NCBI GenBank assembly: GCA_030644725.1 | Contig: CP130629.1 | Location: 2,867,501 to 2,931,500, forward strand | Length of the DNA: 64,000 nt | Direction: 5' to 3' | Source of the DNA: Candidatus Electrothrix communis | GTDB taxonomy: Bacteria; Desulfobacterota; Desulfobulbia; Desulfobulbales; Desulfobulbaceae | Shown here: positions 1-64,000 of the stretch, piece after piece | Layout of the letters: each line of letters begins with the position of its first letter | Position numbering within the stretch: position 1 is the first letter of the stretch | Notes under the pieces: model-generated | Told to the model about the DNA's origin: nothing | The model's input: the letters and a program-made list of their open reading frames with translations, nothing else | Database searches by the model: none | Program-made: the position numbers and the translations under genes

Positions 1-1121
<1,121 letters not shown>

Positions 1122-1232
1122 TATATCCTGACCAATCACTCAAAATTAAAACTTAAAAAATCAAGGATTGGACTTCTACAGTGTTGCCGTCGTGACTTTC
1201 GCCCGACGAGCTTGTATCGGCCCACCTTATTA

Positions 1233-1253
1233 CTGTTCAGTTTTCAAAGATCA
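1233..1253 (-). promoter_or_regulatory. rRNA leader boxA-like antitermination site
   Basis: On the minus strand, about 115-130 nt upstream of the 16S 5' end, the leader reads TGATCTTTGAAAACTGAACA. It closely matches the boxA element of bacterial rRNA leaders (TGYTCTTTGAAAAC type), which recruits NusB/S10 for antitermination. It lies between the promoter modules and the mature 16S start, where a boxA should be. Function is inferred from the motif and position. Confidence 0.7.
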
Positions 1254-1438
1254 ATCCGGCACGTCGTCTCCGTCGCGCCCCGCTCTCAAGTACTGCTGCG
1301 GTGACCGCTATTCTAACTCACTTTGTTTCCAAAGTCAAGCTTTAATTTCTCGCGGTCAGTTTTTTCTATTTTCAAACACCTTAACTTCAAGGCTTATTCC
1401 GTAGCTTGCATTGTTACTGCCTGCTGCGGCGAGTCGCC

Positions 1439-1467
1439 ACTTTAACATGCTTCCGTTTAAGTGTCAA
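1439..1467 (-). promoter_or_regulatory. rRNA promoter P1 (16S-proximal)
   Basis: The minus strand shows a perfect -35 TTGACA (1462-1467), a 17-nt spacer and a -10 TAAAGT (1439-1444), followed by a GC-rich discriminator (GGCGACTCGCC), a feature of stringently controlled rRNA promoters. An A-rich tract (AAAAAATCGC) lies upstream of the -35 and could act as an UP-like element. The predicted start is near 1432, giving a leader of about 310 nt before 16S. Confidence 0.7.
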
Positions 1468-1565
1468 GCCGAAAATCAGCTTTGCGATTTTTTCTTTGCT
1501 TTCAATCACCTCAACTTCGAGATGTTTTTCACAGTACACGTTACTGCCGTTTACTGCGGGTCGCC

Positions 1566-1595
1566 ATCTTAACATGTTTTCCGTTAAGATGTCAA
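1566..1595 (-). promoter_or_regulatory. rRNA promoter P2 (middle)
   Basis: Perfect -35 TTGACA (1590-1595) and -10 TAAGAT (1566-1571) with an 18-nt spacer on the minus strand, followed by the discriminator GGCGACCCGC. Both the promoter and its flanks are closely similar to P1 about 127 bp downstream, so the two look like a duplicated promoter module. Confidence 0.7.
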
Positions 1596-1729
1596 GTTGA
1601 AAATCAACTCTGCGATTTTTCACTTCGCTTAACCTGCCTGTCAAAAACGAACTCGACTTACATGTCTCGCTGCTCCGTTGCCGAAGCATTTTCACGCTTC
1701 AAGAATATTTCTCGTTGCGATTTTTTACC

Positions 1730-1758
1730 ACTATAACCTGTTCAATTTATAAAGTAAA
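1730..1758 (-). promoter_or_regulatory. rRNA promoter P3 (distal, candidate)
   Basis: On the minus strand TTTACT (1753-1758), a 17-nt spacer and TATAGT (1730-1735) form a promoter-like pair. It is followed by GGTAAAAAATCGC, whose AAAAAATCGC part also occurs upstream of the -35 of P1 and P2. The -35 is weaker than in the other two, so this is a candidate third start for the rRNA operon. Confidence 0.45.
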
Positions 1759-1937
1759 CAGGAAAGTTTTCTTTACTGCACTTGCTACTGGTTTACTGCT
1801 TTGTTGCTCCGTGATGCACTTCGTCAGTCACAAGCAACGAGCGGCGAATATACTGAATTCTCCTCGATCAGTCAACCTAAAAGAATTGGCCTTGTCGCTT
1901 TTCCTGGAGTGCGTTCTCTGATTATTGCTCTTTTTTC

Positions 1938-2828
1938 CTAAACAATGGAGAGATAGCGCAGGGCGACAAAAAGAATCGAACAGGCAAGAACTGTTTGAAT
2001 CAAACGAGCAGGGACGTATCTTTGCATTTTGGCTCCGCAGTACATACCAACACAACCGCCAACACCGAAAAGTATACCGAGCCCCCAGTCCGGAGCAACA
2101 GCTGTCTCTGGAAAGAACAGGGAGAGGATTTGAAAAGAAACTACGCCTGCGAGTGAGGTAACAAAGGTGCCCATAAGGGCCGCTCCCGCTACTGTATATA
2201 TAGGGAGACCAAAAAGAGAGATAAAAAAAGGAGCCATAAGAGCTCCCCCGCCGATTCCATAAATACCACCGATAAGACCGACAACCAGACTCAGAAGCAT
2301 GATTTTTCGGGTTGGGGCCTGATAGTTCTCCCCTCTAAAGGTGAAACCCAAGGTTTTGTAATTGATCCACGATTGACTGATGCTATCACCCGAGCAGGGA
2401 GCGGGGGACTGCTGTCCTTCCTGCTTTTTCTTCTTATTTTGAGCCGTACTCAGAAGCTTCACACCTATATAGAGGAGGACGATACCGATAAAGCGTTTAA
2501 AGAAAGTAGGGTCAAGCAGGAAACGAGTGCGAATAACCGTGCCTGCCAGCACACCGGGCAGGGTGCCGAGAATGACCGCCCAGGTGAGCGGCCACGCCAT
2601 ACGCCCGTCCCGGATATAACGGTACACCCCGCCTGGAATGGCTGTTATGTTAAAAAGGTGGTTGGTTGCACTGACAGATGGCGTATCAAAACCCAGGTAG
2701 CTGACTTGAAAAGGCAGGAGGAGAAAAGCGCCGGAAACTCCGCTCATTGAGGTGAAAAAGGAGATGCAAAAGGCAATCAGGGGGGGCAGCCAGGGCTGGA
2801 CCTCTATGTCTGCTGTTGGGAAGTACAC
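1938..2828 (-). CDS. TSUP-family (TauE/SafE) sulfite/anion exporter
   Basis: A 296-residue integral membrane protein with the layout of the TSUP/TauE-SafE family: two halves each beginning with a glycine-rich helix (residues about 15-45 with SGVSGAFLLLP, and about 180-205 with GLIGGIYGIGGGALMAP). Members export sulfite, sulfoacetate or other C-S anions across the inner membrane. A link to sulfur metabolism is reasonable for this organism but is not shown. The start is GTG at 2828 without a clear Shine-Dalgarno. An internal ATG at residue 28 is less likely because it would remove part of the first helix. It lies 15 bp downstream of the small gene at 2844-3128 and may be co-transcribed. Confidence 0.85.
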   Translation of the reverse strand: MYFPTADIEVQPWLPPLIAFCISFFTSMSGVSGAFLLLPFQVSYLGFDTPSVSATNHLFNITAIPGGVYRYIRDGRMAWPLTWAVILGTLPGVLAGTVIRTRFLLDPTFFKRFIGIVLLYIGVKLLSTAQNKKKKQEGQQSPAPCSGDSISQSWINYKTLGFTFRGENYQAPTRKIMLLSLVVGLIGGIYGIGGGALMAPFFISLFGLPIYTVAGAALMGTFVTSLAGVVSFQILSLFFPETAVAPDWGLGILFGVGGCVGMYCGAKMQRYVPARLIQTVLACSILFVALRYLSIV

Positions 2829-2843
2829 AGGAGGATGGAGATG

Positions 2844-3128
2844 CTATTCCTCAATCCATTTGCTGAGTGTATCTATAATACTCTGCGCCTGCTTTGCGCT
2901 GGAAATATTGAATTTGGATTTGGGGAGATACTGACCGTTGCGCTTTTGATAGCGCCGGATAGTATATTTTTCAGGGCCGTATTCCTCTTTGGTGCGGTTG
3001 TATTCCTGGTAACGAAAGAGGATAGTGGTCCAGGCCCCTTTTGTGAGCACCTCTTTGTCGAGCTCTTTGACAATTTGGATATCTTCTTCTTCGTAATTAA
3101 TTGTTATTTCGCCTATCTCTGCCGCCAT
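2844..3128 (-). CDS. Small conserved hypothetical protein (94 aa)
   Basis: A 94-residue soluble, charged protein with no signal peptide or membrane segment. It starts at ATG 3128 with GGAG about 8 nt upstream. The middle has alternating charged and aromatic residues (WTTILFRYQEYNR, KYTIRRYQKRNGQYLP), suggesting a small beta-rich fold, followed by a C-terminal helix (SAKQAQSIIDTLSKWIEE). I do not recognise the family. It sits 15 bp upstream of the TSUP gene and in the same orientation. Confidence 0.65.
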   Translation of the reverse strand: MAAEIGEITINYEEEDIQIVKELDKEVLTKGAWTTILFRYQEYNRTKEEYGPEKYTIRRYQKRNGQYLPKSKFNISSAKQAQSIIDTLSKWIEE

Positions 3129-3271
3129 GTGTGGTCTCCAGTATATGTAATGTATGATGAGTTAAACTGCTCTTTACTTGTTTGTAGTGGCTTGGGGTAA
3201 GAGTACAACCTTGCCTTCGTTTTTACAGAGAAAGAGTTGGGAGAATCCCTTGCCCTGTTACTCCCTGTTAC

Positions 3272-5389
3272 TTAAGGGGTACCCATTTTCGGGTTACCGA
3301 GTGTCTTTACGCCTTGTGCTGCACGAGTCGATTCCGCAGATTCCGCAGATTCCGCATATTGTAGAGATATCTTACGAAAGCGTTCATGAACTTTCAAGAA
3401 AACTTCAATGAGCTCTGGATCAAAATGCGTTCCACTATCAGCATCCATGATGGCGACAGCCTCTTCGTGCTCGACCGGAATTTTATACGGTCGTGTTGAG
3501 GTTAATGCATCATAGACATCTGCGACAGCCATAATGCGTCCGGCAAGAGGGATTTCTTCACCGGAAAGACCCTGAGGATACCCGCTCCCATTCCATTTTT
3601 CTTGATGAGTATAAACGATTTCTAAGGCTTTTTCCAAAAAGTAGTTACTGCCGACCCTATGTAATGCCGCCTCGATAATTTTTTTACCGTAAGAAGTATG
3701 CTTTTTGATTTCCTCAAACTCCTTGGCGCTGAGCTTACCCGGCTTGAGCAGAATATTGTCCGGAACCCCTATCTTGCCGACATCATGGAGTGGAGCAACT
3801 TTGCAAATGACTTCGATTTCTTCAGGGGTGAGTATCTTTTTATATTTTTCGGTTTTCCGGAGCTCTACAGCCATAATTTGAATATAGCCCTGGGTTCTTC
3901 TAATATGTCCGCCTGTTTCCTGGTCCCGAGCTTCTGTCAGGGCTGTTATAATTTCCAGGATAGCCTCCTGCATCAAGGCGATTTCTTCCTTTTTTTTTCG
4001 TCGTCTCCGTTCTGAGCTATACAGTTTGATTGGATAGATCAATGAAAAATTAAGGAGGAGGACGAGAAACGGATAAAGCGGTGAAAGAAAAACGCCGCTG
4101 GAGGAAAAGAGAAGCTTGCTGCCATGAAAGAGACCTATCCCGCTGATGATGAATGTCAGCAGGGCTACCCGCACGCCGAATCGAAAAAAAAGAAAGGCGA
4201 CAACGAATCCTGTCATTATGATAATGACCAGTTCCGCACCTGTAGCCCATTGGGGACTGCGGAGAAAGGTTTTACCGAGGATATTATCCACAACATGGGC
4301 ATGAAATTCAACACCGGGAAATACATAATCGCCTGGCATATGATGAATATCGTTCAGCCCGACGGCTGATGTTCCCAGGAAGACAATTTTATTTGTGAAT
4401 TTTTTTTCAGGGACCTTTCCGTTCAGCAGATCGGCCGCCGAGACATATTCAAAAGCTCGGGTAGAAGAACTGGTGGGGGCTCTAAGGTTGACGGCAAGGT
4501 TGCCTTTTTGATCAAGCGGAATAAAACGATCATCCAGGATAAGCCCTGAAGGCCCGTACTGAGAGATTTTGAACAACAATGTTTTAGGATGTAAAGCGGC
4601 GATCAGGGTCGCAAGGGAAAGGTGGGGGTAGAACTTTCCTTGATACTTTACCAAGAGAGGAACCCTGCGTAAAATGCCATCTGAATCGGCTTCCACGTTG
4701 ATAAAACCATTCCTGTTGACTGCGTTCCCGAAGATGGGGAGATTGCAGATAACCCCGTCTGCTTGCAAAAGAAATCCAGGCTCCTCTGTGGCCTTTCCGA
4801 TGTATTGCGTGGTGATATTTAGGGGGTGAACAGTGCAGCTCTGGCCAGATGTTTGTTCGCCAAAGGTGAAGTAGAGGCTGGCAACAAAGTTTCCCCTTCT
4901 GAGAATATCGGCAAGAAGAAAATCATTATCCCGGAGATGCTCGGGAATTTTTTGGGCTTCGGTGATGTTAACATCAAAATGTCTTTCAATATTTTTATAA
5001 ATTTTGGCGAGTGATGTTCTGTCGGGTTCAGGAAACATGATATCCACGCCCACGGCAAGTGGCTCATCTCGTCGAATTTTTTCCAGCAATTCAGCAATAA
5101 GAAATCTGGGCCAAGGCCATTGCCCATACTCTTCCAGAGATTTTTCATCAATATTGACTATCAATGGGGCGTCAGTGCTTGCCGGTGCACTACTCAATAA
5201 GAGATAATAATCGTAAATCTTCAGGTTTATTCCGTTGAGGATGAGCGGAGAGGATACACTCAGAACGGTAATGATTGAAGTCGGCACGAGAGCGATGATG
5301 AACGGTAACAGTGACTCGGCCCATTTTTTGATCTTGGCTGAAACCGGGGAGGACGATAATTGATCGCCGAATTCCGGTGAGATGTTCAT
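3272..5389 (-). CDS. CHASE2 sensor HD-GYP phosphodiesterase
   Basis: A 705-residue membrane receptor. TM helix about 27-50; periplasmic CHASE2 domain about 60-370 (includes VNIDEKSLEEYGQWPWPR and VFLGTSAVGLNDIH); a cluster of TM helices about 385-455; a basic linker (ERRRRKKK); and a C-terminal HD-GYP domain about 475-690 with the HD pair at His535-Asp536 (APLHDVGKIG) and the GYP motif at 603-605. HD-GYP enzymes hydrolyse cyclic-di-GMP, so an extracytoplasmic cue probably lowers c-di-GMP. The C-terminus has a short low-complexity AESAES stretch. It is followed upstream by an OmpA-type lipoprotein and a FecR-domain protein in the same orientation, probably a functional unit. Confidence 0.93.
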   Translation of the reverse strand: MNISPEFGDQLSSSPVSAKIKKWAESLLPFIIALVPTSIITVLSVSSPLILNGINLKIYDYYLLLSSAPASTDAPLIVNIDEKSLEEYGQWPWPRFLIAELLEKIRRDEPLAVGVDIMFPEPDRTSLAKIYKNIERHFDVNITEAQKIPEHLRDNDFLLADILRRGNFVASLYFTFGEQTSGQSCTVHPLNITTQYIGKATEEPGFLLQADGVICNLPIFGNAVNRNGFINVEADSDGILRRVPLLVKYQGKFYPHLSLATLIAALHPKTLLFKISQYGPSGLILDDRFIPLDQKGNLAVNLRAPTSSSTRAFEYVSAADLLNGKVPEKKFTNKIVFLGTSAVGLNDIHHMPGDYVFPGVEFHAHVVDNILGKTFLRSPQWATGAELVIIIMTGFVVAFLFFRFGVRVALLTFIISGIGLFHGSKLLFSSSGVFLSPLYPFLVLLLNFSLIYPIKLYSSERRRRKKKEEIALMQEAILEIITALTEARDQETGGHIRRTQGYIQIMAVELRKTEKYKKILTPEEIEVICKVAPLHDVGKIGVPDNILLKPGKLSAKEFEEIKKHTSYGKKIIEAALHRVGSNYFLEKALEIVYTHQEKWNGSGYPQGLSGEEIPLAGRIMAVADVYDALTSTRPYKIPVEHEEAVAIMDADSGTHFDPELIEVFLKVHERFRKISLQYAESAESAESTRAAQGVKTLGNPKMGTP

Positions 5390-5460
5390 TCTGCTGCCAT
5401 TCTGCTGCTTATATTGATGAGATATTTTAGAAATGCTTTTGGTTTGAAAGCGTAACTTAT

Positions 5461-6096
5461 TTATCGGATAAAAATTTCCACTCTTCTATTTTTCGGTTCT
5501 GCAACATTGTCTCCTGTGGGGATCATAGGATCGTTTTCACCGTGGGAGGAGACCTCAAGCAGTTTTCGGGGCGCACCGATAGAAAGGAGTTGATTTTTCA
5601 CATGGATGGCTCTTCTCAGGGAAAGAGCGAGATTGTATTCGCTGCCCGCCTTAGTATCTGAGTGACCGATGATGGAGATTTCACAGGGAAGTCGTTCTTC
5701 TATTTTTTTCAGTATGAAGGGGAGTTGTTTTTGGGACTCCTTGGTCAGCTTTATTGTTCCAGAAGAGAAAAAGAGAATATATTGGTCCGCTGTACCAGGG
5801 ATAGCCCGTAAGGTGTCGTTGAAATTTCCCTGAATATACGGGGCAGGAAGAACCTTAGTTCGTACAGGTATATGGTTATTTGTCACTTGAACGGACTCGT
5901 TGGCCTTGGACAGGGTGGTTGTTCCTGCTTTATTTGAGATGGTGATTTCTCCCACCTTGCCATCCTGGTCAGGAAGTAGGACGAACAGATCCTTTTCTTC
6001 CGTAGGTGAATGCACCAACTCAATCCTTTGTTCAGCACAGCCGAATAAAAGGGCTGCGATAAAGAAGGCGGGCAGGAGGCGAAAAATTTTATGCAT
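5461..6096 (-). CDS. OmpA-family lipoprotein
   Basis: The start is placed at ATG 6096 because it follows AAGGA by about 9 nt and opens a lipoprotein signal (MHKIFRLLPAFFIAALLFGC). A longer frame to 6174 would add 26 residues with no signal logic. After the acylated Cys comes a linker, then an OmpA C-terminal peptidoglycan-binding domain: LFFSSGTIKLT, IIGHSDTKAGSEYN, LSLRRA and a terminal NRRVEIFIR. It likely anchors to the outer membrane and binds diaminopimelate of peptidoglycan. It lies between the FecR-domain protein and the CHASE2-HD-GYP receptor and may provide part of envelope sensing. Confidence 0.9.
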   Translation of the reverse strand: MHKIFRLLPAFFIAALLFGCAEQRIELVHSPTEEKDLFVLLPDQDGKVGEITISNKAGTTTLSKANESVQVTNNHIPVRTKVLPAPYIQGNFNDTLRAIPGTADQYILFFSSGTIKLTKESQKQLPFILKKIEERLPCEISIIGHSDTKAGSEYNLALSLRRAIHVKNQLLSIGAPRKLLEVSSHGENDPMIPTGDNVAEPKNRRVEIFIR

Positions 6097-6179
6097 CGGT
6101 GCGATCCTTTTGAGTTCCTCTGTAAGGCGTGAAGTATCTGCTCTGCTTTCAGGTGCGAAAAACGAATCCGACAATTGAG

Positions 6180-6632
6180 CTATTTTTTCGGGGCCGTTTT
6201 AACCAGAAAACTTGTCCCTCTGACCCCGACAACTGCGGTTGGGGTTTTGAATTTCACGGATTTGGGTGATAGTTTGCCGATAGCTCCAGAGATATAAGAG
6301 GCGGTTCCCTGAACCAGCTCTGTCAGAAATGAAAAAGAGCCTTGGTCCGGTTGAAAGACATACTGATTGATATTGATCTCGCTCTCTGATCCGAGAGATA
6401 TTCTGGTGTTATCCGTAAAGATAACGCCCAAAGCTCCATTTGCCCCGGTGATGAGTTTATCGCCCATTTTGATCCGGATGCCATCTTTTGCTATGATCTG
6501 CTGGCCGCCCCGGATAATGGTCCCGGATCCGGTTACCTTTCTTAATCCGCCGACAAACTCCTGAGCAAAGGCTGCCGGTGGTGCGAGCAGTAAAACAGCA
6601 AGAAGTGATAGCGTAATTTTTTTTCTCAACAT
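6180..6632 (-). CDS. FecR-domain periplasmic protein
   Basis: A 150-residue secreted protein: signal peptide about 1-23 (ending AAFAQ) and a FecR domain in which GDKLITGANGALGVIFTDNTRISLG is the core, closing with TPTAVVGVRGTSFLV. FecR-domain proteins outside iron regulation are common next to CHASE2 receptors and OmpA lipoproteins. They are thought to be small beta-rich periplasmic modules. Start ATG 6632 has a strong AAGGGGG about 8 nt upstream. It is the first gene of the three-gene unit reading left. Confidence 0.9.
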   Translation of the reverse strand: MLRKKITLSLLAVLLLAPPAAFAQEFVGGLRKVTGSGTIIRGGQQIIAKDGIRIKMGDKLITGANGALGVIFTDNTRISLGSESEININQYVFQPDQGSFSFLTELVQGTASYISGAIGKLSPKSVKFKTPTAVVGVRGTSFLVKTAPKK

Positions 6633-7168
6633 GGTTAGACCCCCTTATGGTGAGAGATGTCGGGTTGCACGATAACGAAGGACACGTTTATTGCGTTTGC
6701 CGTTGTCGTTTATTTTTGCCAGATTACCCCTTGTAAGAGATGGCTGGTTTTGTCCATAGATAAAAGAAACTTCACACGGGTACAAAAAACTGGTTATGCT
6801 GTTGAACTTTTTTTATTTATATAATGTATTTAATCAAAAAAAAGCTAATCTCTCAATATATATATTTCTGGGAAAGTTGAAAGGTAAAAATGAACAGGGC
6901 AAGGGGATAAAAAATTATTCTGGTCAAAAACGCTACCTTGGGCTAATGAGTTATCCTCTTTTTGGGCGAGGTTATTCGGCATGGTGTACGGACGTGAGGA
7001 GGCATTTTTTTTTGGGGGGGGGAGTCATCAAGGTCAAGCTTGGTGGTTAGCGAGAATCAAGACATCGGAACGTTTTGCGTTCCTAAGCAGGAGGTTGGGA
7101 GCGCAAAACGAATGGCTTACTCCCTATTGCAGGCGGATGCTTGCCAAGATAGCGACAGGTTAACACAA
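6633..7168. other. Intergenic region with T9-G9 tract and hairpin
   Basis: No convincing gene on either strand. The part nearest 6633 should carry the promoter of the FecR/OmpA/CHASE2 unit, but I see no strong hexamers. An unusual run of nine T followed directly by nine G lies at 7005-7022. An inverted repeat with 13-nt arms (7071-7083 and 7098-7110, GTTTTGCG / CGCAAAAC core) and a 14-nt loop follows. It could be the 3' hairpin of the small gene at 7169-7417, though no T-tract follows on the minus strand. Confidence 0.5.
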
Positions 7169-7417
7169 CTACTCCTTTTTTCCTTCGTCTATGACTTCTT
7201 GACGTTCCGCATCGGTCATTATGCTTTTCTGCTCCTGTTGTTTCTCTACGAGGAGGGCCGATTTATTTTTCGACCGGAGAGCTCTTTTTTCTTTATTTTG
7301 TATAGCGAGCAACTCCACCTCAATATCCATATCGCATTCCGCTTCTTCCTCTGAGGCTGCGAAGGCTGCATTTGTCATCATCAGACTGATGATCATTGCC
7401 AGTACGAGTAATCGCAT
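7169..7417 (-). CDS. Small secreted hypothetical protein (82 aa)
   Basis: An N-terminal signal peptide (MRLLVLAMIISLMMTNAAFA, cleavage likely after residue 20) is followed by about 60 mostly charged residues rich in Glu, Lys and Gln, predicted helical. No family recognised. Start ATG 7417 has only a weak GGGAT upstream. It lies 33 bp downstream of the amidase gene and may be co-expressed with it. A real gene is supported by the clean signal sequence but not by homology. Confidence 0.55.
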   Translation of the reverse strand: MRLLVLAMIISLMMTNAAFAASEEEAECDMDIEVELLAIQNKEKRALRSKNKSALLVEKQQEQKSIMTDAERQEVIDEGKKE

Positions 7418-7450
7418 AGAAAATCCCTATTTTTTTATTTACAGTTCATA

Positions 7451-8011
7451 TTATGAGCAATTTTTACCGTTGGCAGGCGCTACTGTTGCGAGCGGTGAAA
7501 ATTGCAGGTTTATAACAGGACGGGAACGCAGAGTGTCTTTCCGATACCGAGGCCAGTCCAGGCCCCAAGGGTCGGTTTTTCGGCCCGGTGCAACATCACA
7601 ATGACCATATATATATTGAAGGGGGTGCCGTGAGAGAATATCCTTGGTCAGCAGGGCCAAGGCCTGATACTGGGCCTCTGTGAAGTCAGTATCCTCGCTG
7701 CCTATAAGTTCAATGCCAATACTAAAGGCGTTCACTCCTTCACGACCGTCCTCTGGCATCCTGCTGATACCGGCATGCCAAGCCTTTTTACCCTCCGAGA
7801 TCAATTGCCACACGGTGCCGCTCAGGTCGATTAAATAATGCGCTGAAACGCCGTGCTTGTCCAGACATTTTTTGCAGGACAAAGCGGAAAAGCCGTCTTT
7901 CTCTTCTGGATTATGCATTGAATGGATGATCAGGGTATCAATTTCTATACCTTTTGGGCGATCTTCAAACTGGTCAGTCGGCAGATGTCGAATTTTTATA
8001 TTGGGAGACAT
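7451..8011 (-). CDS. N-acetylmuramoyl-L-alanine amidase (AmpD type)
   Basis: A 186-residue Amidase_2 enzyme without a signal peptide, so cytoplasmic like AmpD. Visible motifs: first zinc histidine in TLIIHSMHN (about residue 30), VSAHYLIDLSGTVWQLI, AWHAG, SIGIELIG, and the C-terminal GHCDVAPGRKTDPW with the second histidine and the third zinc ligand Asp. AmpD cleaves 1,6-anhydro-MurNAc-peptides during cell-wall recycling. Length matches AmpD. A 22-residue tail after the domain is unremarkable. Confidence 0.9.
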   Translation of the reverse strand: MSPNIKIRHLPTDQFEDRPKGIEIDTLIIHSMHNPEEKDGFSALSCKKCLDKHGVSAHYLIDLSGTVWQLISEGKKAWHAGISRMPEDGREGVNAFSIGIELIGSEDTDFTEAQYQALALLTKDILSRHPLQYIYGHCDVAPGRKTDPWGLDWPRYRKDTLRSRPVINLQFSPLATVAPANGKNCS

Positions 8012-8217
8012 TTTTTATTTTATCGGCATTTTTTTCGATAGCCAGGGAGCTCTCTGCTTCAGGGAACGTGGCATTCGCATCGAAGAATTATTTCAAGGTA
8101 CCCTGATTTCAGGCAGAGGTAAAGAAGGGAGCACAAGAGAAGGCTGGCTGAGACCGGATGTGTGTCCTTGTAAAAAGAACGGGAGATTATACTGATATAT
8201 TGGTATAGTGACGCGCT

Positions 8218-8946
8218 ATGGAACAAAAGAATCAGCAGGCCTACACAACCATGATCAGGCAGCCCGCCGAACTGACTGACCGGGAACGGCAGGCCATGTC
8301 CGGGCTGTATCTAGCCCATTATGACGGCAGCAGCAAAGCCCGATTCATCAACGACTTGCAGAACAAGGACGAGGTGCTGCTGATCAGCTTCAACGGCACT
8401 CTGATTGGCTTCACCACCATGCAGTTTTATCAACGGGAGTGGAACGGGCAACAAATCTGCATTGTCTATTCCGGGGATACCGTGGTGGAGCGCCAACATT
8501 GGGGCCAGCAAGCCCTGTCCAGCCGCTGGATCAGCCGCATGGGCGAGCTACATCGGGAAAACCCGGACCTAGCCCTGTATTGGTTCCTGATCGTCAAGGG
8601 CCACCGTACGTTCCGCTACCTCCCCGCCTTTGCCAAGTCCTTCTGGCCCCATTGGTCGATTGATCGTTCGGACCTCAAGCCCTTGGTCGATGCCTTGGCA
8701 ATGGAAAAATTCGGCAGGGACTACAATCCGGCCACCGGTGTGGTCGCCTTTGCCGTCTCCAAGGGACATCTCAAGGAAGAGATCGCCCGGCCTTCGGAGC
8801 GGGAAAACAACAAAGAGGCAGTCCGTTTCTTTCTGCAAAGCAATCCCGGTTATCTCCGGGGGCATGAACTGGTCTGCCTCTGCGAGCTTGCCGTTGAAAA
8901 TATGCAGCCCCTGACCGCACGTATCTTCAGAAGGGCCATACCGTGA
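8218..8946 (+). CDS. GNAT-like conserved protein (first gene of GH3/radical SAM operon)
   Basis: A 242-residue soluble protein. Residues about 25-130 have a GNAT-like order: ARFINDLQNKDEVLLISFNGTLIGFTTMQFY, then IVYSGDTVVERQHWGQQALSSRWISRMGEL. The Q/R-x-x-G-type acetyl-CoA loop is only loosely recognisable, so acetyltransferase activity is not certain. Start ATG 8218 lacks a clear Shine-Dalgarno. A TATAGT hexamer at about 8204-8209 would place a transcript start at or beside the ATG, so a leaderless mRNA is possible. Its last four bases overlap the GH3 gene start (ATGA-type coupling). Confidence 0.75.
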   Translation: MEQKNQQAYTTMIRQPAELTDRERQAMSGLYLAHYDGSSKARFINDLQNKDEVLLISFNGTLIGFTTMQFYQREWNGQQICIVYSGDTVVERQHWGQQALSSRWISRMGELHRENPDLALYWFLIVKGHRTFRYLPAFAKSFWPHWSIDRSDLKPLVDALAMEKFGRDYNPATGVVAFAVSKGHLKEEIARPSERENNKEAVRFFLQSNPGYLRGHELVCLCELAVENMQPLTARIFRRAIP

Positions 8947-10493
8947 AAGCTGCTTGGCGGCAACTGCAAAGCCTTGGCGAAGAGGTTCAGCGACAGGGAG
9001 ATTCTGTCCGGGAGCGCCAGAAAAGCTGGCTACTGGCCTGCCTGCATCGGAATCGAGATACGGGATACGGACGACGATTCGATTTTTCCTCAATCTGCAC
9101 GGCTGAGACGTACCAAGAGCAGGTTCCCGTAACAGCGTATCAGGATTTGGCTCCGTGGATTGAGCGGATGGCAGCGGGTGAGCCTGACCTTCTCTTTTCT
9201 GGGCTGCCGATCTCTTTTGAATGCACGGGCGGAAGCAGCGGCGGGAGCAAGCTCATTCCCTATTCAAAGGCGAGTCTGGACGATTTCCAGATCGCAATTC
9301 TGCCCTGGCTAGCCGAGACCATAGCGAACTATGACCTGCAAGGCTCTGCCTATTGGGCTGTCAGTCCGGCCATGCGCCCCCCGCAGCAGACGCTTAGCGG
9401 TATCCCTGTCGGCCTGCCAGATGCCGCCTACCTGGGCAATGCTGCGATCCCCGCCTTTCTCCAAACCTTGGCCGTACCGGAATGGGTGGGGAGCCTCACC
9501 GATCTGCATGATTGGCAGCTGGCCACCCTCTATTGGCTTATTCAACGGGAGGATTTGGAGCTGATCTCGGTCTGGAGTCCCACTTTTTTTCTTTCCCTAC
9601 TCACGGCCCTGGAGGAACGAGCCCCTGAGCTTGCGGAGATCTTCAGGTTGGGTCGGAAAATTGCCGGACATGGGTTACCTGCGGACCAGACGGGAGGCGA
9701 ACGACTGAAAGGCTATCTTGCATCCCAGAACAGCGGCCAGCTCTGGCCGAGGCTGAAGGTCGTGAGCTGTTGGGGTGATGCCTCGTCCAAACATTTTTTT
9801 ACTGGCTTGAAGAACAGCATGCCTCATGCCGCCTTCCAGCCCAAGGGCCTGCTGGCCACCGAAGGGGTGGTCACCATTCCTGGCCGGCAAGGACAACCGG
9901 TGCTCAGCGCAGGCAGCGGCTTTTACGAGTTTCTCGATGAACGGGGCCGGATCCATTTTGCCTCTGAACTGGAGAAAGGGCTACGATACGAGGTTATGAT
10001 GACCACCTCCGGCGGTCTCTATCGCTACCGGACAGGAGACCGAGTGGTCTGTCAGGGCTGGACAGAGGGGTTGCCAATACTTCGCTTTATCGGGCGCTGC
10101 GGTCTGGTCTCTGATTTGGTGGGGGAAAAGCTGACTGATGATTTTGTCGCCCGTAGCCTGGAAGATATTCCCGATTTCAGCATGCTGGTTCCCTCCGCGG
10201 ACGGTATCCCGAATTATGTCCTTATCCGAGATGCCTGCACTGACAGTCTGGCGAAAAACCTTGCCTGCTCCCTGGAAACAGCCCTGGCAAAGAATCCTCA
10301 GTATGCCTATGCTCGCCGGACAGGGCAGCTAGGATGCCTGGAAATGCGTACTGTCGCTGCTCCGGCAGAGAAATTTATCCAATACCGGTTGAAACACGGC
10401 GCAGAACTCGGGGATATCAAGATCCCTTCCCTCTGCCCTGATCCTGATATCCTGACAGCCTTTCAAGAAAGAACAGCGGAGACCGCAGCATGA
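8943..10493 (+). CDS. GH3-family acyl-adenylating enzyme
   Basis: A 516-residue member of the GH3 (auxin-responsive promoter) family, a branch of the acyl-adenylate/firefly-luciferase fold. The nucleotide-binding loop ECTGGSSGGSKLIPYS is at about 93-108. Further family features are GLLATEGVVTIP, the aromatic FYEFLDE, and GGLYRYRTGDRVVCQG, which precedes the hinge (RFIGRCGLVSDLVGEKL). In plants GH3 conjugates carboxylic acids to amino acids through an acyl-AMP. The bacterial substrate is unknown. Four-base overlaps on both sides place it in an obligate operon with a GNAT-like protein and a radical SAM protein, suggesting a small biosynthetic pathway. Confidence 0.9.
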   Translation: MKAAWRQLQSLGEEVQRQGDSVRERQKSWLLACLHRNRDTGYGRRFDFSSICTAETYQEQVPVTAYQDLAPWIERMAAGEPDLLFSGLPISFECTGGSSGGSKLIPYSKASLDDFQIAILPWLAETIANYDLQGSAYWAVSPAMRPPQQTLSGIPVGLPDAAYLGNAAIPAFLQTLAVPEWVGSLTDLHDWQLATLYWLIQREDLELISVWSPTFFLSLLTALEERAPELAEIFRLGRKIAGHGLPADQTGGERLKGYLASQNSGQLWPRLKVVSCWGDASSKHFFTGLKNSMPHAAFQPKGLLATEGVVTIPGRQGQPVLSAGSGFYEFLDERGRIHFASELEKGLRYEVMMTTSGGLYRYRTGDRVVCQGWTEGLPILRFIGRCGLVSDLVGEKLTDDFVARSLEDIPDFSMLVPSADGIPNYVLIRDACTDSLAKNLACSLETALAKNPQYAYARRTGQLGCLEMRTVAAPAEKFIQYRLKHGAELGDIKIPSLCPDPDILTAFQERTAETAA

Positions 10494-11851
10494 AAATCAT
10501 CCTGATCTCCCCCAAGGGACCGCTCTACCGAAACAAGGGTGGTATTTTTAAAAAGTCGCTCCGCTATCAACCCCTGACCCTGACCACCCTTGCCGCCCTG
10601 ATCCCGGACGAGTTGGGGGCCTCGGTGGAACTCCTTGACGAGGGTATAGAGGATGTACCGGAACGGCTGGAGGCCGATCTGATTGGCCTGTCCGTGATCA
10701 CTGGAACAGCAAAACGGGCCTATGCGCTGGCGGCGCAATATCGCAAACAGGGAATCCCGGTGGTCCTGGGCGGCCCCCATGTCACCCTGATGCCGGAAGA
10801 GGCTATGCAACACGCCGATGCTGTCTGCGCGGGGTATGCCGAGGAGACCTGGCCGCAGCTCCTGTCTGATTTCGCCCGAGGCGAGATGCAGCACGTCTAT
10901 CGACAAAACTCGAACCTGTCCCTAGCGGATGCGCCCTTTCCTCGGCGCGACCTCTTGGACAAGGGGGCCTTCCTCACCCAGGCCGTGTTCGAGGCCACCC
11001 GTTCCTGTGTCCACGACTGTGAATTCTGCGTGGCCCCTTCGGCCTGGGGACGAAAACCCTATCAACGGCCTGTTGACTGGGTGATTGAGGATATCCGTCG
11101 CTTTGGAAAAAAAAAGATTCTCTTTGTGGATCTCAACCTGATTGCCGACCAAGGTTATGCGCGGTCCTTGTTTCAGGCCCTGATCCCGTTGAACCTGCAA
11201 TGGTTCGGCCTGTCCACCGTCCTGATCGCCCATGATCCCGAGCTAATGGCCCTTATGGCGCGGAGCGGCTGCCGGGGCCTGCTGCTGGGCCTGGAAACGG
11301 TCTCCGAGGCAAGCCTGGGGGATGCCCGAAAACACTTTAACGCCTCGGTTGATTATAAGCAGCTGATTCAAGATCTCCATGACCTGGGGATCACCGTGAA
11401 CGGCTGCTTCGCCTTTGGCCTTGATCACGACACCCCGGAGGTCTTTGACGCCACCGTGCAGTTCGCCGTGGATGCGGGCATCGACTTGCCGCGCTTTTCC
11501 ATCCTGACGCCCTTCCCAGGCACCCCCCTCTACCATCGCCTTGCAGCCGAGGATCGTATTCTGACCCGAAACTGGGAGCTGTATGACGGCCAGCATGTGG
11601 TCTTTCAACCCAAGAGCATGAGCGTTAGCCAGTTGGCTGAGGGCCATGAACGGGCCTGGAAGCAGGTCTACGGCTGGCGGGCAATGGCGAAACGGCTGTG
11701 GAATGCCCGCAACTTTCAGCCCCTGGGCATCAGCACAAATATCGGCTATCGCTTTTATGCCCATAACCTAGACAAATTCTATACCTGCGACTGGCAGATG
11801 AATGCCGTGCTGCCGGGTATGGGTGTGGGAAAGGACGAGGCCGGGCAATGA
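10490..11851 (+). CDS. B12-binding-domain radical SAM protein
   Basis: A 453-residue protein with an N-terminal cobalamin-binding-like domain (about 1-140; LLDEGIEDVPERLEADLIGLS, VVLGGPHVTLMPEEA) and a radical SAM core with Cys173-x3-Cys177-x2-Cys180 binding the 4Fe-4S cluster. Further radical SAM features are ILFVDLNL, GLLLGLETVS and SILTPFPGTPLY. Enzymes of this class methylate unactivated carbons, form rings or attach thiol groups. The substrate here is unknown. It starts inside the stop of the GH3 gene (ATGA overlap) and is the last gene of the three. Confidence 0.92.
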   Translation: MKIILISPKGPLYRNKGGIFKKSLRYQPLTLTTLAALIPDELGASVELLDEGIEDVPERLEADLIGLSVITGTAKRAYALAAQYRKQGIPVVLGGPHVTLMPEEAMQHADAVCAGYAEETWPQLLSDFARGEMQHVYRQNSNLSLADAPFPRRDLLDKGAFLTQAVFEATRSCVHDCEFCVAPSAWGRKPYQRPVDWVIEDIRRFGKKKILFVDLNLIADQGYARSLFQALIPLNLQWFGLSTVLIAHDPELMALMARSGCRGLLLGLETVSEASLGDARKHFNASVDYKQLIQDLHDLGITVNGCFAFGLDHDTPEVFDATVQFAVDAGIDLPRFSILTPFPGTPLYHRLAAEDRILTRNWELYDGQHVVFQPKSMSVSQLAEGHERAWKQVYGWRAMAKRLWNARNFQPLGISTNIGYRFYAHNLDKFYTCDWQMNAVLPGMGVGKDEAGQ

Positions 11852-11933
11852 GGAAATCACAGCATAACTCATTGTATAATTTCGGAAAACCTAAACACCC
11901 CTAATAATAAAAAAACACGAGGATAAAGAGCAC

Positions 11934-12566
11934 ATGAAACATCTTTCCATTTCTTCATGCATATTCTGTTGTTATTTGATCAATTTTTGCTGGTTACCAG
12001 CTGCTGTGCATGCGCAAACATCCGGTACGAATATTGACTGCCCGGACGGAATATACAGAGGAAAAACTGCGTTCACCTTCATCAGGAAGGATTCAGGGCC
12101 AATTATGAGCGTTGTTGATAATATGTTATTTTTCTATGGAGGTGAACCCAAAGACCTCCCTATGAACCCGAGTTCTCTCCGTCTGAAGAATGTCATGATT
12201 TGTACCGATGGTGGTGAGGAGATCAACACCGTGACCAAGCATATTGGCAACTACACCTTTCTTAACAAGGAATGTGATATCACCCTGAACGGAACAGGAG
12301 AGATCAAGGACAAGGATCTTGTTGAACAAGGGGATGCCAAGCTGACCTGTCAGGACACGTCGGCTTACCAGGGCACCTACTCAATAACGGCAATAAATCT
12401 TCTCAATGGAGGAGGAAATCAGGCTCAGGGACCTGGTAAACAAGACCCAGGGGCCGTGCATAATGGCTCCTCCTCTTCGGGAAACACATGGAATGGCCTG
12501 ATTACAGAACCGGAACAGAAAAATGGCCCAGCAGGCCAGAAACTCTTTCACCCCAAGAAACCATAA
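11934..12566 (+). CDS. Secreted hypothetical protein with cysteine-rich beta domain
   Basis: A 210-residue protein with an N-terminal signal peptide (cleavage near VHAQ, residue 28) and a mature part with conserved-looking cysteines (IDCPDGIY, MICTDGGE, KECDITL, LTCQD) and alternating beta-like segments, ending in a disordered Gly/Ser/Asn/Pro tail. No family recognised. Start ATG 11934 is preceded by an AGGATAAAG element. It stands alone 82 bp after the radical SAM gene and 166 bp before the lipoprotein hydrolase. Confidence 0.65.
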   Translation: MKHLSISSCIFCCYLINFCWLPAAVHAQTSGTNIDCPDGIYRGKTAFTFIRKDSGPIMSVVDNMLFFYGGEPKDLPMNPSSLRLKNVMICTDGGEEINTVTKHIGNYTFLNKECDITLNGTGEIKDKDLVEQGDAKLTCQDTSAYQGTYSITAINLLNGGGNQAQGPGKQDPGAVHNGSSSSGNTWNGLITEPEQKNGPAGQKLFHPKKP

Positions 12567-12732
12567 TAAAATAGAGAATCAAACAGCTGCGGTTTTGCAT
12601 CCGCTGGAAACGAGCCCCCTGCCAGGAGAACACAAATCCAAGGTGGACAGCATCGGGGGCACCATGTGGTCTCCGGCGGCATAGCCCCTTGCCCCCTTCT
12701 GTATTTCCCTCCCAAATCAACATAGGCGCAAA

Positions 12733-14091
12733 ATGAACACTCCAAAAAGAAGAACGCTCTGCTCCCTCCTCTGTCTTCTCCCCCTCATCACCGCATGCGC
12801 AAGCAACGACCCATTGTTCAGCCCCACAGGCAAAGCAGCTTTTATCCCTGATGCGAGCATCCCCTTCACAGACTATGTCCAAGACAGCCGTGAAAACATT
12901 GAACAGGTCCTGAACGAGGTACGCCCGAATAACGGTGATCGGAAATATCTTGGTGGCTATACCAATGCCCAGGCAGCAGCAATGCGCAGTCCGTTTCAAA
13001 TCCCTGCGAACGAGGAAGAGCTATGCAGCGACATCACCAAAGGAGCGGGCCAGGGCTTTCTGCTTATTCACGGACTCATTGACTCGCCCTATCTGCTGCG
13101 CAATATCCAGGATTCCTTGAGCAAGCAATACCCCTGCGCCCTTATTAGAGCAGTTCTGCTGCCGGGCGACGGCACAGTTGTCAGCGATTCCCTGGATATG
13201 GACCATAAGGACTGGCAGCGCATCGTCGAATATGGGGTAAAAGGCTTTCAGGAGGATGACAGGATAAGCACCCTGTACCTTGTCGGCTTTTCTGCCGGAA
13301 CCTCTTTGGCTGTCGATTACATGAAGACGCATCCGGCAACGGATGCAACAGAGAGAGCGGATAAAATACAAGGTCTGATTCTTTTATCACCGTCTGTCAA
13401 GGCCAAGTCCCCTTTTGCCTTTCTGTCCTCTTTTCTCAATCTGTTCAAAGACTGGGAGAGTCTTTTTGAAGAAGAAGACGCTGTACGCTACGAATCCTTT
13501 TCCTATAACGCAGGCGCTGAATTCTATACGTTAACCCGTGGAATGGTCGATCCTGCATATGCGCTCAAGGTTCCTGTCCTGATGGTGACCAGTGCCGACG
13601 ATGCGACGGTTGACGCAGAAGCAGCGCGCAGATTTTTTTGCTTTTCTGACGAGGTGGACCGGAGAGCATTAATATGGTATCAGTCCATTGATCCGGAGGT
13701 AAATGCCCGCATCGCCCAGACAGCGAATTTGCAGTGTGATAATATTATTGAAGTTCCGCTTGCGGATATACAGGAGGAGTTCAAGACGGTCAATCTCTCC
13801 CATCTTGCTGTCCCCATGAGCCCGGATGATCCCCATTACGGTCTGCACGGAAGATATAGACATTGCCGGAAATACGCTTCCAACCCCTCAGATTTTGCGG
13901 CCTGCCTGGATGATGGAGAGAATAATCTTTTCGGGGAAAATAATGTGGAAGGACTGCGGGCCGACCTCAAACCACAGTACAGGACTCTACGAAGAGGCAC
14001 CTTTAATCCCTTGTACGAGCAGTTGGAGGCTACGCTGTTCTGTTTTACCGATGATGCCTGTTCAACGGATGATCTCTTGGAGATACGATAA
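12733..14091 (+). CDS. Lipoprotein alpha/beta-hydrolase (serine esterase-like)
   Basis: A 452-residue predicted lipoprotein: signal peptide with lipobox ITAC (Cys22), then an alpha/beta-hydrolase domain. The oxyanion region GFLLIHGLIDSPY is at about 108-120, the nucleophile elbow GFSAG has Ser187 as nucleophile, an acidic candidate sits in VTSADDATVD and a histidine in LSHLAVP. Several Cys-containing loops in the C-terminal third are unusual for the fold. Probably an envelope-anchored esterase or lipase-like enzyme of unknown substrate. Start ATG 12733 has only a weak AGGCG upstream. Confidence 0.85.
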   Translation: MNTPKRRTLCSLLCLLPLITACASNDPLFSPTGKAAFIPDASIPFTDYVQDSRENIEQVLNEVRPNNGDRKYLGGYTNAQAAAMRSPFQIPANEEELCSDITKGAGQGFLLIHGLIDSPYLLRNIQDSLSKQYPCALIRAVLLPGDGTVVSDSLDMDHKDWQRIVEYGVKGFQEDDRISTLYLVGFSAGTSLAVDYMKTHPATDATERADKIQGLILLSPSVKAKSPFAFLSSFLNLFKDWESLFEEEDAVRYESFSYNAGAEFYTLTRGMVDPAYALKVPVLMVTSADDATVDAEAARRFFCFSDEVDRRALIWYQSIDPEVNARIAQTANLQCDNIIEVPLADIQEEFKTVNLSHLAVPMSPDDPHYGLHGRYRHCRKYASNPSDFAACLDDGENNLFGENNVEGLRADLKPQYRTLRRGTFNPLYEQLEATLFCFTDDACSTDDLLEIR

Positions 14092-14121
14092 GGAAATACC
14101 CCTGCGGAGGAAAAAGAGAGC

Positions 14122-15420
14122 ATGGACAATCGATTTGACAAGAGCGGCGATGGGGACCAGAACGTCGGGCAGGGTGATGGTGCTGTGGGTAAGCAGGTGA
14201 ACATTACCCAGCAGATAAACGGCAATGACAATATCGTTGCTGGCGGCAATGTCACCATAGAAGGCATTCCTCCGGAGGTCTTTGCCGAGTATGTGGCCAA
14301 GCACAGCAAAGCACTTGGCGAAACCGAGCAAATCGTCAGGGGCTTTCTCGGGACGCTGCTGGAGCGCGAGGTGCCCCGTGACCAGTGGGACAGCAAGCTG
14401 CGGGAGATAGCCGGGCAATACAGGGAACTGCTGGCGCGACTGGAGACGGTGCAATCCGAAGATCCGCAGGTGCAGCGACTGAAGGACGAGGCGCGGCAGG
14501 CCATTGAGGCGGGCGAATACGCCAAGGCCGAGGAGCTGTTGAATCAAGCCGAGGCCATTGAGCAGATGGAGCAAACAGCAAGGAAACGGCGTATCTCCGC
14601 TGCTGCAACCAATGCTGACCAAGCCCGTCTCCAGCGCATCCAATTGCGCTATGCTAAGGCTGCCGAGTATTGGCAGAAGGCGGCGACCCTGCTGCCGGAG
14701 GATCAGAAAAAAGATCAAGCACTCTATTGGGGGGAGGCAGGCAATGACCTGTATGGCATTGCCAAATACAATGATGCCCTACCTCTGTTTGAGCAGAGCC
14801 TTGCCACCAGCCGAGAGATCGGTAACAAGGCAGGCGAAGGCGAGGCATTGAGTAACATTGGTGCGATTCACCATGCCAAGGGCGACTACATCACAGCTCA
14901 GAAGTATCTAAAGCAGAGCCTACGTATCATGCAGGAGGTCGGCGACAAGGCAGGAAAAAGCACGACCCTGAACAACCTTGCCACCACTGCTTATGCTAAA
15001 GGCGACTATGCCACCGCTCTGGCCTATCTGGAGCAAAGTCTGCGCATCAGTCAAGAGATTGACGACAAAAACCAAGAAGGATCAGCGCTGAACAACATCA
15101 GTCAAATTTACAATGCGCGGGGTGACTACGGCACAGCCCTCAAGTATCTGGAGCAAAGCCTGTGTATCAGGCAAGAGATTGGCGACAAGGCGGGCGAAGG
15201 CACGACATTGAACAACATCAGCCAAATTTACGGTGCGCGGGGCGACAACGCCACGACCCTTAAGTACTTGGTGCAGAGTCTGGACATCAGACAAGAAATC
15301 GGCGACAAGGCAGGTGAAGGCGTGACGCTGAACAATATCAGCCTGATTTATGATGCACGGGGAGATCACATCTCCGGCCTGAAATATCTGGAGCAGAGAC
15401 AAGCTGGAATATCGGTTTGA
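14122..15420 (+). CDS. TPR-repeat protein with N-terminal Asn/Gly-rich module, C-terminally disrupted
   Basis: A 432-residue protein. An N-terminal beta-like stretch rich in Gly/Asn/Asp (residues about 5-48: DGDQNVGQGD, NITQQINGNDNIVAGGNVTI) precedes helical segments (50-190) and then consecutive tetratricopeptide repeats of about 40 residues (from about 200; repeated EIGDKAGEG, TLNNISQIY, ARGD, LKYLEQSL). TPRs mediate protein-protein contacts. No signal peptide, so probably cytoplasmic. The reading frame leaves the repeat consensus after LEQ and stops at 15420, while the expected C-terminal end continues in another frame (see 15396-15608). The gene is therefore likely truncated by a deletion. 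It starts 30 bp after the hydrolase gene with a GGAGG-type site. Confidence 0.85.
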   Translation: MDNRFDKSGDGDQNVGQGDGAVGKQVNITQQINGNDNIVAGGNVTIEGIPPEVFAEYVAKHSKALGETEQIVRGFLGTLLEREVPRDQWDSKLREIAGQYRELLARLETVQSEDPQVQRLKDEARQAIEAGEYAKAEELLNQAEAIEQMEQTARKRRISAAATNADQARLQRIQLRYAKAAEYWQKAATLLPEDQKKDQALYWGEAGNDLYGIAKYNDALPLFEQSLATSREIGNKAGEGEALSNIGAIHHAKGDYITAQKYLKQSLRIMQEVGDKAGKSTTLNNLATTAYAKGDYATALAYLEQSLRISQEIDDKNQEGSALNNISQIYNARGDYGTALKYLEQSLCIRQEIGDKAGEGTTLNNISQIYGARGDNATTLKYLVQSLDIRQEIGDKAGEGVTLNNISLIYDARGDHISGLKYLEQRQAGISV

Positions 15421-15608
15421 CCTACGCAGATCAGGCCAATCTAAGTAAGGCAAAGCCGTATATTAGCCATGCCGTGCAGCTTGCAGAGAAGATAGGTCAT
15501 CCTAATCAGGAGGAATGGCGCACGGCATTGGAAGATGTTCGCACAAAACAGCGAGGAGGACGGCCTAGCCTATTTTCCCGACTGATGCAATCGCTTCGAG
15601 GCAGGTAG
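15396..15608 (+). pseudogene. Displaced C-terminal end of the TPR protein
   Basis: In the frame one base off from the main ORF, codons from 15396 read ETSWNIGLTYADQANLSK and continue through SHAVQLAEKIGHPNQEEW to SLFSRLMQSLRGR and a stop at 15608. This is the normal last TPR and tail of this kind of protein. The junction LEQ|ETSWNIG lacks the middle of a repeat, so one event deleted part of a repeat (or several repeats) and shifted the frame. Whether the end is translated separately (TTG at 15417) is doubtful. Confidence 0.75.
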
Positions 15609-15679
15609 GGGCACGGCATGCCGTGCCCTTACCGAACCCCGACCATCATCACCCTATACGGGCGGTTCGCGAACCGCCC
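15607..15679. terminator. Two palindromes between convergent genes
   Basis: Perfect 20-bp palindromes lie at 15609-15628 (GGGCACGG...CCGTGCCC) and 15660-15679 (GGGCGGTT...AACCGCCC), each followed by CTTAC. They sit between the stop of the TPR tail (plus) and the stop of the repeat protein (minus). Short dispersed GC-rich palindromes like these act as bidirectional transcription stops or are REP-type repeats. No long U-tract follows, so intrinsic termination is plausible but not certain. Confidence 0.55.
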
Positions 15680-15687
15680 TTACTCCT

Positions 15688-17670
15688 TCAGCGATATTCC
15701 CGCTGCAACCGCTCCAACAAATTCCCCACATCAATATTCGGCGTATTCACCGGCCCCCAATCCAGCGTCGTATTCACCCTGTGATCCGTATCAATAACAT
15801 TGCGCAGGCGTTGCTCCTGCTCATACCACCATCTCTTGGACGAGCCGTCGGGGCAGGATGCCGTGTCAACATCCCCCCAACGCAGTTCTGGGCAGTGGTA
15901 GGGATCAAAAGAGAGCAGAAAAAGCCGCTCCATAATATCCCCCAGGGTCAGGGTGATTGTCTTCCCGGATGAATCACCATATCCTATCCGGATACTGTCG
16001 GCACTCTCCTGCCAGATGCTGCTGAAGCGGCTGATCAGCTCAGCAGCCGTCCCGGTAAAGGCATAGGGATGATCCCCTTGGGCAACCGCGCTGACACTGT
16101 CTTTAATCAGATTGAACATCTCCCGTACCTGCGCCCGCAGACGGGCATCTCTCCCCGGTGTTGAATAGGCTTCCCAATCCCCTTCTGTCCCGTAGATATT
16201 ATAGGGCAGACTCGACGGATGGGTTTTCTTATGGATATTATGAGACACCGCCGCTTCAATCGATGCCACCCGATCCTGAAGGGCCTGATCCAGGGCGGTC
16301 AACTGCTGCTGCATTTCCTTGATCGGATCCACCTTACCGCTACCGGTAGCCAACATCCGCTTAACCCATTGATGATAATCAAGCGCAAGCCCGTCAACCT
16401 CATAGCTGTCCTGACACTGACTTTTTTCCGCGTCAAAGAAAAGGGAATTCGAGTTATTGGTCAACGTGAAGCTGCCACTGCTGCTCACCTCCTGATGACG
16501 CCAGCGCCGAAACCCGCCCCCCTGCTTACAGGAACCCCGGGAGAGATAGGAGCCAAAACGTTTTTCCGTCAGGCTGTTATCAGGATGGGCATCAACAAAC
16601 CAGACCGTGCCGTCATCATCCACCCGGGAAACCACCAGGACATGGCCGTTGGCATCGTAATACACCGTACCCGGCACAATGCTTTCCCGATTGACCTGAC
16701 AGAGAAAGGTGTCGGTCTTTTCCGTGGTCCAGAAGAAACGGAAAAAGCCGCTGTGGACGCTGTTGGAAATCGTCCCGGCTAAGGAGGAAAAACTGGAATA
16801 GTTAAGAAAGGATCGACGGCTGCCGGGTTGGTTGTTATTGCTGTAGCGACTGCCGGAGATGGTCACGTTAAAAGAAAAAGGCAATTTTTTCTTATAACTG
16901 AAATAGGCCCGCAGGAGATAAGGAAGATCGGCGCAATCGCTGAAAATACTGTTGGTGCGGTCTTCATCCGAGTAGAGGGTGTTGCCGTCCGGGTTGCGCA
17001 GGCAGGCTGCCAAGGATCCTTTTTTATCAGCAAAAAGCTGTTCCACCCAGCGAGAAAAATCGGCTTCGTCGCTGTCATTCCATTGATAGTAGGCGGTCCA
17101 GGCCGCATCGGCACCGCCCACGTTGATCTCCGCATTCGGATCAACAGGTTCCCCGCTCCCTCCAGGGTTTTCCGTGTTAGGCATCTCGATGGCTGTTATC
17201 AGTTCCCCCCAGGTTCGCCCGCCCACATCAATCCTGCCGTCGGGCCGGGAAAGAAACGGCTGCTGGAAATCCTTGATGGTTTGGATAAGCTCGGCAGAAC
17301 ATTGATCACTCACCGTCAGCGGCGTAGGCAAAAAATTATTGAATAAGCCGTAAACGATGCGTACATCGCTCGGACGATTCTGCCCGCCCTGCCCCACGGA
17401 ACCGCTGATTCCCGTCTCAGTCTCAGGGGTCTCGGCAGCAGCAGTGAGCTTTCCCCATGTTCTGCCTCCGACATCAATCCTGCCGTCAGGACGGGACAGA
17501 AAATCCGACTGAAAATCCCTGATCGCCGCAATCAACTCCTCGGAAACCTGATCGCTGATTGCCAACGGGTTGCTGAGAATTTTATTGAACAAGGCATACA
17601 CGGTACGCACATCTTCAGGACGATTCTGTCCTCCTGAATCACCTACTGAGCCGCTGATAGCATTCGGCAT
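15688..17670 (-). CDS. Two-repeat cell-wall-binding-like protein with candidate Cys hydrolase domain
   Basis: A 660-residue protein. Two copies of a ~75-residue module (about 5-80 and 88-162), each beginning SGSVG and ending SRPDGRIDVGGRTW, resemble peptidoglycan-binding repeats. A linker follows, then a domain with a candidate papain/NlpC-like triad: Cys246 in FSDCADLPYLLRAY, His343 in DANGHVLVV and Asp360 in WFVDAHPD. The C-terminal 250 residues are helical and unrecognised. There is no signal peptide: the first module begins at residue 5. Start ATG 17670 has a consensus AAAGGAGG. The same module pair heads the NodB protein at 18191-19267. Confidence 0.75.
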   Translation of the reverse strand: MPNAISGSVGDSGGQNRPEDVRTVYALFNKILSNPLAISDQVSEELIAAIRDFQSDFLSRPDGRIDVGGRTWGKLTAAAETPETETGISGSVGQGGQNRPSDVRIVYGLFNNFLPTPLTVSDQCSAELIQTIKDFQQPFLSRPDGRIDVGGRTWGELITAIEMPNTENPGGSGEPVDPNAEINVGGADAAWTAYYQWNDSDEADFSRWVEQLFADKKGSLAACLRNPDGNTLYSDEDRTNSIFSDCADLPYLLRAYFSYKKKLPFSFNVTISGSRYSNNNQPGSRRSFLNYSSFSSLAGTISNSVHSGFFRFFWTTEKTDTFLCQVNRESIVPGTVYYDANGHVLVVSRVDDDGTVWFVDAHPDNSLTEKRFGSYLSRGSCKQGGGFRRWRHQEVSSSGSFTLTNNSNSLFFDAEKSQCQDSYEVDGLALDYHQWVKRMLATGSGKVDPIKEMQQQLTALDQALQDRVASIEAAVSHNIHKKTHPSSLPYNIYGTEGDWEAYSTPGRDARLRAQVREMFNLIKDSVSAVAQGDHPYAFTGTAAELISRFSSIWQESADSIRIGYGDSSGKTITLTLGDIMERLFLLSFDPYHCPELRWGDVDTASCPDGSSKRWWYEQEQRLRNVIDTDHRVNTTLDWGPVNTPNIDVGNLLERLQREYR

Positions 17671-17808
17671 TGTTGCTCCTCCTTTTCTTTTTTATACCTG
17701 TTACCATGAAAGGCGAATACAGGGATTCAAAGGGCAAACACAGTCCCCTACAGCACGCGGGGAAAATACGGCAATACAAAACTTTACCGTAAGGTGTTAC
17801 ACCAAGGA

Positions 17809-18204
17809 TCATTCACCAATCTGGCCCAACTGAAATGTTTGCACCCTTTTTGTCACCCTTCCCTGCTCATCCTGGTAATCGATAATCAGGCCAACCGGGA
17901 TCTGCATCTCTTTTTTCCCGTGCAGGACAGTCTGCTGGCGATCCGAGGAATAATAATACTGACCCGCAAGGGGCGAATAATCCGCTTCGCCGAGCAGTTC
18001 TTCCACCTCGGTTTGTGCCATACCCTTGCGCAGATGCCTGGAGATCACCGCAAGGCTGGCATAATCCCGGTGCGCCTTATACCCACGGCTCGCCGATTCC
18101 AGCTCCTGAGCCTGGGTGTTACAGCCGACCAGCAACAGGAAAACGATAAACAACAGGAAACGCTGCTGCTGCCTGAACAGCCTGCCTGTCTTAGGGTTTG
18201 GCAA
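17809..18204 (-). CDS. Small lipoprotein, BamE/SmpA-like
   Basis: A 131-residue lipoprotein: hydrophobic signal (RFLLFIVFLLLVGC) with acylated Cys at about residue 28, then a short helix-turn (ISRHLRKGMAQTEVEELLGEADY) typical of BamE/SmpA-type folds, where a small alpha/beta domain follows a K/G-M-x-x-x-E-V turn, and beta strands (QYYYSSDRQ, VGLIIDYQDEQGRVTK). The start is TTG 18204, within the 3' end of the NodB gene (14-bp overlap), so the two are translationally coupled. Its tight linkage to a cell-wall enzyme suggests a partner or protective role, which is inference. Confidence 0.65.
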   Translation of the reverse strand: MPNPKTGRLFRQQQRFLLFIVFLLLVGCNTQAQELESASRGYKAHRDYASLAVISRHLRKGMAQTEVEELLGEADYSPLAGQYYYSSDRQQTVLHGKKEMQIPVGLIIDYQDEQGRVTKRVQTFQLGQIGE

Positions 18205-19267
18205 AGGAAAACCCCCATTGCTTAAGCTGCTCGATAAATCCCCCCAGGTCCTCAGCAGTATCTTTCAGTACATGCATGAGCACGTTGAATTCGGTTCTGC
18301 TTTGGCTTCTCTGAAATTGCTGCTCAATCATGGCCCGTTTACTCGGCCCCAGCCCCTTGGGCGATTTCCAGTCCTCGGTATCAATATCCCAGTTCTGAAT
18401 GGTCAGGGAAAGTTCGTTTGCCACGGCAACAAGCTCCCAATCGTATGGTCGCCAGCCGCCTGCACCGTAGGGTGGACGAATCCTGGTCGGCGTGACTCCG
18501 GCAGCCTTTCTGATGCTTTCCTGGGTCTTTTCCAATTCCTTCCGCACCGCCGATCTGGACAGCCCGACCAAGTTCGGATGGGTGTAGGAATGATTCTGCA
18601 CCCTATGGCCCCGGTCCGCGATTTCTTTCACCGCCGACGGGGAGCTGTCCACTTCCTGTCCTAAAACGTAAAATTCCGCCTTGATGCCATATCGATCCAG
18701 CGTGTCCAGAATGGAATGCAGCGAGCCGGTCGGAGCCGGGCCGTCGTCAAAGGAAAGCAGTACGGCTTTGCCGGTTCCTCCTGCCGGAGTTGTCAACCTT
18801 CTCCAGGTTCGGCCGCCCACATCAATTCTACCGTCAGGGCGAGACATAAAGGTCTTCTGCACATCCTTGATCGCCTGAATCAGCTCATCCGTGCATTGAT
18901 CGCTCACCTCCAAAGGGCGCGACAGGATTTCATTGAACAGGGAATAGACCACCCGCACATCCTGCGGACGATTCTGACCGCCCTGCCCCACGGAACCGGA
19001 GATTTCTTCCATTCCTTCTCTCTCCGGCCTTTCAGCCGCCGCTGTGAGTTCCCGCCAGGTTCTGCCGCCCACATCTATCCTGCCGTCTGGGCGAGAGAGA
19101 AAGCCCTGCTGAAAATCCCGAATCGCCTGAAGCAGCGCATCTGTGACCTGATCGCTGACCGGCAGCGGCGTGGATAAAATTTTGTTGAACAAAACATAAA
19201 CTACCTGGACATCGTCGGAACGGTTCCTGCCGTTTTCACCGACTGAACCGGTAAGAGAGTTTGCCAT
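18191..19267 (-). CDS. Two-repeat protein fused to NodB polysaccharide deacetylase
   Basis: A 358-residue protein with the same two ~75-residue modules as 15688-17670 (about 2-160; each closing RPDGRIDVGGRTW), followed by a NodB domain (about 165-350): VLLSFDDGPAPTG (catalytic and metal Asp pair), NHSYTHPNL (metal His), RPPYGAGGWR, and a C-terminal LMHVLKDTAEDL. NodB enzymes de-N-acetylate peptidoglycan or other N-acetyl-glycans. No signal peptide is present. Start is ATG 19267, preceded by AGGTGG; the upstream ATG at 19279 has no ribosome site. It overlaps the following lipoprotein gene. Confidence 0.85.
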   Translation of the reverse strand: MANSLTGSVGENGRNRSDDVQVVYVLFNKILSTPLPVSDQVTDALLQAIRDFQQGFLSRPDGRIDVGGRTWRELTAAAERPEREGMEEISGSVGQGGQNRPQDVRVVYSLFNEILSRPLEVSDQCTDELIQAIKDVQKTFMSRPDGRIDVGGRTWRRLTTPAGGTGKAVLLSFDDGPAPTGSLHSILDTLDRYGIKAEFYVLGQEVDSSPSAVKEIADRGHRVQNHSYTHPNLVGLSRSAVRKELEKTQESIRKAAGVTPTRIRPPYGAGGWRPYDWELVAVANELSLTIQNWDIDTEDWKSPKGLGPSKRAMIEQQFQRSQSRTEFNVLMHVLKDTAEDLGGFIEQLKQWGFSFAKP

Positions 19268-19395
19268 TGTCCACCTCATGAGGAAAGGATGTTTGAAATG
19301 CCCGTTTGTACTGCCAGCAATGTCGAGAGGTATAAAGTCAATCCTGGCGGCAAAACTTGTTGAATTGAGAGGTTACAGCATGCTCATAAAAAAAG

Positions 19396-20511
19396 CTATA
19401 AATTCTGATCTCCCTTTCTCAACGACTTCGACGGCATTCTACCACCTATGATAAGCCGAAGAAATCCAGGGGTAATCATATTCAAGACGCTGAAGGCCGC
19501 AACTGAAACCGAGACAACAAAAACGGGAATCAAAAAATACAAGGATAAGACGAAGACATCACTGCTTGGCTGTAAAAAATAATAGGCCGTTTTGCGCGTC
19601 ATGGTGAGTAACGGCTCATGGACGGCAAAAACAAAAAAACTCCAACCTGCTGCCCGGAGCAGGAAGGATTTCATCTTCGGCATCTCCACCATAAATTTTG
19701 TGCCGTAAAGGGCAGAGGCCAAGCCCAATAACAGGCCGATTCGATGGATATGCCCGTGGAACGTGCTGCCCATCAAAAGTAAATCTGCTGTCAGCACAGC
19801 GAGATAAAGAGGAAGAACCCACTTCCCGACATGATCGATTATAAAAATATCCCTTTGCAAAACAGCGAGAAACGCGCCCGCATAAAAAAAGAAGCAAGCT
19901 GTTGCACAGGGGATGTTCCACGGCCAAAACGGGTAAAACCAACATAGAAAGAGGGTGAGCAGAGCAAACCTCGGGAGAAACTTCAGGAAGAACTGGATAA
20001 GCGGGACCAGCAAAATCATAACCATCAGATCTCGGATAAACCAAAACTGATATGCCACCGGGAACCGGTCGATCCCGAAAAGAGCGTTGAGATAATCGTA
20101 CAGAGTATACGCGGATATTGCTCCACCTTGCTCAGGAAAATAGCTGTTCAGCGCCGGTAAGGATTGGGCTATGGCCAGCAACACCAGGGTGAGACCGTTC
20201 CAGAAGAGAAACGGAAGAACAAGAGATCGCAGACGAGTGGCCAGCTTGTTGCCATACTGACGCCACGACCATTGCATTCCAAGGAAAAACAGATACCCTG
20301 ATAACAAAAAAAATAAGGGTACAGCAACGCGGGCGAGATGCTGAGAAATGATGTCCCTGATAAGGCCGGACAACCAATGTGATTCAGCCACACCCTGGGT
20401 TTGGCCCGAGAAATCAACGGTTGCCGCATACCCGTGAATAAAAACAACGCCTATAATCAGAGGAAAACGTAAGCAGGCTATTCGCTCGGAAGATGACTGA
20501 GCCAATTTCAT
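19396..20511 (-). CDS. Acyltransferase-3 family membrane O-acyltransferase
   Basis: A 371-residue protein with about 10 TM helices and the acyltransferase-3 signature: RIACLRFPLIIGVVFIHGY near the N-terminus (catalytic-type histidine) and RVAVPLFFLLSGYLFF. Such proteins move acyl groups to sugars of lipopolysaccharide or capsule on the periplasmic side. The start overlaps the stop of the next upstream gene (20508-22598) by 4 bp. It is the last gene of the polysaccharide region. Confidence 0.88.
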   Translation of the reverse strand: MKLAQSSSERIACLRFPLIIGVVFIHGYAATVDFSGQTQGVAESHWLSGLIRDIISQHLARVAVPLFFLLSGYLFFLGMQWSWRQYGNKLATRLRSLVLPFLFWNGLTLVLLAIAQSLPALNSYFPEQGGAISAYTLYDYLNALFGIDRFPVAYQFWFIRDLMVMILLVPLIQFFLKFLPRFALLTLFLCWFYPFWPWNIPCATACFFFYAGAFLAVLQRDIFIIDHVGKWVLPLYLAVLTADLLLMGSTFHGHIHRIGLLLGLASALYGTKFMVEMPKMKSFLLRAAGWSFFVFAVHEPLLTMTRKTAYYFLQPSSDVFVLSLYFLIPVFVVSVSVAAFSVLNMITPGFLRLIIGGRMPSKSLRKGDQNL

Positions 20512-22598
20512 GGAGCGACGTGATCAAGGAGAAACACATTTAAATCTTTACCGATTAACCCGCCAGCATAATCTGAAATATGGTCAGAATAACTGTACAA
20601 GAGCCGACCGTCTTTATAGGGATCACAGACGCCGCGTTCCAGATCACACATATATTTGGTCGTATCAAATATTTTTATAGCTTCAGGGGAGCCAGAGGCC
20701 ACCTCTTGCAATAGTTCTCGGTATATTTTTGAAAGGGCAATATGCTTATCAAGCGGCAGATGGCATTGTTGATTTGTTTTTTGCGCCAAAATATCATTCA
20801 AAAAAGGCAGTGCTGTTTTCCTGCCGAGGCAATCCCTCGGATCAGGCAGCGTCGGATTATCAACAAGAAGAACCACTTTTTTCCCTGCCGCTATCAGTTT
20901 ATCCGTTGTTGCCCTGAGAGCCTCCACGGCCAAGGGATATAATTTTGTCCCCTTCTCAGGCAGATCCTCAAGAAGCAGACGAGGCTTGAGATGAAATATC
21001 GCCCGTGCCGCAGTAACCAGAACAACAGTCTCGATACTCGGATTTTCCGCAATGGCCTTCACTGCCATACGAGCCAACTTTTGGTAATCTTTATAGACAA
21101 TGCTTTCAGAGAGCAAGGGAACAGGCGCACCGTTTGCTCCGTTTCCCCCGATGAACAACCATCGCCCGTCTTTACCTGATGTTCGTATCAGGCCCTGATA
21201 CAGGGAGGCTGCTTTACTATCGCCAAGCAGGGCAAACCGAGACGGTTGCCGGACATCCTGTACACAAAAGGCAAAAAGCGCTTTGTCTTCCTGAGAGGTT
21301 ATTCCGCATTCGCGGGTTACGAGTTTTTCCGAAATTCCCCCGCCCCAGCCAGTCCCCTTATTCGGGTTTGTCTGCACAACATGACGAAGGGGTATGCCGT
21401 CTTGTGTAGAGATAAAGACACCAAGAACGGCGACAGCACACATGGTGAGTACCAATACAATCGTTTTTCCCCTCCTGTGCCCGCCGAAACGAAGAGGACG
21501 TTCGATAAATTTATAGGTCAACCAGGCAAGGAGAACAGAGAGGCTAACGGCCGTGATCCGTGTCCATCGTGATGGTGTTTCGCAATGGATAATGCGAGCA
21601 AAGGACAGGAGCGGCCAATGCCATAAATACAGAGGATAGCTGATCAAGCCAAACCATACCAGGAGACGATGTGACAGAACTCTGCGGTTGAACCAAGCCT
21701 GCGGGCCTGCCGCAATGATACAGACAGCCCCTGTCACAGGGACTAAGGCCCTCCATCCGGGAAAAGGCATTTCTTGATTAATGGCCATCAGGCCAGCAAC
21801 CAGCAGAACAGCTCCGGTGAACGATTGCACATTGTGTAATAGAGAAACAGCCGCAGCTGCCCCGGCTGAGGCAGGACTTTTTCCAGAAAAAACTCTTCTT
21901 GCTGCGCTGTCAATCTTTGCTCTTAATCCGACGAAAAGATTTTGTGGATAAAGGCGGATGTAGGCCAAAATTGCCCCTGCCAGCAATTCCCAAAAACGGG
22001 TCTGAGGTAAGTAAAAGGCTGCGGCAGCATCATCCTGCATTTCCCACATATTCAAGGCAAAGGAAAGAACTGCGAGCCCAATAATCAGGAGAAAGACATG
22101 CTGACGCCGCTTCCAGGCAAACCAAAGCAGCAGAGGCCAAACGATGTAAAACTGCTCCTCAATACCCAGCGACCAGAGATGCAAGAACGGTTTTGTATGG
22201 CTGGCCGTATCAAAATACCCGCTTTCCCGCCAGAAGAGAATATTTGCGACAAAGCCTGCTCCTCCGATGATATGTTTTCCCAGCTCGGCAAATTCATCAG
22301 CAAGTAACGAGAACCACCCAACAGCAAAAACGGATATCAATACCAACAGCAAGGCCGGAAAGATACGCCTGATACGGCGGCTGTAGAATTCCAAAAAACT
22401 GAAACGCTTATGTTCCAGGTTTTCAAAAATAATTGTCGAGATAAGAAAACCTGAAATAACAAAAAAGATATCAACGCCAAGAAACCCTCCCGGCATTCGG
22501 GACGGCGCAGCATGAAAAATAACAACCGCCAAAACAGCTATTGCACGTAATCCGTCAATGTCAGGACGATATTTTGGGTGGCTTAACCCGGTCTTCAT
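20508..22598 (-). CDS. OafA-type acyltransferase with C-terminal SGNH domain
   Basis: A 696-residue protein. The N-terminal half (about 1-370) is an acyltransferase-3 membrane domain (YRPDIDGLRAIAVLAVVIFHA, FFVISGFLIS, LHLWSLGIEEQFYIVWP). The C-terminal half (about 430-690) is a soluble SGNH domain (LLGDSKAASLYQG as block I with Gly-Asp-Ser, and YSDHISDYAG as the block with Asp/His). This architecture acetylates O-antigen or capsule sugars, with the SGNH part completing transfer in the periplasm. It is coupled to the downstream acyltransferase gene by an ATGA overlap. Confidence 0.92.
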   Translation of the reverse strand: MKTGLSHPKYRPDIDGLRAIAVLAVVIFHAAPSRMPGGFLGVDIFFVISGFLISTIIFENLEHKRFSFLEFYSRRIRRIFPALLLVLISVFAVGWFSLLADEFAELGKHIIGGAGFVANILFWRESGYFDTASHTKPFLHLWSLGIEEQFYIVWPLLLWFAWKRRQHVFLLIIGLAVLSFALNMWEMQDDAAAAFYLPQTRFWELLAGAILAYIRLYPQNLFVGLRAKIDSAARRVFSGKSPASAGAAAAVSLLHNVQSFTGAVLLVAGLMAINQEMPFPGWRALVPVTGAVCIIAAGPQAWFNRRVLSHRLLVWFGLISYPLYLWHWPLLSFARIIHCETPSRWTRITAVSLSVLLAWLTYKFIERPLRFGGHRRGKTIVLVLTMCAVAVLGVFISTQDGIPLRHVVQTNPNKGTGWGGGISEKLVTRECGITSQEDKALFAFCVQDVRQPSRFALLGDSKAASLYQGLIRTSGKDGRWLFIGGNGANGAPVPLLSESIVYKDYQKLARMAVKAIAENPSIETVVLVTAARAIFHLKPRLLLEDLPEKGTKLYPLAVEALRATTDKLIAAGKKVVLLVDNPTLPDPRDCLGRKTALPFLNDILAQKTNQQCHLPLDKHIALSKIYRELLQEVASGSPEAIKIFDTTKYMCDLERGVCDPYKDGRLLYSYSDHISDYAGGLIGKDLNVFLLDHVAP

Positions 22599-22676
22599 CT
22601 ATTCCTCCTGCCCTCTGCTTCTTTATGATCTCGGTACCCCGAAGAAATTATTTGAATCAAAGGATGACGGGACATC

Positions 22677-24728
22677 TCAACGTTCTTGCAGTTGCGGTAC
22701 CACCGCGTAGGCGGTTAAATTTTTCGACAATATTTTATTTTCGATCAACCAGTCATTCTTCGATAACTGTGAGAGATACGATAATATTCTTTCATTTGCC
22801 CGATAAAGGTGTTTTTGCTGCCTGAGAACCGCTGCGACCTGACTCGGGGCAACCATAGCAAAGGCTGAGATGATCTCATGGGGCTGCACCATTTTTTCCT
22901 GATCAAGCAGGACTAGATACTGCCTGTCAGGAGAAAACTGTTCTGTAATACCTTGGGCACTATCGACCGTGAGTACCGAAACGGGGCTGTCCGGCGGGAG
23001 AACATTGGCGACAATTTCACCCTGATTCTGCCAGCCAACAAAATGCCGGGTGACGATGGTCAACGGCAGCTCTTCTGAAAAAAGCCCGCTCAGTCCACAA
23101 ATAGGTCTGCTCTCCTTGTTGCTGCATTCCTGCTGAAGGGCAGCTTGATCTCCGCCCACGGATCGTACCGTCTCAATTAACAAACTTTCTGCACTGCTTT
23201 GCAGGACAGGATGTCCGGGGGGATGGCGAAACGTCCACCACGCCATTGCAGACATGCTCAAAAATACAGCGGCCTGCATTACTCGGTACTGACCAAGCCG
23301 ACGGTACAGTATCCCGGCAAGCAGTCCTGCAAGACAGCAGGTCGCGACAAGCAAACTCCACCCTTCCCGTTGATACGAAGAAAACTGGAGAAAACCGGTC
23401 GAAGCCTGAACAGTGGTCAGGGCTCCCCAAATACCGAGCAGCACAGTCCCCATCTGCTGACGATAGAAACCGTACCCCAAACAAGAGATAAAAAGGGACA
23501 ACAACGACCACCCCATCAGGTCGATAGAGAGGTTGGCAAAACCGAATCGCTTTATTGTGAAAAAATCCACCACCAGATGAAAATAAGGACTGACAATAAT
23601 GGTGTCGACAAGCCTGCTACGAGTTACTGGCTGCTTTTTCGTTGCTTGCTGCACCTTATGCACAATCTTTTCCGTGGTTGCCTTTTCTTCCCCCCCGTAT
23701 TGCATAAGAACCCGGGCAGTGTTGAAACGTTGCCCGGATCCTGCCTGCCAAAAATGAAAACCGGTTAACGAGACAGCGGGTAAACAGAGCACGACAAGAA
23801 ACATGGTTTGTCGCAACCAATGTTGGCGGGTTCTCACCAGCGCCACAAGGCGTTCCATAACAAAAATAATAAAAAGATGGAGCAACATCATCGGGACAGA
23901 AGCAGCCAACCCAAGACAGGCAATAACAAAAAGCATCGGCGAGCCGTGCTGCTTTCTGTTTTTCCCGGCAAGCAGACTGTATAAATACAAAATACAGGGA
24001 ATAAGCAGCAAACCGAATTGATTGGCAAAGGCCCCTATACCGGTTTTTATAAGTAAATTCATGCCGGGAAAACAGGCCGCACAAAAACTACCGAACACTG
24101 CTGAACGCCGGTTCATTAGCCGATCAAGCAGAACATAAATTGCCAGGACCAGAGCTGTCCCGAAAAAGGCTCCGCCAAATCTGGCAACGACATAGGGATC
24201 AAGCCCGAAGACCAGGACAGGCAACGCCAAAATCCAGTGATACCCTGTCGGATAGACAATATTAAAAAGCCGGGCCTCTTCCGTAAGATAGCGGAGATAA
24301 TGCAAATGGGTATAGGCGTCGGATTGGCCCAAGGCCGCAGTCTGCATAGGATGGAGAGAACGAACAGTAAAGGCGGCAACCAGGATAAGCAGAAGAGGCC
24401 TGTACCGCTTTCCAAAGCGGATAGAGAGCAGGTGCTGAAGAGATTGACGTGAACGACGCGACAAGAAAATGAGCAGCGAAAGACCCACAAAAAAAACGAG
24501 ATATAACGCTGTTTCAGCTTGTGGAGACTGACCAACCAGATGCGACCAAGTAAGGCCGATGGCTGCTTGACAGCTGGCTCCGATCAGGATGGCCCCAAGG
24601 ACAATTTCCGGCCAGTCCCGTTTCGGCAGAAAAAAAATCGCAAGAGGCAAAGTAGGAAGGACTAGGAGTACAAGGAAACTCGCTGTCACCATACCCATCT
24701 GAACGAGAAGTAGAGCCATAATATTCAA
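22677..24728 (-). CDS. GT-C-type membrane glycosyltransferase-like protein
   Basis: A 683-residue membrane protein with about 12 TM helices in the first 500 residues and a soluble C-terminal domain of about 150 residues. A motif LGQSDAYTHLHYLRYL after the third or fourth helix is like the acidic motif in the first luminal loop of GT-C fold transferases, which use polyprenyl-phosphate sugars. A specific family cannot be named from the sequence. It lies between an acyltransferase and GT2 genes, consistent with a role in glycan assembly or modification. Confidence 0.65.
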   Translation of the reverse strand: MNIMALLLVQMGMVTASFLVLLVLPTLPLAIFFLPKRDWPEIVLGAILIGASCQAAIGLTWSHLVGQSPQAETALYLVFFVGLSLLIFLSRRSRQSLQHLLSIRFGKRYRPLLLILVAAFTVRSLHPMQTAALGQSDAYTHLHYLRYLTEEARLFNIVYPTGYHWILALPVLVFGLDPYVVARFGGAFFGTALVLAIYVLLDRLMNRRSAVFGSFCAACFPGMNLLIKTGIGAFANQFGLLLIPCILYLYSLLAGKNRKQHGSPMLFVIACLGLAASVPMMLLHLFIIFVMERLVALVRTRQHWLRQTMFLVVLCLPAVSLTGFHFWQAGSGQRFNTARVLMQYGGEEKATTEKIVHKVQQATKKQPVTRSRLVDTIIVSPYFHLVVDFFTIKRFGFANLSIDLMGWSLLSLFISCLGYGFYRQQMGTVLLGIWGALTTVQASTGFLQFSSYQREGWSLLVATCCLAGLLAGILYRRLGQYRVMQAAVFLSMSAMAWWTFRHPPGHPVLQSSAESLLIETVRSVGGDQAALQQECSNKESRPICGLSGLFSEELPLTIVTRHFVGWQNQGEIVANVLPPDSPVSVLTVDSAQGITEQFSPDRQYLVLLDQEKMVQPHEIISAFAMVAPSQVAAVLRQQKHLYRANERILSYLSQLSKNDWLIENKILSKNLTAYAVVPQLQER

Positions 24729-24840
24729 ATCAGCAGAAAGAAGGCCGGGAGAAGCTTAATATATTCCTGCACGGGCAATCTTGCACAGAAAAGACGCTCT
24801 CTTTGCTGCGCAACAATGAATACAGTCCCGTGCGGTCAAT

Positions 24841-25848
24841 TTATACTCGAATGTCGCGCTCGCGATATCCATCAGCCAATCCAATAAAAAAGCTGAGAAA
24901 AAGGAGAATCCGCCATTGAAAAGGGTAGATTCTCTGTGCCGAATACTCTTGTCTTCGTAACCAATTCCAGCCCCATATTCCCCAAGGTGCAGAACAAAAC
25001 AGGGCCAGCAACCTGCGCAGACCTTGTTTGAGCAAACCGTCCTGCTGGTTCACTTTGCTCCAGAACAATCTGGCAGAATACCCCATCAGGTACACTCGCC
25101 GGGTAATCCCTGGTACCGTGAGCATATGCCAGTGAAGGCCTTCAGCAGCAGGATCGTACATCAAACGCATCCCCTGCTCAGCAAGCCGATATCCCAGCTC
25201 AAGATCTTCGTGGGAGGCATAGGCAAATGACTCGTCAAACCAGCCGCTTTGCTCCAGCAGCGCAGTTTTGACCGAGACATTACAGGTATAGAAAAATATC
25301 GGCCCAGCCTCTTTGCCCGGAGTCAGGTCTGCGTAATTAAAAAAATAGGCCTTACCGTCTGTGGCCAGCCAACGCATAAACACGTTGGGTTGCAGAGCAT
25401 CAGGAAAGGACACATAACCCAGTAATGCATCCTGTGTTGTCGGATGTTCCCGATGAAACTGGAGATGCCGTCCCACCAAGGTCTCGCTGGGCTCAATATC
25501 ATCTCCTGTGATGAACACCGCTTTCCCGCGAATCATGGACAGGCCGATATTCCGGGCTCTGGCCGGACCGCCATTTTTCTTGAGAAGAGCATAAGATAAC
25601 CGCAGGCTTGTCTGCTCGGCAAACTGCTTCAGAACCTCTGGGGTGTTGTCGTCCGAGCCGTCATCTACAATAATGACCTCATATACGCCCTTGTCCACTG
25701 TCTGTTGCTCAAGCCCCTGTAGGGTCCGAAGAAGGGCATCTGCCCGATTAAAGGTGGGCAAAAGGACAGAGAGTTCCAGAGGCTTAGCGGCATTAAAGCA
25801 GCTACTCTGACCAATGAATTTTATCTCCTGGCTCCTGCTCGGGTTCAT
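24841..25848 (-). CDS. GT2-family glycosyltransferase
   Basis: A ~335-residue glycosyltransferase. The start is set at ATG 25848 (MNPSRSQEI...) because it overlaps the stop of the previous gene by 4 bp (ATGA); a longer frame to 25902 is unlikely. GT2 motifs: LSVLLPTFNRADALLRTL, YEVIIVDDGSDDNTPE and FITGDDIEPSE (the DXD-like acidic site), then ASHEDLELGYRL (the ED-type catalytic region). A C-terminal hydrophobic segment may attach it to the membrane. Confidence 0.9.
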   Translation of the reverse strand: MNPSRSQEIKFIGQSSCFNAAKPLELSVLLPTFNRADALLRTLQGLEQQTVDKGVYEVIIVDDGSDDNTPEVLKQFAEQTSLRLSYALLKKNGGPARARNIGLSMIRGKAVFITGDDIEPSETLVGRHLQFHREHPTTQDALLGYVSFPDALQPNVFMRWLATDGKAYFFNYADLTPGKEAGPIFFYTCNVSVKTALLEQSGWFDESFAYASHEDLELGYRLAEQGMRLMYDPAAEGLHWHMLTVPGITRRVYLMGYSARLFWSKVNQQDGLLKQGLRRLLALFCSAPWGIWGWNWLRRQEYSAQRIYPFQWRILLFLSFFIGLADGYRERDIRV

Positions 25849-26798
25849 AATGATTCCAGGTCCACGTTGCGCCAAGAGAATTTGACCGCCGCCCGCAGCC
25901 ACCCTATCACATAGGCCATATAAATACGACTTGCCACTGCTGTATCATAAGAAGAAAACAGGCCGCTGCAACGAAAAATATTCGTTATAAGTCGGGTCAA
26001 CTGACTCTGTTCTGGCTGCTCAGCCATATATTGGGCCGGGACATCCCTAAGCGTCTTGGCCATAATGTAGTCTGTAACCCCCCCCCAATAATACCGCCGA
26101 TAAAAATACGTAGGTTTGACACGAAAAGCGGCAACATGGTGATTAACCTTTACTCCGGGATGATAGTAAAAGCTACCGCCAGCGGCCTGTATCCGATGAT
26201 GGAGCTGTACCTCCTCGCCGGAAAGAAGAAGGTCTTTTTTTCGCCCTAATCTCGTATCAAAGCCATTGAATTTTTCTAGCGTCGCCCTCTTGAGAATACA
26301 ATTACACCCCACCAGCCATTCCGTTCTAGGATCCAACAACCGGGCCTCTGTTCCCCAATCAACCCAGCCCAAGGCACTAAAATACTCTCTGGTCAACCAT
26401 GCTGGAGGCTCTTTTTCCCAGACCAGATTAACCGGTCCGCCCACCCAATCGGGCTCAGGATCGATTCCCTGAAAGCTCACAAGAATTTTCTCTAACCAGT
26501 CAGAAAGAGCTGTCGCGTCATCATCAATGAAGGCTATATACCGTCCCTGCCCATGCTGCCAGCCGGTGTTCCGTGCCTGAGAAAGTCCGGGAATCGATTC
26601 AAAGATATACTTGAAATTTTCATGAATTTTATACGCTTGACAAACAGCCTCTGTTCCATCTGTAGATACGTTGTCAACAACCAGCACCTCGTACTGCTCC
26701 TGTGACAGAGTCTGCTGATACAGGCTGTTTAGGCAGGGCCGCAAAAAATCTTCCCTATTATGGGTACAGACAATGACAGAGATGGTCGGAGATGTCAT
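25845..26798 (-). CDS. GT2-family glycosyltransferase
   Basis: A 317-residue GT-A fold enzyme: ISVIVCTHNREDFLRPCLNSL, YEVLVVDNVSTDGTE, AFIDDDATALSDWLE (acidic metal site) and LLSGEEVQLHHRI (catalytic ED-type acid). It adds a sugar from a nucleotide donor to the growing polysaccharide on the cytoplasmic face. Adjacent genes on both sides are also GT2 proteins, spaced 4 bp overlapping and 7 bp apart. Confidence 0.92.
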   Translation of the reverse strand: MTSPTISVIVCTHNREDFLRPCLNSLYQQTLSQEQYEVLVVDNVSTDGTEAVCQAYKIHENFKYIFESIPGLSQARNTGWQHGQGRYIAFIDDDATALSDWLEKILVSFQGIDPEPDWVGGPVNLVWEKEPPAWLTREYFSALGWVDWGTEARLLDPRTEWLVGCNCILKRATLEKFNGFDTRLGRKKDLLLSGEEVQLHHRIQAAGGSFYYHPGVKVNHHVAAFRVKPTYFYRRYYWGGVTDYIMAKTLRDVPAQYMAEQPEQSQLTRLITNIFRCSGLFSSYDTAVASRIYMAYVIGWLRAAVKFSWRNVDLESL

Positions 26799-26805
26799 TT
26801 AATAA

Positions 26806-27834
26806 TCAATTCGTTATCCGACCCAACTGCTGCTTAACAACAGAAGCCAGAAGAGTAAGCAGATTACTGGTTGTCTTTATGTCCTGTGTCCTCAGATTAC
26901 TTGTAGCATATTTGCTCAACAGGACAAAACCAAGGGATGAGGAATTCATGCAGACACGAAACCAGATTAAGGCGATGGTACGGGCAAAAATCACCGGCTC
27001 ATAACATTTTGTGTTCTTATTTACTTGGATCAATCGTTGCAACCACTGCTCAGCTTGTTCCACTTCTGCCATGTCCCGCAGCTGACAGCTTCGACCTCGC
27101 CCGATATTTCGATGCAACCTGAGTTCTTCTTCTGACGGCTGTATGCCTAATTTATGCAAAAGAGGCAAAGCGACCCGTGCAGCCTGTTTATCCATAGCAT
27201 CCCAGTCAGATCCTGTCATACTGTTATCATGAACCCGATAACGAAGCAGGATCTCATCCAGATTTACCGTGGGAAAAAGCTCTGTTGCCCGTGCCCAGAG
27301 CTCATAATCCTCTGTGGGATAATATGCACCGTCATACCAAAGATCATGTTGGAGAAACATATCCTTGCGCATCATAACGGAGGGATGACAAAATGGGCAG
27401 TCAAAAAGGGCATATGCCCTGATCGCATCAGATGTTGCCGGGTAAATATCCTTCCGGGGGCTTCCCTGCCCAAAAATCTCAATCGCAGTGCCACACACCC
27501 CAATTGCAGGATGTGCTTCCATATACTCAAACTGGAGCTGTAAGCGCTGAGGAAGAGCAATGTCATCTGCGTCCATCCGGGCGATATACTTTCCCTTGGC
27601 CTCTTTCATACCGCGATTCAAGGCACCGGAAAGTTTCAGCCGTTCTGGATTTTTCAAGAGACGAATACGAGGATCATCAAAACTCTGAATTATACTCGCT
27701 GAATTATCTGTTGAGCCGTCATCTATAATGAGAAGCTCAAAGGCTGTGTAGGTCTGCGACAAAAGACTCTGGAGAGTCTCGCACAAATAACGCTCACCAT
27801 TATACACCGGAAGCAGTAACGTAATATCAATCAT
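26806..27834 (-). CDS. GT2-family glycosyltransferase
   Basis: A 342-residue enzyme with canonical GT2 motifs: ITLLLPVYNGERYLCETLQSLL, FELLIIDDGSTDNSASI, ARMDADDIALPQRL (DXD), and YPTEDYELWARA (catalytic region). C-terminal helical tail of about 90 residues. It is the third of three consecutive GT2 genes. Confidence 0.92.
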   Translation of the reverse strand: MIDITLLLPVYNGERYLCETLQSLLSQTYTAFELLIIDDGSTDNSASIIQSFDDPRIRLLKNPERLKLSGALNRGMKEAKGKYIARMDADDIALPQRLQLQFEYMEAHPAIGVCGTAIEIFGQGSPRKDIYPATSDAIRAYALFDCPFCHPSVMMRKDMFLQHDLWYDGAYYPTEDYELWARATELFPTVNLDEILLRYRVHDNSMTGSDWDAMDKQAARVALPLLHKLGIQPSEEELRLHRNIGRGRSCQLRDMAEVEQAEQWLQRLIQVNKNTKCYEPVIFARTIALIWFRVCMNSSSLGFVLLSKYATSNLRTQDIKTTSNLLTLLASVVKQQLGRITN

Positions 27835-27864
27835 CCAACAACATCCATCTGTTACTTACTCCCC

Positions 27865-28980
27865 TTAAACCTTTAACTTCTTCCATAAGGGATAAATCCC
27901 AGCCAAGGGCCTTTCCACATATTTGTACGACAAATAAGAAAAAAAAGCAGTTGCAGAAAAAAAGAGGACAAATTGAATTTGAGGCGATACCTGTTCAAAT
28001 TCATTGACAAATGATAAAATTATCTTATGCCCCAAATAAGCACTGAAGCTCACTTTTCCCCAGAAAGTAAAAAATGAGTTTTCCATCAAACGTCGTATAA
28101 TTCCGTTACCTAGAAGCGTCGTCAGGATCAGGCCACTACTCAGTAAACCAAAGAGAATAAACTGATGCTGAATATCCAGTTGACCTGCCCACGAACCGAA
28201 TAATTTCTTGAGTACATTTGGAACAAGAAAAAAGAACGATATAATCATCATACATGACAATAAATTACACAAACGCTGTCGCTGATCAGTACATGTATCT
28301 TTATCTTTTTTTCTTTTCTCCTCTATCAGTTTGTACACTTTTGCTGTTACTGATCCCAAAAAAAACACCGGTAAAAAGGGGAGAACGTGAACCGTGTATT
28401 CAGGAGGAAAAAGGAAATGCCAACCTGTACAAAAAACAACACTACCAAAGAGTAGATGATAATAATTCGATTGTCGAGCAAGAAAAAAGGCTATCAAGGG
28501 AAGAAGAAAATAATATTGAAATTCAACAGGAATAGTCCAAAAAAAGCCTTCTGCATCCAAGAGCAGTAAGCTCTTCAAAATCATCTGTAAAGAAAGAGGG
28601 ACGATAAGAACCCCTGCTTTATACAGCATAAAGTATGTCCCTAACGCGAGAATAAAGAGCGGATAGATCCTCAGGATACGCCGAAGAAAATAATGCTGCA
28701 AAGCAGATGCGCTACACTGCTGTTCATCGTCCAATTCCAAGAACTGTCGCGTTAATAAAAATGCACTTAAAGCAAAAAAAAGAAAAACTCCGTAATGACC
28801 AGCTCCACTCAAGTTAACCTGCTCAAACAACAGCACCTTGTCATTTGAAGCATGGGACAGGAGGACAAGAAGAACCGCAAATCCTCGAATACCATGTAAC
28901 GGTTCTAGCGCCCTTACCCCTTCCCTCTTCACATGAACATGCTGCTTAAACATCATTTTCCCATCAACACGAATACCCAT
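27865..28980 (-). CDS. Acyltransferase-3 family membrane O-acyltransferase
   Basis: A 371-residue protein with about 10 TM helices. Signature at residues 22-45: ALEPLHGIRGFAVLLVLLSHAS (conserved R and H), then FLFFALSAFLLTRQF. It has the length and organisation of OafA/NodX-like enzymes that acylate surface polysaccharide. A GAAGGGTGG precedes ATG 28980. It lies 7 bp after a GT-A type gene. Confidence 0.9.
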   Translation of the reverse strand: MGIRVDGKMMFKQHVHVKREGVRALEPLHGIRGFAVLLVLLSHASNDKVLLFEQVNLSGAGHYGVFLFFALSAFLLTRQFLELDDEQQCSASALQHYFLRRILRIYPLFILALGTYFMLYKAGVLIVPLSLQMILKSLLLLDAEGFFWTIPVEFQYYFLLPLIAFFLARQSNYYHLLFGSVVFCTGWHFLFPPEYTVHVLPFLPVFFLGSVTAKVYKLIEEKRKKDKDTCTDQRQRLCNLLSCMMIISFFFLVPNVLKKLFGSWAGQLDIQHQFILFGLLSSGLILTTLLGNGIIRRLMENSFFTFWGKVSFSAYLGHKIILSFVNEFEQVSPQIQFVLFFSATAFFSYLSYKYVERPLAGIYPLWKKLKV

Positions 28981-28987
28981 CCACCCT

Positions 28988-29821
28988 TCAGTTACGAAAA
29001 CGCCTGCGCAGATTTGATAAAAGACTCTTTATCGGACGTGGTAAGACCTCGAAAACCCCATTACTCAGGGCTTCAAGACTACTCTTATACGTCAGCAACT
29101 CATGGGTAAAAATACGCCCAGGATGCATAAGAAAAACTCGATAATCAAAATTTGCGTTCAATCTGGATTCCAAACGTTCAAAATTTGCGTGTCGTCCATG
29201 AATAATCTTCACCCTACTCCCTTTTCCCGCAAAATTAGGCCCTATATTGCGAAAATTATACTCCTGGGGCAAAACAAGGAATCGAGCAGCTGAATGATAT
29301 AGAGCAGCTCGAAAAGAATGTTGATCATGATGGGGTTTACTCGCCGAAGCCAGCTGTTTTTTATACTCTATTGGCCAATCGTGCAAAACCTCCAACGCCT
29401 CAGAAGTTTTTTTAAATGCAATAACTCCGGTATTCGGTTCTGGAAAACATTCTGGGATGTCCGGGAGCTGATATTGTACCCTATAGGGTGGATGAGCAGC
29501 AGCGATATCATATTGATCAAGCACGTCAAAAAGCTCATCAACGCGATCACAGAGATAGGTGTCCGTATCAAGGAATAATGTCCTGTCATAGGGGGAATCA
29601 ACCAGAGGATACATTTTATCCAGGCAGGAGTTCGTTACCTGGGTAAGATGAAAAACAGCATCGACTCCCTCTGGAGGGTGACCAACCAGATCCTGAAGAT
29701 CGGTAAACAGGGTAATCGGAAGCCCCGGCATCTGCTTTTTGACAGACCGAACAGAAATTAATGCCTCAGTAACAAATTTTTCGCCTGTCGCCACATAGAC
29801 GACACCTCGTGATTCCGACAT
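28988..29821 (-). CDS. GT-A fold glycosyltransferase-like protein (GT8-like)
   Basis: A ~277-residue protein. Start is ATG 29821, preceded by GAGGAA; the extra five codons to a TTG at 29836 are not needed. The order is GVVYVATGEKFVTEALISVRSV, PITLFTD and a metal-binding TLFLDTDTYLCD, close to GT8-type galactosyl/glucosyltransferases and to DUF-type nucleotide-diphosphosugar transferases. The DTDT motif supports a retaining GT-A enzyme. It starts 8 bp after the sulfotransferase stop. Confidence 0.8.
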   Translation of the reverse strand: MSESRGVVYVATGEKFVTEALISVRSVKKQMPGLPITLFTDLQDLVGHPPEGVDAVFHLTQVTNSCLDKMYPLVDSPYDRTLFLDTDTYLCDRVDELFDVLDQYDIAAAHPPYRVQYQLPDIPECFPEPNTGVIAFKKTSEALEVLHDWPIEYKKQLASASKPHHDQHSFRAALYHSAARFLVLPQEYNFRNIGPNFAGKGSRVKIIHGRHANFERLESRLNANFDYRVFLMHPGRIFTHELLTYKSSLEALSNGVFEVLPRPIKSLLSNLRRRFRN

Positions 29822-29828
29822 GATTTCC

Positions 29829-30656
29829 TCACCCAATCTTACAGGTTATGGCTGGAAGTATATCACGAAGTGCCTTAGCATCCATGAGGGAAATGACCTC
29901 CTTCTCCAGCTCCGATATATTTTCCGGCAGAGTAACCTTTTTCTTTGTTTCCAGGGACTGATTAACTTTTACTCTGGTCGCACGGAAAAACAAAAATCGA
30001 GTCAGCCAAACAGGACGACGCATATCCAATTCTAAATCTGAAAAACACGCCTTGAGACCTGAAAACGTCTTTAGGCTGGCAAGAGTGGTTTCAGCTATCC
30101 GTGAGCCAGCAGCTTTGAAGAGTGCCCCATAGACACACGCCCTCCTCTCAATTTCCAGACAATACCAATAGCAGAGCTGGTAATCATGGAGTTTTTCCCA
30201 TTGAGGAAGATGCAACACCCCTGGATCATCCGGTGACAGGTAAAAAGAGCACCCTTTATCACTCCGCCCCGGTATCGTTCCCATAGTAAACATGCTGCAA
30301 GCAACATCCCTTGCCGGTCTCCGATGGAGAATAAGATCAGGAATAATTTTAAACTCAAGCAGGGACTCCAGGAACCCCTTGCAGACGAGATGACTAGTTT
30401 CAACATAAATATCAGCAGGAGCTTGAAGGATAGCGGGAAATTTATCCGTCAGCCAGAAATCATTGGCTAATTGCGGGTTATCTTGGACTTCCCGTAACAC
30501 TTTGACAAATTCTGGTGCTGGCTCGTGAACTGAGTATACTTTGCGTGCATACCCAAAAATAGATGTCAGATAGGCTGTACCGCTCCGGCCGGTAGTCACG
30601 GTAAATATCAACCTTTTCTTAAGCAGTTGATCTACTGCGGACAAAGTTTCAGGCAT
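29829..30656 (-). CDS. Sulfotransferase-family protein
   Basis: A 275-residue P-loop protein: the 5'-phosphosulfate-binding loop LIFTVTTGRSGTAYLTS near residue 15, then LTDKFPA and a second basic motif (LILHRRPARDVACS) matching the 3'-phosphate-binding R...S of sulfotransferases. These enzymes move sulfate from PAPS to a hydroxyl. In this setting the acceptor is probably a sugar of the surface glycan. One of three sulfotransferase-like genes in the region. Confidence 0.75.
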   Translation of the reverse strand: MPETLSAVDQLLKKRLIFTVTTGRSGTAYLTSIFGYARKVYSVHEPAPEFVKVLREVQDNPQLANDFWLTDKFPAILQAPADIYVETSHLVCKGFLESLLEFKIIPDLILHRRPARDVACSMFTMGTIPGRSDKGCSFYLSPDDPGVLHLPQWEKLHDYQLCYWYCLEIERRACVYGALFKAAGSRIAETTLASLKTFSGLKACFSDLELDMRRPVWLTRFLFFRATRVKVNQSLETKKKVTLPENISELEKEVISLMDAKALRDILPAITCKIG

Positions 30657-30678
30657 AATTTTACTTGGTTTTCAAAAG

Positions 30679-31866
30679 TTACGTTCGTTCAAACCATTCC
30701 TGGACGGTCCGGCAGATATATCTTCCAACAGGGAGTGGGGCCAAATATGTGTCAAAGGCAGTCTGATTATGCTGGCGAGTCATTTGCCACTGCTCATCAG
30801 TCATCCTGTTGAAAAAAGTTGCGAGGTCCGACCATTCGTTTTCCGTATATAATAACCTAAAATCTTCCAAAGGAAAATACGGCTCAAACAGGGGTCTATC
30901 CATGAGAATAGGGCCGCCCGCAATAAGAGACAAAAAGGTGATTGCCCGCCATCCCCAATGTTTCCCTGTCGGAAATAGAGCGAGGCGGGAGGATGTTATC
31001 ATCTCTTCATAAGATTTTGGAAACGTCTGTTTGCTGTTGAGCAAGTTGCGTACATATCCATATTCATTCTTTGGAATTTCTTTCAGCCACCACGGATTAG
31101 GATCATCACCCTGCGCTGAAGACAAGGATGAAAAGATATTTTTCTCTGGAAATTTTTCCAATGCCTTATACAATTGCACCCTGTGCCAGGGCCAGGCCCA
31201 GAGGGATTCCCTGATAACTGCATCGTATTCCAAATGATGATCTCTATATCCGAGAAGCTGGTCATAACGTAGCTTAAACAGACGATACTCGGGATCAAGT
31301 GCTCCGAACCTTTTACGTGGCAGACGCTTCCGCAAAAAACGACCTGCGAGCCAAAAAAGTATGGCTGCCTGTTTTGTCCTCCTGAAACGGCGGACTGGCA
31401 TATCCATGACCACCGGGAAGGGAATAAAACGAATCAGTTTTTCAAAATACGCACCGTAATCATGCTCAATCCGTTCAAAACGTCGCCTATAGACATCCAG
31501 ATCATATCGTTTCTGCCAGGAGTATGGGGTCAGGAAACGATGTCCCTCATGAATCTCCCGGCTGTATGCGCTACAGAAGTAAAGATCGACATCCTTAATA
31601 GCCGATGACAGATAAAAAAAGCTCTCCGATGTATCAAGCACTACCTTACAGTGCCGATTTCCTTGGTAGGCGACAAAAAAGGCTTGGGCTGGACTTAAGG
31701 CAGCTCTTGTTTCTTGAGGGAGCAGATTCTCATCAAAGGCTGAGGGATGCACCTGGATGAATTCTGCCTCACCGGATCGGGCGAGCTCCATCAAGGCGAA
31801 CTTCGCATAGAGGACACTACGATCCGCTTTATCCAGCCATTCAATACGCAAACGATCCTGACCCAT
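30679..31866 (-). CDS. Exostosin-like glycosyltransferase (putative)
   Basis: A 395-residue soluble protein without a clear N-terminal motif. The C-terminal third has the pattern of a GT-B or exostosin-like domain: SYEEMITSSRLALFPTGKHWGWRAITFLSLIAGGPILMDRP, which resembles the donor-site loop where a processive enzyme binds a nucleotide sugar. The N-terminal domain (residues 1-210) includes an AEFIQVHPSAFDENLLPQE stretch and basic patches. Family assignment is tentative; context (glycosyltransferase cluster) supports it. Confidence 0.55.
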   Translation of the reverse strand: MGQDRLRIEWLDKADRSVLYAKFALMELARSGEAEFIQVHPSAFDENLLPQETRAALSPAQAFFVAYQGNRHCKVVLDTSESFFYLSSAIKDVDLYFCSAYSREIHEGHRFLTPYSWQKRYDLDVYRRRFERIEHDYGAYFEKLIRFIPFPVVMDMPVRRFRRTKQAAILFWLAGRFLRKRLPRKRFGALDPEYRLFKLRYDQLLGYRDHHLEYDAVIRESLWAWPWHRVQLYKALEKFPEKNIFSSLSSAQGDDPNPWWLKEIPKNEYGYVRNLLNSKQTFPKSYEEMITSSRLALFPTGKHWGWRAITFLSLIAGGPILMDRPLFEPYFPLEDFRLLYTENEWSDLATFFNRMTDEQWQMTRQHNQTAFDTYLAPLPVGRYICRTVQEWFERT

Positions 31867-31894
31867 TGGCTCCTAATATACCGAAATACCGAAT

Positions 31895-33010
31895 TCAGAC
31901 CAAGCTAGCAAAAACTTCACAATGCCTCCTTATCCAACCCTTCCGGTCAAGTAAACTGACAGCCCGCTGCCTGGCAGCTACACTGTATTTCGGTAAATCC
32001 CGAACAACCTGCAAGACAGCTTCGGAAAGTGAATCTGCGTCCGGCGGATGATCCTTTTCCCAATCCAAGAGACCAGGTACGCCAACGCCCCCCTCCTCAC
32101 CGACTAATTCCGGCACTCCTCCGGTTGCCGAGTAAACAATAGGCAATCCACAGGCCATGGCTTCAACTACCAACCTCGGGCAAGGGTCATTATACTTGGT
32201 ATGCAATAGAATGGAACAGCTGTTTAACAAAACCGGTGCCTGCTCCTGAGTATAAGATCCACTGACAAAGACGTGATCGCTGATTCCTAGCTGGTGGGCA
32301 TACTCTGTTACTTCGCTTAAAGCCTGCTCCTCATCGCACCAGCAGAATCGCCCAGCTATCTTTAAAGAAATCTGTTGATTATGCACTCGAACCTTTTGCA
32401 GGGTTTCCAAAGCCGTATTCACCCGATATCTGGTCCAGTGACTTCCAGATAACAGCAGGATAATATTGTCTTTGGCGGATGTATTATCAAGATTTGGTGA
32501 GAAAATCTCGGTGTCCACCGGGTTATAGAGGATCTCCGACGGAAGCGCAGGACGTTCGCCAAGAAAACGCTCAGCAGAAAGACAACAAAATTCACTCTGA
32601 TAAAAGACATAATCAGCCATGCTATGCAGACGAGCCATAGAACGATTCTCGCGTTCCCATCCGTCTCCGAACCAAGCAGGATAGGCGACTCCATTTTGAT
32701 TAACCACGATTTTTGCACCAGCCCTTTGAGCCATCAAAGCCAAACGAACCGGAAAATATGGAAGAGCACTAGAAACCAAGTAAAGGATATTGGGATGGGT
32801 TGTATAATGGGGAAATGCGTTATTCAAATCCTGGAGCTTTACCAAGCCGCCAAAAACATGTTCACTTGGCCCCGGTACACGATCAAATCCATAATTAACT
32901 CGAACAGGCTGCCCTGTATTCTGTTGAACCTGATGGCTCCAAATTTTACGCAGGCGTGGATAAGAACTGATCCAAATATAGCAGAGGTTAATATAATCAA
33001 GTAGTTTCAA
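31895..33010 (-). CDS. GT4-family glycosyltransferase
   Basis: A 371-residue GT-B enzyme. N-terminal domain with VNYGFDRVPGPSEHVFGG, then ILYNPVDTEIFSPN and a C-terminal donor-binding domain: LLLSGSHWTRYRVNTAL, VFVSGSYTQEQAPVLLNSCSILLHTKYNDPCPRLVVEAMACGLPIVYSATGGVPE (the E-x7-E signature of GT4 in the LVVEAMACG run). Retaining transferases of this class build polysaccharide repeat units. Confidence 0.92.
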   Translation of the reverse strand: MKLLDYINLCYIWISSYPRLRKIWSHQVQQNTGQPVRVNYGFDRVPGPSEHVFGGLVKLQDLNNAFPHYTTHPNILYLVSSALPYFPVRLALMAQRAGAKIVVNQNGVAYPAWFGDGWERENRSMARLHSMADYVFYQSEFCCLSAERFLGERPALPSEILYNPVDTEIFSPNLDNTSAKDNIILLLSGSHWTRYRVNTALETLQKVRVHNQQISLKIAGRFCWCDEEQALSEVTEYAHQLGISDHVFVSGSYTQEQAPVLLNSCSILLHTKYNDPCPRLVVEAMACGLPIVYSATGGVPELVGEEGGVGVPGLLDWEKDHPPDADSLSEAVLQVVRDLPKYSVAARQRAVSLLDRKGWIRRHCEVFASLV

Positions 33011-33971
33011 GATAATACCCTCTCACCCTCAACAGAGCTAACATATCCTGTACCCGTGCATCCCAAGATCCAACCTTGAGCATCTGCTGATAATTTCTGT
33101 CCACCAGTTCCTGATATTCTTCCTGTTCGATGTCCGCTAACACGCTGAGAAGCTGACCTGAATAATCTGTTCGATCTACTTCTATCACCGGATTATAGCC
33201 AAAGATGTCCTGCAACTCCTGCGGGCAATGCCCGACCATCAGACATTTTGAGGACATTGATTCAAAATAGCGGAAGGTTACCGTCTCCATGCCGCCGGAT
33301 CTCTCCAGATCAGTTACCGCCTTAGGGAAACAGACGGATATCCTCGTGTGCCGCCAAGTTTCCATGAGTTGTTCTCGGGTGGAAAACATGCGCTCTTTCC
33401 CCTGAACATATAAATGGGTATAGCTACATTCCTTTAACGCATCAGTAATAGCCTTGTGATATTCTTCTGATCTACGCCCAAGTTCAAGAACATCTACCTT
33501 CCTGTCCTTCAAGGGGATATCAGATGAATATTCAGTAGGATCGGCAGCCTCAGGAAGCCAGAAGCAATGCATTGCCGTTATTTTTTGCTGAAAGTATTCA
33601 GCGGATTGTCGAGCGGTGAAAAACGCCGTTTTCACCCTGAATCTACGAAAAATATTCTCCCATAGCTCATAGTCCTGCGGCCAGCAGTCAAAGCAAAGCG
33701 GGATGACCTCAGCCCAGCAGGAAATGGGAAGCAACCGCGCTGTCTTCGGCCACATCATGGCAACGATATACGCCCGGCCTTTCCGCTGGAAAAAATTTTT
33801 CCCCCATCCCTTATCATCAGCGAGTCGAGCAAGATTCGTTACATACTCCGACTGATGATGCGGCACGGCCACGACACCGGTCTTGGCTAAACTTCTGTTA
33901 AAGGCATGTATGGTTTGTGATCCCGGTCGATTATTATATATTTCAGGAAGAAAGTATAACCGGGAACTCAC
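32997..33971 (-). CDS. Glycosyltransferase family 1-like protein
   Basis: A 324-residue GT-B-like protein. No strong N-terminal signature, but the C-terminal part (SVCFPKAVTDLERSGGMETVTFRYFESMSSKCLMVGHCPQELQDIFG) has the arrangement of a donor-site E-x-M/S-type loop in GT1/GT4-like enzymes, followed by VLADIEQEEYQELVDRNYQQML. Start is GTG 33971 with GGTGGGG upstream. It overlaps the GT4 gene by 14 bp. Confidence 0.65.
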   Translation of the reverse strand: MSSRLYFLPEIYNNRPGSQTIHAFNRSLAKTGVVAVPHHQSEYVTNLARLADDKGWGKNFFQRKGRAYIVAMMWPKTARLLPISCWAEVIPLCFDCWPQDYELWENIFRRFRVKTAFFTARQSAEYFQQKITAMHCFWLPEAADPTEYSSDIPLKDRKVDVLELGRRSEEYHKAITDALKECSYTHLYVQGKERMFSTREQLMETWRHTRISVCFPKAVTDLERSGGMETVTFRYFESMSSKCLMVGHCPQELQDIFGYNPVIEVDRTDYSGQLLSVLADIEQEEYQELVDRNYQQMLKVGSWDARVQDMLALLRVRGYYLETT

Positions 33972-34050
33972 AGTAACCCCACCCGTAACGGTCTGCTTCT
34001 TATCCGAGCAAAACGTACTATGCCAAGGCCAAGTGAATATTCAACCAACA

Positions 34051-36111
34051 TCATACAACTTGTTCCCAGTCCCTGATCCGTCTGGCAAGGTCAATATATC
34101 GCGCAGCTATATCCGCAATACTACGTGTCCAAATAAGCCGTTGAAACGAATTGATATTACGAGCAAGTCTATCCAACTTTTCTAAGGCATCCTGCTCATC
34201 AGTAAACGGCAGTCCCCCAAAAGAAACCAATTCAGGATTACCGCCGTCATCCCTATATAAGGCTGGCAGTCCACAGGCCAGTGCTTCAAGCAGGGCATTG
34301 GAACAGGGCTCATGGAGACTCACAGCGAGATAAATATCATGCTGTCGGAGATAATTTGCAAGCTCATCAGAAGGGACAGCCTGAATATGTCGGATATGCT
34401 GAAACTCTTCCTGCACCCTACCGATAAAGGTATATTCAAAACGGTCCCAGTCTAAATGCGTATCCAGCCATTTAAGGAAGGAGCCCCCCTTTCTGGGATT
34501 ATCCGACCATGCTGATGATACTAGCCGTATCTTCCTTCCCTCTGCAAAAGGTACTCTGCCCTGCGGGTGGAAAATTGTTTCATTAACACTATTATGGATA
34601 ACAACCGGAGAGACCGCTTTAAAACCTAGTGCATAGCTTTCCTTAAAACTATAGGCGGACTGAAAAACAGTGGCTGAGGCAAATTGCCGGTTCAGATCAA
34701 AAATGAGCTCATCTTCGTCCCGGCCTTCCCCACGATATAAGGTTACAGGGCCATCAATCCGATGAATCATTCGTACCGGAAAAGAAGCTGCTTTTTTTTG
34801 AAATTTCTTATGGTCAAACCAACAAGAGTTGCAGATATGCACATCAACAGAACGGGACAACTTATTAACGCTCGTCTCAACCCCTTGCATCTCCATAGCC
34901 CGCTGGAGAGCAAGCATGAACTGATTCCCTCCTCCGTACGGTGGCTTATGAAATTCGTGCCATAGAGATATGCGCAACGCTTTAACAGCTGAAGCGCTAC
35001 CAACCATTCTTTGCAGTCGCAGTGTTATCCTTTCCTTAAAAGAGGGCACAGGGGCAGGAACATCCACCCATTTCTTGGTAACCGTATAGGGTTTAACCTT
35101 CTCAAGATCATTATATAATCTTTCAAAAAGAGGGGCGTTTTTCTCCGGCGTATGCCGTTCCTGAATTCTCTGGTATTGCTTATCAAGGGTCTTATCCAGA
35201 ACGCGATCGCAGGCATGCTGTTCGATCCTTTCCACAGCCTGATCAAAAGCATCATACAGCGAGTCCGGCTCAAGAACATCAGGGGCAATTCCTACCGGAG
35301 TACAAAGGATCGGTGTTCTGGTAGCGGCAGCCTCTAAGACAGAGCGCGGCCCGCCTTCCCAGCGACTGGTTACTAAATGTAGGTCAGAAAGACGATAAAG
35401 TGAGCTGATAACCTCTGCATCGGCAATATTGCATTTCAGATCATCCTGTTCTATCTCCTTGCCAGCAAAGGTGAAAGGTATGCCCTGCTCTCGCAGCTTA
35501 CTACGGATCCAGTGACGTCGGGGGCCAGCAAGGAGAAAATGAACAGGAATCTTCCTTGCTTTGAGAGCAACAGCTATCTCAAGAAGTAGCTCTCCGCCCT
35601 TTTGGTCCTTAGGCTGATGAAGATCATGACCAAAGGAATCCCGCATAAAATTACTGATCAGAAAAGCAGACTCCGGTATCCCATATTGTTTTCGCCGCTC
35701 ATCTCTGCCCTGTTCGGTGGGATTTCCAGGATGGAACACCTTTGTGTCGACAGAATAGGGAATAAAGGTAGAGGAATAGCTCAAGGATTGAAGATCCTGC
35801 TGCGCCTCCTGGGCCATAGTTACCCACATCCCGACCGTATCTCCAGCCCTGATCATGGCAGAGTTTTCGTGGAGTCGCATGAAGTTATTGCAGACATGGC
35901 AGACAATACGTTTTCCTGCCAAGATGCTCTGATCAAGCCCAAAAATAGGCTCTTCCCAGACAGAGTGTAGAACTTCGGCCTGCTCCAGATCCGTCAGGAC
36001 GACTTTATCGCTTAACAGCTCAAGAGATTTTTTGGTCAGAGCAAGATCTGTATCTAATGCCCAGCCATTTTTTTCACTGCCGTATAGATGGACTTTGATG
36101 GGATGGTTCAT
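34051..36111 (-). CDS. Bifunctional glycosyltransferase with two GT4 domains
   Basis: A 686-residue protein with two consecutive GT-B cores. First (about 1-345): FIPYSVDTKVFHPG, FLLAGPRRHW and the GT4 donor motif LVTSRWEGGPRSVLEAAATRTPILCTPVG. Second (about 370-680): VVIHNSVNETIFHP, EYTFIGRVQEEF and LAVSLHEPCSNALLEALACGLPALYRDDGGNPE. Each has an intact E-x7-E-type donor site, so the enzyme may add two sugars in succession. Fusion of two GT4 domains in one chain is known for capsule and O-antigen assembly. Confidence 0.88.
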   Translation of the reverse strand: MNHPIKVHLYGSEKNGWALDTDLALTKKSLELLSDKVVLTDLEQAEVLHSVWEEPIFGLDQSILAGKRIVCHVCNNFMRLHENSAMIRAGDTVGMWVTMAQEAQQDLQSLSYSSTFIPYSVDTKVFHPGNPTEQGRDERRKQYGIPESAFLISNFMRDSFGHDLHQPKDQKGGELLLEIAVALKARKIPVHFLLAGPRRHWIRSKLREQGIPFTFAGKEIEQDDLKCNIADAEVISSLYRLSDLHLVTSRWEGGPRSVLEAAATRTPILCTPVGIAPDVLEPDSLYDAFDQAVERIEQHACDRVLDKTLDKQYQRIQERHTPEKNAPLFERLYNDLEKVKPYTVTKKWVDVPAPVPSFKERITLRLQRMVGSASAVKALRISLWHEFHKPPYGGGNQFMLALQRAMEMQGVETSVNKLSRSVDVHICNSCWFDHKKFQKKAASFPVRMIHRIDGPVTLYRGEGRDEDELIFDLNRQFASATVFQSAYSFKESYALGFKAVSPVVIHNSVNETIFHPQGRVPFAEGRKIRLVSSAWSDNPRKGGSFLKWLDTHLDWDRFEYTFIGRVQEEFQHIRHIQAVPSDELANYLRQHDIYLAVSLHEPCSNALLEALACGLPALYRDDGGNPELVSFGGLPFTDEQDALEKLDRLARNINSFQRLIWTRSIADIAARYIDLARRIRDWEQVV

Positions 36112-36160
36112 TATTCTTACGAAAAGTTAGCCGGAAGCTGCGTAAAAAGCATAGAACGGA

Positions 36161-36967
36161 TTATAGAAAGGGCGTCAAAGGCTTCGTAACAAGCTGCCCA
36201 CGCATATATCTTGCAAGTTTCCAAGGTGATTCTTGTTCCACCCCTACAATTTTCAAAAGGCGTGATTTGATCCTGGCCCAAATATTTTCAGATAATGTAT
36301 CTGAGATATTTTTCCTGATAACCTTCTGGCTATCTGTTACTTTTTCTAAGCTGCTCCTGCGAAGAAAACAGAAGTGCAGGGCACGAAATTCTGCGTCGTC
36401 CCAGCAGATATTTTTATACAGCTCCAGGCGTAACGACTTATCATATCCCTCTTTGAACACGACCTCGCCCCCATGAAGACGCTCAGAGCATGGTCCTGAC
36501 CAAACTGTAATTACCTTGAAATTATAAAGCTTTGTCATACTCCGACAAGGGGGAGCTAAGTAGCCTTGAGCGTACCCTTTTTCAATATTGAAGTCAACAC
36601 AGTTCAGAGCATTGCCAAGGATCATCCATTGCCTCTCATATTCCCCGGCAACGATACGATGTCGGAGCTTCTTCAACCCCACAGGATCATATAACTCATC
36701 TCCATCAACGGCAAAAATCCATGTATTGGTGCCAGCATATCCGCTAATCAAATCGTGTGATTGCGCTGGGCTCGCAATAGAATGATAATAAATTTTCTTA
36801 TGGTGCTGCTGTAGCTCTCTGACCCTGCGTTGTGTATTGTCTTGAGACAGATTGTCTGCCACAATAATTTTATCGCAAAATTCAAGAATATTGACCAACA
36901 CCCTGTCAATAAAAAGGTCTTCGTTTTTTACAAGGACGATACCAATAATGACAGGTGCTGTTGTCAT
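36161..36967 (-). CDS. GT2-family glycosyltransferase
   Basis: A 268-residue protein starting at ATG 36967, preceded by GAGGAT; a 22-codon longer frame to 37030 runs into the neighbour and lacks a site. GT2-like: VIIGIVLVKNEDLFIDRVLVNI, CDKIIVADNLSQDNTQ and IFAVDGDELYDP (metal site). The order and length suggest a glycosyltransferase of the KdtX/WaaE-like kind, working on LPS core or O-antigen, but the specificity is open. It overlaps the methyltransferase stop region by none and is spaced 10 bp. Confidence 0.85.
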   Translation of the reverse strand: MTTAPVIIGIVLVKNEDLFIDRVLVNILEFCDKIIVADNLSQDNTQRRVRELQQHHKKIYYHSIASPAQSHDLISGYAGTNTWIFAVDGDELYDPVGLKKLRHRIVAGEYERQWMILGNALNCVDFNIEKGYAQGYLAPPCRSMTKLYNFKVITVWSGPCSERLHGGEVVFKEGYDKSLRLELYKNICWDDAEFRALHFCFLRRSSLEKVTDSQKVIRKNISDTLSENIWARIKSRLLKIVGVEQESPWKLARYMRGQLVTKPLTPFL

Positions 36968-36977
36968 AACATCCTCA

Positions 36978-37751
36978 TTACTTGACCGTAAAAACCCATC
37001 CGATGGATTCGTCTGGCCGGGCCTGCACATATTCGCGCTTGGCTTTTTGTAAGCGTTTATATAATACAGGAGAAATAACGGCGCTCATGGCAATGAGACC
37101 ATTCCACGGAAAACTGGGAATTATCGGCATAAGCTCAGAGCAAATGCGCAGACCAGCAGCATGCAATTCTTCAGCCAGCGAATGCCTGGTATACTCAACT
37201 TTATGATCAGGATCGTCTTTCGAGTCTAACCCAGCAGCCTCAAGTTTTTTCTTCCAGCTGGTCTCTGCATTAGGGACGGAAATCACCGCAAGCCCATCAT
37301 CCTTCTTCACTCTTTTTAACTCGGATAAAAGAGCAATTCTATTATGCAGATGTTCAAGAACATTTGAGAAATTAACAAGATCAAAGCAGCAATTAGTAAA
37401 AGGCAGGCTCCCCTGTTCCAGATCAATTTGCAGAAATCGCACCGGATTATCCTGTTTCCGTGCGCGGTTCACTGCTGTCATAATACTCTGCTGATTTCCC
37501 TCCAGACCCACAGAGAGCCCAGCTCCTTTTTTCGCGGCAAGAAGACAGTCCGTTCCTACTCCTGAGCCAAGATCAAGAAACTTGATACCGGGTTGAAACA
37601 AGCCGTGTAAATAATCTGATCTATGCTCATCAAAGAGGTGCTTGGGATGTATAGGATGCGAAGAAAACCCTCTCCACTGCATAGCCCTACAGGACCACAC
37701 CCCCAGAAAATAATCCTGTTGCTTCAGGAAGAGATACCAATATTTCTTCAT
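36978..37751 (-). CDS. SAM-dependent methyltransferase
   Basis: A 257-residue class I methyltransferase. Motif I FLDLGSGVGTDCLLAA near 58-75, an acidic second strand (VGLEGNQQS), LPFTNCCFDLVNFSNVLEHL (motif IV with the catalytic-side acid) and LKRVKKDDGLAVISVPN. Likely methylates a sugar or small glycan intermediate; no substrate is evident. Precedes a GT2 gene by 10 bp. Confidence 0.88.
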   Translation of the reverse strand: MKKYWYLFLKQQDYFLGVWSCRAMQWRGFSSHPIHPKHLFDEHRSDYLHGLFQPGIKFLDLGSGVGTDCLLAAKKGAGLSVGLEGNQQSIMTAVNRARKQDNPVRFLQIDLEQGSLPFTNCCFDLVNFSNVLEHLHNRIALLSELKRVKKDDGLAVISVPNAETSWKKKLEAAGLDSKDDPDHKVEYTRHSLAEELHAAGLRICSELMPIIPSFPWNGLIAMSAVISPVLYKRLQKAKREYVQARPDESIGWVFTVK

Positions 37752-37823
37752 TCTACTCGTTGGGTTTGATGATATAGAAAGAATAATTGTTGCGTCAACA
37801 CAAAAAAAAAATTTGTACCAGAT

Positions 37824-38837
37824 TTAACGAGAGGAGACTGACAACTTAAATCTATATTTATTAATATTCTTTTCAACAAGAAGAACGCCCAGTACTGAAA
37901 ATAATAATGAAAGCGCAAAAACAGTGAGCAAATAAAGGAACAAAGAGATACTTCTATCAGCCAATGAATAATGTGCTACCATCCATTTTGCCAAGAAATG
38001 TGACAGGAAGAGACCATAGGACAAATCACCTATAAAGCGATTAAACGGTATTTTTATTGTACTGTTTGAGAGATAAATAACTATAGGCATCCCAATTAAT
38101 ACACCTAATATTGTCTCTCTAACAAATTGAACAAGAAGCATACCTTTAGCACCAAGAATTATTACCATAGCTACCAAAATAGCATACACTACTTTTGAAA
38201 AAAATTTATCAAAGAAATCTTCTTTCCCATCTCCTAAATTATTTTTATAAATCGAAGTACCTATAATAAAAATAAAAAATATCCCAGGTAACAATCTATA
38301 GCCAAAAAAATGCGTGTGCAGCTGGCCAAAACTAGCCAATATAAAAATACATAATGAAAGCACTCCGAGTACTATTTTTACTGGTTTTAAATAGACAACG
38401 AAAGGCAAGAGCAAATACGCTTGAAGCTCTACCCCTAACGACCATGCCGGAGGCACTAGCCACCATTTTGGATCTTGCAAGATAGAGTTATCAAGAAGCA
38501 TTGAGTAATTGAGCGGTATAATAAAAATATTACTAACGACTGTAATAACAGTAAAAACCGGCTTGCCAAAATTTGTCCCCAATAAAAAAACAATCGTCGC
38601 CCCCATAATAAAAAAATATTGGGGAAAAATCCTTAATGCTCGTTCGTAGAGGAATCGAAAATAGACAAGCTTATTATTAGACGAAAAGACAGATGTTAAA
38701 AGTTTACATACAACAAACCCTGAAAGCATATAAAAAGAAATTACCGCAGCGACCCCACCATTAAACCCCTGCAAAGAGACTCCAAGGTGAGACATCAAAA
38801 CAAGACAAGCCAGAAAAAACCGATAATATCCAAACAT
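37824..38837 (-). CDS. Acyltransferase-3 family membrane O-acyltransferase
   Basis: A 337-residue AT-rich gene encoding about 10 TM helices. MFGYYRFFLACLVLMSHLGVS contains the R...H signature of acyltransferase-3, and VISFYMLSGFVVCKLL follows. Noticeably lower GC than the genes to its right in the map order, hinting at a different origin. It is the third of four such acyltransferases in the region. Confidence 0.88.
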   Translation of the reverse strand: MFGYYRFFLACLVLMSHLGVSLQGFNGGVAAVISFYMLSGFVVCKLLTSVFSSNNKLVYFRFLYERALRIFPQYFFIMGATIVFLLGTNFGKPVFTVITVVSNIFIIPLNYSMLLDNSILQDPKWWLVPPAWSLGVELQAYLLLPFVVYLKPVKIVLGVLSLCIFILASFGQLHTHFFGYRLLPGIFFIFIIGTSIYKNNLGDGKEDFFDKFFSKVVYAILVAMVIILGAKGMLLVQFVRETILGVLIGMPIVIYLSNSTIKIPFNRFIGDLSYGLFLSHFLAKWMVAHYSLADRSISLFLYLLTVFALSLLFSVLGVLLVEKNINKYRFKLSVSSR

Positions 38838-38875
38838 GCATTCATCTCTAAGGCACTATAACGGCACCTAACAAG

Positions 38876-39475
38876 CTATTTTGAAAAAAATTTATTTTTA
38901 GCCTGGGCAATTTTTTTCGAAACAATACCGGCTCCAGAAGTAACACCATCTTTTCTCTGATTCATCGCCCGAAAAGGTTGATTTGGCACAGGCAGCCCAA
39001 GGAATGGACAAAGTTTTTCCCAGCCATCACCGGTTGTAATATCCATCTCTAGCAAATCACTAGGCCTGTCTTTAAAATAATTCCGCACCTCTTCGTGATG
39101 ACGGTGATAAGTCTCAATGAACTTGTCTTTCTCAAAAACCACAGTTCCGTAGAGGAGCATACGCCGCATAATCACCAAATCTTCGGAACGATCAACAGGA
39201 TTATACCCGTGAATATATTCAGCTGAATCAAGCCAAGGATTCAGGTCCCGAGTCAATAAAACAAATTTTGAGCCTGGAAATTTATAATCAAGATATTTAT
39301 AAAAAATTGTACAGCCGTTGTCAGCAGCCCCATCAAGATCCTTCAACTCCTCAAAGGCTGGATTATGAACGACATTCTGGTACCCAAGAACACGCAAGGC
39401 GTTACAAAAGCTCGTGGTTCCTGTTCGTCCTAAACCGATGCCCCAAGCCCTATGTTGTATCTGCATTTTTACCAA
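38876..39475 (-). CDS. Sulfotransferase-family protein
   Basis: A 199-residue P-loop protein: GIGLGRTGTTSFCNALRVLGY is the 5'-phosphosulfate loop, and FVLLTRDLNPWLDSAEY holds the second nucleotide-binding motif (R...S-type). Shorter than many sulfotransferases but complete in the core. Likely transfers sulfate to glycan hydroxyls. It lies between an acyltransferase and a broken methyltransferase. Confidence 0.8.
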   Translation of the reverse strand: MVKMQIQHRAWGIGLGRTGTTSFCNALRVLGYQNVVHNPAFEELKDLDGAADNGCTIFYKYLDYKFPGSKFVLLTRDLNPWLDSAEYIHGYNPVDRSEDLVIMRRMLLYGTVVFEKDKFIETYHRHHEEVRNYFKDRPSDLLEMDITTGDGWEKLCPFLGLPVPNQPFRAMNQRKDGVTSGAGIVSKKIAQAKNKFFSK

Positions 39476-39498
39476 GTCCTTCCAATATCTTTTATTCG

Positions 39499-40406
39499 CT
39501 ACAATCTATCAACAAGCTGAGATAAATAGAGATGCTCATCCAACCAGCCTTTTTGCCTGGCCTCCTTTAGCCGATCCTTCGCCTCTGTCTCCTGAGGCTC
39601 CCCGTGATGCTCTTTGAGAAAACGTTGCACCCTATTAAGCTCAAAACCTATGGCAGGCACCTCCTCCTTAGCTGCAAGCACCGTCAGCTCATCGCTACAG
39701 AGTCCTTTCAAAAAAGGAAGATACTGAAGTGGTCGACAACCATGAAAGAGCCAAGCTGTGATAGCTGCCAATCGCCTTTTATTTCTCAAGGCCCTTAGCA
39801 TAGCATCTTGAGGAAGAGAGTAGAACCCTCTGGCATCCTGCGTCACTGTAAATCCATTAAGAAAAAGATTGGTTCGCAAAAAACGATAATCCCAAAATCT
39901 AATATGATGTCCTTCGCCAAATGGTCGATTCCCAGAAAAAAGATCATAAATTCTGTAAGCCAAAAACTCAATATTCGGTGTATTGACAAGCAAGAGTCCG
40001 CCCGGTTTCAAAACCGTATGGGCAAAACGCAACAGATTATCTGAATTAAAGACATGCTCTATCGCCGCCAAGTTGACAACCAGATCAAACTGGCCAGCGT
40101 AAGGGACTGCCGCAGCATTAATTTCCTCCTCTGATGCATCAATATCAACTGCAATGGTGGAAAATCCCTCCTCCTGTGCATGCTGGAGATGGAAAGGGAT
40201 ATAATCAGCGCAGGTAACATCCATTGCGTGCTGCTCTCTTAAAATATGGGAGAACTCTCCATTCCCACAGCAGAGATCTAAACATTTTTTCCCTGAATTC
40301 CCATTCTGGTCAAAAGCTCAGAGCTACTTCTGTACCAAGGCTTGGCAAGCGTGCTGATACCTTTTCTCAGCTCAGCTACAGCTGCATCATGTTCCTGTTT
40401 ACTCAT
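39499..40406 (-). pseudogene. SAM-dependent methyltransferase, frameshifted in an A6 tract
   Basis: The intact frame starts at ATG 40406 (preceded by AAAGG) and reads MSKQEHDAAVAELRKG... up to GIQGK, then runs into a stop. The sequence there is GGG followed by six A on the minus strand (40285-40290 in plus coordinates, T6). With one more A the frame continues as KCLDLCCGNGEFSHILREQ, which is methyltransferase motif I, and joins smoothly to the long downstream frame (MDVTCADYIPF, VVNLAAIEHVF, LKPGGLLLVNTPN). So one base is missing relative to the ancestral gene. Without it the downstream ORF starts at an internal ATG (40224) lacking motif I. Possible causes: true decay, transcriptional slippage, or sequencing error. 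Confidence 0.85.
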
Positions 40407-40462
40407 CTACCTTTATATTATTTCTATATATTTTATCATTTAACTTCAATATATTTATACCA

Positions 40463-41392
40463 TCAACTGCGATCAAAAACTTTTTTCAAAAACAAACCTT
40501 TCTTCTGTTGCATCGACAACCTGTTACCAGCCGTCAGCAAAAGAAATAATGATTGGAGGAGACCGGAAGTGAGAATTTTTTTTCTCAGAACAAAATTATC
40601 CCGTAATCGAATAACATCCTGATATACACTGTGTACTTCTAAGGTGTCCCGCAGGTACCCCAAGACTCTTGCCTTATTAAAATCATCCAAATAACTATTG
40701 TAAGTGGCTATCTTTTGTTTTACACGTTCAATATTTGTTGAACCATTTGTAATATTAGAAGAATGATAACGATATTGGACCAAGGGTTTTTCGACGCATC
40801 CGACTTTCTGACCAATAAGTAAGCTTCGAAATCCTATGGACTTATCCTCAGATACAACATCATCACGCAAAGGACCAAAAATCTCAAATAACGATCTATG
40901 CCATGCATGTGACGCTCCGTACATCCACCTCGCTCCTGATTGCAGGGCCTGACCATAACCGACCGGATTCACGCATGGCATCTGCATATAAACTTCACCC
41001 GGCTCATTCATTACATCCAATTGAGAACAAATTGAACGATATTTTTTTCCAGAACGTACCCAAAAATTTACTGTTTCAGTTACACGATCCGACACAGAAA
41101 TATCATCTCCACCAGCTGCGACGATTAGCTCACCTTCAGCAACTTCCATGATTTTATTAACATGTCCCCCTACCCCTAAATTCTTTTCATTCCGATTAAG
41201 CAATACTCGATGCGGCCCATCATAGTTACTCACTAGCTTTTCCGCTTTTGAAAAAGTGGCGTCAGTAGAACAATCATCAGAAATAATAATTTGCAGTGGT
41301 GAATAATCTTGCGCCAGAACACTGCGCACCGCATCAACAATATAATCTTCCTGATTGTATGCAAACAGGGCAACAGTGACAAGGGGGTTCAT
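40463..41392 (-). CDS. GT2-family glycosyltransferase
   Basis: A 309-residue enzyme with VTVALFAYNQEDYIVDAVRSVL, LQIIISDDCSTDATF and VAAGGDDISVSDRV (the acidic metal site), then DVVSEDKSIGFRS (catalytic acid region). Adds a sugar to the glycan on the cytoplasmic side. It lies 20 bp downstream of the aminotransferase gene. Confidence 0.92.
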   Translation of the reverse strand: MNPLVTVALFAYNQEDYIVDAVRSVLAQDYSPLQIIISDDCSTDATFSKAEKLVSNYDGPHRVLLNRNEKNLGVGGHVNKIMEVAEGELIVAAGGDDISVSDRVTETVNFWVRSGKKYRSICSQLDVMNEPGEVYMQMPCVNPVGYGQALQSGARWMYGASHAWHRSLFEIFGPLRDDVVSEDKSIGFRSLLIGQKVGCVEKPLVQYRYHSSNITNGSTNIERVKQKIATYNSYLDDFNKARVLGYLRDTLEVHSVYQDVIRLRDNFVLRKKILTSGLLQSLFLLLTAGNRLSMQQKKGLFLKKVFDRS

Positions 41393-41412
41393 TTCGTTTT
41401 ACCTTCCTCTTC

Positions 41413-42522
41413 TCACTGTTCCAATGTAAGGATCGTACGGATAATTTTATTTTGATCGATTTCATTTAAATGGGGCCCCATGGGCAGACTTAACAACTGC
41501 TGCGCTGTCTGTTCCGTTAAAGGCAGAACAAAATTATCAGCCGGGTATTGATCTTTATATGCCTTCTGCAGATGAGGCGGAATGGGATAATGTATCATTG
41601 ACGCAATACCCTTCTCAAGCAAGGAATCCTGAAAAATGTCCCGTTGAGGATGCCGAATAACAAATTGATGCCACACTGGTTCCGCCCAGTCGGGTGTATA
41701 GGGTAAAGTTATTTTTTCACATACTCCTCCCAATTGTTCCAGATACTGTTCCGCGACCGCTCTTCTTTTTTCATTCCATCGGTCTAATTTTTTTAATTTA
41801 ACTCGCAGAAAAGCGGCCTGCAGTTCATCCAAACGCGAGTTATAGCCAATAATATCATTTAAATACTTATATTGAGAGCCATAGTTCCTCAACATACGCA
41901 TCTGATCCGCTATCTCGTCACTATCTGTTGTGACTGCTCCACCATCGCCAAATGCCCCCAAATTTTTCCCAGGATAAAAACTAAATGCAGCAGCATCACC
42001 CAATCCGCCGACCCGCTTCCCCTTATATTTCGAACCATGAGCTTGGGCAGCATCTTCCACCACTTTTATGCTATATTTTTCCGCAAAATTATTTATAGAA
42101 TCCATGTCAGCTGGCTGCCCATAGAGATGAACAGCCACGATGGCCTTGGTCCGATTGGAAAGGGCCTGTTCAATCAATGCCGGATTAATATTTAACGTAT
42201 TGGCATCCGGCTCAACAGGAATGGGTTTTGCTCCACAATAGGAGACCGCCAGCCAAGTAGCAATAAAGGTATTTGCCGGAACAATAACCTCATCTCCTGG
42301 TCCAATACCGAGTGAGTGTAAAATCAAGTGTAACGCCTCAAGCCCGTTACCGACTCCAACGCAGTATTTTACCCCACAATAAGCGGCAAATTCCCTTTCA
42401 AACTCTTCCACTTGGCTACCAAGAACATATCGACCTGATTGCATCACCTGCTGATATGCGTTCCCCAGCTCCTTCTCTTGCTCAAGGTATGCCGCTTTGA
42501 GATCAAAAAATGGAATCTCCAT
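41413..42522 (-). CDS. dTDP-3-oxo-hexose aminotransferase (QdtB/FdtB type)
   Basis: A 369-residue PLP-dependent DegT/DnrJ/EryC1 family enzyme. Start set at ATG 42522 (MEIPFFDL), which overlaps the stop of the upstream gene by one base; a longer frame to 42546 is unlikely. Motifs: [46 protein letters not shown] (Asp binding PLP) and the Schiff-base lysine in [20 protein letters not shown]. Adjacent to a ketoisomerase/acetyltransferase fusion, the likely product is a dTDP-3-amino-3,6-dideoxyhexose. Confidence 0.9.
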
Positions 42523-43442
42523 TATGCCATGCCCTTGTCCTTCCAAACGATGAACTCGTTATAATCACGGATATAATCATCCGGATCATAATGGATCGAG
42601 GTAAGCACCAATAATATCGCATCCTTGGAGTATTTGTATTGAATAGTCCATACACCGCGATCTATAAACAATCCGATGTTTGGGTCGCAGAGCTGGTACT
42701 CTTCACGTTCCTTTCCGTTATCCAAGATGACATTCACGCTGCCCTGCACCGCAATCAAAAATTCTTTACATTCTTTGTGGGCATGCTCTCCTCTTACTTT
42801 ACTATTAGGTACATGATGAACAAAGAAAACCCGTTCCGGTTTAAAAGGAATTTCCTTAATTGATTCAGCCGCAACCAGATCGCCCCGCACATCATGAACA
42901 TTGGTTAATGAGTACAGAACCGGCCCGGAAAGCGTTGCATTATCATGCGGGATAACTTCAGCACCATCATACACCACTGTATCGGTATAACCGACGATTA
43001 CCGCTGGCACACCGGCGACAATTCCATTTACAGGAACATCCTTGGTCACGACAGCACCAGCCGCCACAAGCACATTTTCTTCAATGGTGATACCAGGAAG
43101 AACGGTTGCCCCTGCCCCTATTGAAGCACCTTTCTTGATGGTGGTCTGTAAATACTTCTCTGGATAGCACTTGGACTTTGGATATTTATCATTGGTGAAC
43201 GTAACATTGGGGCCTACAAAAACGTCATCTTCAATTCGTAATCCATCCCAAAGCTGCACACCATTTTTAATGGTTACCCGGTCACCGACAACAACCTTGT
43301 TTTCAATAAAACACTGTGCACAAATATTACAATCATCCCCGATCACCGCACCCGGAAGAACTACACAATACTGCCATATACTTGTATTGTTTCCAACTTT
43401 CTCAGAAAGAACATCCGCATTTGGATGAATAAAATTTTTCAT
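42522..43442 (-). CDS. Fusion of sugar N-acetyltransferase and 3,4-ketoisomerase (QdtC-QdtA type)
   Basis: A 306-residue fused protein. Residues about 1-155 are a left-handed beta-helix acetyltransferase (hexapeptide repeats: [31 protein letters not shown]). Residues about 170-306 are a cupin WxcM-like/QdtA dTDP-4-oxohexose 3,4-ketoisomerase ([30 protein letters not shown] with the catalytic-type HAH, and the terminal DYIRDYNEF). With the aminotransferase next door this gives isomerisation, amination and N-acetylation to dTDP-3-acetamido-3,6-dideoxyhexose (Qui3NAc or Fuc3NAc). Start ATG 43442. Confidence 0.88.
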
Positions 43443-43449
43443 TATGCTC

Positions 43450-44607
43450 TCATCTCACGTTAGAAAAAACAATTTTTTTCATCCTATTCCACCCGTTACT
43501 GAATACCAGCATCGCAGAATCCGACAACGTCTTTTCCCATAAGTAACCAACTTTCTTCGCATCCTGTAGAGTTCCCAAGGCAATTCTTTGTTCTTGTTTT
43601 GTCAATACGGAGTGGTACTTTTTACCAGTCATCTTTCTTACTACACCAGTGCTTTGACGGTCCTCATACATCGAGTTAGCATGAGCCGGTACACTGTTTA
43701 CTGTAGGTTTAAGCAGGGCGTTGTACCACTCTATACCTATAAACTCTGCCAGCTCCCTCATTGTTGCTGCGGGTCTTTCTGTCAGTTGCTCATACGTTAA
43801 TAAATGGTAGCGTTCTTGGCCCAGTTTCTTCAGATACTCATCAGCCAATCTGCACGAACCAGCAATTCTATCCGCTACCTCAAGGGGATCCCATCTCCAC
43901 GACCTTGTCTGATAGAGTTTTTTCAGAGAAGCCAAATTCTCTCGGGGATCACGCACAATATGTATAAAGCGCGCGTCTGGAAAATTCTCTAACAATACCT
44001 CAAGGTTAAATTCGTTGCCAGGAGTTTTTTCCACCCACATCCTGGGCGCAGAAGACCGTGAAGGGTTTGCACAGTAAAAAGACAACAAGACACTGAGTTC
44101 TGACGAACGCCATGTCTCGGGGAATTGTTCGTACCAATATTGCAGGTATTGTGTGAACTCAAAATACGGATGAACCTTGGTTCCGAAGACCCAAAAGGGG
44201 GCCTGACCAGTAGGATTTACCATACGTTTCAACCAACGATCCCAATCAGCTTGCAACAGTTTTCGGGACGGAGGATTTTCCTTAGTCAATCTTCCCCAAA
44301 CAAAGGAATCGCCAGGCAAAACTATCAGCTCCGGATGACCATCAAGAAGTTCCAATAAAAGTGTTGTCCCGCTTTTCATGGCACCGCATAAAAAAACAGG
44401 CCTCTCGATAACGGACTCCGCTTTTTCCGTATGGACAGGATCAGGGACAAATGATTCCTGCTGCCGCATTTCGTTAATCAAAGAGACAAATTCAGATAAA
44501 GCCTCTTTTACCTCTGCATCATTACGTTCTTCTCGAACAGGAAAAAGCCGGTTTCTCTCTTGAAGAGATCTATCTAACATCTTCCCAACCGATGCAAAAT
44601 TATCCAT
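43450..44607 (-). CDS. Sulfotransferase-family protein
   Basis: A 385-residue sulfotransferase. P-loop PVFLCGAMKSGTTLLLELLDGHPEL, then the second nucleotide motif in ARFIHIVRDPRENLASL, plus WVEKTPGNEFNLEVLLENFPDARF between them, as in family members acting on glycans. It is the longest of the three sulfotransferases here. It starts 7 bp from the stop side of the QdtC-QdtA gene, and a 136-bp mobile element lies just upstream of its 5' end. Confidence 0.9.
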   Translation of the reverse strand: MDNFASVGKMLDRSLQERNRLFPVREERNDAEVKEALSEFVSLINEMRQQESFVPDPVHTEKAESVIERPVFLCGAMKSGTTLLLELLDGHPELIVLPGDSFVWGRLTKENPPSRKLLQADWDRWLKRMVNPTGQAPFWVFGTKVHPYFEFTQYLQYWYEQFPETWRSSELSVLLSFYCANPSRSSAPRMWVEKTPGNEFNLEVLLENFPDARFIHIVRDPRENLASLKKLYQTRSWRWDPLEVADRIAGSCRLADEYLKKLGQERYHLLTYEQLTERPAATMRELAEFIGIEWYNALLKPTVNSVPAHANSMYEDRQSTGVVRKMTGKKYHSVLTKQEQRIALGTLQDAKKVGYLWEKTLSDSAMLVFSNGWNRMKKIVFSNVR

Positions 44608-44997
44608 ACAACACTTCCATATTACACAAAAAAAGGTGACAATCCTTTATGGAGAAACCCATTTTCAAGGATGCCTAAATCAAGCTGACCACTCAACACA
44701 AATGAGGGCTACCAACTTAAGGCGGGACAGCTTGCAAAATCAGGCAATTGCGTAAACCGTCGCAAACTGTTCATAGCGGGGGCTTTTGCCGAATTCGGAG
44801 ACTTCAGAACCCGAACTTTTGTCCCGGCTTAAGCTGGTAGCCCAAATGTGACAGGATGCTTATTCGATACAAAATACTCAACCAGGATATCCAATTCAAG
44901 AAAACACCCCAACCGATCAATTATTGTCCGTTTGATACACACCAAAACAGTAAAAAACAACCGTTCCCTATACAACAACCTGCAAAATATACAAAAA
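44608..44997. other. Intergenic region containing the short element
   Basis: This 390-bp gap holds the 136-bp element (44707-44842). The remaining flanks (44608-44706, 44843-44997) are AT-rich, and I see no gene, RNA or clear promoter in them. The sequence is probably the 5' non-coding region of the sulfotransferase gene plus the 3' flank of the acetyltransferase gene. Confidence 0.5.
44707..44842. mobile_element. Non-autonomous miniature element (MITE-like) related to the adjacent IS
   Basis: A 136-bp element bounded by 23-bp inverted terminal repeats: left GGCTACCAACTTAAGG... (44707-44729) and right ...CTTAAGCTGGTAGCC (44820-44842). The arms differ from each other at 2 positions. Both match the termini of the insertion sequence at 49970-51754 (GGCTACCAACTTAAGCC...). 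Flanking 8-bp direct repeats CAAATGAG (44699-44706) and CAAATGTG (44843-44850) differ by one base, as in an old insertion. There is no ORF inside. It should be movable by the IS transposase in trans. Confidence 0.85.
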
Positions 44998-45753
44998 TTA
45001 CATCATCTCGACCGATCGACGGAAAGCGGAGATACTATCAAATGAGTGAGCACTATTTCGCACTAATTTATCCGGCCAATTCCACCACTCAACCTGTAAC
45101 AAAAAATCAATCTCGTCTTTATCAAATCGGTACCGAATCAATTGAGCTGGGTTACCGCCCACAATAGCATAAGGCGACACATCTTTGACAACAACAGATC
45201 CTGCGGCAACAATTGCCCCATCTCCTATTGATACTCCACCGGGGATTATCACGTTATTGCCTATCCAGACATCATTCCCTATCAAAGTATCCTTAGGTGA
45301 ATCATCGTAATACTGATCAGCTACAAAGCTTTTAAGGCAGCCGTGATTATTCTCTGAAAAAAAGGCTGGGTAGGTAGAAATAAATGCCCTGCTCGGATGG
45401 CTTGGAAGCCCTATATATATAGCTTTCCCGATAGAACAATATTTCCCGATTTTGACATGTGAAACTATACTACTAGGGGAGATATAGGTATAGCATCCTA
45501 TCGTAGCGGCTACGACTCTTACCCCGGCATGTAGAACAACATAATCTTCTATTCGAGATTTCTTTACAATTGCCCCAGGAAGAATAGTTACTTGAGATCC
45601 AAATATACTTTGATGAATCTTGCACTTATCTGAAAATGTACAATCGGGGTATTTTTCTCTGATGGATGCAAGGAGCTCTGCTCTTTTTTTATCATAACGA
45701 TATTTATGAAAAGTAGCTCCGGCTTGAGTAATTAACCAACCAATTAACGACAT
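44998..45753 (-). CDS. Hexapeptide-repeat sugar O-acetyltransferase (CatB/XAT-like)
   Basis: A 251-residue acetyltransferase of the left-handed beta-helix class. Hexapeptide pattern in SIVSHVKIGKYCSIGKAIYIG, DTLIGNDVWIGNNVIIPGGVSIGDGAIVAAGSVVVKDVSPYAIVGGNPAQLIRYRF; the terminal GNPA is typical of CatB/xenobiotic acetyltransferases. Likely acetylates a sugar hydroxyl. The start at ATG 45753 overlaps the previous gene's stop by 10 bp. Confidence 0.88.
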   Translation of the reverse strand: MSLIGWLITQAGATFHKYRYDKKRAELLASIREKYPDCTFSDKCKIHQSIFGSQVTILPGAIVKKSRIEDYVVLHAGVRVVAATIGCYTYISPSSIVSHVKIGKYCSIGKAIYIGLPSHPSRAFISTYPAFFSENNHGCLKSFVADQYYDDSPKDTLIGNDVWIGNNVIIPGGVSIGDGAIVAAGSVVVKDVSPYAIVGGNPAQLIRYRFDKDEIDFLLQVEWWNWPDKLVRNSAHSFDSISAFRRSVEMM

Positions 45754-46916
45754 CTCGAAAACTCTTTTCCCTTTGATATCAAAGAAGAAATATAATATGA
45801 AAAAATGCTATATATTCTCTTTACTATCCCCTTTTTTTCTGCGTCATCTTTCTTCTCTTCGATTATACATTCCGTTGGTGCAAAATAAATACCTTCCCCT
45901 GGTATATTAAAAATAACATTAAGCAACAAAGGTACCATCTTTTTTCCATATGAATGATCAAACAATTCACATTGTTGAGTCGTTAAAACCTTGGCTGCTC
46001 CAACTTTAGCAGGTGACTTTTTCCCATACAAATCTACTGCATAATCTTCAACACGATACTTTTCTATAATCTTATTCAACACTTCAGGGAAAAGCTCAAA
46101 AAAGGCATCATAGACTGCCAGAGAATCACACAGCGATATAAAATTATATTTTTTGCCTTGAGTTAAAATGGGCACCTGAAAAAAAGAAATATATCCACGG
46201 AAATGCGTTCCGGGATCTCCAAAATTTGTGGATAACGATACCCGAGGATAAACAAAAAACTTATCGCACACCACCATGTATTTAATAAAAAATTTCAACC
46301 AAGATGTCTCTGGCCACGCAATCACTTCATCAGGAAGGGGGTCATCGACATGGACAACCTGTCCCTGATCATACCAGTCCCGAAAATCCCTCCAGTGCTT
46401 TCGACTCCACACTTGCCCCCAAGAAGAAGCAAATTGCAAAAAATAATTATCCCCCCCGCCATGTAACGGTTCAAAATCTCTGTACAAACACGGATTACTC
46501 TTGTGAGAATAAAGAGAAATTCCAGCAATACGGTCATCATCCTGAAAAAATTTTAACGCATCAATGGAGTACCTGTAGTACGCAGGAGAGACAAATAAGT
46601 CATCCTCTAATACTATGACGGAATCGTATTTCTCTGTAAGATCTCCACACCTCAAAATATGCTCTTTTAAACCCAACCGGCAGGAGTGGAGTATTATCTC
46701 TTTGGAACCGTATGGCCAATGCACGCTATCTGCGAATTCTTTCACCTGATTCGCTCCCTCTTCAACGCAATAATCCAAACTTATAATGAGAGGAATTTTT
46801 TTACCTGAAGGATAATCTGCAACGAGTAACGAGTCCAATAAACGTTCCAAAGTATGAAGCCTGTTAAAACCAACAACTACTATAGCAGGAAAAATCAAGT
46901 CCGTCATACACTTCAT
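45744..46916 (-). CDS. GT-A fold glycosyltransferase (nucleotide-diphosphosugar transferase superfamily)
   Basis: A 390-residue protein: FPAIVVVGFNRLHTLERLLDSLL, SVIVLEDDLFVSPAYYRYSIDALKFF (the EDD metal motif as in GNT-I-like enzymes), then SSWGQVWSRKHW and YMVVCDKFFVYPRVSLSTNFG. Same architecture as the decayed gene at 48708-49095. A few codons may be added by starting at 46907 rather than 46916. It probably transfers a hexose or HexNAc. Overlaps the acetyltransferase gene. Confidence 0.8.
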   Translation of the reverse strand: MKCMTDLIFPAIVVVGFNRLHTLERLLDSLLVADYPSGKKIPLIISLDYCVEEGANQVKEFADSVHWPYGSKEIILHSCRLGLKEHILRCGDLTEKYDSVIVLEDDLFVSPAYYRYSIDALKFFQDDDRIAGISLYSHKSNPCLYRDFEPLHGGGDNYFLQFASSWGQVWSRKHWRDFRDWYDQGQVVHVDDPLPDEVIAWPETSWLKFFIKYMVVCDKFFVYPRVSLSTNFGDPGTHFRGYISFFQVPILTQGKKYNFISLCDSLAVYDAFFELFPEVLNKIIEKYRVEDYAVDLYGKKSPAKVGAAKVLTTQQCELFDHSYGKKMVPLLLNVIFNIPGEGIYFAPTECIIEEKKDDAEKKGIVKRIYSIFSYYISSLISKGKEFSRCR

Positions 46917-46950
46917 ACTGTTCTTATTTCACTCATATGAGAACCCCTAC

Positions 46951-48522
46951 CTACCTTGTCGCCGTAAGCTCTTCATTTTTAAGAATATATTTCTCGCCAG
47001 TATGCGGACAGATAGCTTCCCCATCCCCTTGTAGCGGGAGCCCCAGTTTCTCCCCATGCCTGCTCATCCACCCGGATTGTTTTGCTGGATTGCCAGTCAT
47101 CAAGGCAAAGGCTGGGACATCACGGGTAACAACCGCTCCAGCACCGATAAAGGCGGACTCACCGATTTCAGTGCCGCATATAATGGTGGCATTAGCACCG
47201 ATGGTTGCCCCCTTACGAATAATCGTCTTTCTGAATTCTTTTTTTCTGGAAACAGCGGATCGTGGATTCAAAACATTGGTGAACACCATAGAAGGGCCAC
47301 AAAAGACATCGTCTTCCAACTCCACCCCGTTATACACAGAAACGTTATTTTGAATTTTGCATCCTGAGCCGATCCGTACATCTGGCCCGATAACAACATT
47401 TTGACCGATAGAACAGGATTCTCCGATTATACTTCCTGAGAGTATATGAGAAAAATGCCAAACTTTTGTACCTGCCCCAATCTGAACGTTATCGTCAACC
47501 TTGGCTGTTTCGTGGATATCAAAGCTCGTATTTGATCTGGCAACCGGTACCAAAGCAGTATTTCCTTTTTCCAACGACTCCTGACAACAATTCAGTACAG
47601 TAAGAACTCTCAGGCCCTCTTCACCATCTGTCCTCGGTCGGCTTCGCTTCGCTATACAGTCAAGAAAATGGGCACACTCTGCACGTAAAGGCTCCTCTTG
47701 TTCAGCATGCACCATGACAGCTTCAGCCCGATCTGCTACGGGAATATTACCCTCCCATTTGACAGTATGCGGGTAAAGCTGCAATTTTTCTTCCCACGGA
47801 GCTGTGTCATTAAACACGGCCATTTGCTTATCACCGACAACCACTAACATCTGCTCTTTAAATGGGTGCAGCCAGGAAACAAAAATATGGGCTCGCGTCC
47901 CTGACGGGAAATTCAATAAGGTGACCGTGGTATCAGCGATCTGTTGGTGGAGAAAATTTCCTCCCTGGGCGCAGACGGTCGTCGGCATCTCTCCAGTGAG
48001 CCCCAAGATGACAGAAATATCATGAGGAGCAAAGGACCAGAGAACATTTTCCTCTCGCCGCAGTTTACCAAGATTGAGTCGATTGGAATAGATGTACTGA
48101 ATCCTGCCAAGCTCACCAGCGTCTATCAACTCTTTTAATTTGAGAACCAGGGGATGATACCAAAGGAGATGTCCGATCATTAAAATCCGACCTTCTTCTT
48201 TGGCTATTCTGTTTAGCTCTTTCCCCTCTTTTTCAGATAAACAGAGTGGCTTTTCAACATAAACATCTTTTCCGGCAAGCAAGGCTTCTTTCGCCAGTGT
48301 TGCGTGCGTCACAGCAGGTGTAGAAATTGCAACTCCAGTTATATCGGGATGATTGATCACCTCGGAAAAAGATACACTGAACTTGACATCAGGATAATCA
48401 TTTTTAAATAACGCTAGGGTATCTGGATTGCTATCGCAGATACTATGCAGCGCATTTAAGGCGTGAAAATTCCGAACCAGATTTTTGCCCCAATAGCCGG
48501 ATCCTATGACTGAAATTTTCAT
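46951..48522 (-). CDS. Fusion of sugar-nucleotide oxidoreductase and N-acetyltransferase (WbpB/WbpD-like)
   Basis: A ~523-residue fusion. Start set at ATG 48522 ([12 protein letters not shown]), which follows AAGGAAA. Residues 1-320: Gfo/Idh/MocA oxidoreductase with [12 protein letters not shown] (NAD fold), [14 protein letters not shown] and [10 protein letters not shown]. Residues about 345-500: left-handed beta-helix acetyltransferase ([60 protein letters not shown]). The two activities oxidise UDP-N-acetylglucosaminuronic acid at C3 and acetylate the 3-amino group, the WlbA/WlbB (WbpB/WbpD) steps to UDP-2,3-diacetamido uronic acids. The intervening aminotransferase is not obvious in the window. 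Confidence 0.85.
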
Positions 48523-48549
48523 TTCTTGATTTCCTTGCATGATATTTAT

Positions 48550-48696
48550 CTACTGAGATTCAGCAATCTGCGCGGTCATATTCCTTTCCTTCTCGTTAAT
48601 GCAATATTCCAAGCATTGACAGTTTCGTGAAAAATCAAAAACATCCTTTTCCCGCAAAGCGCGGATATCGAACTTGCCCCGCAAAAGACACAATTT
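48550..48696 (-). pseudogene. Cysteine-rich C-terminal gene fragment
   Basis: A 48-codon open stretch, without a start codon, bounded upstream by a TAG at 48697-48699 and ending at a TAG at 48550-48552. It reads [17 protein letters not shown]..., then CQCLEYC and EKERNMTAQ. The cysteine spacing suggests the metal-binding end of a larger enzyme, but I cannot name a family. It lies between the WbpB/WbpD-like fusion and the glycosyltransferase remnant, so it may be leftover coding DNA from a rearrangement. Confidence 0.35.
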
Positions 48697-48707
48697 CTAG
48701 CTTTTTG

Positions 48708-49095
48708 CATGCCCATTATCCTGGTATCATGCCAATACCTCTCAAGCAGCCTATTGCAATAACAGAAAAAACTCTGATCTGGAAAACAATCATCCTCTAG
48801 AATTATACCCTCTTCTTCATGTTCAAAAAACTAGGTTATCGCACTGCTGACTGACATTTTACAACCAAGGTTTTGATCCCGAAAGAGAGTTTTTACCTCG
48901 CAATCCCAATCAACACCGGTTGCTATTTCACGAACTTTAGCTACTCTCTCAGCTTCTCCATACTTATCATCCCTAAAACCGCCCGCCGCAATGTACAGTT
49001 TACAAGATCTTGCTTTTTTTAATTGATTCTAAAAAAAGTGTTGTTGTTTTAGGGCGATTGTAAACAAGAAAAAGTATAGGACAGTTTAAAGGCAT
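48708..49095 (-). pseudogene. Glycosyltransferase remnant (nucleotide-diphosphosugar transferase)
   Basis: Missed by simple ORF calling. From ATG 49095 the minus strand reads MPLNCPILFLVYNRPKTTTLFLESIKK, then is broken by an extra A (T7 at 49014-49020). After correction it continues SCKLYIAAGGFRDDKYGEAERV, then VDWDCEVKTLFRDQNLGCKMSVSSAIT, where a TAG (48831-48833) replaces an expected TGG, then [25 protein letters not shown] and [12 protein letters not shown]. This matches the first half of the same superfamily as 45744-46916 (NRP, LGC, EDDC motifs). The C-terminal half is missing. ATG 49095 lies next to the stop of 49097-49768. Confidence 0.8.
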
Positions 49096-49096
49096 G

Positions 49097-49768
49097 TCAT
49101 CTACCGGTTGAAACTTTTGATATCTTCATGTTACGCTTTGGTTTTACTGGTTTCACCCCATCGACAATTAATGAAGTATATGCTGTTTTATTAATCGTAT
49201 TCCTGGGATCAAACCTCGTTGATCGTACCACAAAGCCATTATCAATGGTCCATTCCTGATAATTGAATATGCCATTTTCATCAAAAAACTCTAAAACAGT
49301 TATTTCAAACCCAGCCTTTTCAAATAGGTCAGAAAGCGTCTGATAATTGTACAAAACTTGATGATCATCACTGCCAATCCCTGTACCACCAGGCTTAACA
49401 TAATTAATGTATTCTTGGTCGTCATGAAAGCCATCAGGCACAGCCACCCTTAAGCGACCACCAGGCATTAAATAATCATAACAATTTTTCAAGGCTATAA
49501 AAGACTCCTCAATAGTCAAATGTTCCCAAACATGTTCAGCCAAGAAGATATTGACATTTCTCCTTGGAAAAAAATTGGCAAAAGATTTTTTATCCGTAAT
49601 ATCAATCTCAGGAAAATTAGTTTCAATCCAACCGTCTTGCTTCGTTGGGCCAGCTCCCAGAATAACCTTCAAGTCACCATCACACTGAGCTATCTTTTTT
49701 TTAAACGCTCGTTTTCTGGCCAATCTTTCCAAAAAGGTTCTTAGTTTCTTTTTAAGCATCAATATCAA
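49097..49768 (-). CDS. SAM-dependent methyltransferase-like protein
   Basis: A 223-residue protein of a predicted SAM-methyltransferase type that carries VILGAGPTKQDGWIETN near residue 35 in place of the usual motif I GxGxG, a VNIFLAEHVWEHLTIEE block (motif IV-like) and LMPGGRLRVAVPDGFHDD. The loop-like first motif means catalysis is unproven. It stands just upstream of the glycosyltransferase remnant. Start ATG 49768 has no strong ribosome site. Confidence 0.75.
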   Translation of the reverse strand: MILMLKKKLRTFLERLARKRAFKKKIAQCDGDLKVILGAGPTKQDGWIETNFPEIDITDKKSFANFFPRRNVNIFLAEHVWEHLTIEESFIALKNCYDYLMPGGRLRVAVPDGFHDDQEYINYVKPGGTGIGSDDHQVLYNYQTLSDLFEKAGFEITVLEFFDENGIFNYQEWTIDNGFVVRSTRFDPRNTINKTAYTSLIVDGVKPVKPKRNMKISKVSTGR

Positions 49769-49961
49769 AAACTCTCATAGAGCAATAAAAACTTGCTTTC
49801 ATTGCTACAGATGTTTGATGGTATTATTTTAGGCTCATGTTGGATTCTGGGGTCTTTTTCACCCCTAACATGATAACTATTTGATTTTACGAAATACGTA
49901 GCACTGCATGAACCACGTGCGCCCTTAAGAGTATTTTTTGTAATTTCAAACACTTGAGTTC

Positions 49962-49969
49962 GATTTGTC
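49962..49969. repeat. IS target-site duplication (left)
   Basis: GATTTGTC immediately left of the IS terminus, repeated exactly at 51755-51762 immediately right of the other terminus. An 8-bp duplication made by transposition; exact identity indicates a recent insertion. Confidence 0.85.
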
Positions 49970-51754
49970 GGCTACCAACTTAAGCCGGGACAGAAAGTAA
50001 ATTCAAAGGGTTACTCTTGACATGTTTTCTCGGCTTACGAGGCAGGGGCAACTCGCCCACTTGGTGCAGCAACCATTCAAATAAGTCCGGTGGCTTTTCA
50101 CCAAACAATCGTTGCGCTGCTGTACTGCCATCTGAGCGTTTTGTGAAATAATTATGCATAACGGTAAGCGATTTGAGACGATTTGAATTCAATCCTCTAT
50201 TATTATGATGAATTTGTGACAAGAATCCGTTACGTCCTTCGACAGCAGAGGAAGCTCGATGAAATTTTCCCACCATTTCCTCGGCCCAATTTTGCCAAAA
50301 GAAAATCTCATCCTCGCTAAATGTTCCAGTCAAGGCATGCGCCTGAAAGACGACCAAAGCTTTTTCCCATACTTTTTCATATTCTTTTCGAAGGGTTGGG
50401 TTCTTAGTTTTTCTTGCCTGATTGTACCAATACACCGTAGGCAAAAGATGGTACATTGCCCAATCCAGCAGTTCCTTGCTCCTCTTTCCCAGCCCTATCA
50501 GGTTAGTGAACACATACAACCACCAAAAATCAATTGATGGGACCAATTCTTTTATTTGATTCTTAAATTTCTTCATAACGCCGGTATTGTCGTTAATACC
50601 TTGTTTGCAGGCCAGCGTTTCAATATTCTTGGCTTGCTCTCGCAGCTCTTTTGCAACGTTTGCAGAATCTTGCGGTTTATTGTCGTCCAGTTTGAACGGA
50701 TGCACCGTTTTTGATATTTTCCTTATTGTTCCACGGTAGTTATCCAGATCTTGCGTGGCTTTTTGGTCTTGAGCCCGTGCTTCTTCGACCTGCTTCACTT
50801 TGGAGGCCACAATTTTTTTGTTTGCTCCTCTTTTTTCAGCTTTTTCAAGACTTGACTCGCACTTATCCAACTGTCTTTTCGTCGTGCTCTTACGGCGGCC
50901 TAAAGTTGAGCCCATCCATTTACTGATATCGTGCAAGCCGTGAAAAATATCAGCGTTGTGATCACATTTAAGCCCGACCACAGCCAACTTTATTAACGCT
51001 TTAGCTCGATCAGATACCATCAGCTGAACGTGTACACCTAACTCCTCAAGGCGTGGTTCCAACATTTTAAACCAGGTATCAAAACTTCTGTCATCAGCGA
51101 CATCCTCTAAAATTAAATAACCCGATGACAGGTCCATAAATACCAGAATGAGTGCATTGCAGAAAAATGTTTCGTCCGCCGCACCGATCACCTCTTTGAA
51201 TACATCTTTATAATTTTGTTCAACTTCTTTTTGAAACCTGATAATTGCATCCTGAAGCTGAGAGAGTCTGGTTCGTATAGGCGTGGGTGATACCCCGATA
51301 TGCGTGTCGAGTCGAAGCACCTTGAAATATTCGGAAAGGGTGTCCGCTCCTATTCCATGTTGCACACCGAATATCAACAAGGTGGCAAAAAAATGCCTGC
51401 GAATCCACTCATACCCCTCTTCATGTTCCCACAAAACAGATTCGGGATAGATATTTCTTCTTTGAATTCCTTTAACTTGTCGAAACGCACTACTTTTGCT
51501 TGTATTCGCTTCTTTTGCCAGTTGTTCGTAGGTAAGCTTGTCTGACTTCCCCAGAGCCGCAAAAACTCTGCCACCGATAGATCGTATTTTTTCCGTTAAT
51601 GCTTTCATAACGGAAATATGCTATTTTTTTACGAGCAGTTAAAGTATTTTTTCAATAAACTTATTTTTCATAGACTTCTGGCAATCAAAAACGATATTTC
51701 AGGTTATGATTTTTTGGGACGAGGTTCATTTTGTCCCGGCTTAAGTTGGTACCC
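49970..51754. mobile_element. Complete insertion sequence, 1785 bp
   Basis: A single-ORF IS with 23-bp inverted terminal repeats: left GGCTACCAACTTAAGCC... (49970-49992) and right ...GGCTTAAGTTGGTACCC (51732-51754), differing at one position. Both ends are flanked by the identical 8-bp direct repeat GATTTGTC. The encoded transposase (49980-51608) is intact, so the copy could be active. The 8-bp duplication and the DDE-type transposase do not point to an IS family I can name with confidence. It is inserted between a methyltransferase-like gene and a decayed GT2 gene. Confidence 0.92.
49980..51608 (-). CDS. DDE transposase (DUF6399-like)
   Basis: A 542-residue transposase. N-terminal helix-turn-helix about 25-48 (LTYEQLAKEANTSKSSAFRQV). 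Candidate catalytic acids: Asp145 (GAADETFFCN), Asp200 (LMVSDRAKAL) and a Glu near 465 (SAVEGRNGFLSQIHHNNRGL), the last resembling the DUF6399 C-terminal segment of related transposases. A charged, probably coiled-coil insertion lies at about 235-300 between the second and third acids. The stop codon TAA lies inside the left inverted repeat (CTTAAG), so the terminal repeat also encodes the C-terminal VPA. No Shine-Dalgarno is visible. Confidence 0.85.
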   Translation of the reverse strand: MKALTEKIRSIGGRVFAALGKSDKLTYEQLAKEANTSKSSAFRQVKGIQRRNIYPESVLWEHEEGYEWIRRHFFATLLIFGVQHGIGADTLSEYFKVLRLDTHIGVSPTPIRTRLSQLQDAIIRFQKEVEQNYKDVFKEVIGAADETFFCNALILVFMDLSSGYLILEDVADDRSFDTWFKMLEPRLEELGVHVQLMVSDRAKALIKLAVVGLKCDHNADIFHGLHDISKWMGSTLGRRKSTTKRQLDKCESSLEKAEKRGANKKIVASKVKQVEEARAQDQKATQDLDNYRGTIRKISKTVHPFKLDDNKPQDSANVAKELREQAKNIETLACKQGINDNTGVMKKFKNQIKELVPSIDFWWLYVFTNLIGLGKRSKELLDWAMYHLLPTVYWYNQARKTKNPTLRKEYEKVWEKALVVFQAHALTGTFSEDEIFFWQNWAEEMVGKFHRASSAVEGRNGFLSQIHHNNRGLNSNRLKSLTVMHNYFTKRSDGSTAAQRLFGEKPPDLFEWLLHQVGELPLPRKPRKHVKSNPLNLLSVPA

Positions 51755-51762
51755 GATTTGTC
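51755..51762. repeat. IS target-site duplication (right)
   Basis: GATTTGTC, the exact partner of 49962-49969, next to the right terminal repeat of the IS. Confidence 0.85.
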
Positions 51763-51807
51763 TTCTGGTGCTACAATAAGACCCTGAAACACAACATGAG
51801 CCTTATT

Positions 51808-52704
51808 TTATATATTGAAAGAGTTAGGCAATATTTTTTTTTTCAATTTGGATAGGAAAACCAATAAACTATTTTTTATTTTATGAAAAACTATACAAAA
51901 CGCTCTTTTCCAAAAAGGGTAAATTAGTCTTGTTAGTCTTTTTTTCGGAGATATTAATATTATAAAGGTAGAACGAAAAATTGGATTTGAAACATACCTT
52001 TTTGAAAATACATTCCTAATAGAGACCAACACACCAGAATCAGGAAGAAAATGCATCCCTGTTTCATCATGATCAATCTCCAGATGGAATGAAGGGGTAG
52101 TTCTCAACTGGAAACCTTTCTTATAAGCTCTTATGGTATATTCATAATCTGAGCCATAGTGCGGTAATATTTTAGGATAAAAGCCACCAATTTCTATAAT
52201 ATCACTAAATCTTAATAAAAGACCACGAGTTGAAAGACAATTAATAACTTCACCTTTTTTCGCAACTGTAAATCGATGCATTTTCAAGTCAGCTACCACA
52301 CGATTCAACTGGCTCCATAGTAGTTTCATCAAGGCTTTGAGCTAAAAGAAGTGTCTTTTTCTTATTTTCTAAAAAGCAACCCCCTTACTTAAAAATTTTG
52401 ATTTGATAACAACATCATCATTTATAATTAAAACTATATCATCTCGATTAACATTATGTTTTTTAAGCCAATTAATTCCCTGCTGCAAGCAACCTGCCCA
52501 CCACCAATTCCCCGTACCCTTTATAACAGTTGCATCTGGAAGATACCCTTTCACCATCTCCTCTGTACCATCAACTGATCCATCATCTATTAAAATTAAA
52601 TGGTAATTATCCCATGTTTGACCAAGCAAACCGATAATAAATCTTTCTGTTATCTTTTTTCGGTTATGCACAGGAAGAAGAATGTGAATTTTTTTATCAT
52701 TCAT
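51808..52704 (-). pseudogene. GT2-family glycosyltransferase, disrupted in the middle
   Basis: The first part (52369-52704) reads IHILLPVHNRKKITERF, YHLILIDDGSVDGTEE and IVLIINDDVVIKSKFLSKGVAF, then a stop. The last part (51808-52332) reads VADLKMHRFTVAKKGEVINCLSTRGLLLRFSDI, EIGGFYPKILPHYGSDYEYTIRAYKKG, a typical GT2 C-terminal half. Both are in the same frame but are separated by two stops. Reading one base off from the GCTTTTTAG tract gives FLENKKKTLLLAQSLDETTMEPVESCG, which bridges them, so the patch has a one-base loss in a T run and a second compensating loss of two bases near 52310. The protein is almost certainly nonfunctional unless these are assembly errors. Confidence 0.8.
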
Positions 52705-53650
52705 TCTTCAAGAAATACAAAAAATTATCACCAATCCCCATAGAGTCAAAAAAACGGGTCATTAAATGATTCATCTTAGTTTTGCGATGAATTTCAATTA
52801 TCCTATTCAGCTTTTTCTGTTCCAGATCGGAAGGTTTACTCAAGGGATCCCAAAACACTGATTTTTTTCCTACATCAGGATATACTGATAAATGCATCCA
52901 TTGAAAATACAACCATTCTGAACTGGTAATCGTTTTTATCCGCTCTACAATTAAGCCGGATTTTTTAGCAGCTATCTTCATTGATTTTCGTGAAAAAAAC
53001 TGAAGATGATACGGGGCGTGCCAGTTAATCCACCGCTTGCCAAAGACCCTTGCTCCCCAGCCGTTTGCATTAGGCAGTGTGAGGATAACCGTCCCCTTAG
53101 GCTTGAGTATTTTCTTTACCCCCTGTAACGCCTTCACAGGATCAACAAAGTGCTCAAGCACCTGGTGCATAGTGATATAATCAAAAAAATCGGATGGATA
53201 AACATCAGAATCGAATAAGCCTACATGGACATCAAATCCAAATTTATCGGCAATACGCTTAATGTTATGATCCGCCTCAACACCGTAAGCCTCGCACCCT
53301 CTTTGTTCATGATACGCCAGAGATTGCCCAAGTCCACAACCGACATCAAGAACTCGTACATTTCGAGGTATCCAATAATAAGCTGCCGATGAATTCCCAT
53401 TAAGCCAGGGCAAAAATCCTGTCTTTTTGCCATATGGTTGAAATAATGATAAATCGAAACTCGAACGAGGATAGTATTGAGTGTATAATTCTATCAATTC
53501 ATCATCTGACATGCGACATTGCAAAAAAATATGGCCACACTCCAAGCATTTGTTTAAATGATACAATTCAGGATAACCATACCTGTCGTCAAACAGCTGG
53601 TATAAAACTTTTCTTTTATTGCTATTACAAACTATACAGTTCTTTTTCAT
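52697..53650 (-). CDS. SAM-dependent methyltransferase with N-terminal zinc-ribbon-like domain
   Basis: A 317-residue protein. Residues 1-45 hold CIVCNSNKR...KCLECGHIF, a four-cysteine metal-binding module seen in sugar C/O-methyltransferases. The class I methyltransferase fold follows: VRVLDVGCGLGQSLAYH (motif I), GVEADHNI, FDYITMHQVLEHFVDPVKAL (motif IV) and LKPKGTVILTLPNANGWG. Likely methylates a nucleotide sugar or glycan intermediate. Overlaps the disrupted GT2 gene by 8 bp. Confidence 0.88.
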   Translation of the reverse strand: MKKNCIVCNSNKRKVLYQLFDDRYGYPELYHLNKCLECGHIFLQCRMSDDELIELYTQYYPRSSFDLSLFQPYGKKTGFLPWLNGNSSAAYYWIPRNVRVLDVGCGLGQSLAYHEQRGCEAYGVEADHNIKRIADKFGFDVHVGLFDSDVYPSDFFDYITMHQVLEHFVDPVKALQGVKKILKPKGTVILTLPNANGWGARVFGKRWINWHAPYHLQFFSRKSMKIAAKKSGLIVERIKTITSSEWLYFQWMHLSVYPDVGKKSVFWDPLSKPSDLEQKKLNRIIEIHRKTKMNHLMTRFFDSMGIGDNFLYFLKNE

Positions 53651-53657
53651 GAAAACA

Positions 53658-54344
53658 TTAACTCGAATTTAGTGTGTTTTCAATTTCTAAAATATCTGAA
53701 ATATTCCACATTTTTTTATTGATAAAGAGCTTCGCCGCTTTTTTTAATTGAGATTCTGGATAATCCCACCATTTCAATTTGTTTAGCCTATCAATGACAT
53801 CATTGTCAAATCTGGTACGAATTAATTTCGCAGGAACACCGCCAACAATCGCATACGGTGGAACATCTTTCGTAACAACAGACCCAGCGGCTATGATAGC
53901 CCCATCACCGACAGTAACTCCATCCAAGATAACAGAGCGTAAACCAACCCATACATCATTACCAATTTTTACAGGTGGCAGTTCATCAAAATCACTTTCA
54001 GCAGCAAAGGTAATCCCAACTTGCTTTCTCAAGGAATAAAAAATTGGATGGATGCTCAAATAATTAACAGGATGCCGACCAATACCTCCAACAATACATT
54101 GAGGCCCTATACAGCAAAATTTTCCAATCTCAGTATAGAACACTCTTGTATCTGAAGATAAATAAGAAAAACCACCCAGTTTCGAATCAACTAATATACA
54201 CCCATCTGATACTCTACTATATCTTGAAAGAGAGTCATAGTTATCAACTTTTGCTGAATCAAAAACAATTGCTCCCTCAGGTAATTCTTGAGTTTTTTCT
54301 TTTTTTGATTTGAAGATTTTTTTAAACTTTTCTGAAAAATACAA
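53658..54344 (-). CDS. Hexapeptide-repeat sugar acetyltransferase (CatB/XAT-like)
   Basis: A ~228-residue left-handed beta-helix acetyltransferase. Hexapeptide repeats: [75 protein letters not shown]. The start is uncertain: a TTG at 54344 follows AGGGAGG by about 11 nt, while a TTG at 54371 has no ribosome site and overlaps the neighbour by 11 bp. Likely acetylates a sugar hydroxyl or amine. Closely resembles 44998-45753 in its C-terminal half. Confidence 0.85.
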
Positions 54345-54360
54345 ATTGACACCGGCCTCC

Positions 54361-55236
54361 CTACAATCCAAGAGCTTGTTTTAACTTAATTTTTGGAAAA
54401 ACATCAACATAGGAACTTTGATCATAATTACAGTTAAAGATCTTACCATGCAGCCGGTATAGTTCCTTATATTTTTTAAAAATATATGCGTGTCTCCTCA
54501 TTTGAAATTCTGAATCAGCAAAATCAACTTTTGACTCATCAAGTCCAACTTTATGTTGCATCTTATGATCATAAAAATAGTTAAATATGCCATTAAACCA
54601 ATCATGATCCATACCTAATAAATATATCGGAGAGAACCCGAAATAAATGGCAATCGCTATTGCAGTCTCGGAAACAGACCAAACATTAGGTAAAGTCTCT
54701 GGAACAATTTGATCTATAACCTCTTCATTCCAATGTGTACAGCCGTACCATAAGACCTCTCTACCCTGAAACAGGTTTACTTTTTCAACAGTGACCTTAT
54801 CAGCTATATCCATAATAATTTTTGTAGACAAGGGCAGCCTGTCGTTCATATCACTTAGCCAATCAATAAATTTTTTCTCACCGTACAAACGTGAATGGTG
54901 TTTAAAAATATTAGGGAGTATGTGATATGCAGGAGAGATAGATGTTATCGCAGGATGGACATAAACATTGCTGACAGTGATGCATTTTTTTCCTGCAAGA
55001 TCTTCTATATTTTGCTTTTTTATTGAAGACCCGGCTCCGATGATAAAACACTCTTCTTTTTGACAAGTATCTTTATATGATCTTAAATTACTTTGAAAAA
55101 GCTCAAATTCATTTTTCTTCTTATTACCGTTCTCGCTCCTAGCTCGAATGAATTGTTTAGCTTCCCACCATCCGACAACTAAACCATGCGGTATAGAAAA
55201 AAGAAAAATTGATCTAATCAGCTTCGTCATATCCAT
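54361..55236 (-). CDS. DUF115 / GT42-sialyltransferase-like protein
   Basis: A 291-residue protein with a short N-terminal hydrophobic segment, then [29 protein letters not shown] and [27 protein letters not shown]. The GxGxS opening and the late GxxIYLxGxDxxW block are arranged as in DUF115 (MptE-like) proteins and in GT42 sialyltransferases. In a region that makes nonulosonic acids, a role in handling or transferring such a sugar is attractive but unproven. Confidence 0.6.
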
Positions 55237-55266
55237 TTATTTAAGAACCCTTCCCTTTTATAACGA

Positions 55267-55896
55267 TTACTTAAGCCATTTTACAATTTCAAAAACTTCA
55301 GCACGAGGAACGCCTATCCTTTGCCCGGCATTCACAGATTCATTTCTAAAAAACTCTATCCATTTCCGTCCTGTCCTTTCAAGCTCAGACTTGTGTGCCT
55401 CAATAGCCATCTTTTTCAAATTCCAATATTTTGATATATCTACATAGAAGTTTCCTTTAAAATCCAATGTAGAATGGTACCAGTTTGAACGGTACATGAG
55501 CATTCTTGGAACATGACGACAACCATGCAATGATGCTCGCGCTAACGCCTGGTGATCATGATGGACATCACCTTGCCAATGTGTATAAACACACTCGATA
55601 TTGTTTTCTTCTACAAGATTAACAATATCGAGGTTTAATGAATCAACAAATTCAAGCTCTAATGTTTTAAACCTACCACAACGTAAATTAGTCACACTAA
55701 GGACACGCATGGCATCCCGACCTTCACTTTGAGCGGTTTCTGTCGAACGAATCACCTTATTATTAGGATCTACATACCCGGAATCAGTAGCGACATAAAC
55801 CGTAACAGTGTCTCCTTCAGCTATATGACGGGCAATCGTCCCGCCACAGCCGAGTTCCACGTCATCAAAATGAGCTCCAATTGCAAGTATATTCAT
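55267..55896 (-). CDS. PIG-L family deacetylase
   Basis: A 209-residue LmbE/PIG-L metal-dependent deacetylase: AHFDDVELGCGGTIARH (the zinc-binding AHxDD motif with Phe in place of the usual Pro) and WQGDVHHDHQALARAS (the second metal histidine motif), plus TAQSEGRDAMRVL. These enzymes remove N-acetyl groups from sugars or sugar nucleotides. It is followed by the WbqC-like gene with no gap. Confidence 0.9.
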   Translation of the reverse strand: MNILAIGAHFDDVELGCGGTIARHIAEGDTVTVYVATDSGYVDPNNKVIRSTETAQSEGRDAMRVLSVTNLRCGRFKTLELEFVDSLNLDIVNLVEENNIECVYTHWQGDVHHDHQALARASLHGCRHVPRMLMYRSNWYHSTLDFKGNFYVDISKYWNLKKMAIEAHKSELERTGRKWIEFFRNESVNAGQRIGVPRAEVFEIVKWLK

Positions 55897-56595
55897 TTAA
55901 ATTTCTCTCAACAATTTACGGGAACGAGAAACCCCACAGTTAAACAGCAAATCCAGGCAACTCATATATGGTATAAACTCACCATACATCTGTGGATATT
56001 CAGGATGAGTAAAATCCTGCCATAAAACTTCGATCCCGGCATTATCGAAAGGCTTAGAATTGAAGTAATCTCCTGCCCCTACCCCAGAAAGATAACAATT
56101 CGCTTCAACCTTCTGCAATATATCAACAAGCAATTCGTTTTTGCTCCCAACAACGTTTAACTGACTCGACAAAACCATAGGTACGAGGAGATCAAAAACT
56201 TCAAATAACCACTCTATGACTTTAAGGTTAAACTGACACAGCATCTCTTCCGAATTTTGATACAACTGCTCCACCTCAGAGTAAATCTCATCAAAAAAAG
56301 GTGCTTTTCGATACGCTTCCTGAAGAAGCCTGAGATTATTAGTACGCCAATCTACTTTTTTAGAGAGTTCAATCTGATTAATTGCAGTGTCTCTTGGAAC
56401 CTTATTCACGCTAAGAGAAAGCCACTTCTCTCCGTTAGCAGTCTTAATCTTATCGCGATGTGTCCAAGCCCGGCTGGTACCATTAACGAATTGTACATGA
56501 TCTAATACAACATAAAGATCTGCATGCAGAAGTCTATGAAAAAAACCCAGATACGGGGCAAAATCAGGTTGATGTATAACAACTGTCTTTTTCAT
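55897..56595 (-). CDS. WbqC-like family protein
   Basis: A 232-residue protein whose start IHQPDFAPYLGFFHRLLHADLYVVLDHVQF is the WbqC family signature, with RDKIKTANGEKWLSLSV and YQMYGEFIPYMSCLDLLFNCG following. WbqC-like proteins occur in O-antigen and nonulosonic-acid clusters; their exact reaction is not established. Its start overlaps the stop of the PseG-like gene by 4 bp, and it directly abuts the PIG-L deacetylase. Confidence 0.85.
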   Translation of the reverse strand: MKKTVVIHQPDFAPYLGFFHRLLHADLYVVLDHVQFVNGTSRAWTHRDKIKTANGEKWLSLSVNKVPRDTAINQIELSKKVDWRTNNLRLLQEAYRKAPFFDEIYSEVEQLYQNSEEMLCQFNLKVIEWLFEVFDLLVPMVLSSQLNVVGSKNELLVDILQKVEANCYLSGVGAGDYFNSKPFDNAGIEVLWQDFTHPEYPQMYGEFIPYMSCLDLLFNCGVSRSRKLLREI

Positions 56596-57542
56596 AGCTC
56601 TTTTATTGATTCAACTATTCTACGTGCGCCGTCGAGGTTGAATTTCGACAAACCAGCGTGACTCATGTCACCAACAGATAATTCTTGGCTGAATACATTT
56701 GTATCTATATGTTCATGATAACCTGCAAAGATTGCACCTCCATAATTTTCCAGGGCTTTCCCTACAGGAATCTCAAATAACTCATTGGCTACTACAATAC
56801 AAGGCAATCCGGAAGCATTAGCTTCAAAGGGCGTAATACCTCCCCCTGTAATTGCAAGATCATATTTTTCAAATTCTGCTATCAAGGAAGGTACTGCCTG
56901 CTTGATAGTAAAATTATCATTAGCAATGGCATTTAATTCTTCACCATGTTCAAAACAAGGTCCAATAATAACATCCGCCTTCATTCCTAATGCAACCAAT
57001 GCACGAATCACTTTAATGGTGACACCGTAGGTATCTGCACCACCCATTGTAATCAGAATGTTGTCACTGGTATTTCGCAATCGTCGATAGGTGCGAATTT
57101 CCGGATTAAGTACTAAATAGTCAACTCCACGAAGCACCTGATGACCTGCCAATACCTCCTCATTATCAAAAGCCAAGGCAGCAATATGTAAATCGGCCAT
57201 GGTGGCTCCTAGGCCACGGTCATCAAAAGTTACCAAGGGAATACCACAGGATTTGACACGTTTGCAATGATCAACATCAGTATCAAGTCTATCGTTAATC
57301 CAAACCTCAACCTGATCCCGTCGAATAACAGTCTTCTCCCACTCTATTGCAGCAGGATCAAGCAACGGAACAACTTCGTAATCGACATTTTTACTCTGTA
57401 GAATTTCAAGTGAAGGGCTATGGCTATTTACATAAAACTTACATAGCATCCCAGATCTTCTCAAAGTCTCAGCCAAATTAAGAGCACGATACAGATGCCC
57501 CATTCCTCTGAAATGTGATGATTCTACACAGAAGGCGAACAC
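56592..57542 (-). CDS. PseG-like UDP-sugar hydrolase
   Basis: A 316-residue GT-B fold protein beginning with GTG 57542 and FCVESSHFRGMGHLYRALNLAE, the PseG opening in which the G-H-x-x-R-x-L segment holds the catalytic-type histidine. The C-terminal domain has ILITMGGADTYG and GGITPFEANASGLPCIVVANEL (GT28-like donor site). PseG cleaves UDP from the amino sugar before condensation. It overlaps the cytidylyltransferase by 19 bp, so translation is coupled. Confidence 0.85.
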   Translation of the reverse strand: MFAFCVESSHFRGMGHLYRALNLAETLRRSGMLCKFYVNSHSPSLEILQSKNVDYEVVPLLDPAAIEWEKTVIRRDQVEVWINDRLDTDVDHCKRVKSCGIPLVTFDDRGLGATMADLHIAALAFDNEEVLAGHQVLRGVDYLVLNPEIRTYRRLRNTSDNILITMGGADTYGVTIKVIRALVALGMKADVIIGPCFEHGEELNAIANDNFTIKQAVPSLIAEFEKYDLAITGGGITPFEANASGLPCIVVANELFEIPVGKALENYGGAIFAGYHEHIDTNVFSQELSVGDMSHAGLSKFNLDGARRIVESIKEL

Positions 57543-58201
57543 AGCTTAATGGCCTCCTCAGTTGATATCCATCGCCCCATAACATGTTCAGCCAAGTGAC
57601 ACGCACGATGATAATCATCAAGTGTATCCACCGTTAATCGAAGATCCGAAGAAATTTTAGCAGAATCTACAGCGAGTTGACCGGTTTTAAATATTGCCGG
57701 GTTTTCTTGTATATATTCATTTACATGTTCCCTGTGATTCTCTGCCAACCCTTCCACAAAACTCCTTTTTAGGGAAGCATAGGTGAATATCTCAGCACCG
57801 ACTCCAAGCGGCATCATGTCAAAAGAATGGGTATAATCGTTCCCTTCAGCTAAGTGTAAAACCATCAACCGATCGAGTTCAACAATATCCGTAAACGGAT
57901 TATCTGCTGTAAGCCGGACAACATGGTCAAAACAATACTTCCTGGCACAATCATAATATCTACCAAGAACATCAGACTCACTTCCACGGAAACATTGGGT
58001 TTTTCGAAGATGACAGTGATTAACAATGCTGTCGTCTCTTTCCATATCGCTTGTAGCTACAATAATCTGCACAGGCCGTTCCAGTGACTGCAAACGATCA
58101 AGAACATGATCAAGCAATGGTCTGCCCGCAATTAGACGTAAGACTTTTCCAGGCAAACGTGTAGATCCCATTCTTGCCTGTATAATGACACCTACTTTCA
58201 T
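57524..58201 (-). CDS. SpsF-type cytidylyltransferase
   Basis: A 225-residue nucleotidyltransferase. Start ATG 58201 (MKVGVIIQARMGSTRLPGKV) overlaps the NeuB stop (ATGA), and the longer frame to 58216 is unlikely. GVIIQARMGSTRLPGKVL is the nucleotide-binding signature of the SpsF/GT-like cytidylyltransferases, followed by VRLTADNPFTDI. Such proteins activate nonulosonic acids with CMP or sit beside PseF-like enzymes. It is coupled to both neighbours. Confidence 0.85.
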   Translation of the reverse strand: MKVGVIIQARMGSTRLPGKVLRLIAGRPLLDHVLDRLQSLERPVQIIVATSDMERDDSIVNHCHLRKTQCFRGSESDVLGRYYDCARKYCFDHVVRLTADNPFTDIVELDRLMVLHLAEGNDYTHSFDMMPLGVGAEIFTYASLKRSFVEGLAENHREHVNEYIQENPAIFKTGQLAVDSAKISSDLRLTVDTLDDYHRACHLAEHVMGRWISTEEAIKLCSPSV

Positions 58202-59214
58202 GCCAAATCTTCCCAAGCCAGAACAGAATCTTCCGCAATATCACAAAAAACCCTTCTACCTATTAATTGATCATAAAATTTCGGAGCGATCCCTGTTCCA
58301 GGGCGTTTAATAGCAATATGCTCCGCAGTAAGGCGTTCTCCAGCTGCAATCGGCATGGTGAGAACGATACTCTTGCGATTATTTTTTCTTGTGGTTCTCT
58401 CGCTGTCAGCTGGTCGTTTAACACCATTTCCGAGCATAATTTCCAATTGTCGCACAGCATCCACAAGCCATTTCATTTCTGCAGGATCAGCGGACAGCAC
58501 ATGGTCGGGTCCATCAGCATTTTTATCGCAGGTAAAATGTTTTTCGATCACTCTGGCACCCATCGCAACAGCACCAAGACAGCCCACAGAGGACTGCGTA
58601 TGATCAGAATAACCGACATCTATACCAGGGAAATTTTCCATCAAGGTATGCATGGCCCGAAGATTGACATTTTCGGCATGGGTGGGATAGCTTGTAACGG
58701 CATGGAGTAAGATCAGTTTATCATTCCCCTCAGCCAGTATAGTACTAACTGATTCCCGAACCTCTTCAAGTGTACACATCCCAGTCGAAAGAAGGATTGG
58801 CTTTCCTGTACGGGCGACATAACGTAAGAATGGTAAATTGACAGCATCATCTGATCCAATCTTATGTGCAACGACCCCAAGCTGATCAAGTAAATCCACA
58901 TCGTTCTCATGAGAAGGTGTAGAAAAGCAATCAAGCCCTTTAAAATCTGCGTAATCAAAAACTTTTTGATGTAATTCTACACCGATTTCATATTTTTTGA
59001 ATAGATCGTACTGTGAAGTCACTCCAGTATTTTCCATTTCAAATATAGCCAATTGGCTGGAAATCGTATCTGCCTTATAGGTCTGCAGTTTTACTGCATC
59101 TACACCACAATAGACGGCAGCATCAATCAGCCGTTGCGCCTGATCAAAGGTAATGAAGTTACCACCTATTTCAGCAATGATGTAACTGCAGTCCACCCTA
59201 TAATTCTTCAGCAT
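58198..59214 (-). CDS. neuB: NeuB-family nonulosonic-acid synthase
   Basis: A 338-residue sialic-acid-synthase-type enzyme. N-terminal TIM barrel: YIIAEIGGNF (metal/PEP region), AVKLQTYKADTISS, FSTPSHENDVDLL, HKIGSDDAVNLPFL, KPILLSTGMCTLEEV and VGYSDHTQSSVG. C-terminal SAF (antifreeze-like) domain about 275-338 (RKSIVLTMPIAAGERLTAEHIAIKRPGTGI). It condenses PEP with a 6-carbon amino sugar into a nine-carbon nonulosonic acid (legionaminic or pseudaminic type). Start ATG 59214. Confidence 0.93.
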   Translation of the reverse strand: MLKNYRVDCSYIIAEIGGNFITFDQAQRLIDAAVYCGVDAVKLQTYKADTISSQLAIFEMENTGVTSQYDLFKKYEIGVELHQKVFDYADFKGLDCFSTPSHENDVDLLDQLGVVAHKIGSDDAVNLPFLRYVARTGKPILLSTGMCTLEEVRESVSTILAEGNDKLILLHAVTSYPTHAENVNLRAMHTLMENFPGIDVGYSDHTQSSVGCLGAVAMGARVIEKHFTCDKNADGPDHVLSADPAEMKWLVDAVRQLEIMLGNGVKRPADSERTTRKNNRKSIVLTMPIAAGERLTAEHIAIKRPGTGIAPKFYDQLIGRRVFCDIAEDSVLAWEDLA

Positions 59215-59221
59215 ACTTCCT

Positions 59222-59794
59222 TTACTCCCTATATTTGATCACTCTGGCAGGAGCGCCTACAACTATAGCATATGGAGGTATATCATTAGTAATAACAGCA
59301 TTGGCTCCAATGACAGCGCCTTGTCCCACGTGGCTGTTCATAAGTAGTTTAGCACCTGCACCTATCCAAACATCATCACCAATAACAACTTCACCAATTT
59401 CTGCAGGTTGATCTTTTATTATCATTCCCTTTTTAATACCATGACTATGATCTATTACCTGAACACCAGCTCCCATCAATACGTTACGCCCGATACGAAT
59501 CAAATTCTTCGCGGTGATCATAGAGTGGCGTCCAATTACAGAATTATCACCAACATATACCTTTGGCATAGGCTTTGTGAGTTGAAAAAATGAATAATTT
59601 TGGATCGTACAGTTCTTGCCAAACTCCAAGAGAGCATTATCAGTAATCTGAAATTCAGCGTTATACTTAACCACAAGTCCCGAACCTGCTACAGTCAGGT
59701 ATCTTTTGGCTTTATATCGGGATATCAACCATTGTAAGAAGCCACCACGATAACGATATGATGCTCTATCTACCTTTGAACATGCTGAGCTCAT
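59222..59794 (-). CDS. Hexapeptide-repeat acetyltransferase
   Basis: A 190-residue left-handed beta-helix acetyltransferase (ENCTIQNYSFFQLTKP-like opening as GKNCTIQNYSFFQ; VYVGDNSVIGRHSMITAKNLIRIGRNVLMGAGVQVIDHSHG; EVVIGDDVWIGAGAKLLMNSHVGQGAVIGANAVITNDIPPYAIVVGAPARVI). Start ATG 59794 with GGAAG upstream. In the legionaminic pathway an acetyltransferase (LegH-type) is required and this gene is in the right place, but a tailoring O-acetyltransferase is equally possible. Confidence 0.85.
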   Translation of the reverse strand: MSSACSKVDRASYRYRGGFLQWLISRYKAKRYLTVAGSGLVVKYNAEFQITDNALLEFGKNCTIQNYSFFQLTKPMPKVYVGDNSVIGRHSMITAKNLIRIGRNVLMGAGVQVIDHSHGIKKGMIIKDQPAEIGEVVIGDDVWIGAGAKLLMNSHVGQGAVIGANAVITNDIPPYAIVVGAPARVIKYRE

Positions 59795-59796
59795 TA

Positions 59797-60867
59797 CTAT
59801 CTTCCAATCACTTGACTACGATTGATATAATTTTTAACAATAAAACTACGTCCTTCTACAACGGCCTTTTCATCTTTAGTCTGACGCGGAAGATAACATT
59901 TTCGACACACTGAACTCTGCATAAATCCATCCTGTTGCTTATGCCTTGCTCTTTCCGCCTGCATTTTCGAACCATGCCAGACTTGATGAACGGTCTCACT
60001 GGTTATGTCACCAACAATTTCACTGTTCTCCTCATCATTTGAACATTTCATAACAAGTCCATCAGCACCAATGACGATACGTTGATACTGTTGAGGGCAG
60101 GTAAAATTATTTAAATAATCAATATCTTCGTCATTGCTGAGGTAATCAATCAGTGGATTGAAAGCAATAAGATCTGTAATCGGTTTAAAAGTTTCGTAAT
60201 AGCCTTCAAGGTCTTCTTTTATTGCTGGCCAAATCCCCTGAACCTTGATAACAGGTCTATGAAGTCCTCGTCTTTCTTTGATTCGTTTAATATTTTTTAT
60301 TTTTTCAACTAATTCAGCAAATTTTATTGGCTTGCGTATCTTCTCGTATGTTTCACCAATCCCATCGACAGAAATTGTTATCCAGTCAATTCCGGCATCA
60401 ATAATTTCCTTGCTAAAGGAAGGGGTAAGTCTACTACCATTTGTTAAGGTAGATACTTCGGGAATTCCTTTTTCTTTCGCATACCGAATACAGTCCACAA
60501 ATTTAGAGTGAAGAAAAGCCTCCCCTCTAAGACTTAAACGAATAGCTGGTACCTTCCCCCCGATCTCATCAATAATTTTCGTATAAAGTTTCCATGTCAT
60601 CAGAGTCGTGTTGACCTTTTTCTTGAACTCATCAGTTATTGTATAACACATGGGACAATGAAGGTTGCAGACCGATGCCAACTCAATATCCACAAGCAGT
60701 GGATACTCAGCTACATGTTGTCGTTTGGGATAATCCGACCAGTTTCGACGATATTCGGCATAATCAGCTTCCCATCCTTCACCACGGTGACTTTCGAACA
60801 AGCCTTCACGCTCATCGGTGTCCATCGAATAATTACCTTTATTAATCGGGATATAACGCTCAGTCAA
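59797..60867 (-). CDS. Radical SAM / SPASM protein
   Basis: A 356-residue enzyme. The radical SAM cluster motif is Cys67-x3-Cys71-x2-Cys74 in ELASVCNLHCPMC, followed by LRLSLRGEAFLH-like and ISVDGIGETYEKIRK. The C-terminal SPASM-like domain has CPQQYQRIVIGADGLVMKC and SVCRKCYLP, binding extra Fe-S clusters. It overlaps the SDR gene by 8 bp and lies 2 bp from the acetyltransferase gene. Its substrate is unknown; a sugar modification in nonulosonic-acid synthesis is the likely role. Confidence 0.9.
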   Translation of the reverse strand: MTERYIPINKGNYSMDTDEREGLFESHRGEGWEADYAEYRRNWSDYPKRQHVAEYPLLVDIELASVCNLHCPMCYTITDEFKKKVNTTLMTWKLYTKIIDEIGGKVPAIRLSLRGEAFLHSKFVDCIRYAKEKGIPEVSTLTNGSRLTPSFSKEIIDAGIDWITISVDGIGETYEKIRKPIKFAELVEKIKNIKRIKERRGLHRPVIKVQGIWPAIKEDLEGYYETFKPITDLIAFNPLIDYLSNDEDIDYLNNFTCPQQYQRIVIGADGLVMKCSNDEENSEIVGDITSETVHQVWHGSKMQAERARHKQQDGFMQSSVCRKCYLPRQTKDEKAVVEGRSFIVKNYINRSQVIGR

Positions 60868-61726
60868 AACTTCCTCTCTCTGTATGAAGTAGTTGTTTTA
60901 TACCTTCGATAAAGGTGTACCGTGGTGACCATTGAAGCAGTTCTTTTGCTTGACTAATGTCTGCACAAACATCTGGGATTTCCTGGGGACGCTCAATACC
61001 ATTTGAAACAACAGGCAAAGCAGTACCACAAACCTTTTGGATCATGGCAACGAGTTCTTTCACCGAATAAGAAACCCCCGCCCCTATGTTAAAAACATTG
61101 TATGAAGTATCAGTCCTGAAATTCAACGTCTTTACCAGTGCCTCGACAACGTCTTCTACAAACACATAATCCCTTTTCGGATTAAGATCCTGAAGTCGAA
61201 TTTCTCTACCTTCCTGGACACATTTCAATATTTCAGGTATGAGATACTCCTGCCGCTGACCGGGTCCGAAAACATTAAAAGGACGGATAACAGTTACAGT
61301 AAGAGCTAAATATCTTGAATAAAACTGACAAAGTTCCTCAGCTAACCGTTTCGACAAAGCATAAGGATTGTTAGGTTCAATTGTGGCATCTTCACGGATT
61401 GGCAAAGACGACGGAATTCCATAAAGATATGCGCTAACATATGTCATTTTTGCACCATGATTAAGACAAAAATCCAGTGCTTGCTGTGTTCCGATCACAT
61501 TAGAATAAATAAAACCTGTTTTATCGTTCCAACTCTCTGGCACATAATTGCGCCCAGCCAAATGGAACACATGGTCTACAGCAGGTAAATCATCCCATGT
61601 CTCTTTTTTTGTTATATCTCCATTTTTTCTTATTAACGGTAAAACAGATATATCAATTCTCTCTAAATGCTTAACCAATAATTTCCCGATAAATCCACCC
61701 GCACCGGTCACAATTACCTTACTCAT
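60860..61726 (-). CDS. NAD-dependent sugar epimerase/dehydratase (SDR)
   Basis: A 288-residue extended SDR. VIVTGAGGFIGKLLVKHL (NAD-binding GxxGxxG), HLAGRNYVPESW, YALSKRLAEELCQFYSRYL (catalytic YxxxK) and VIRPFNVFGPGQ. Narrower than UDP-galactose-epimerase types; a C4 or C3 reductase/epimerase on an NDP-amino-hexose fits the pathway. Overlaps its neighbours by 8 bp on each side. Confidence 0.9.
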   Translation of the reverse strand: MSKVIVTGAGGFIGKLLVKHLERIDISVLPLIRKNGDITKKETWDDLPAVDHVFHLAGRNYVPESWNDKTGFIYSNVIGTQQALDFCLNHGAKMTYVSAYLYGIPSSLPIREDATIEPNNPYALSKRLAEELCQFYSRYLALTVTVIRPFNVFGPGQRQEYLIPEILKCVQEGREIRLQDLNPKRDYVFVEDVVEALVKTLNFRTDTSYNVFNIGAGVSYSVKELVAMIQKVCGTALPVVSNGIERPQEIPDVCADISQAKELLQWSPRYTFIEGIKQLLHTERGSFD

Positions 61727-62432
61727 CTATGAACCTGGATTTCATGCTTTCGAACTCATCAATAGCCTGAGCATAGTCATCTGGTCTTCCAATATCAAGC
61801 CAGTAGCCTTCAAATTTATTAACTTTAACTGTTCTTCCGTTATCTAACAAATCCAGCATTAAACTATCAAAACCGTATGGTTTTCCTTTAGGAATAAACT
61901 TAAGTGCTTCACGAGAGACCATATAGATCCCCATACTGACCTCGTAAGTATTACTTGGTTTCTCCCTAAAACCAATTAGCTGCCTATCGCTATCAGTATC
62001 CAAGACCCCATAATCAATTTGATGCTCCCGAACCTTGGAAGATATAGAAAAGATATTTCCAGATTCTACATGTTCTTTATAGACACCAGCAAAGTCAAGA
62101 TCAGTCAAAATATCACCATTCATGACCAGGAAGTGACGGGGTAAATCATTGATCAATTTTAAAGGAGCCATGGTTCCTAATGGTCTATCTTCGAGAGAAT
62201 AATCAATTTTGACACCCCATTTCCCCCCATCACCAAAAAATGCCCTTACGATATCCGCCTGATGATTAACAGCCATTGTTATATGATCAAAACCACATTG
62301 TGCAAGCTGCTTTACAATCACCTCTAAAATAGGGTAATCACCTATCGGCATCAAGGGCTTGGGCAGCACCACAGTATAAGGACGAAGCCTTGTCCCTTTG
62401 CCGCCGGCCAGTATGACTGCGCGTTTAGACAT
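61719..62432 (-). CDS. Sugar-1-phosphate nucleotidyltransferase (PtmE-like)
   Basis: A 237-residue NTP-transferase. Start set at ATG 62432 (MSKRAVILAGGKGTRLRPYT), overlapping the LegB stop by 8 bp; the frame to 62477 runs into LegB. LAGGKGTRLRPYTVVLPKPLMPIGD is the nucleotide-binding signature, then LVMNGDILTDLDF and GYWLDIGRPDDY. GDP-forming PtmE-like enzymes supply GDP-GlcNAc for the GDP route to legionaminic acid; the nucleotide here is not determined. Confidence 0.88.
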   Translation of the reverse strand: MSKRAVILAGGKGTRLRPYTVVLPKPLMPIGDYPILEVIVKQLAQCGFDHITMAVNHQADIVRAFFGDGGKWGVKIDYSLEDRPLGTMAPLKLINDLPRHFLVMNGDILTDLDFAGVYKEHVESGNIFSISSKVREHQIDYGVLDTDSDRQLIGFREKPSNTYEVSMGIYMVSREALKFIPKGKPYGFDSLMLDLLDNGRTVKVNKFEGYWLDIGRPDDYAQAIDEFESMKSRFIDE

Positions 62433-63432
62433 TATAGATACCAGCTTTATACTGTTTAAGATTATCGGCATCACCAAACCATTCGATCGTCCTGGAAAGA
62501 CCTTCTCGAAGTTTCACAACAGGTTTAAAAGATGTAAGATCAATAAGTTTTGAATTATCGCATAACAATCTTTCAACTTCACTTTTACTGGGCCGTAATC
62601 TAATATCATCAGTTTCTATTTCAATATCAACACTCATCAGTTCAGCTATTAATTCTACAAGATTTCCAATCGTTATTTCTTTACCACTCCCACAATTAAT
62701 CACCTCTCCAGCAGACCTGGCAGATTCTGCGACTGCTATAAACCCGGCAACTGTATCTGCGACATAATTAAAGTCTCGGGTTGGATGCAAAGAACCAAGT
62801 TTGATCCCGCGCTGACCATTCTTAATCTGAGTAATTACAGTTGGAATCACCGCTCTTGCAGATTGCCTCGGCCCGTATGTATTAAATGGCCTGATAATTG
62901 CCACCGGCAAGTCAAAAGAAGAATAAAAAGAATATGCCAGCTGATCTGCTGCTATCTTGGTTGCCGAATAGGGAGACTGGCCCTGCAAAGGATGTTCTTC
63001 TGTGATAGGAACAAATCTAGCAGTACCATAAACTTCACTGGTAGAAGTATGAACAATTTTCTCAACGCCAAGTTCTCTTGCTGCCTGAAGTATATTGAGA
63101 GTTCCCTTGATATTCGTATCAACATAGGTATCAGGAGAATGATATGAATAGGGGATGGCAATCAAAGCCGCCAGATGCATTACAATATCACACCCTTTCA
63201 TGGCCTCTTTTACACCATGTGGATCTCTTATATCACCGCTGAATATTTCAAGAGACTCTTTAACATCTTTTGATGCATGATCAAGCCAACCCCAGGAATT
63301 AAAAGAATTATATAAGGTGAAAGCTTTGACATTACATCCTGACAAAACAAGTTGTTCAGTAAGATGTGAACCAATAAAACCATCTGCACCTGTTACTAGT
63401 ATTTTTTTTCCTTCCAGTTTACTTTTATTCAT
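62425..63432 (-). CDS. legB: LegB-type NAD-dependent 4,6-dehydratase
   Basis: A 335-residue SDR, the closest match I recognise being LegB (legionaminic acid pathway 4,6-dehydratase acting on NDP-GlcNAc). Features: KKILVTGADGFIGSHLTEQL (NAD fold), YNSFNSWGWLDHASKD, AALIAIPYSYHSPDTYVD, TSTSEVYGTARFVPITEEH, YSATKIAADQLAYSF (catalytic YxxxK), RPFNTYGPRQSARAVIPTVI. The ATG is preceded by AAAGGAAA. It is the first gene of the coupled unit whose following genes include a nucleotidyltransferase, an SDR, a radical SAM protein and NeuB. The LegC aminotransferase is not in the window and may lie further right. Confidence 0.92.
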   Translation of the reverse strand: MNKSKLEGKKILVTGADGFIGSHLTEQLVLSGCNVKAFTLYNSFNSWGWLDHASKDVKESLEIFSGDIRDPHGVKEAMKGCDIVMHLAALIAIPYSYHSPDTYVDTNIKGTLNILQAARELGVEKIVHTSTSEVYGTARFVPITEEHPLQGQSPYSATKIAADQLAYSFYSSFDLPVAIIRPFNTYGPRQSARAVIPTVITQIKNGQRGIKLGSLHPTRDFNYVADTVAGFIAVAESARSAGEVINCGSGKEITIGNLVELIAELMSVDIEIETDDIRLRPSKSEVERLLCDNSKLIDLTSFKPVVKLREGLSRTIEWFGDADNLKQYKAGIYNV

Positions 63433-63527
63433 TGGAACGATTTCCTTTAATCATCGAACGTTGTTCGATATTCTCAAAATATTTGAATTTAACGATCAAA
63501 TAGATAGAAATCCTGTATCAAGTATAG

Positions 63528-64000
63528 TTAAGATATTTTCTCGACATTCCATGGTAACTGAGTAGATAGAATTCCAGGTTTTCTCTGAAGGCCATAGAAA
63601 GAAAGTATTCCAACTTTATCTTCCACCTCAAAGCTGACATCATCAACTAAATCATATACTGTACGATCTAAGTGTGAGATACCTACTTTAACAAAAAATA
63701 TTGCAGTATTTAATAAATTAGCGGGTATCTTAACCTTTGCTTGGTAATAACCTTTCTTTCGTAATTCAAACCTCGACAAGTCTAACTCTGGATCCGATAA
63801 ATTTAAAATAATTTCATCAACACTATTATCTGTAATTTGCAACCCAACACTCACATTGGAAACATCCTTATAAAATTCATATTCTATGCATATTTCAACT
63901 TCATCTTTCAAATCCACAACTCTCACAACACTTTCCCCATCTGTAACTTTAATGCTGCGTATTTGAACTACTTCTTTATTTTCATCCCGATCATATTGAC
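63528..64000 (-). CDS. Wzt-type ABC transporter, C-terminal sugar-binding domain (5' end off window)
   Basis: An open frame that reaches the window edge (no stop through 64000; the GTG at 63926 is internal). It reads VQIRSIKVTDGESV..., then EICIEYEFYKDVSNVSVGLQITDN, and FFVKVGISHLDRTVYDLVDDVSFEVED. This is the beta-sandwich C-terminal domain of Wzt, the ATPase of O-antigen ABC exporters, which recognises the glycan's terminal residue. The ATPase part lies to the right, outside the window. It implies ABC-transporter-dependent export. Confidence 0.8.
   Translation of the reverse strand, partial: QYDRDENKEVVQIRSIKVTDGESVVRVVDLKDEVEICIEYEFYKDVSNVSVGLQITDNSVDEIILNLSDPELDLSRFELRKKGYYQAKVKIPANLLNTAIFFVKVGISHLDRTVYDLVDDVSFEVEDKVGILSFYGLQRKPGILSTQLPWNVEKIS

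Follow-up and report, generated by a model that had tools for sequence, protein, structure and literature searches.

Why should two proteins with the look of cell-wall enzymes be made without any Sec signal, and why should a lipoprotein gene be coupled to one of them? This question was raised by an operon in the window, by which we mean the whole stretch of 64,000 nucleotides analysed here, taken from a cable bacterium, Candidatus Electrothrix-like, whose genome is a single contig of 4.85 Mb. On the minus strand, the genes follow one another in the order NodB protein, lipoprotein and 660-aa protein, with the features given below (basis in brackets).

18191..19267, minus strand: effector candidate 1, with two N-terminal modules and a CE4/NodB polysaccharide deacetylase domain, no signal peptide, 358 aa (Pfam, CE4 motifs, start analysis)
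19041..19267, minus strand: module 1 of the NodB protein (module comparison)
18789..19012, minus strand: module 2 of the NodB protein (module comparison)
18200..18775, minus strand: CE4/NodB catalytic domain (Pfam and conserved motifs)
17809..18204, minus strand: lipoprotein of 131 aa, lipobox LLLVGC, TTG start, candidate immunity protein (open reading frame, weak BamE and BtiO matches)
15688..17670, minus strand: effector candidate 2, with two N-terminal modules, a candidate CHAP/papain-like domain and a conserved C-terminal region of about 230 aa (open reading frame, Pfam, orthologues)
17436..17670, minus strand: module 1 of the 660-aa protein (module comparison)
17193..17424, minus strand: module 2 of the 660-aa protein (module comparison)
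16393..17115, minus strand: candidate CHAP/papain-like domain of the 660-aa protein (invariant residues in 6 orthologues; CHAP sub-threshold in 5 of 6)
16933-16935, 16642-16644 and 16591-16593, minus strand: codons of C246, H343 and D360 of the 660-aa protein

Next to the operon, where a long run of minus-strand genes has its edge, lie two neighbouring acyltransferase-3 genes (19396-22598), one of them an SGNH fusion.

The lack of a Sec signal on either enzyme, on which the preliminary description had built its case, was borne out by three lines of evidence. The in-frame sequence ahead of the starts is short, with only 7 codons for the 660-aa gene and 35 for the NodB gene, and in neither case strongly hydrophobic; Shine-Dalgarno sites stand directly 5' of MPNAIS and MANSLT, i.e. 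just before the modules; and the orthologues of other cable bacteria share the same start position. For the NodB protein, the open reading frame spans 362 aa (19279-18191, minus strand), with the best start at the ATG at 19267 behind GAGGTGG. A signal peptide arising from a missed start, the main objection to that description, is thus removed for both genes.

Each enzyme begins, as had been proposed, with two modules of about 75 aa resembling PG_binding_1, and the first of these four copies shares 68-70% identity with the other three. Their signature, SVG..G.N...DV..V and PDGRIDVGG.TW, marks a divergent PG_binding_1 type: the window proteins reach 21.5 and 16.7 bits against PF01471 (cut-off 23), which is sub-threshold with an E of 2.7e-4, and the modules of several relatives pass the cut-off. 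A degenerate DNA pattern for RPDGRIDVGG gave 4 matches in the window against 0 expected (100 shuffles). Protein searches of the whole 4.85-Mb genome found these four modules and no others, all in this one operon and far from the T6SS and eCIS loci. The deacetylase assignment proved solid (PF01522, E 6.4e-33, 113.8 bits vs a cut-off of 23.1), the CE4 motifs SFDDGP, NHSYTH, RPPYG, DTEDW and LMHV being all present and conserved in a domain that looks intact. The protein ends with this catalytic domain, and the cell wall is its presumed substrate.

For the 660-aa protein, the suggestion of a Cys/His/Asp hydrolase held in part. Across 6 orthologues, C246, H343 and D360 do not vary, though the same holds for many other residues, and the match to Pfam CHAP (PF05257) stays below the cut-off of 26, at 12 bits for the window protein and with weak matches in 5 of the 6 orthologues (best E 0.032). 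A PDB profile search with the candidate domain returned no meaningful match, profile comparison with the enzyme of locus L048 gave none, and comparison with a Pseudoalteromonas CHAP protein aligned a GHV...NS stretch without significance. The AlphaFold2 model was poor (pLDDT 38) and was set aside, and the 480-aa C-terminal part found no matches among plasmids. We regard the CHAP/papain-like, wall-enzyme identity of this protein as tentative.

The coupling of the lipoprotein gene to the NodB gene was confirmed, with a lipobox (LLLVGC) and a start that overlaps the NodB gene by 14 nt. The protein is possibly BamE-like: Pfam BamE was matched in 2 of 8 sequences (best E 0.03), and BamE ranked first in Foldseek (E 0.37) for a model of low confidence (pLDDT 61), for which neither Foldseek nor VIA-align gave a significant match. 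The sole PDB sequence match of the lipoprotein profile below E 0.05 was BtiO, a T6SS immunity protein of Bacteroides fragilis (E 0.0075-0.011, over one 32-residue stretch), which we take as no more than suggestive. No matches to the lipoprotein were found among plasmids.

The module set was found in nine genomes, namely G000, G001, G002, G004, G005 and G007 of the window's genus and the Electronema-like G016, G026 and G034, which amounts to 9 of the 11 cable-type genomes sampled, and the module is almost absent from other relatives of the order. Among the 57 relatives searched, the lipoprotein occurs, in single copy, in exactly these nine module-bearing cable genomes and in none of the other 48. 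The module set was not found in G006 (only 69% complete). In the cable loci read, the lipoprotein gene stands beside NodB, and in G026 the pair occurs without an adjacent 660-aa homologue, so that the lipoprotein follows NodB. Measured against the window copy, identity is 61-89% for the NodB protein, 64-88% for the 660-aa protein and 46-78% for the lipoprotein, which thus diverges faster. Most cable species have the cassette at a different insertion site, some copies have IS-like, toxin-antitoxin-like or Fic-like neighbours, and by eye no conserved neighbour was evident across the cable loci besides the cassette itself; these mostly differing neighbourhoods suggest a mobile cassette. In Ca. 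Electrothrix gigas (L055, 2434-4438), Fic-like and small genes separate the 660-aa homologue from the lipoprotein-NodB pair. Two Electronema-like loci (L056, 4845-6101; L058, 8875-10131) carry one more module protein, a third, encoded directly upstream of NodB, with a domain of about 330 aa that has invariant DMLTGQWDRFSGGN and RDNGG motifs and appears kinase-like by eye, Pfam matching the module only.

Beyond the cable bacteria, a wider module profile matched 11 of 369 gammaproteobacterial genomes, and the module was also seen on two Pseudoalteromonas plasmids and in MAGs of Bacteroidota, Myxococcales, Acidobacteria and Sphingomonadaceae. The domains attached to it there include M15, M74, M23, GH19, GH24, glucosaminidase, SLT, CHAP and pesticin-like ones, again with no signal peptides. 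We scored, by one rule for module genes and for control genes of the same loci, whether a lipoprotein or Sec-signal gene starts within 60 nt downstream; the signal-peptide rule is simple and home-made, fails on at least one likely case (L107) and includes a doubtful one (L050). Such an exported-protein gene was found at 20 of 32 module loci vs 26 of 330 control genes (8% background; p=1e-12), at 14 of 25 once cable loci were excluded and near-duplicates collapsed (p=1e-8), and at 12 of 15 gammaproteobacterial loci (p=2e-10); at most module loci of Bacteroidota, Myxococcales and Acidobacteria it was absent. The two Pseudoalteromonas plasmid loci lie within polymorphic-toxin/immunity arrays, one with a PAAR gene: in strain THAF3, PAAR, Rhs and SMI1/KNR4 genes are followed downstream by a module-lysozyme gene and a lipoprotein gene that overlap, and in strain CF6-2, the gene of a module-CHAP protein overlaps one with a Sec signal, next to an Rhs, a polymorphic toxin and an immunity-like gene. 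In one gammaproteobacterium (G688), the module was matched seven times, and some of these loci carry duplicated genes for exported partners. At three of its loci (L110, L114, L118), tandem exported-partner genes accompany truncated module copies, as in effector-immunity arrays. A 650-aa signal-less protein of another genome (G154; L076, 7367-9319) carries the module in mid-protein, followed, by eye, by an M23-like and a further domain.

Because the module recurs on signal-less wall enzymes with exported partners, because such genes stand in toxin/immunity arrays, and because lipoprotein and module occur together, we favour, at a probability of about 0.7, the reading that the locus is an antibacterial effector-immunity operon, in which two signal-less probable wall enzymes, predicted to be toxic, are accompanied by a lipoprotein antidote predicted to neutralise them. 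The gene layout, the absence of signals, the conserved linkage and the recurrence of module, wall enzyme and exported neighbour in unrelated bacteria are read directly from the sequences; we infer that the enzymes are toxic, that the lipoprotein inhibits them and that they are delivered from cell to cell. As expected of such pairs, a signal-less enzyme whose substrate lies outside the cytoplasm (presumably the wall for the CE4 enzyme) adjoins a lipoprotein gene conserved with it in nine genomes. In the proposed mechanism, the NodB-type and the tentatively CHAP/papain-like enzymes would be produced in the cytoplasm with no Sec signal; in the periplasm of a target, their PG_binding_1-like modules would then anchor them to the wall, or else the modules may mark them for loading. 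The lipoprotein, placed in the periplasm of the producer itself, would block the NodB enzyme, and possibly the other enzyme as well, upon leakage or kin delivery. Among the points against the effector reading are that a deacetylase is not obvious as a killer, that the wall-enzyme identity of the 660-aa protein is tentative, and that exported neighbours are absent from most module loci of Bacteroidota, Myxococcales and Acidobacteria.

By what route might such enzymes travel? The preliminary description had likened the locus to effector-immunity pairs delivered by contractile or type VI-like systems; the layout part of this likeness stood, given the exported neighbours (at 12/15 gammaproteobacterial loci), the toxin/immunity arrays and the nine-genome co-occurrence, but the delivery part stays conjectural, as the operon at 2.88 Mb lies about 0.6 Mb from its own genome's T6SS near 2.27-2.29 Mb and 4 of the 9 cable carriers appear to have neither T6SS nor eCIS. 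The T6SS cluster itself (L078, G000 C1, 2.270-2.290 Mb) has a VgrG-like gene at its end. No VgrG, PAAR, MIX or adaptor was recognised beside the cable operon, nor any secretion-system gene in the flanking sequence examined at the cable operons. A T6SS was found in four of the nine module-bearing cable genomes (G000, G004, G005 and G007) and not in the other five; with 4 of 9 genomes having it with the module vs 1 of 2 without, T6SS does not track the module among cable bacteria. In module-bearing Gammaproteobacteria, T6SS is enriched (6/11 vs 65/358, p=0.009, uncorrected for kinship or genome completeness), and a match to the sheath protein VipB was absent in 5 of these 11. Neither a T6SS nor an eCIS marker was found in G001, G002, G026 and G034, which are 92-97% complete; where cable carriers truly lack a T6SS, it cannot be the route. 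We consider T6SS a plausible route for part of the module family and, at somewhat short of even odds, the best single guess for delivery across it.

A sub-case of the effector-immunity reading, differing only in route, would have the effectors and their antidotes served by an eCIS or an X-T4SS-like machine instead of a T6SS. The window's own genome (G000 C1) has two eCIS-like contractile-sheath loci, at 1.00-1.012 Mb (L079) and 3.099-3.106 Mb (L080), one with a DUF4157-like gene; Phage_sheath_1 is matched in 7 of 9 distant module genomes, 4 of them above the cut-off; and 68 predicted eCIS toxins carry a peptidoglycan-binding domain (PMC11297309). X-T4SS effectors are likewise signal-less, some with a PGB domain, and one of them, XAC2609, has a lipoprotein antidote (PMC6759196, PMC10933484). 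However, the eCIS tube, found in G000, G005, G007 and G016, is missing in 5 of the 9 module-bearing cable genomes, and 88% of known eCIS toxins are encoded within 10 genes of the eCIS operon (PMC11297309), whereas the cable operon is far from both loci and its proteins have no Pfam match to DUF4157, the other mark of an eCIS toxin. Moreover, the deacetylase has no C-terminal domain beyond NodB. As to the C-terminal XVIPCD domain of X-T4SS effectors, the general Pfam matches of the window proteins up to E 1 include none. On balance, we hold this route to be rather doubtful.

It might also be supposed that the enzymes are envelope-remodelling factors of cable bacteria, which leave the cytoplasm by a non-classical exit and act on the filament's own wall, with the lipoprotein as partner or regulator and not as antidote. 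Their occurrence in 9 of the 11 cable-type genomes and almost no other relatives of the order, their presence in cable genomes without T6SS or eCIS, and the conservation of both enzymes and the lipoprotein would agree with this. Nevertheless, the near-complete G003 (96%), a member of the same genus, has neither module nor lipoprotein, the insertion sites vary between most cable species, some copies adjoining IS-like, toxin-antitoxin-like or Fic-like genes, and the same module stands with exported partners in toxin/immunity arrays of unrelated bacteria, so that we judge such a role unlikely. A bolder proposal keeps a widespread effector class marked by the module and adds, in cable bacteria, an undescribed export route needing neither T6SS nor eCIS, by which wall enzymes would exit cells or pass from one to another, perhaps by way of the periplasm that the filament shares, in a system policing kin or damage; we hold this, too, to be improbable. 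Domesticated phage endolysins or other lysis proteins deserve next to no credit: signal-less hydrolases with a peptidoglycan-binding domain do resemble endolysins, and GH24, GH19 and M15 domains are common in phages, but the module had no match in 50,697 phage records and no confirmed one in IMG/VR, no holin, spanin or prophage genes were recognised nearby, and to our knowledge NodB deacetylases are not lysins.

Returning to the effector-immunity reading, we note that its closest parallels include the periplasmic T6SS pairs (Tse1/Tsi1, Tse3/Tsi3, Tae/Tai), which likewise couple a signal-less wall-active enzyme with an exported protein; the broader module family shows enrichment among T6SS genomes and has a member in a PAAR/Rhs array, whereas the cable operon differs in having no VgrG, PAAR, MIX or adaptor recognised beside it, several carriers without a detectable T6SS, and NodB-type chemistry. 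PG_binding_1 fused to the N-terminus of varied toxins has been described in vgrG loci and reported as limited to Gammaproteobacteria (PMC10673891); here the domain has the same N-terminal place, but in orphan cassettes that also occur in Desulfobacterota, Bacteroidota, Myxococcales and Acidobacteria MAGs. An experimental precedent is given by XAC2609, a signal-less lysozyme-like X-T4SS effector against which the lipoprotein XAC2610 protects from self-intoxication (PMC10933484), an arrangement matching our signal-less wall effector and lipoprotein immunity candidate, except that no XVIPCD is recognised here and the NodB protein stops at its catalytic domain. For the chemistry, a PgdA-like, CE4-type deacetylase has been proposed as a candidate T6SS effector in Salmonella SPI-21 (PMC13304343), although it is linked to a T6SS island and the passage on it describes no module or lipoprotein pairing. 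In view of these precedents (PMC10673891, PMC13304343, PMC10933484), the kind is already known, that is, effector-immunity operons, PG_binding_1-fused toxins, a candidate deacetylase effector and a lipoprotein antidote; what is new is the orphan cassette defined by its module, together with the pairing of a deacetylase and a lipoprotein and the spread of this pairing among cable bacteria, for which the literature searched gave no report of such putative weapons.

With this, an odd pair of signal-less enzymes becomes a testable, putative family of antibacterial effector-immunity pairs that can be recognised by the N-terminal module. The use of a deacetylase as a toxin, and the carriers without a known injection machine, stand out as the questions it raises, and the module may prove useful for finding orphan effectors and their antidotes in other genomes.
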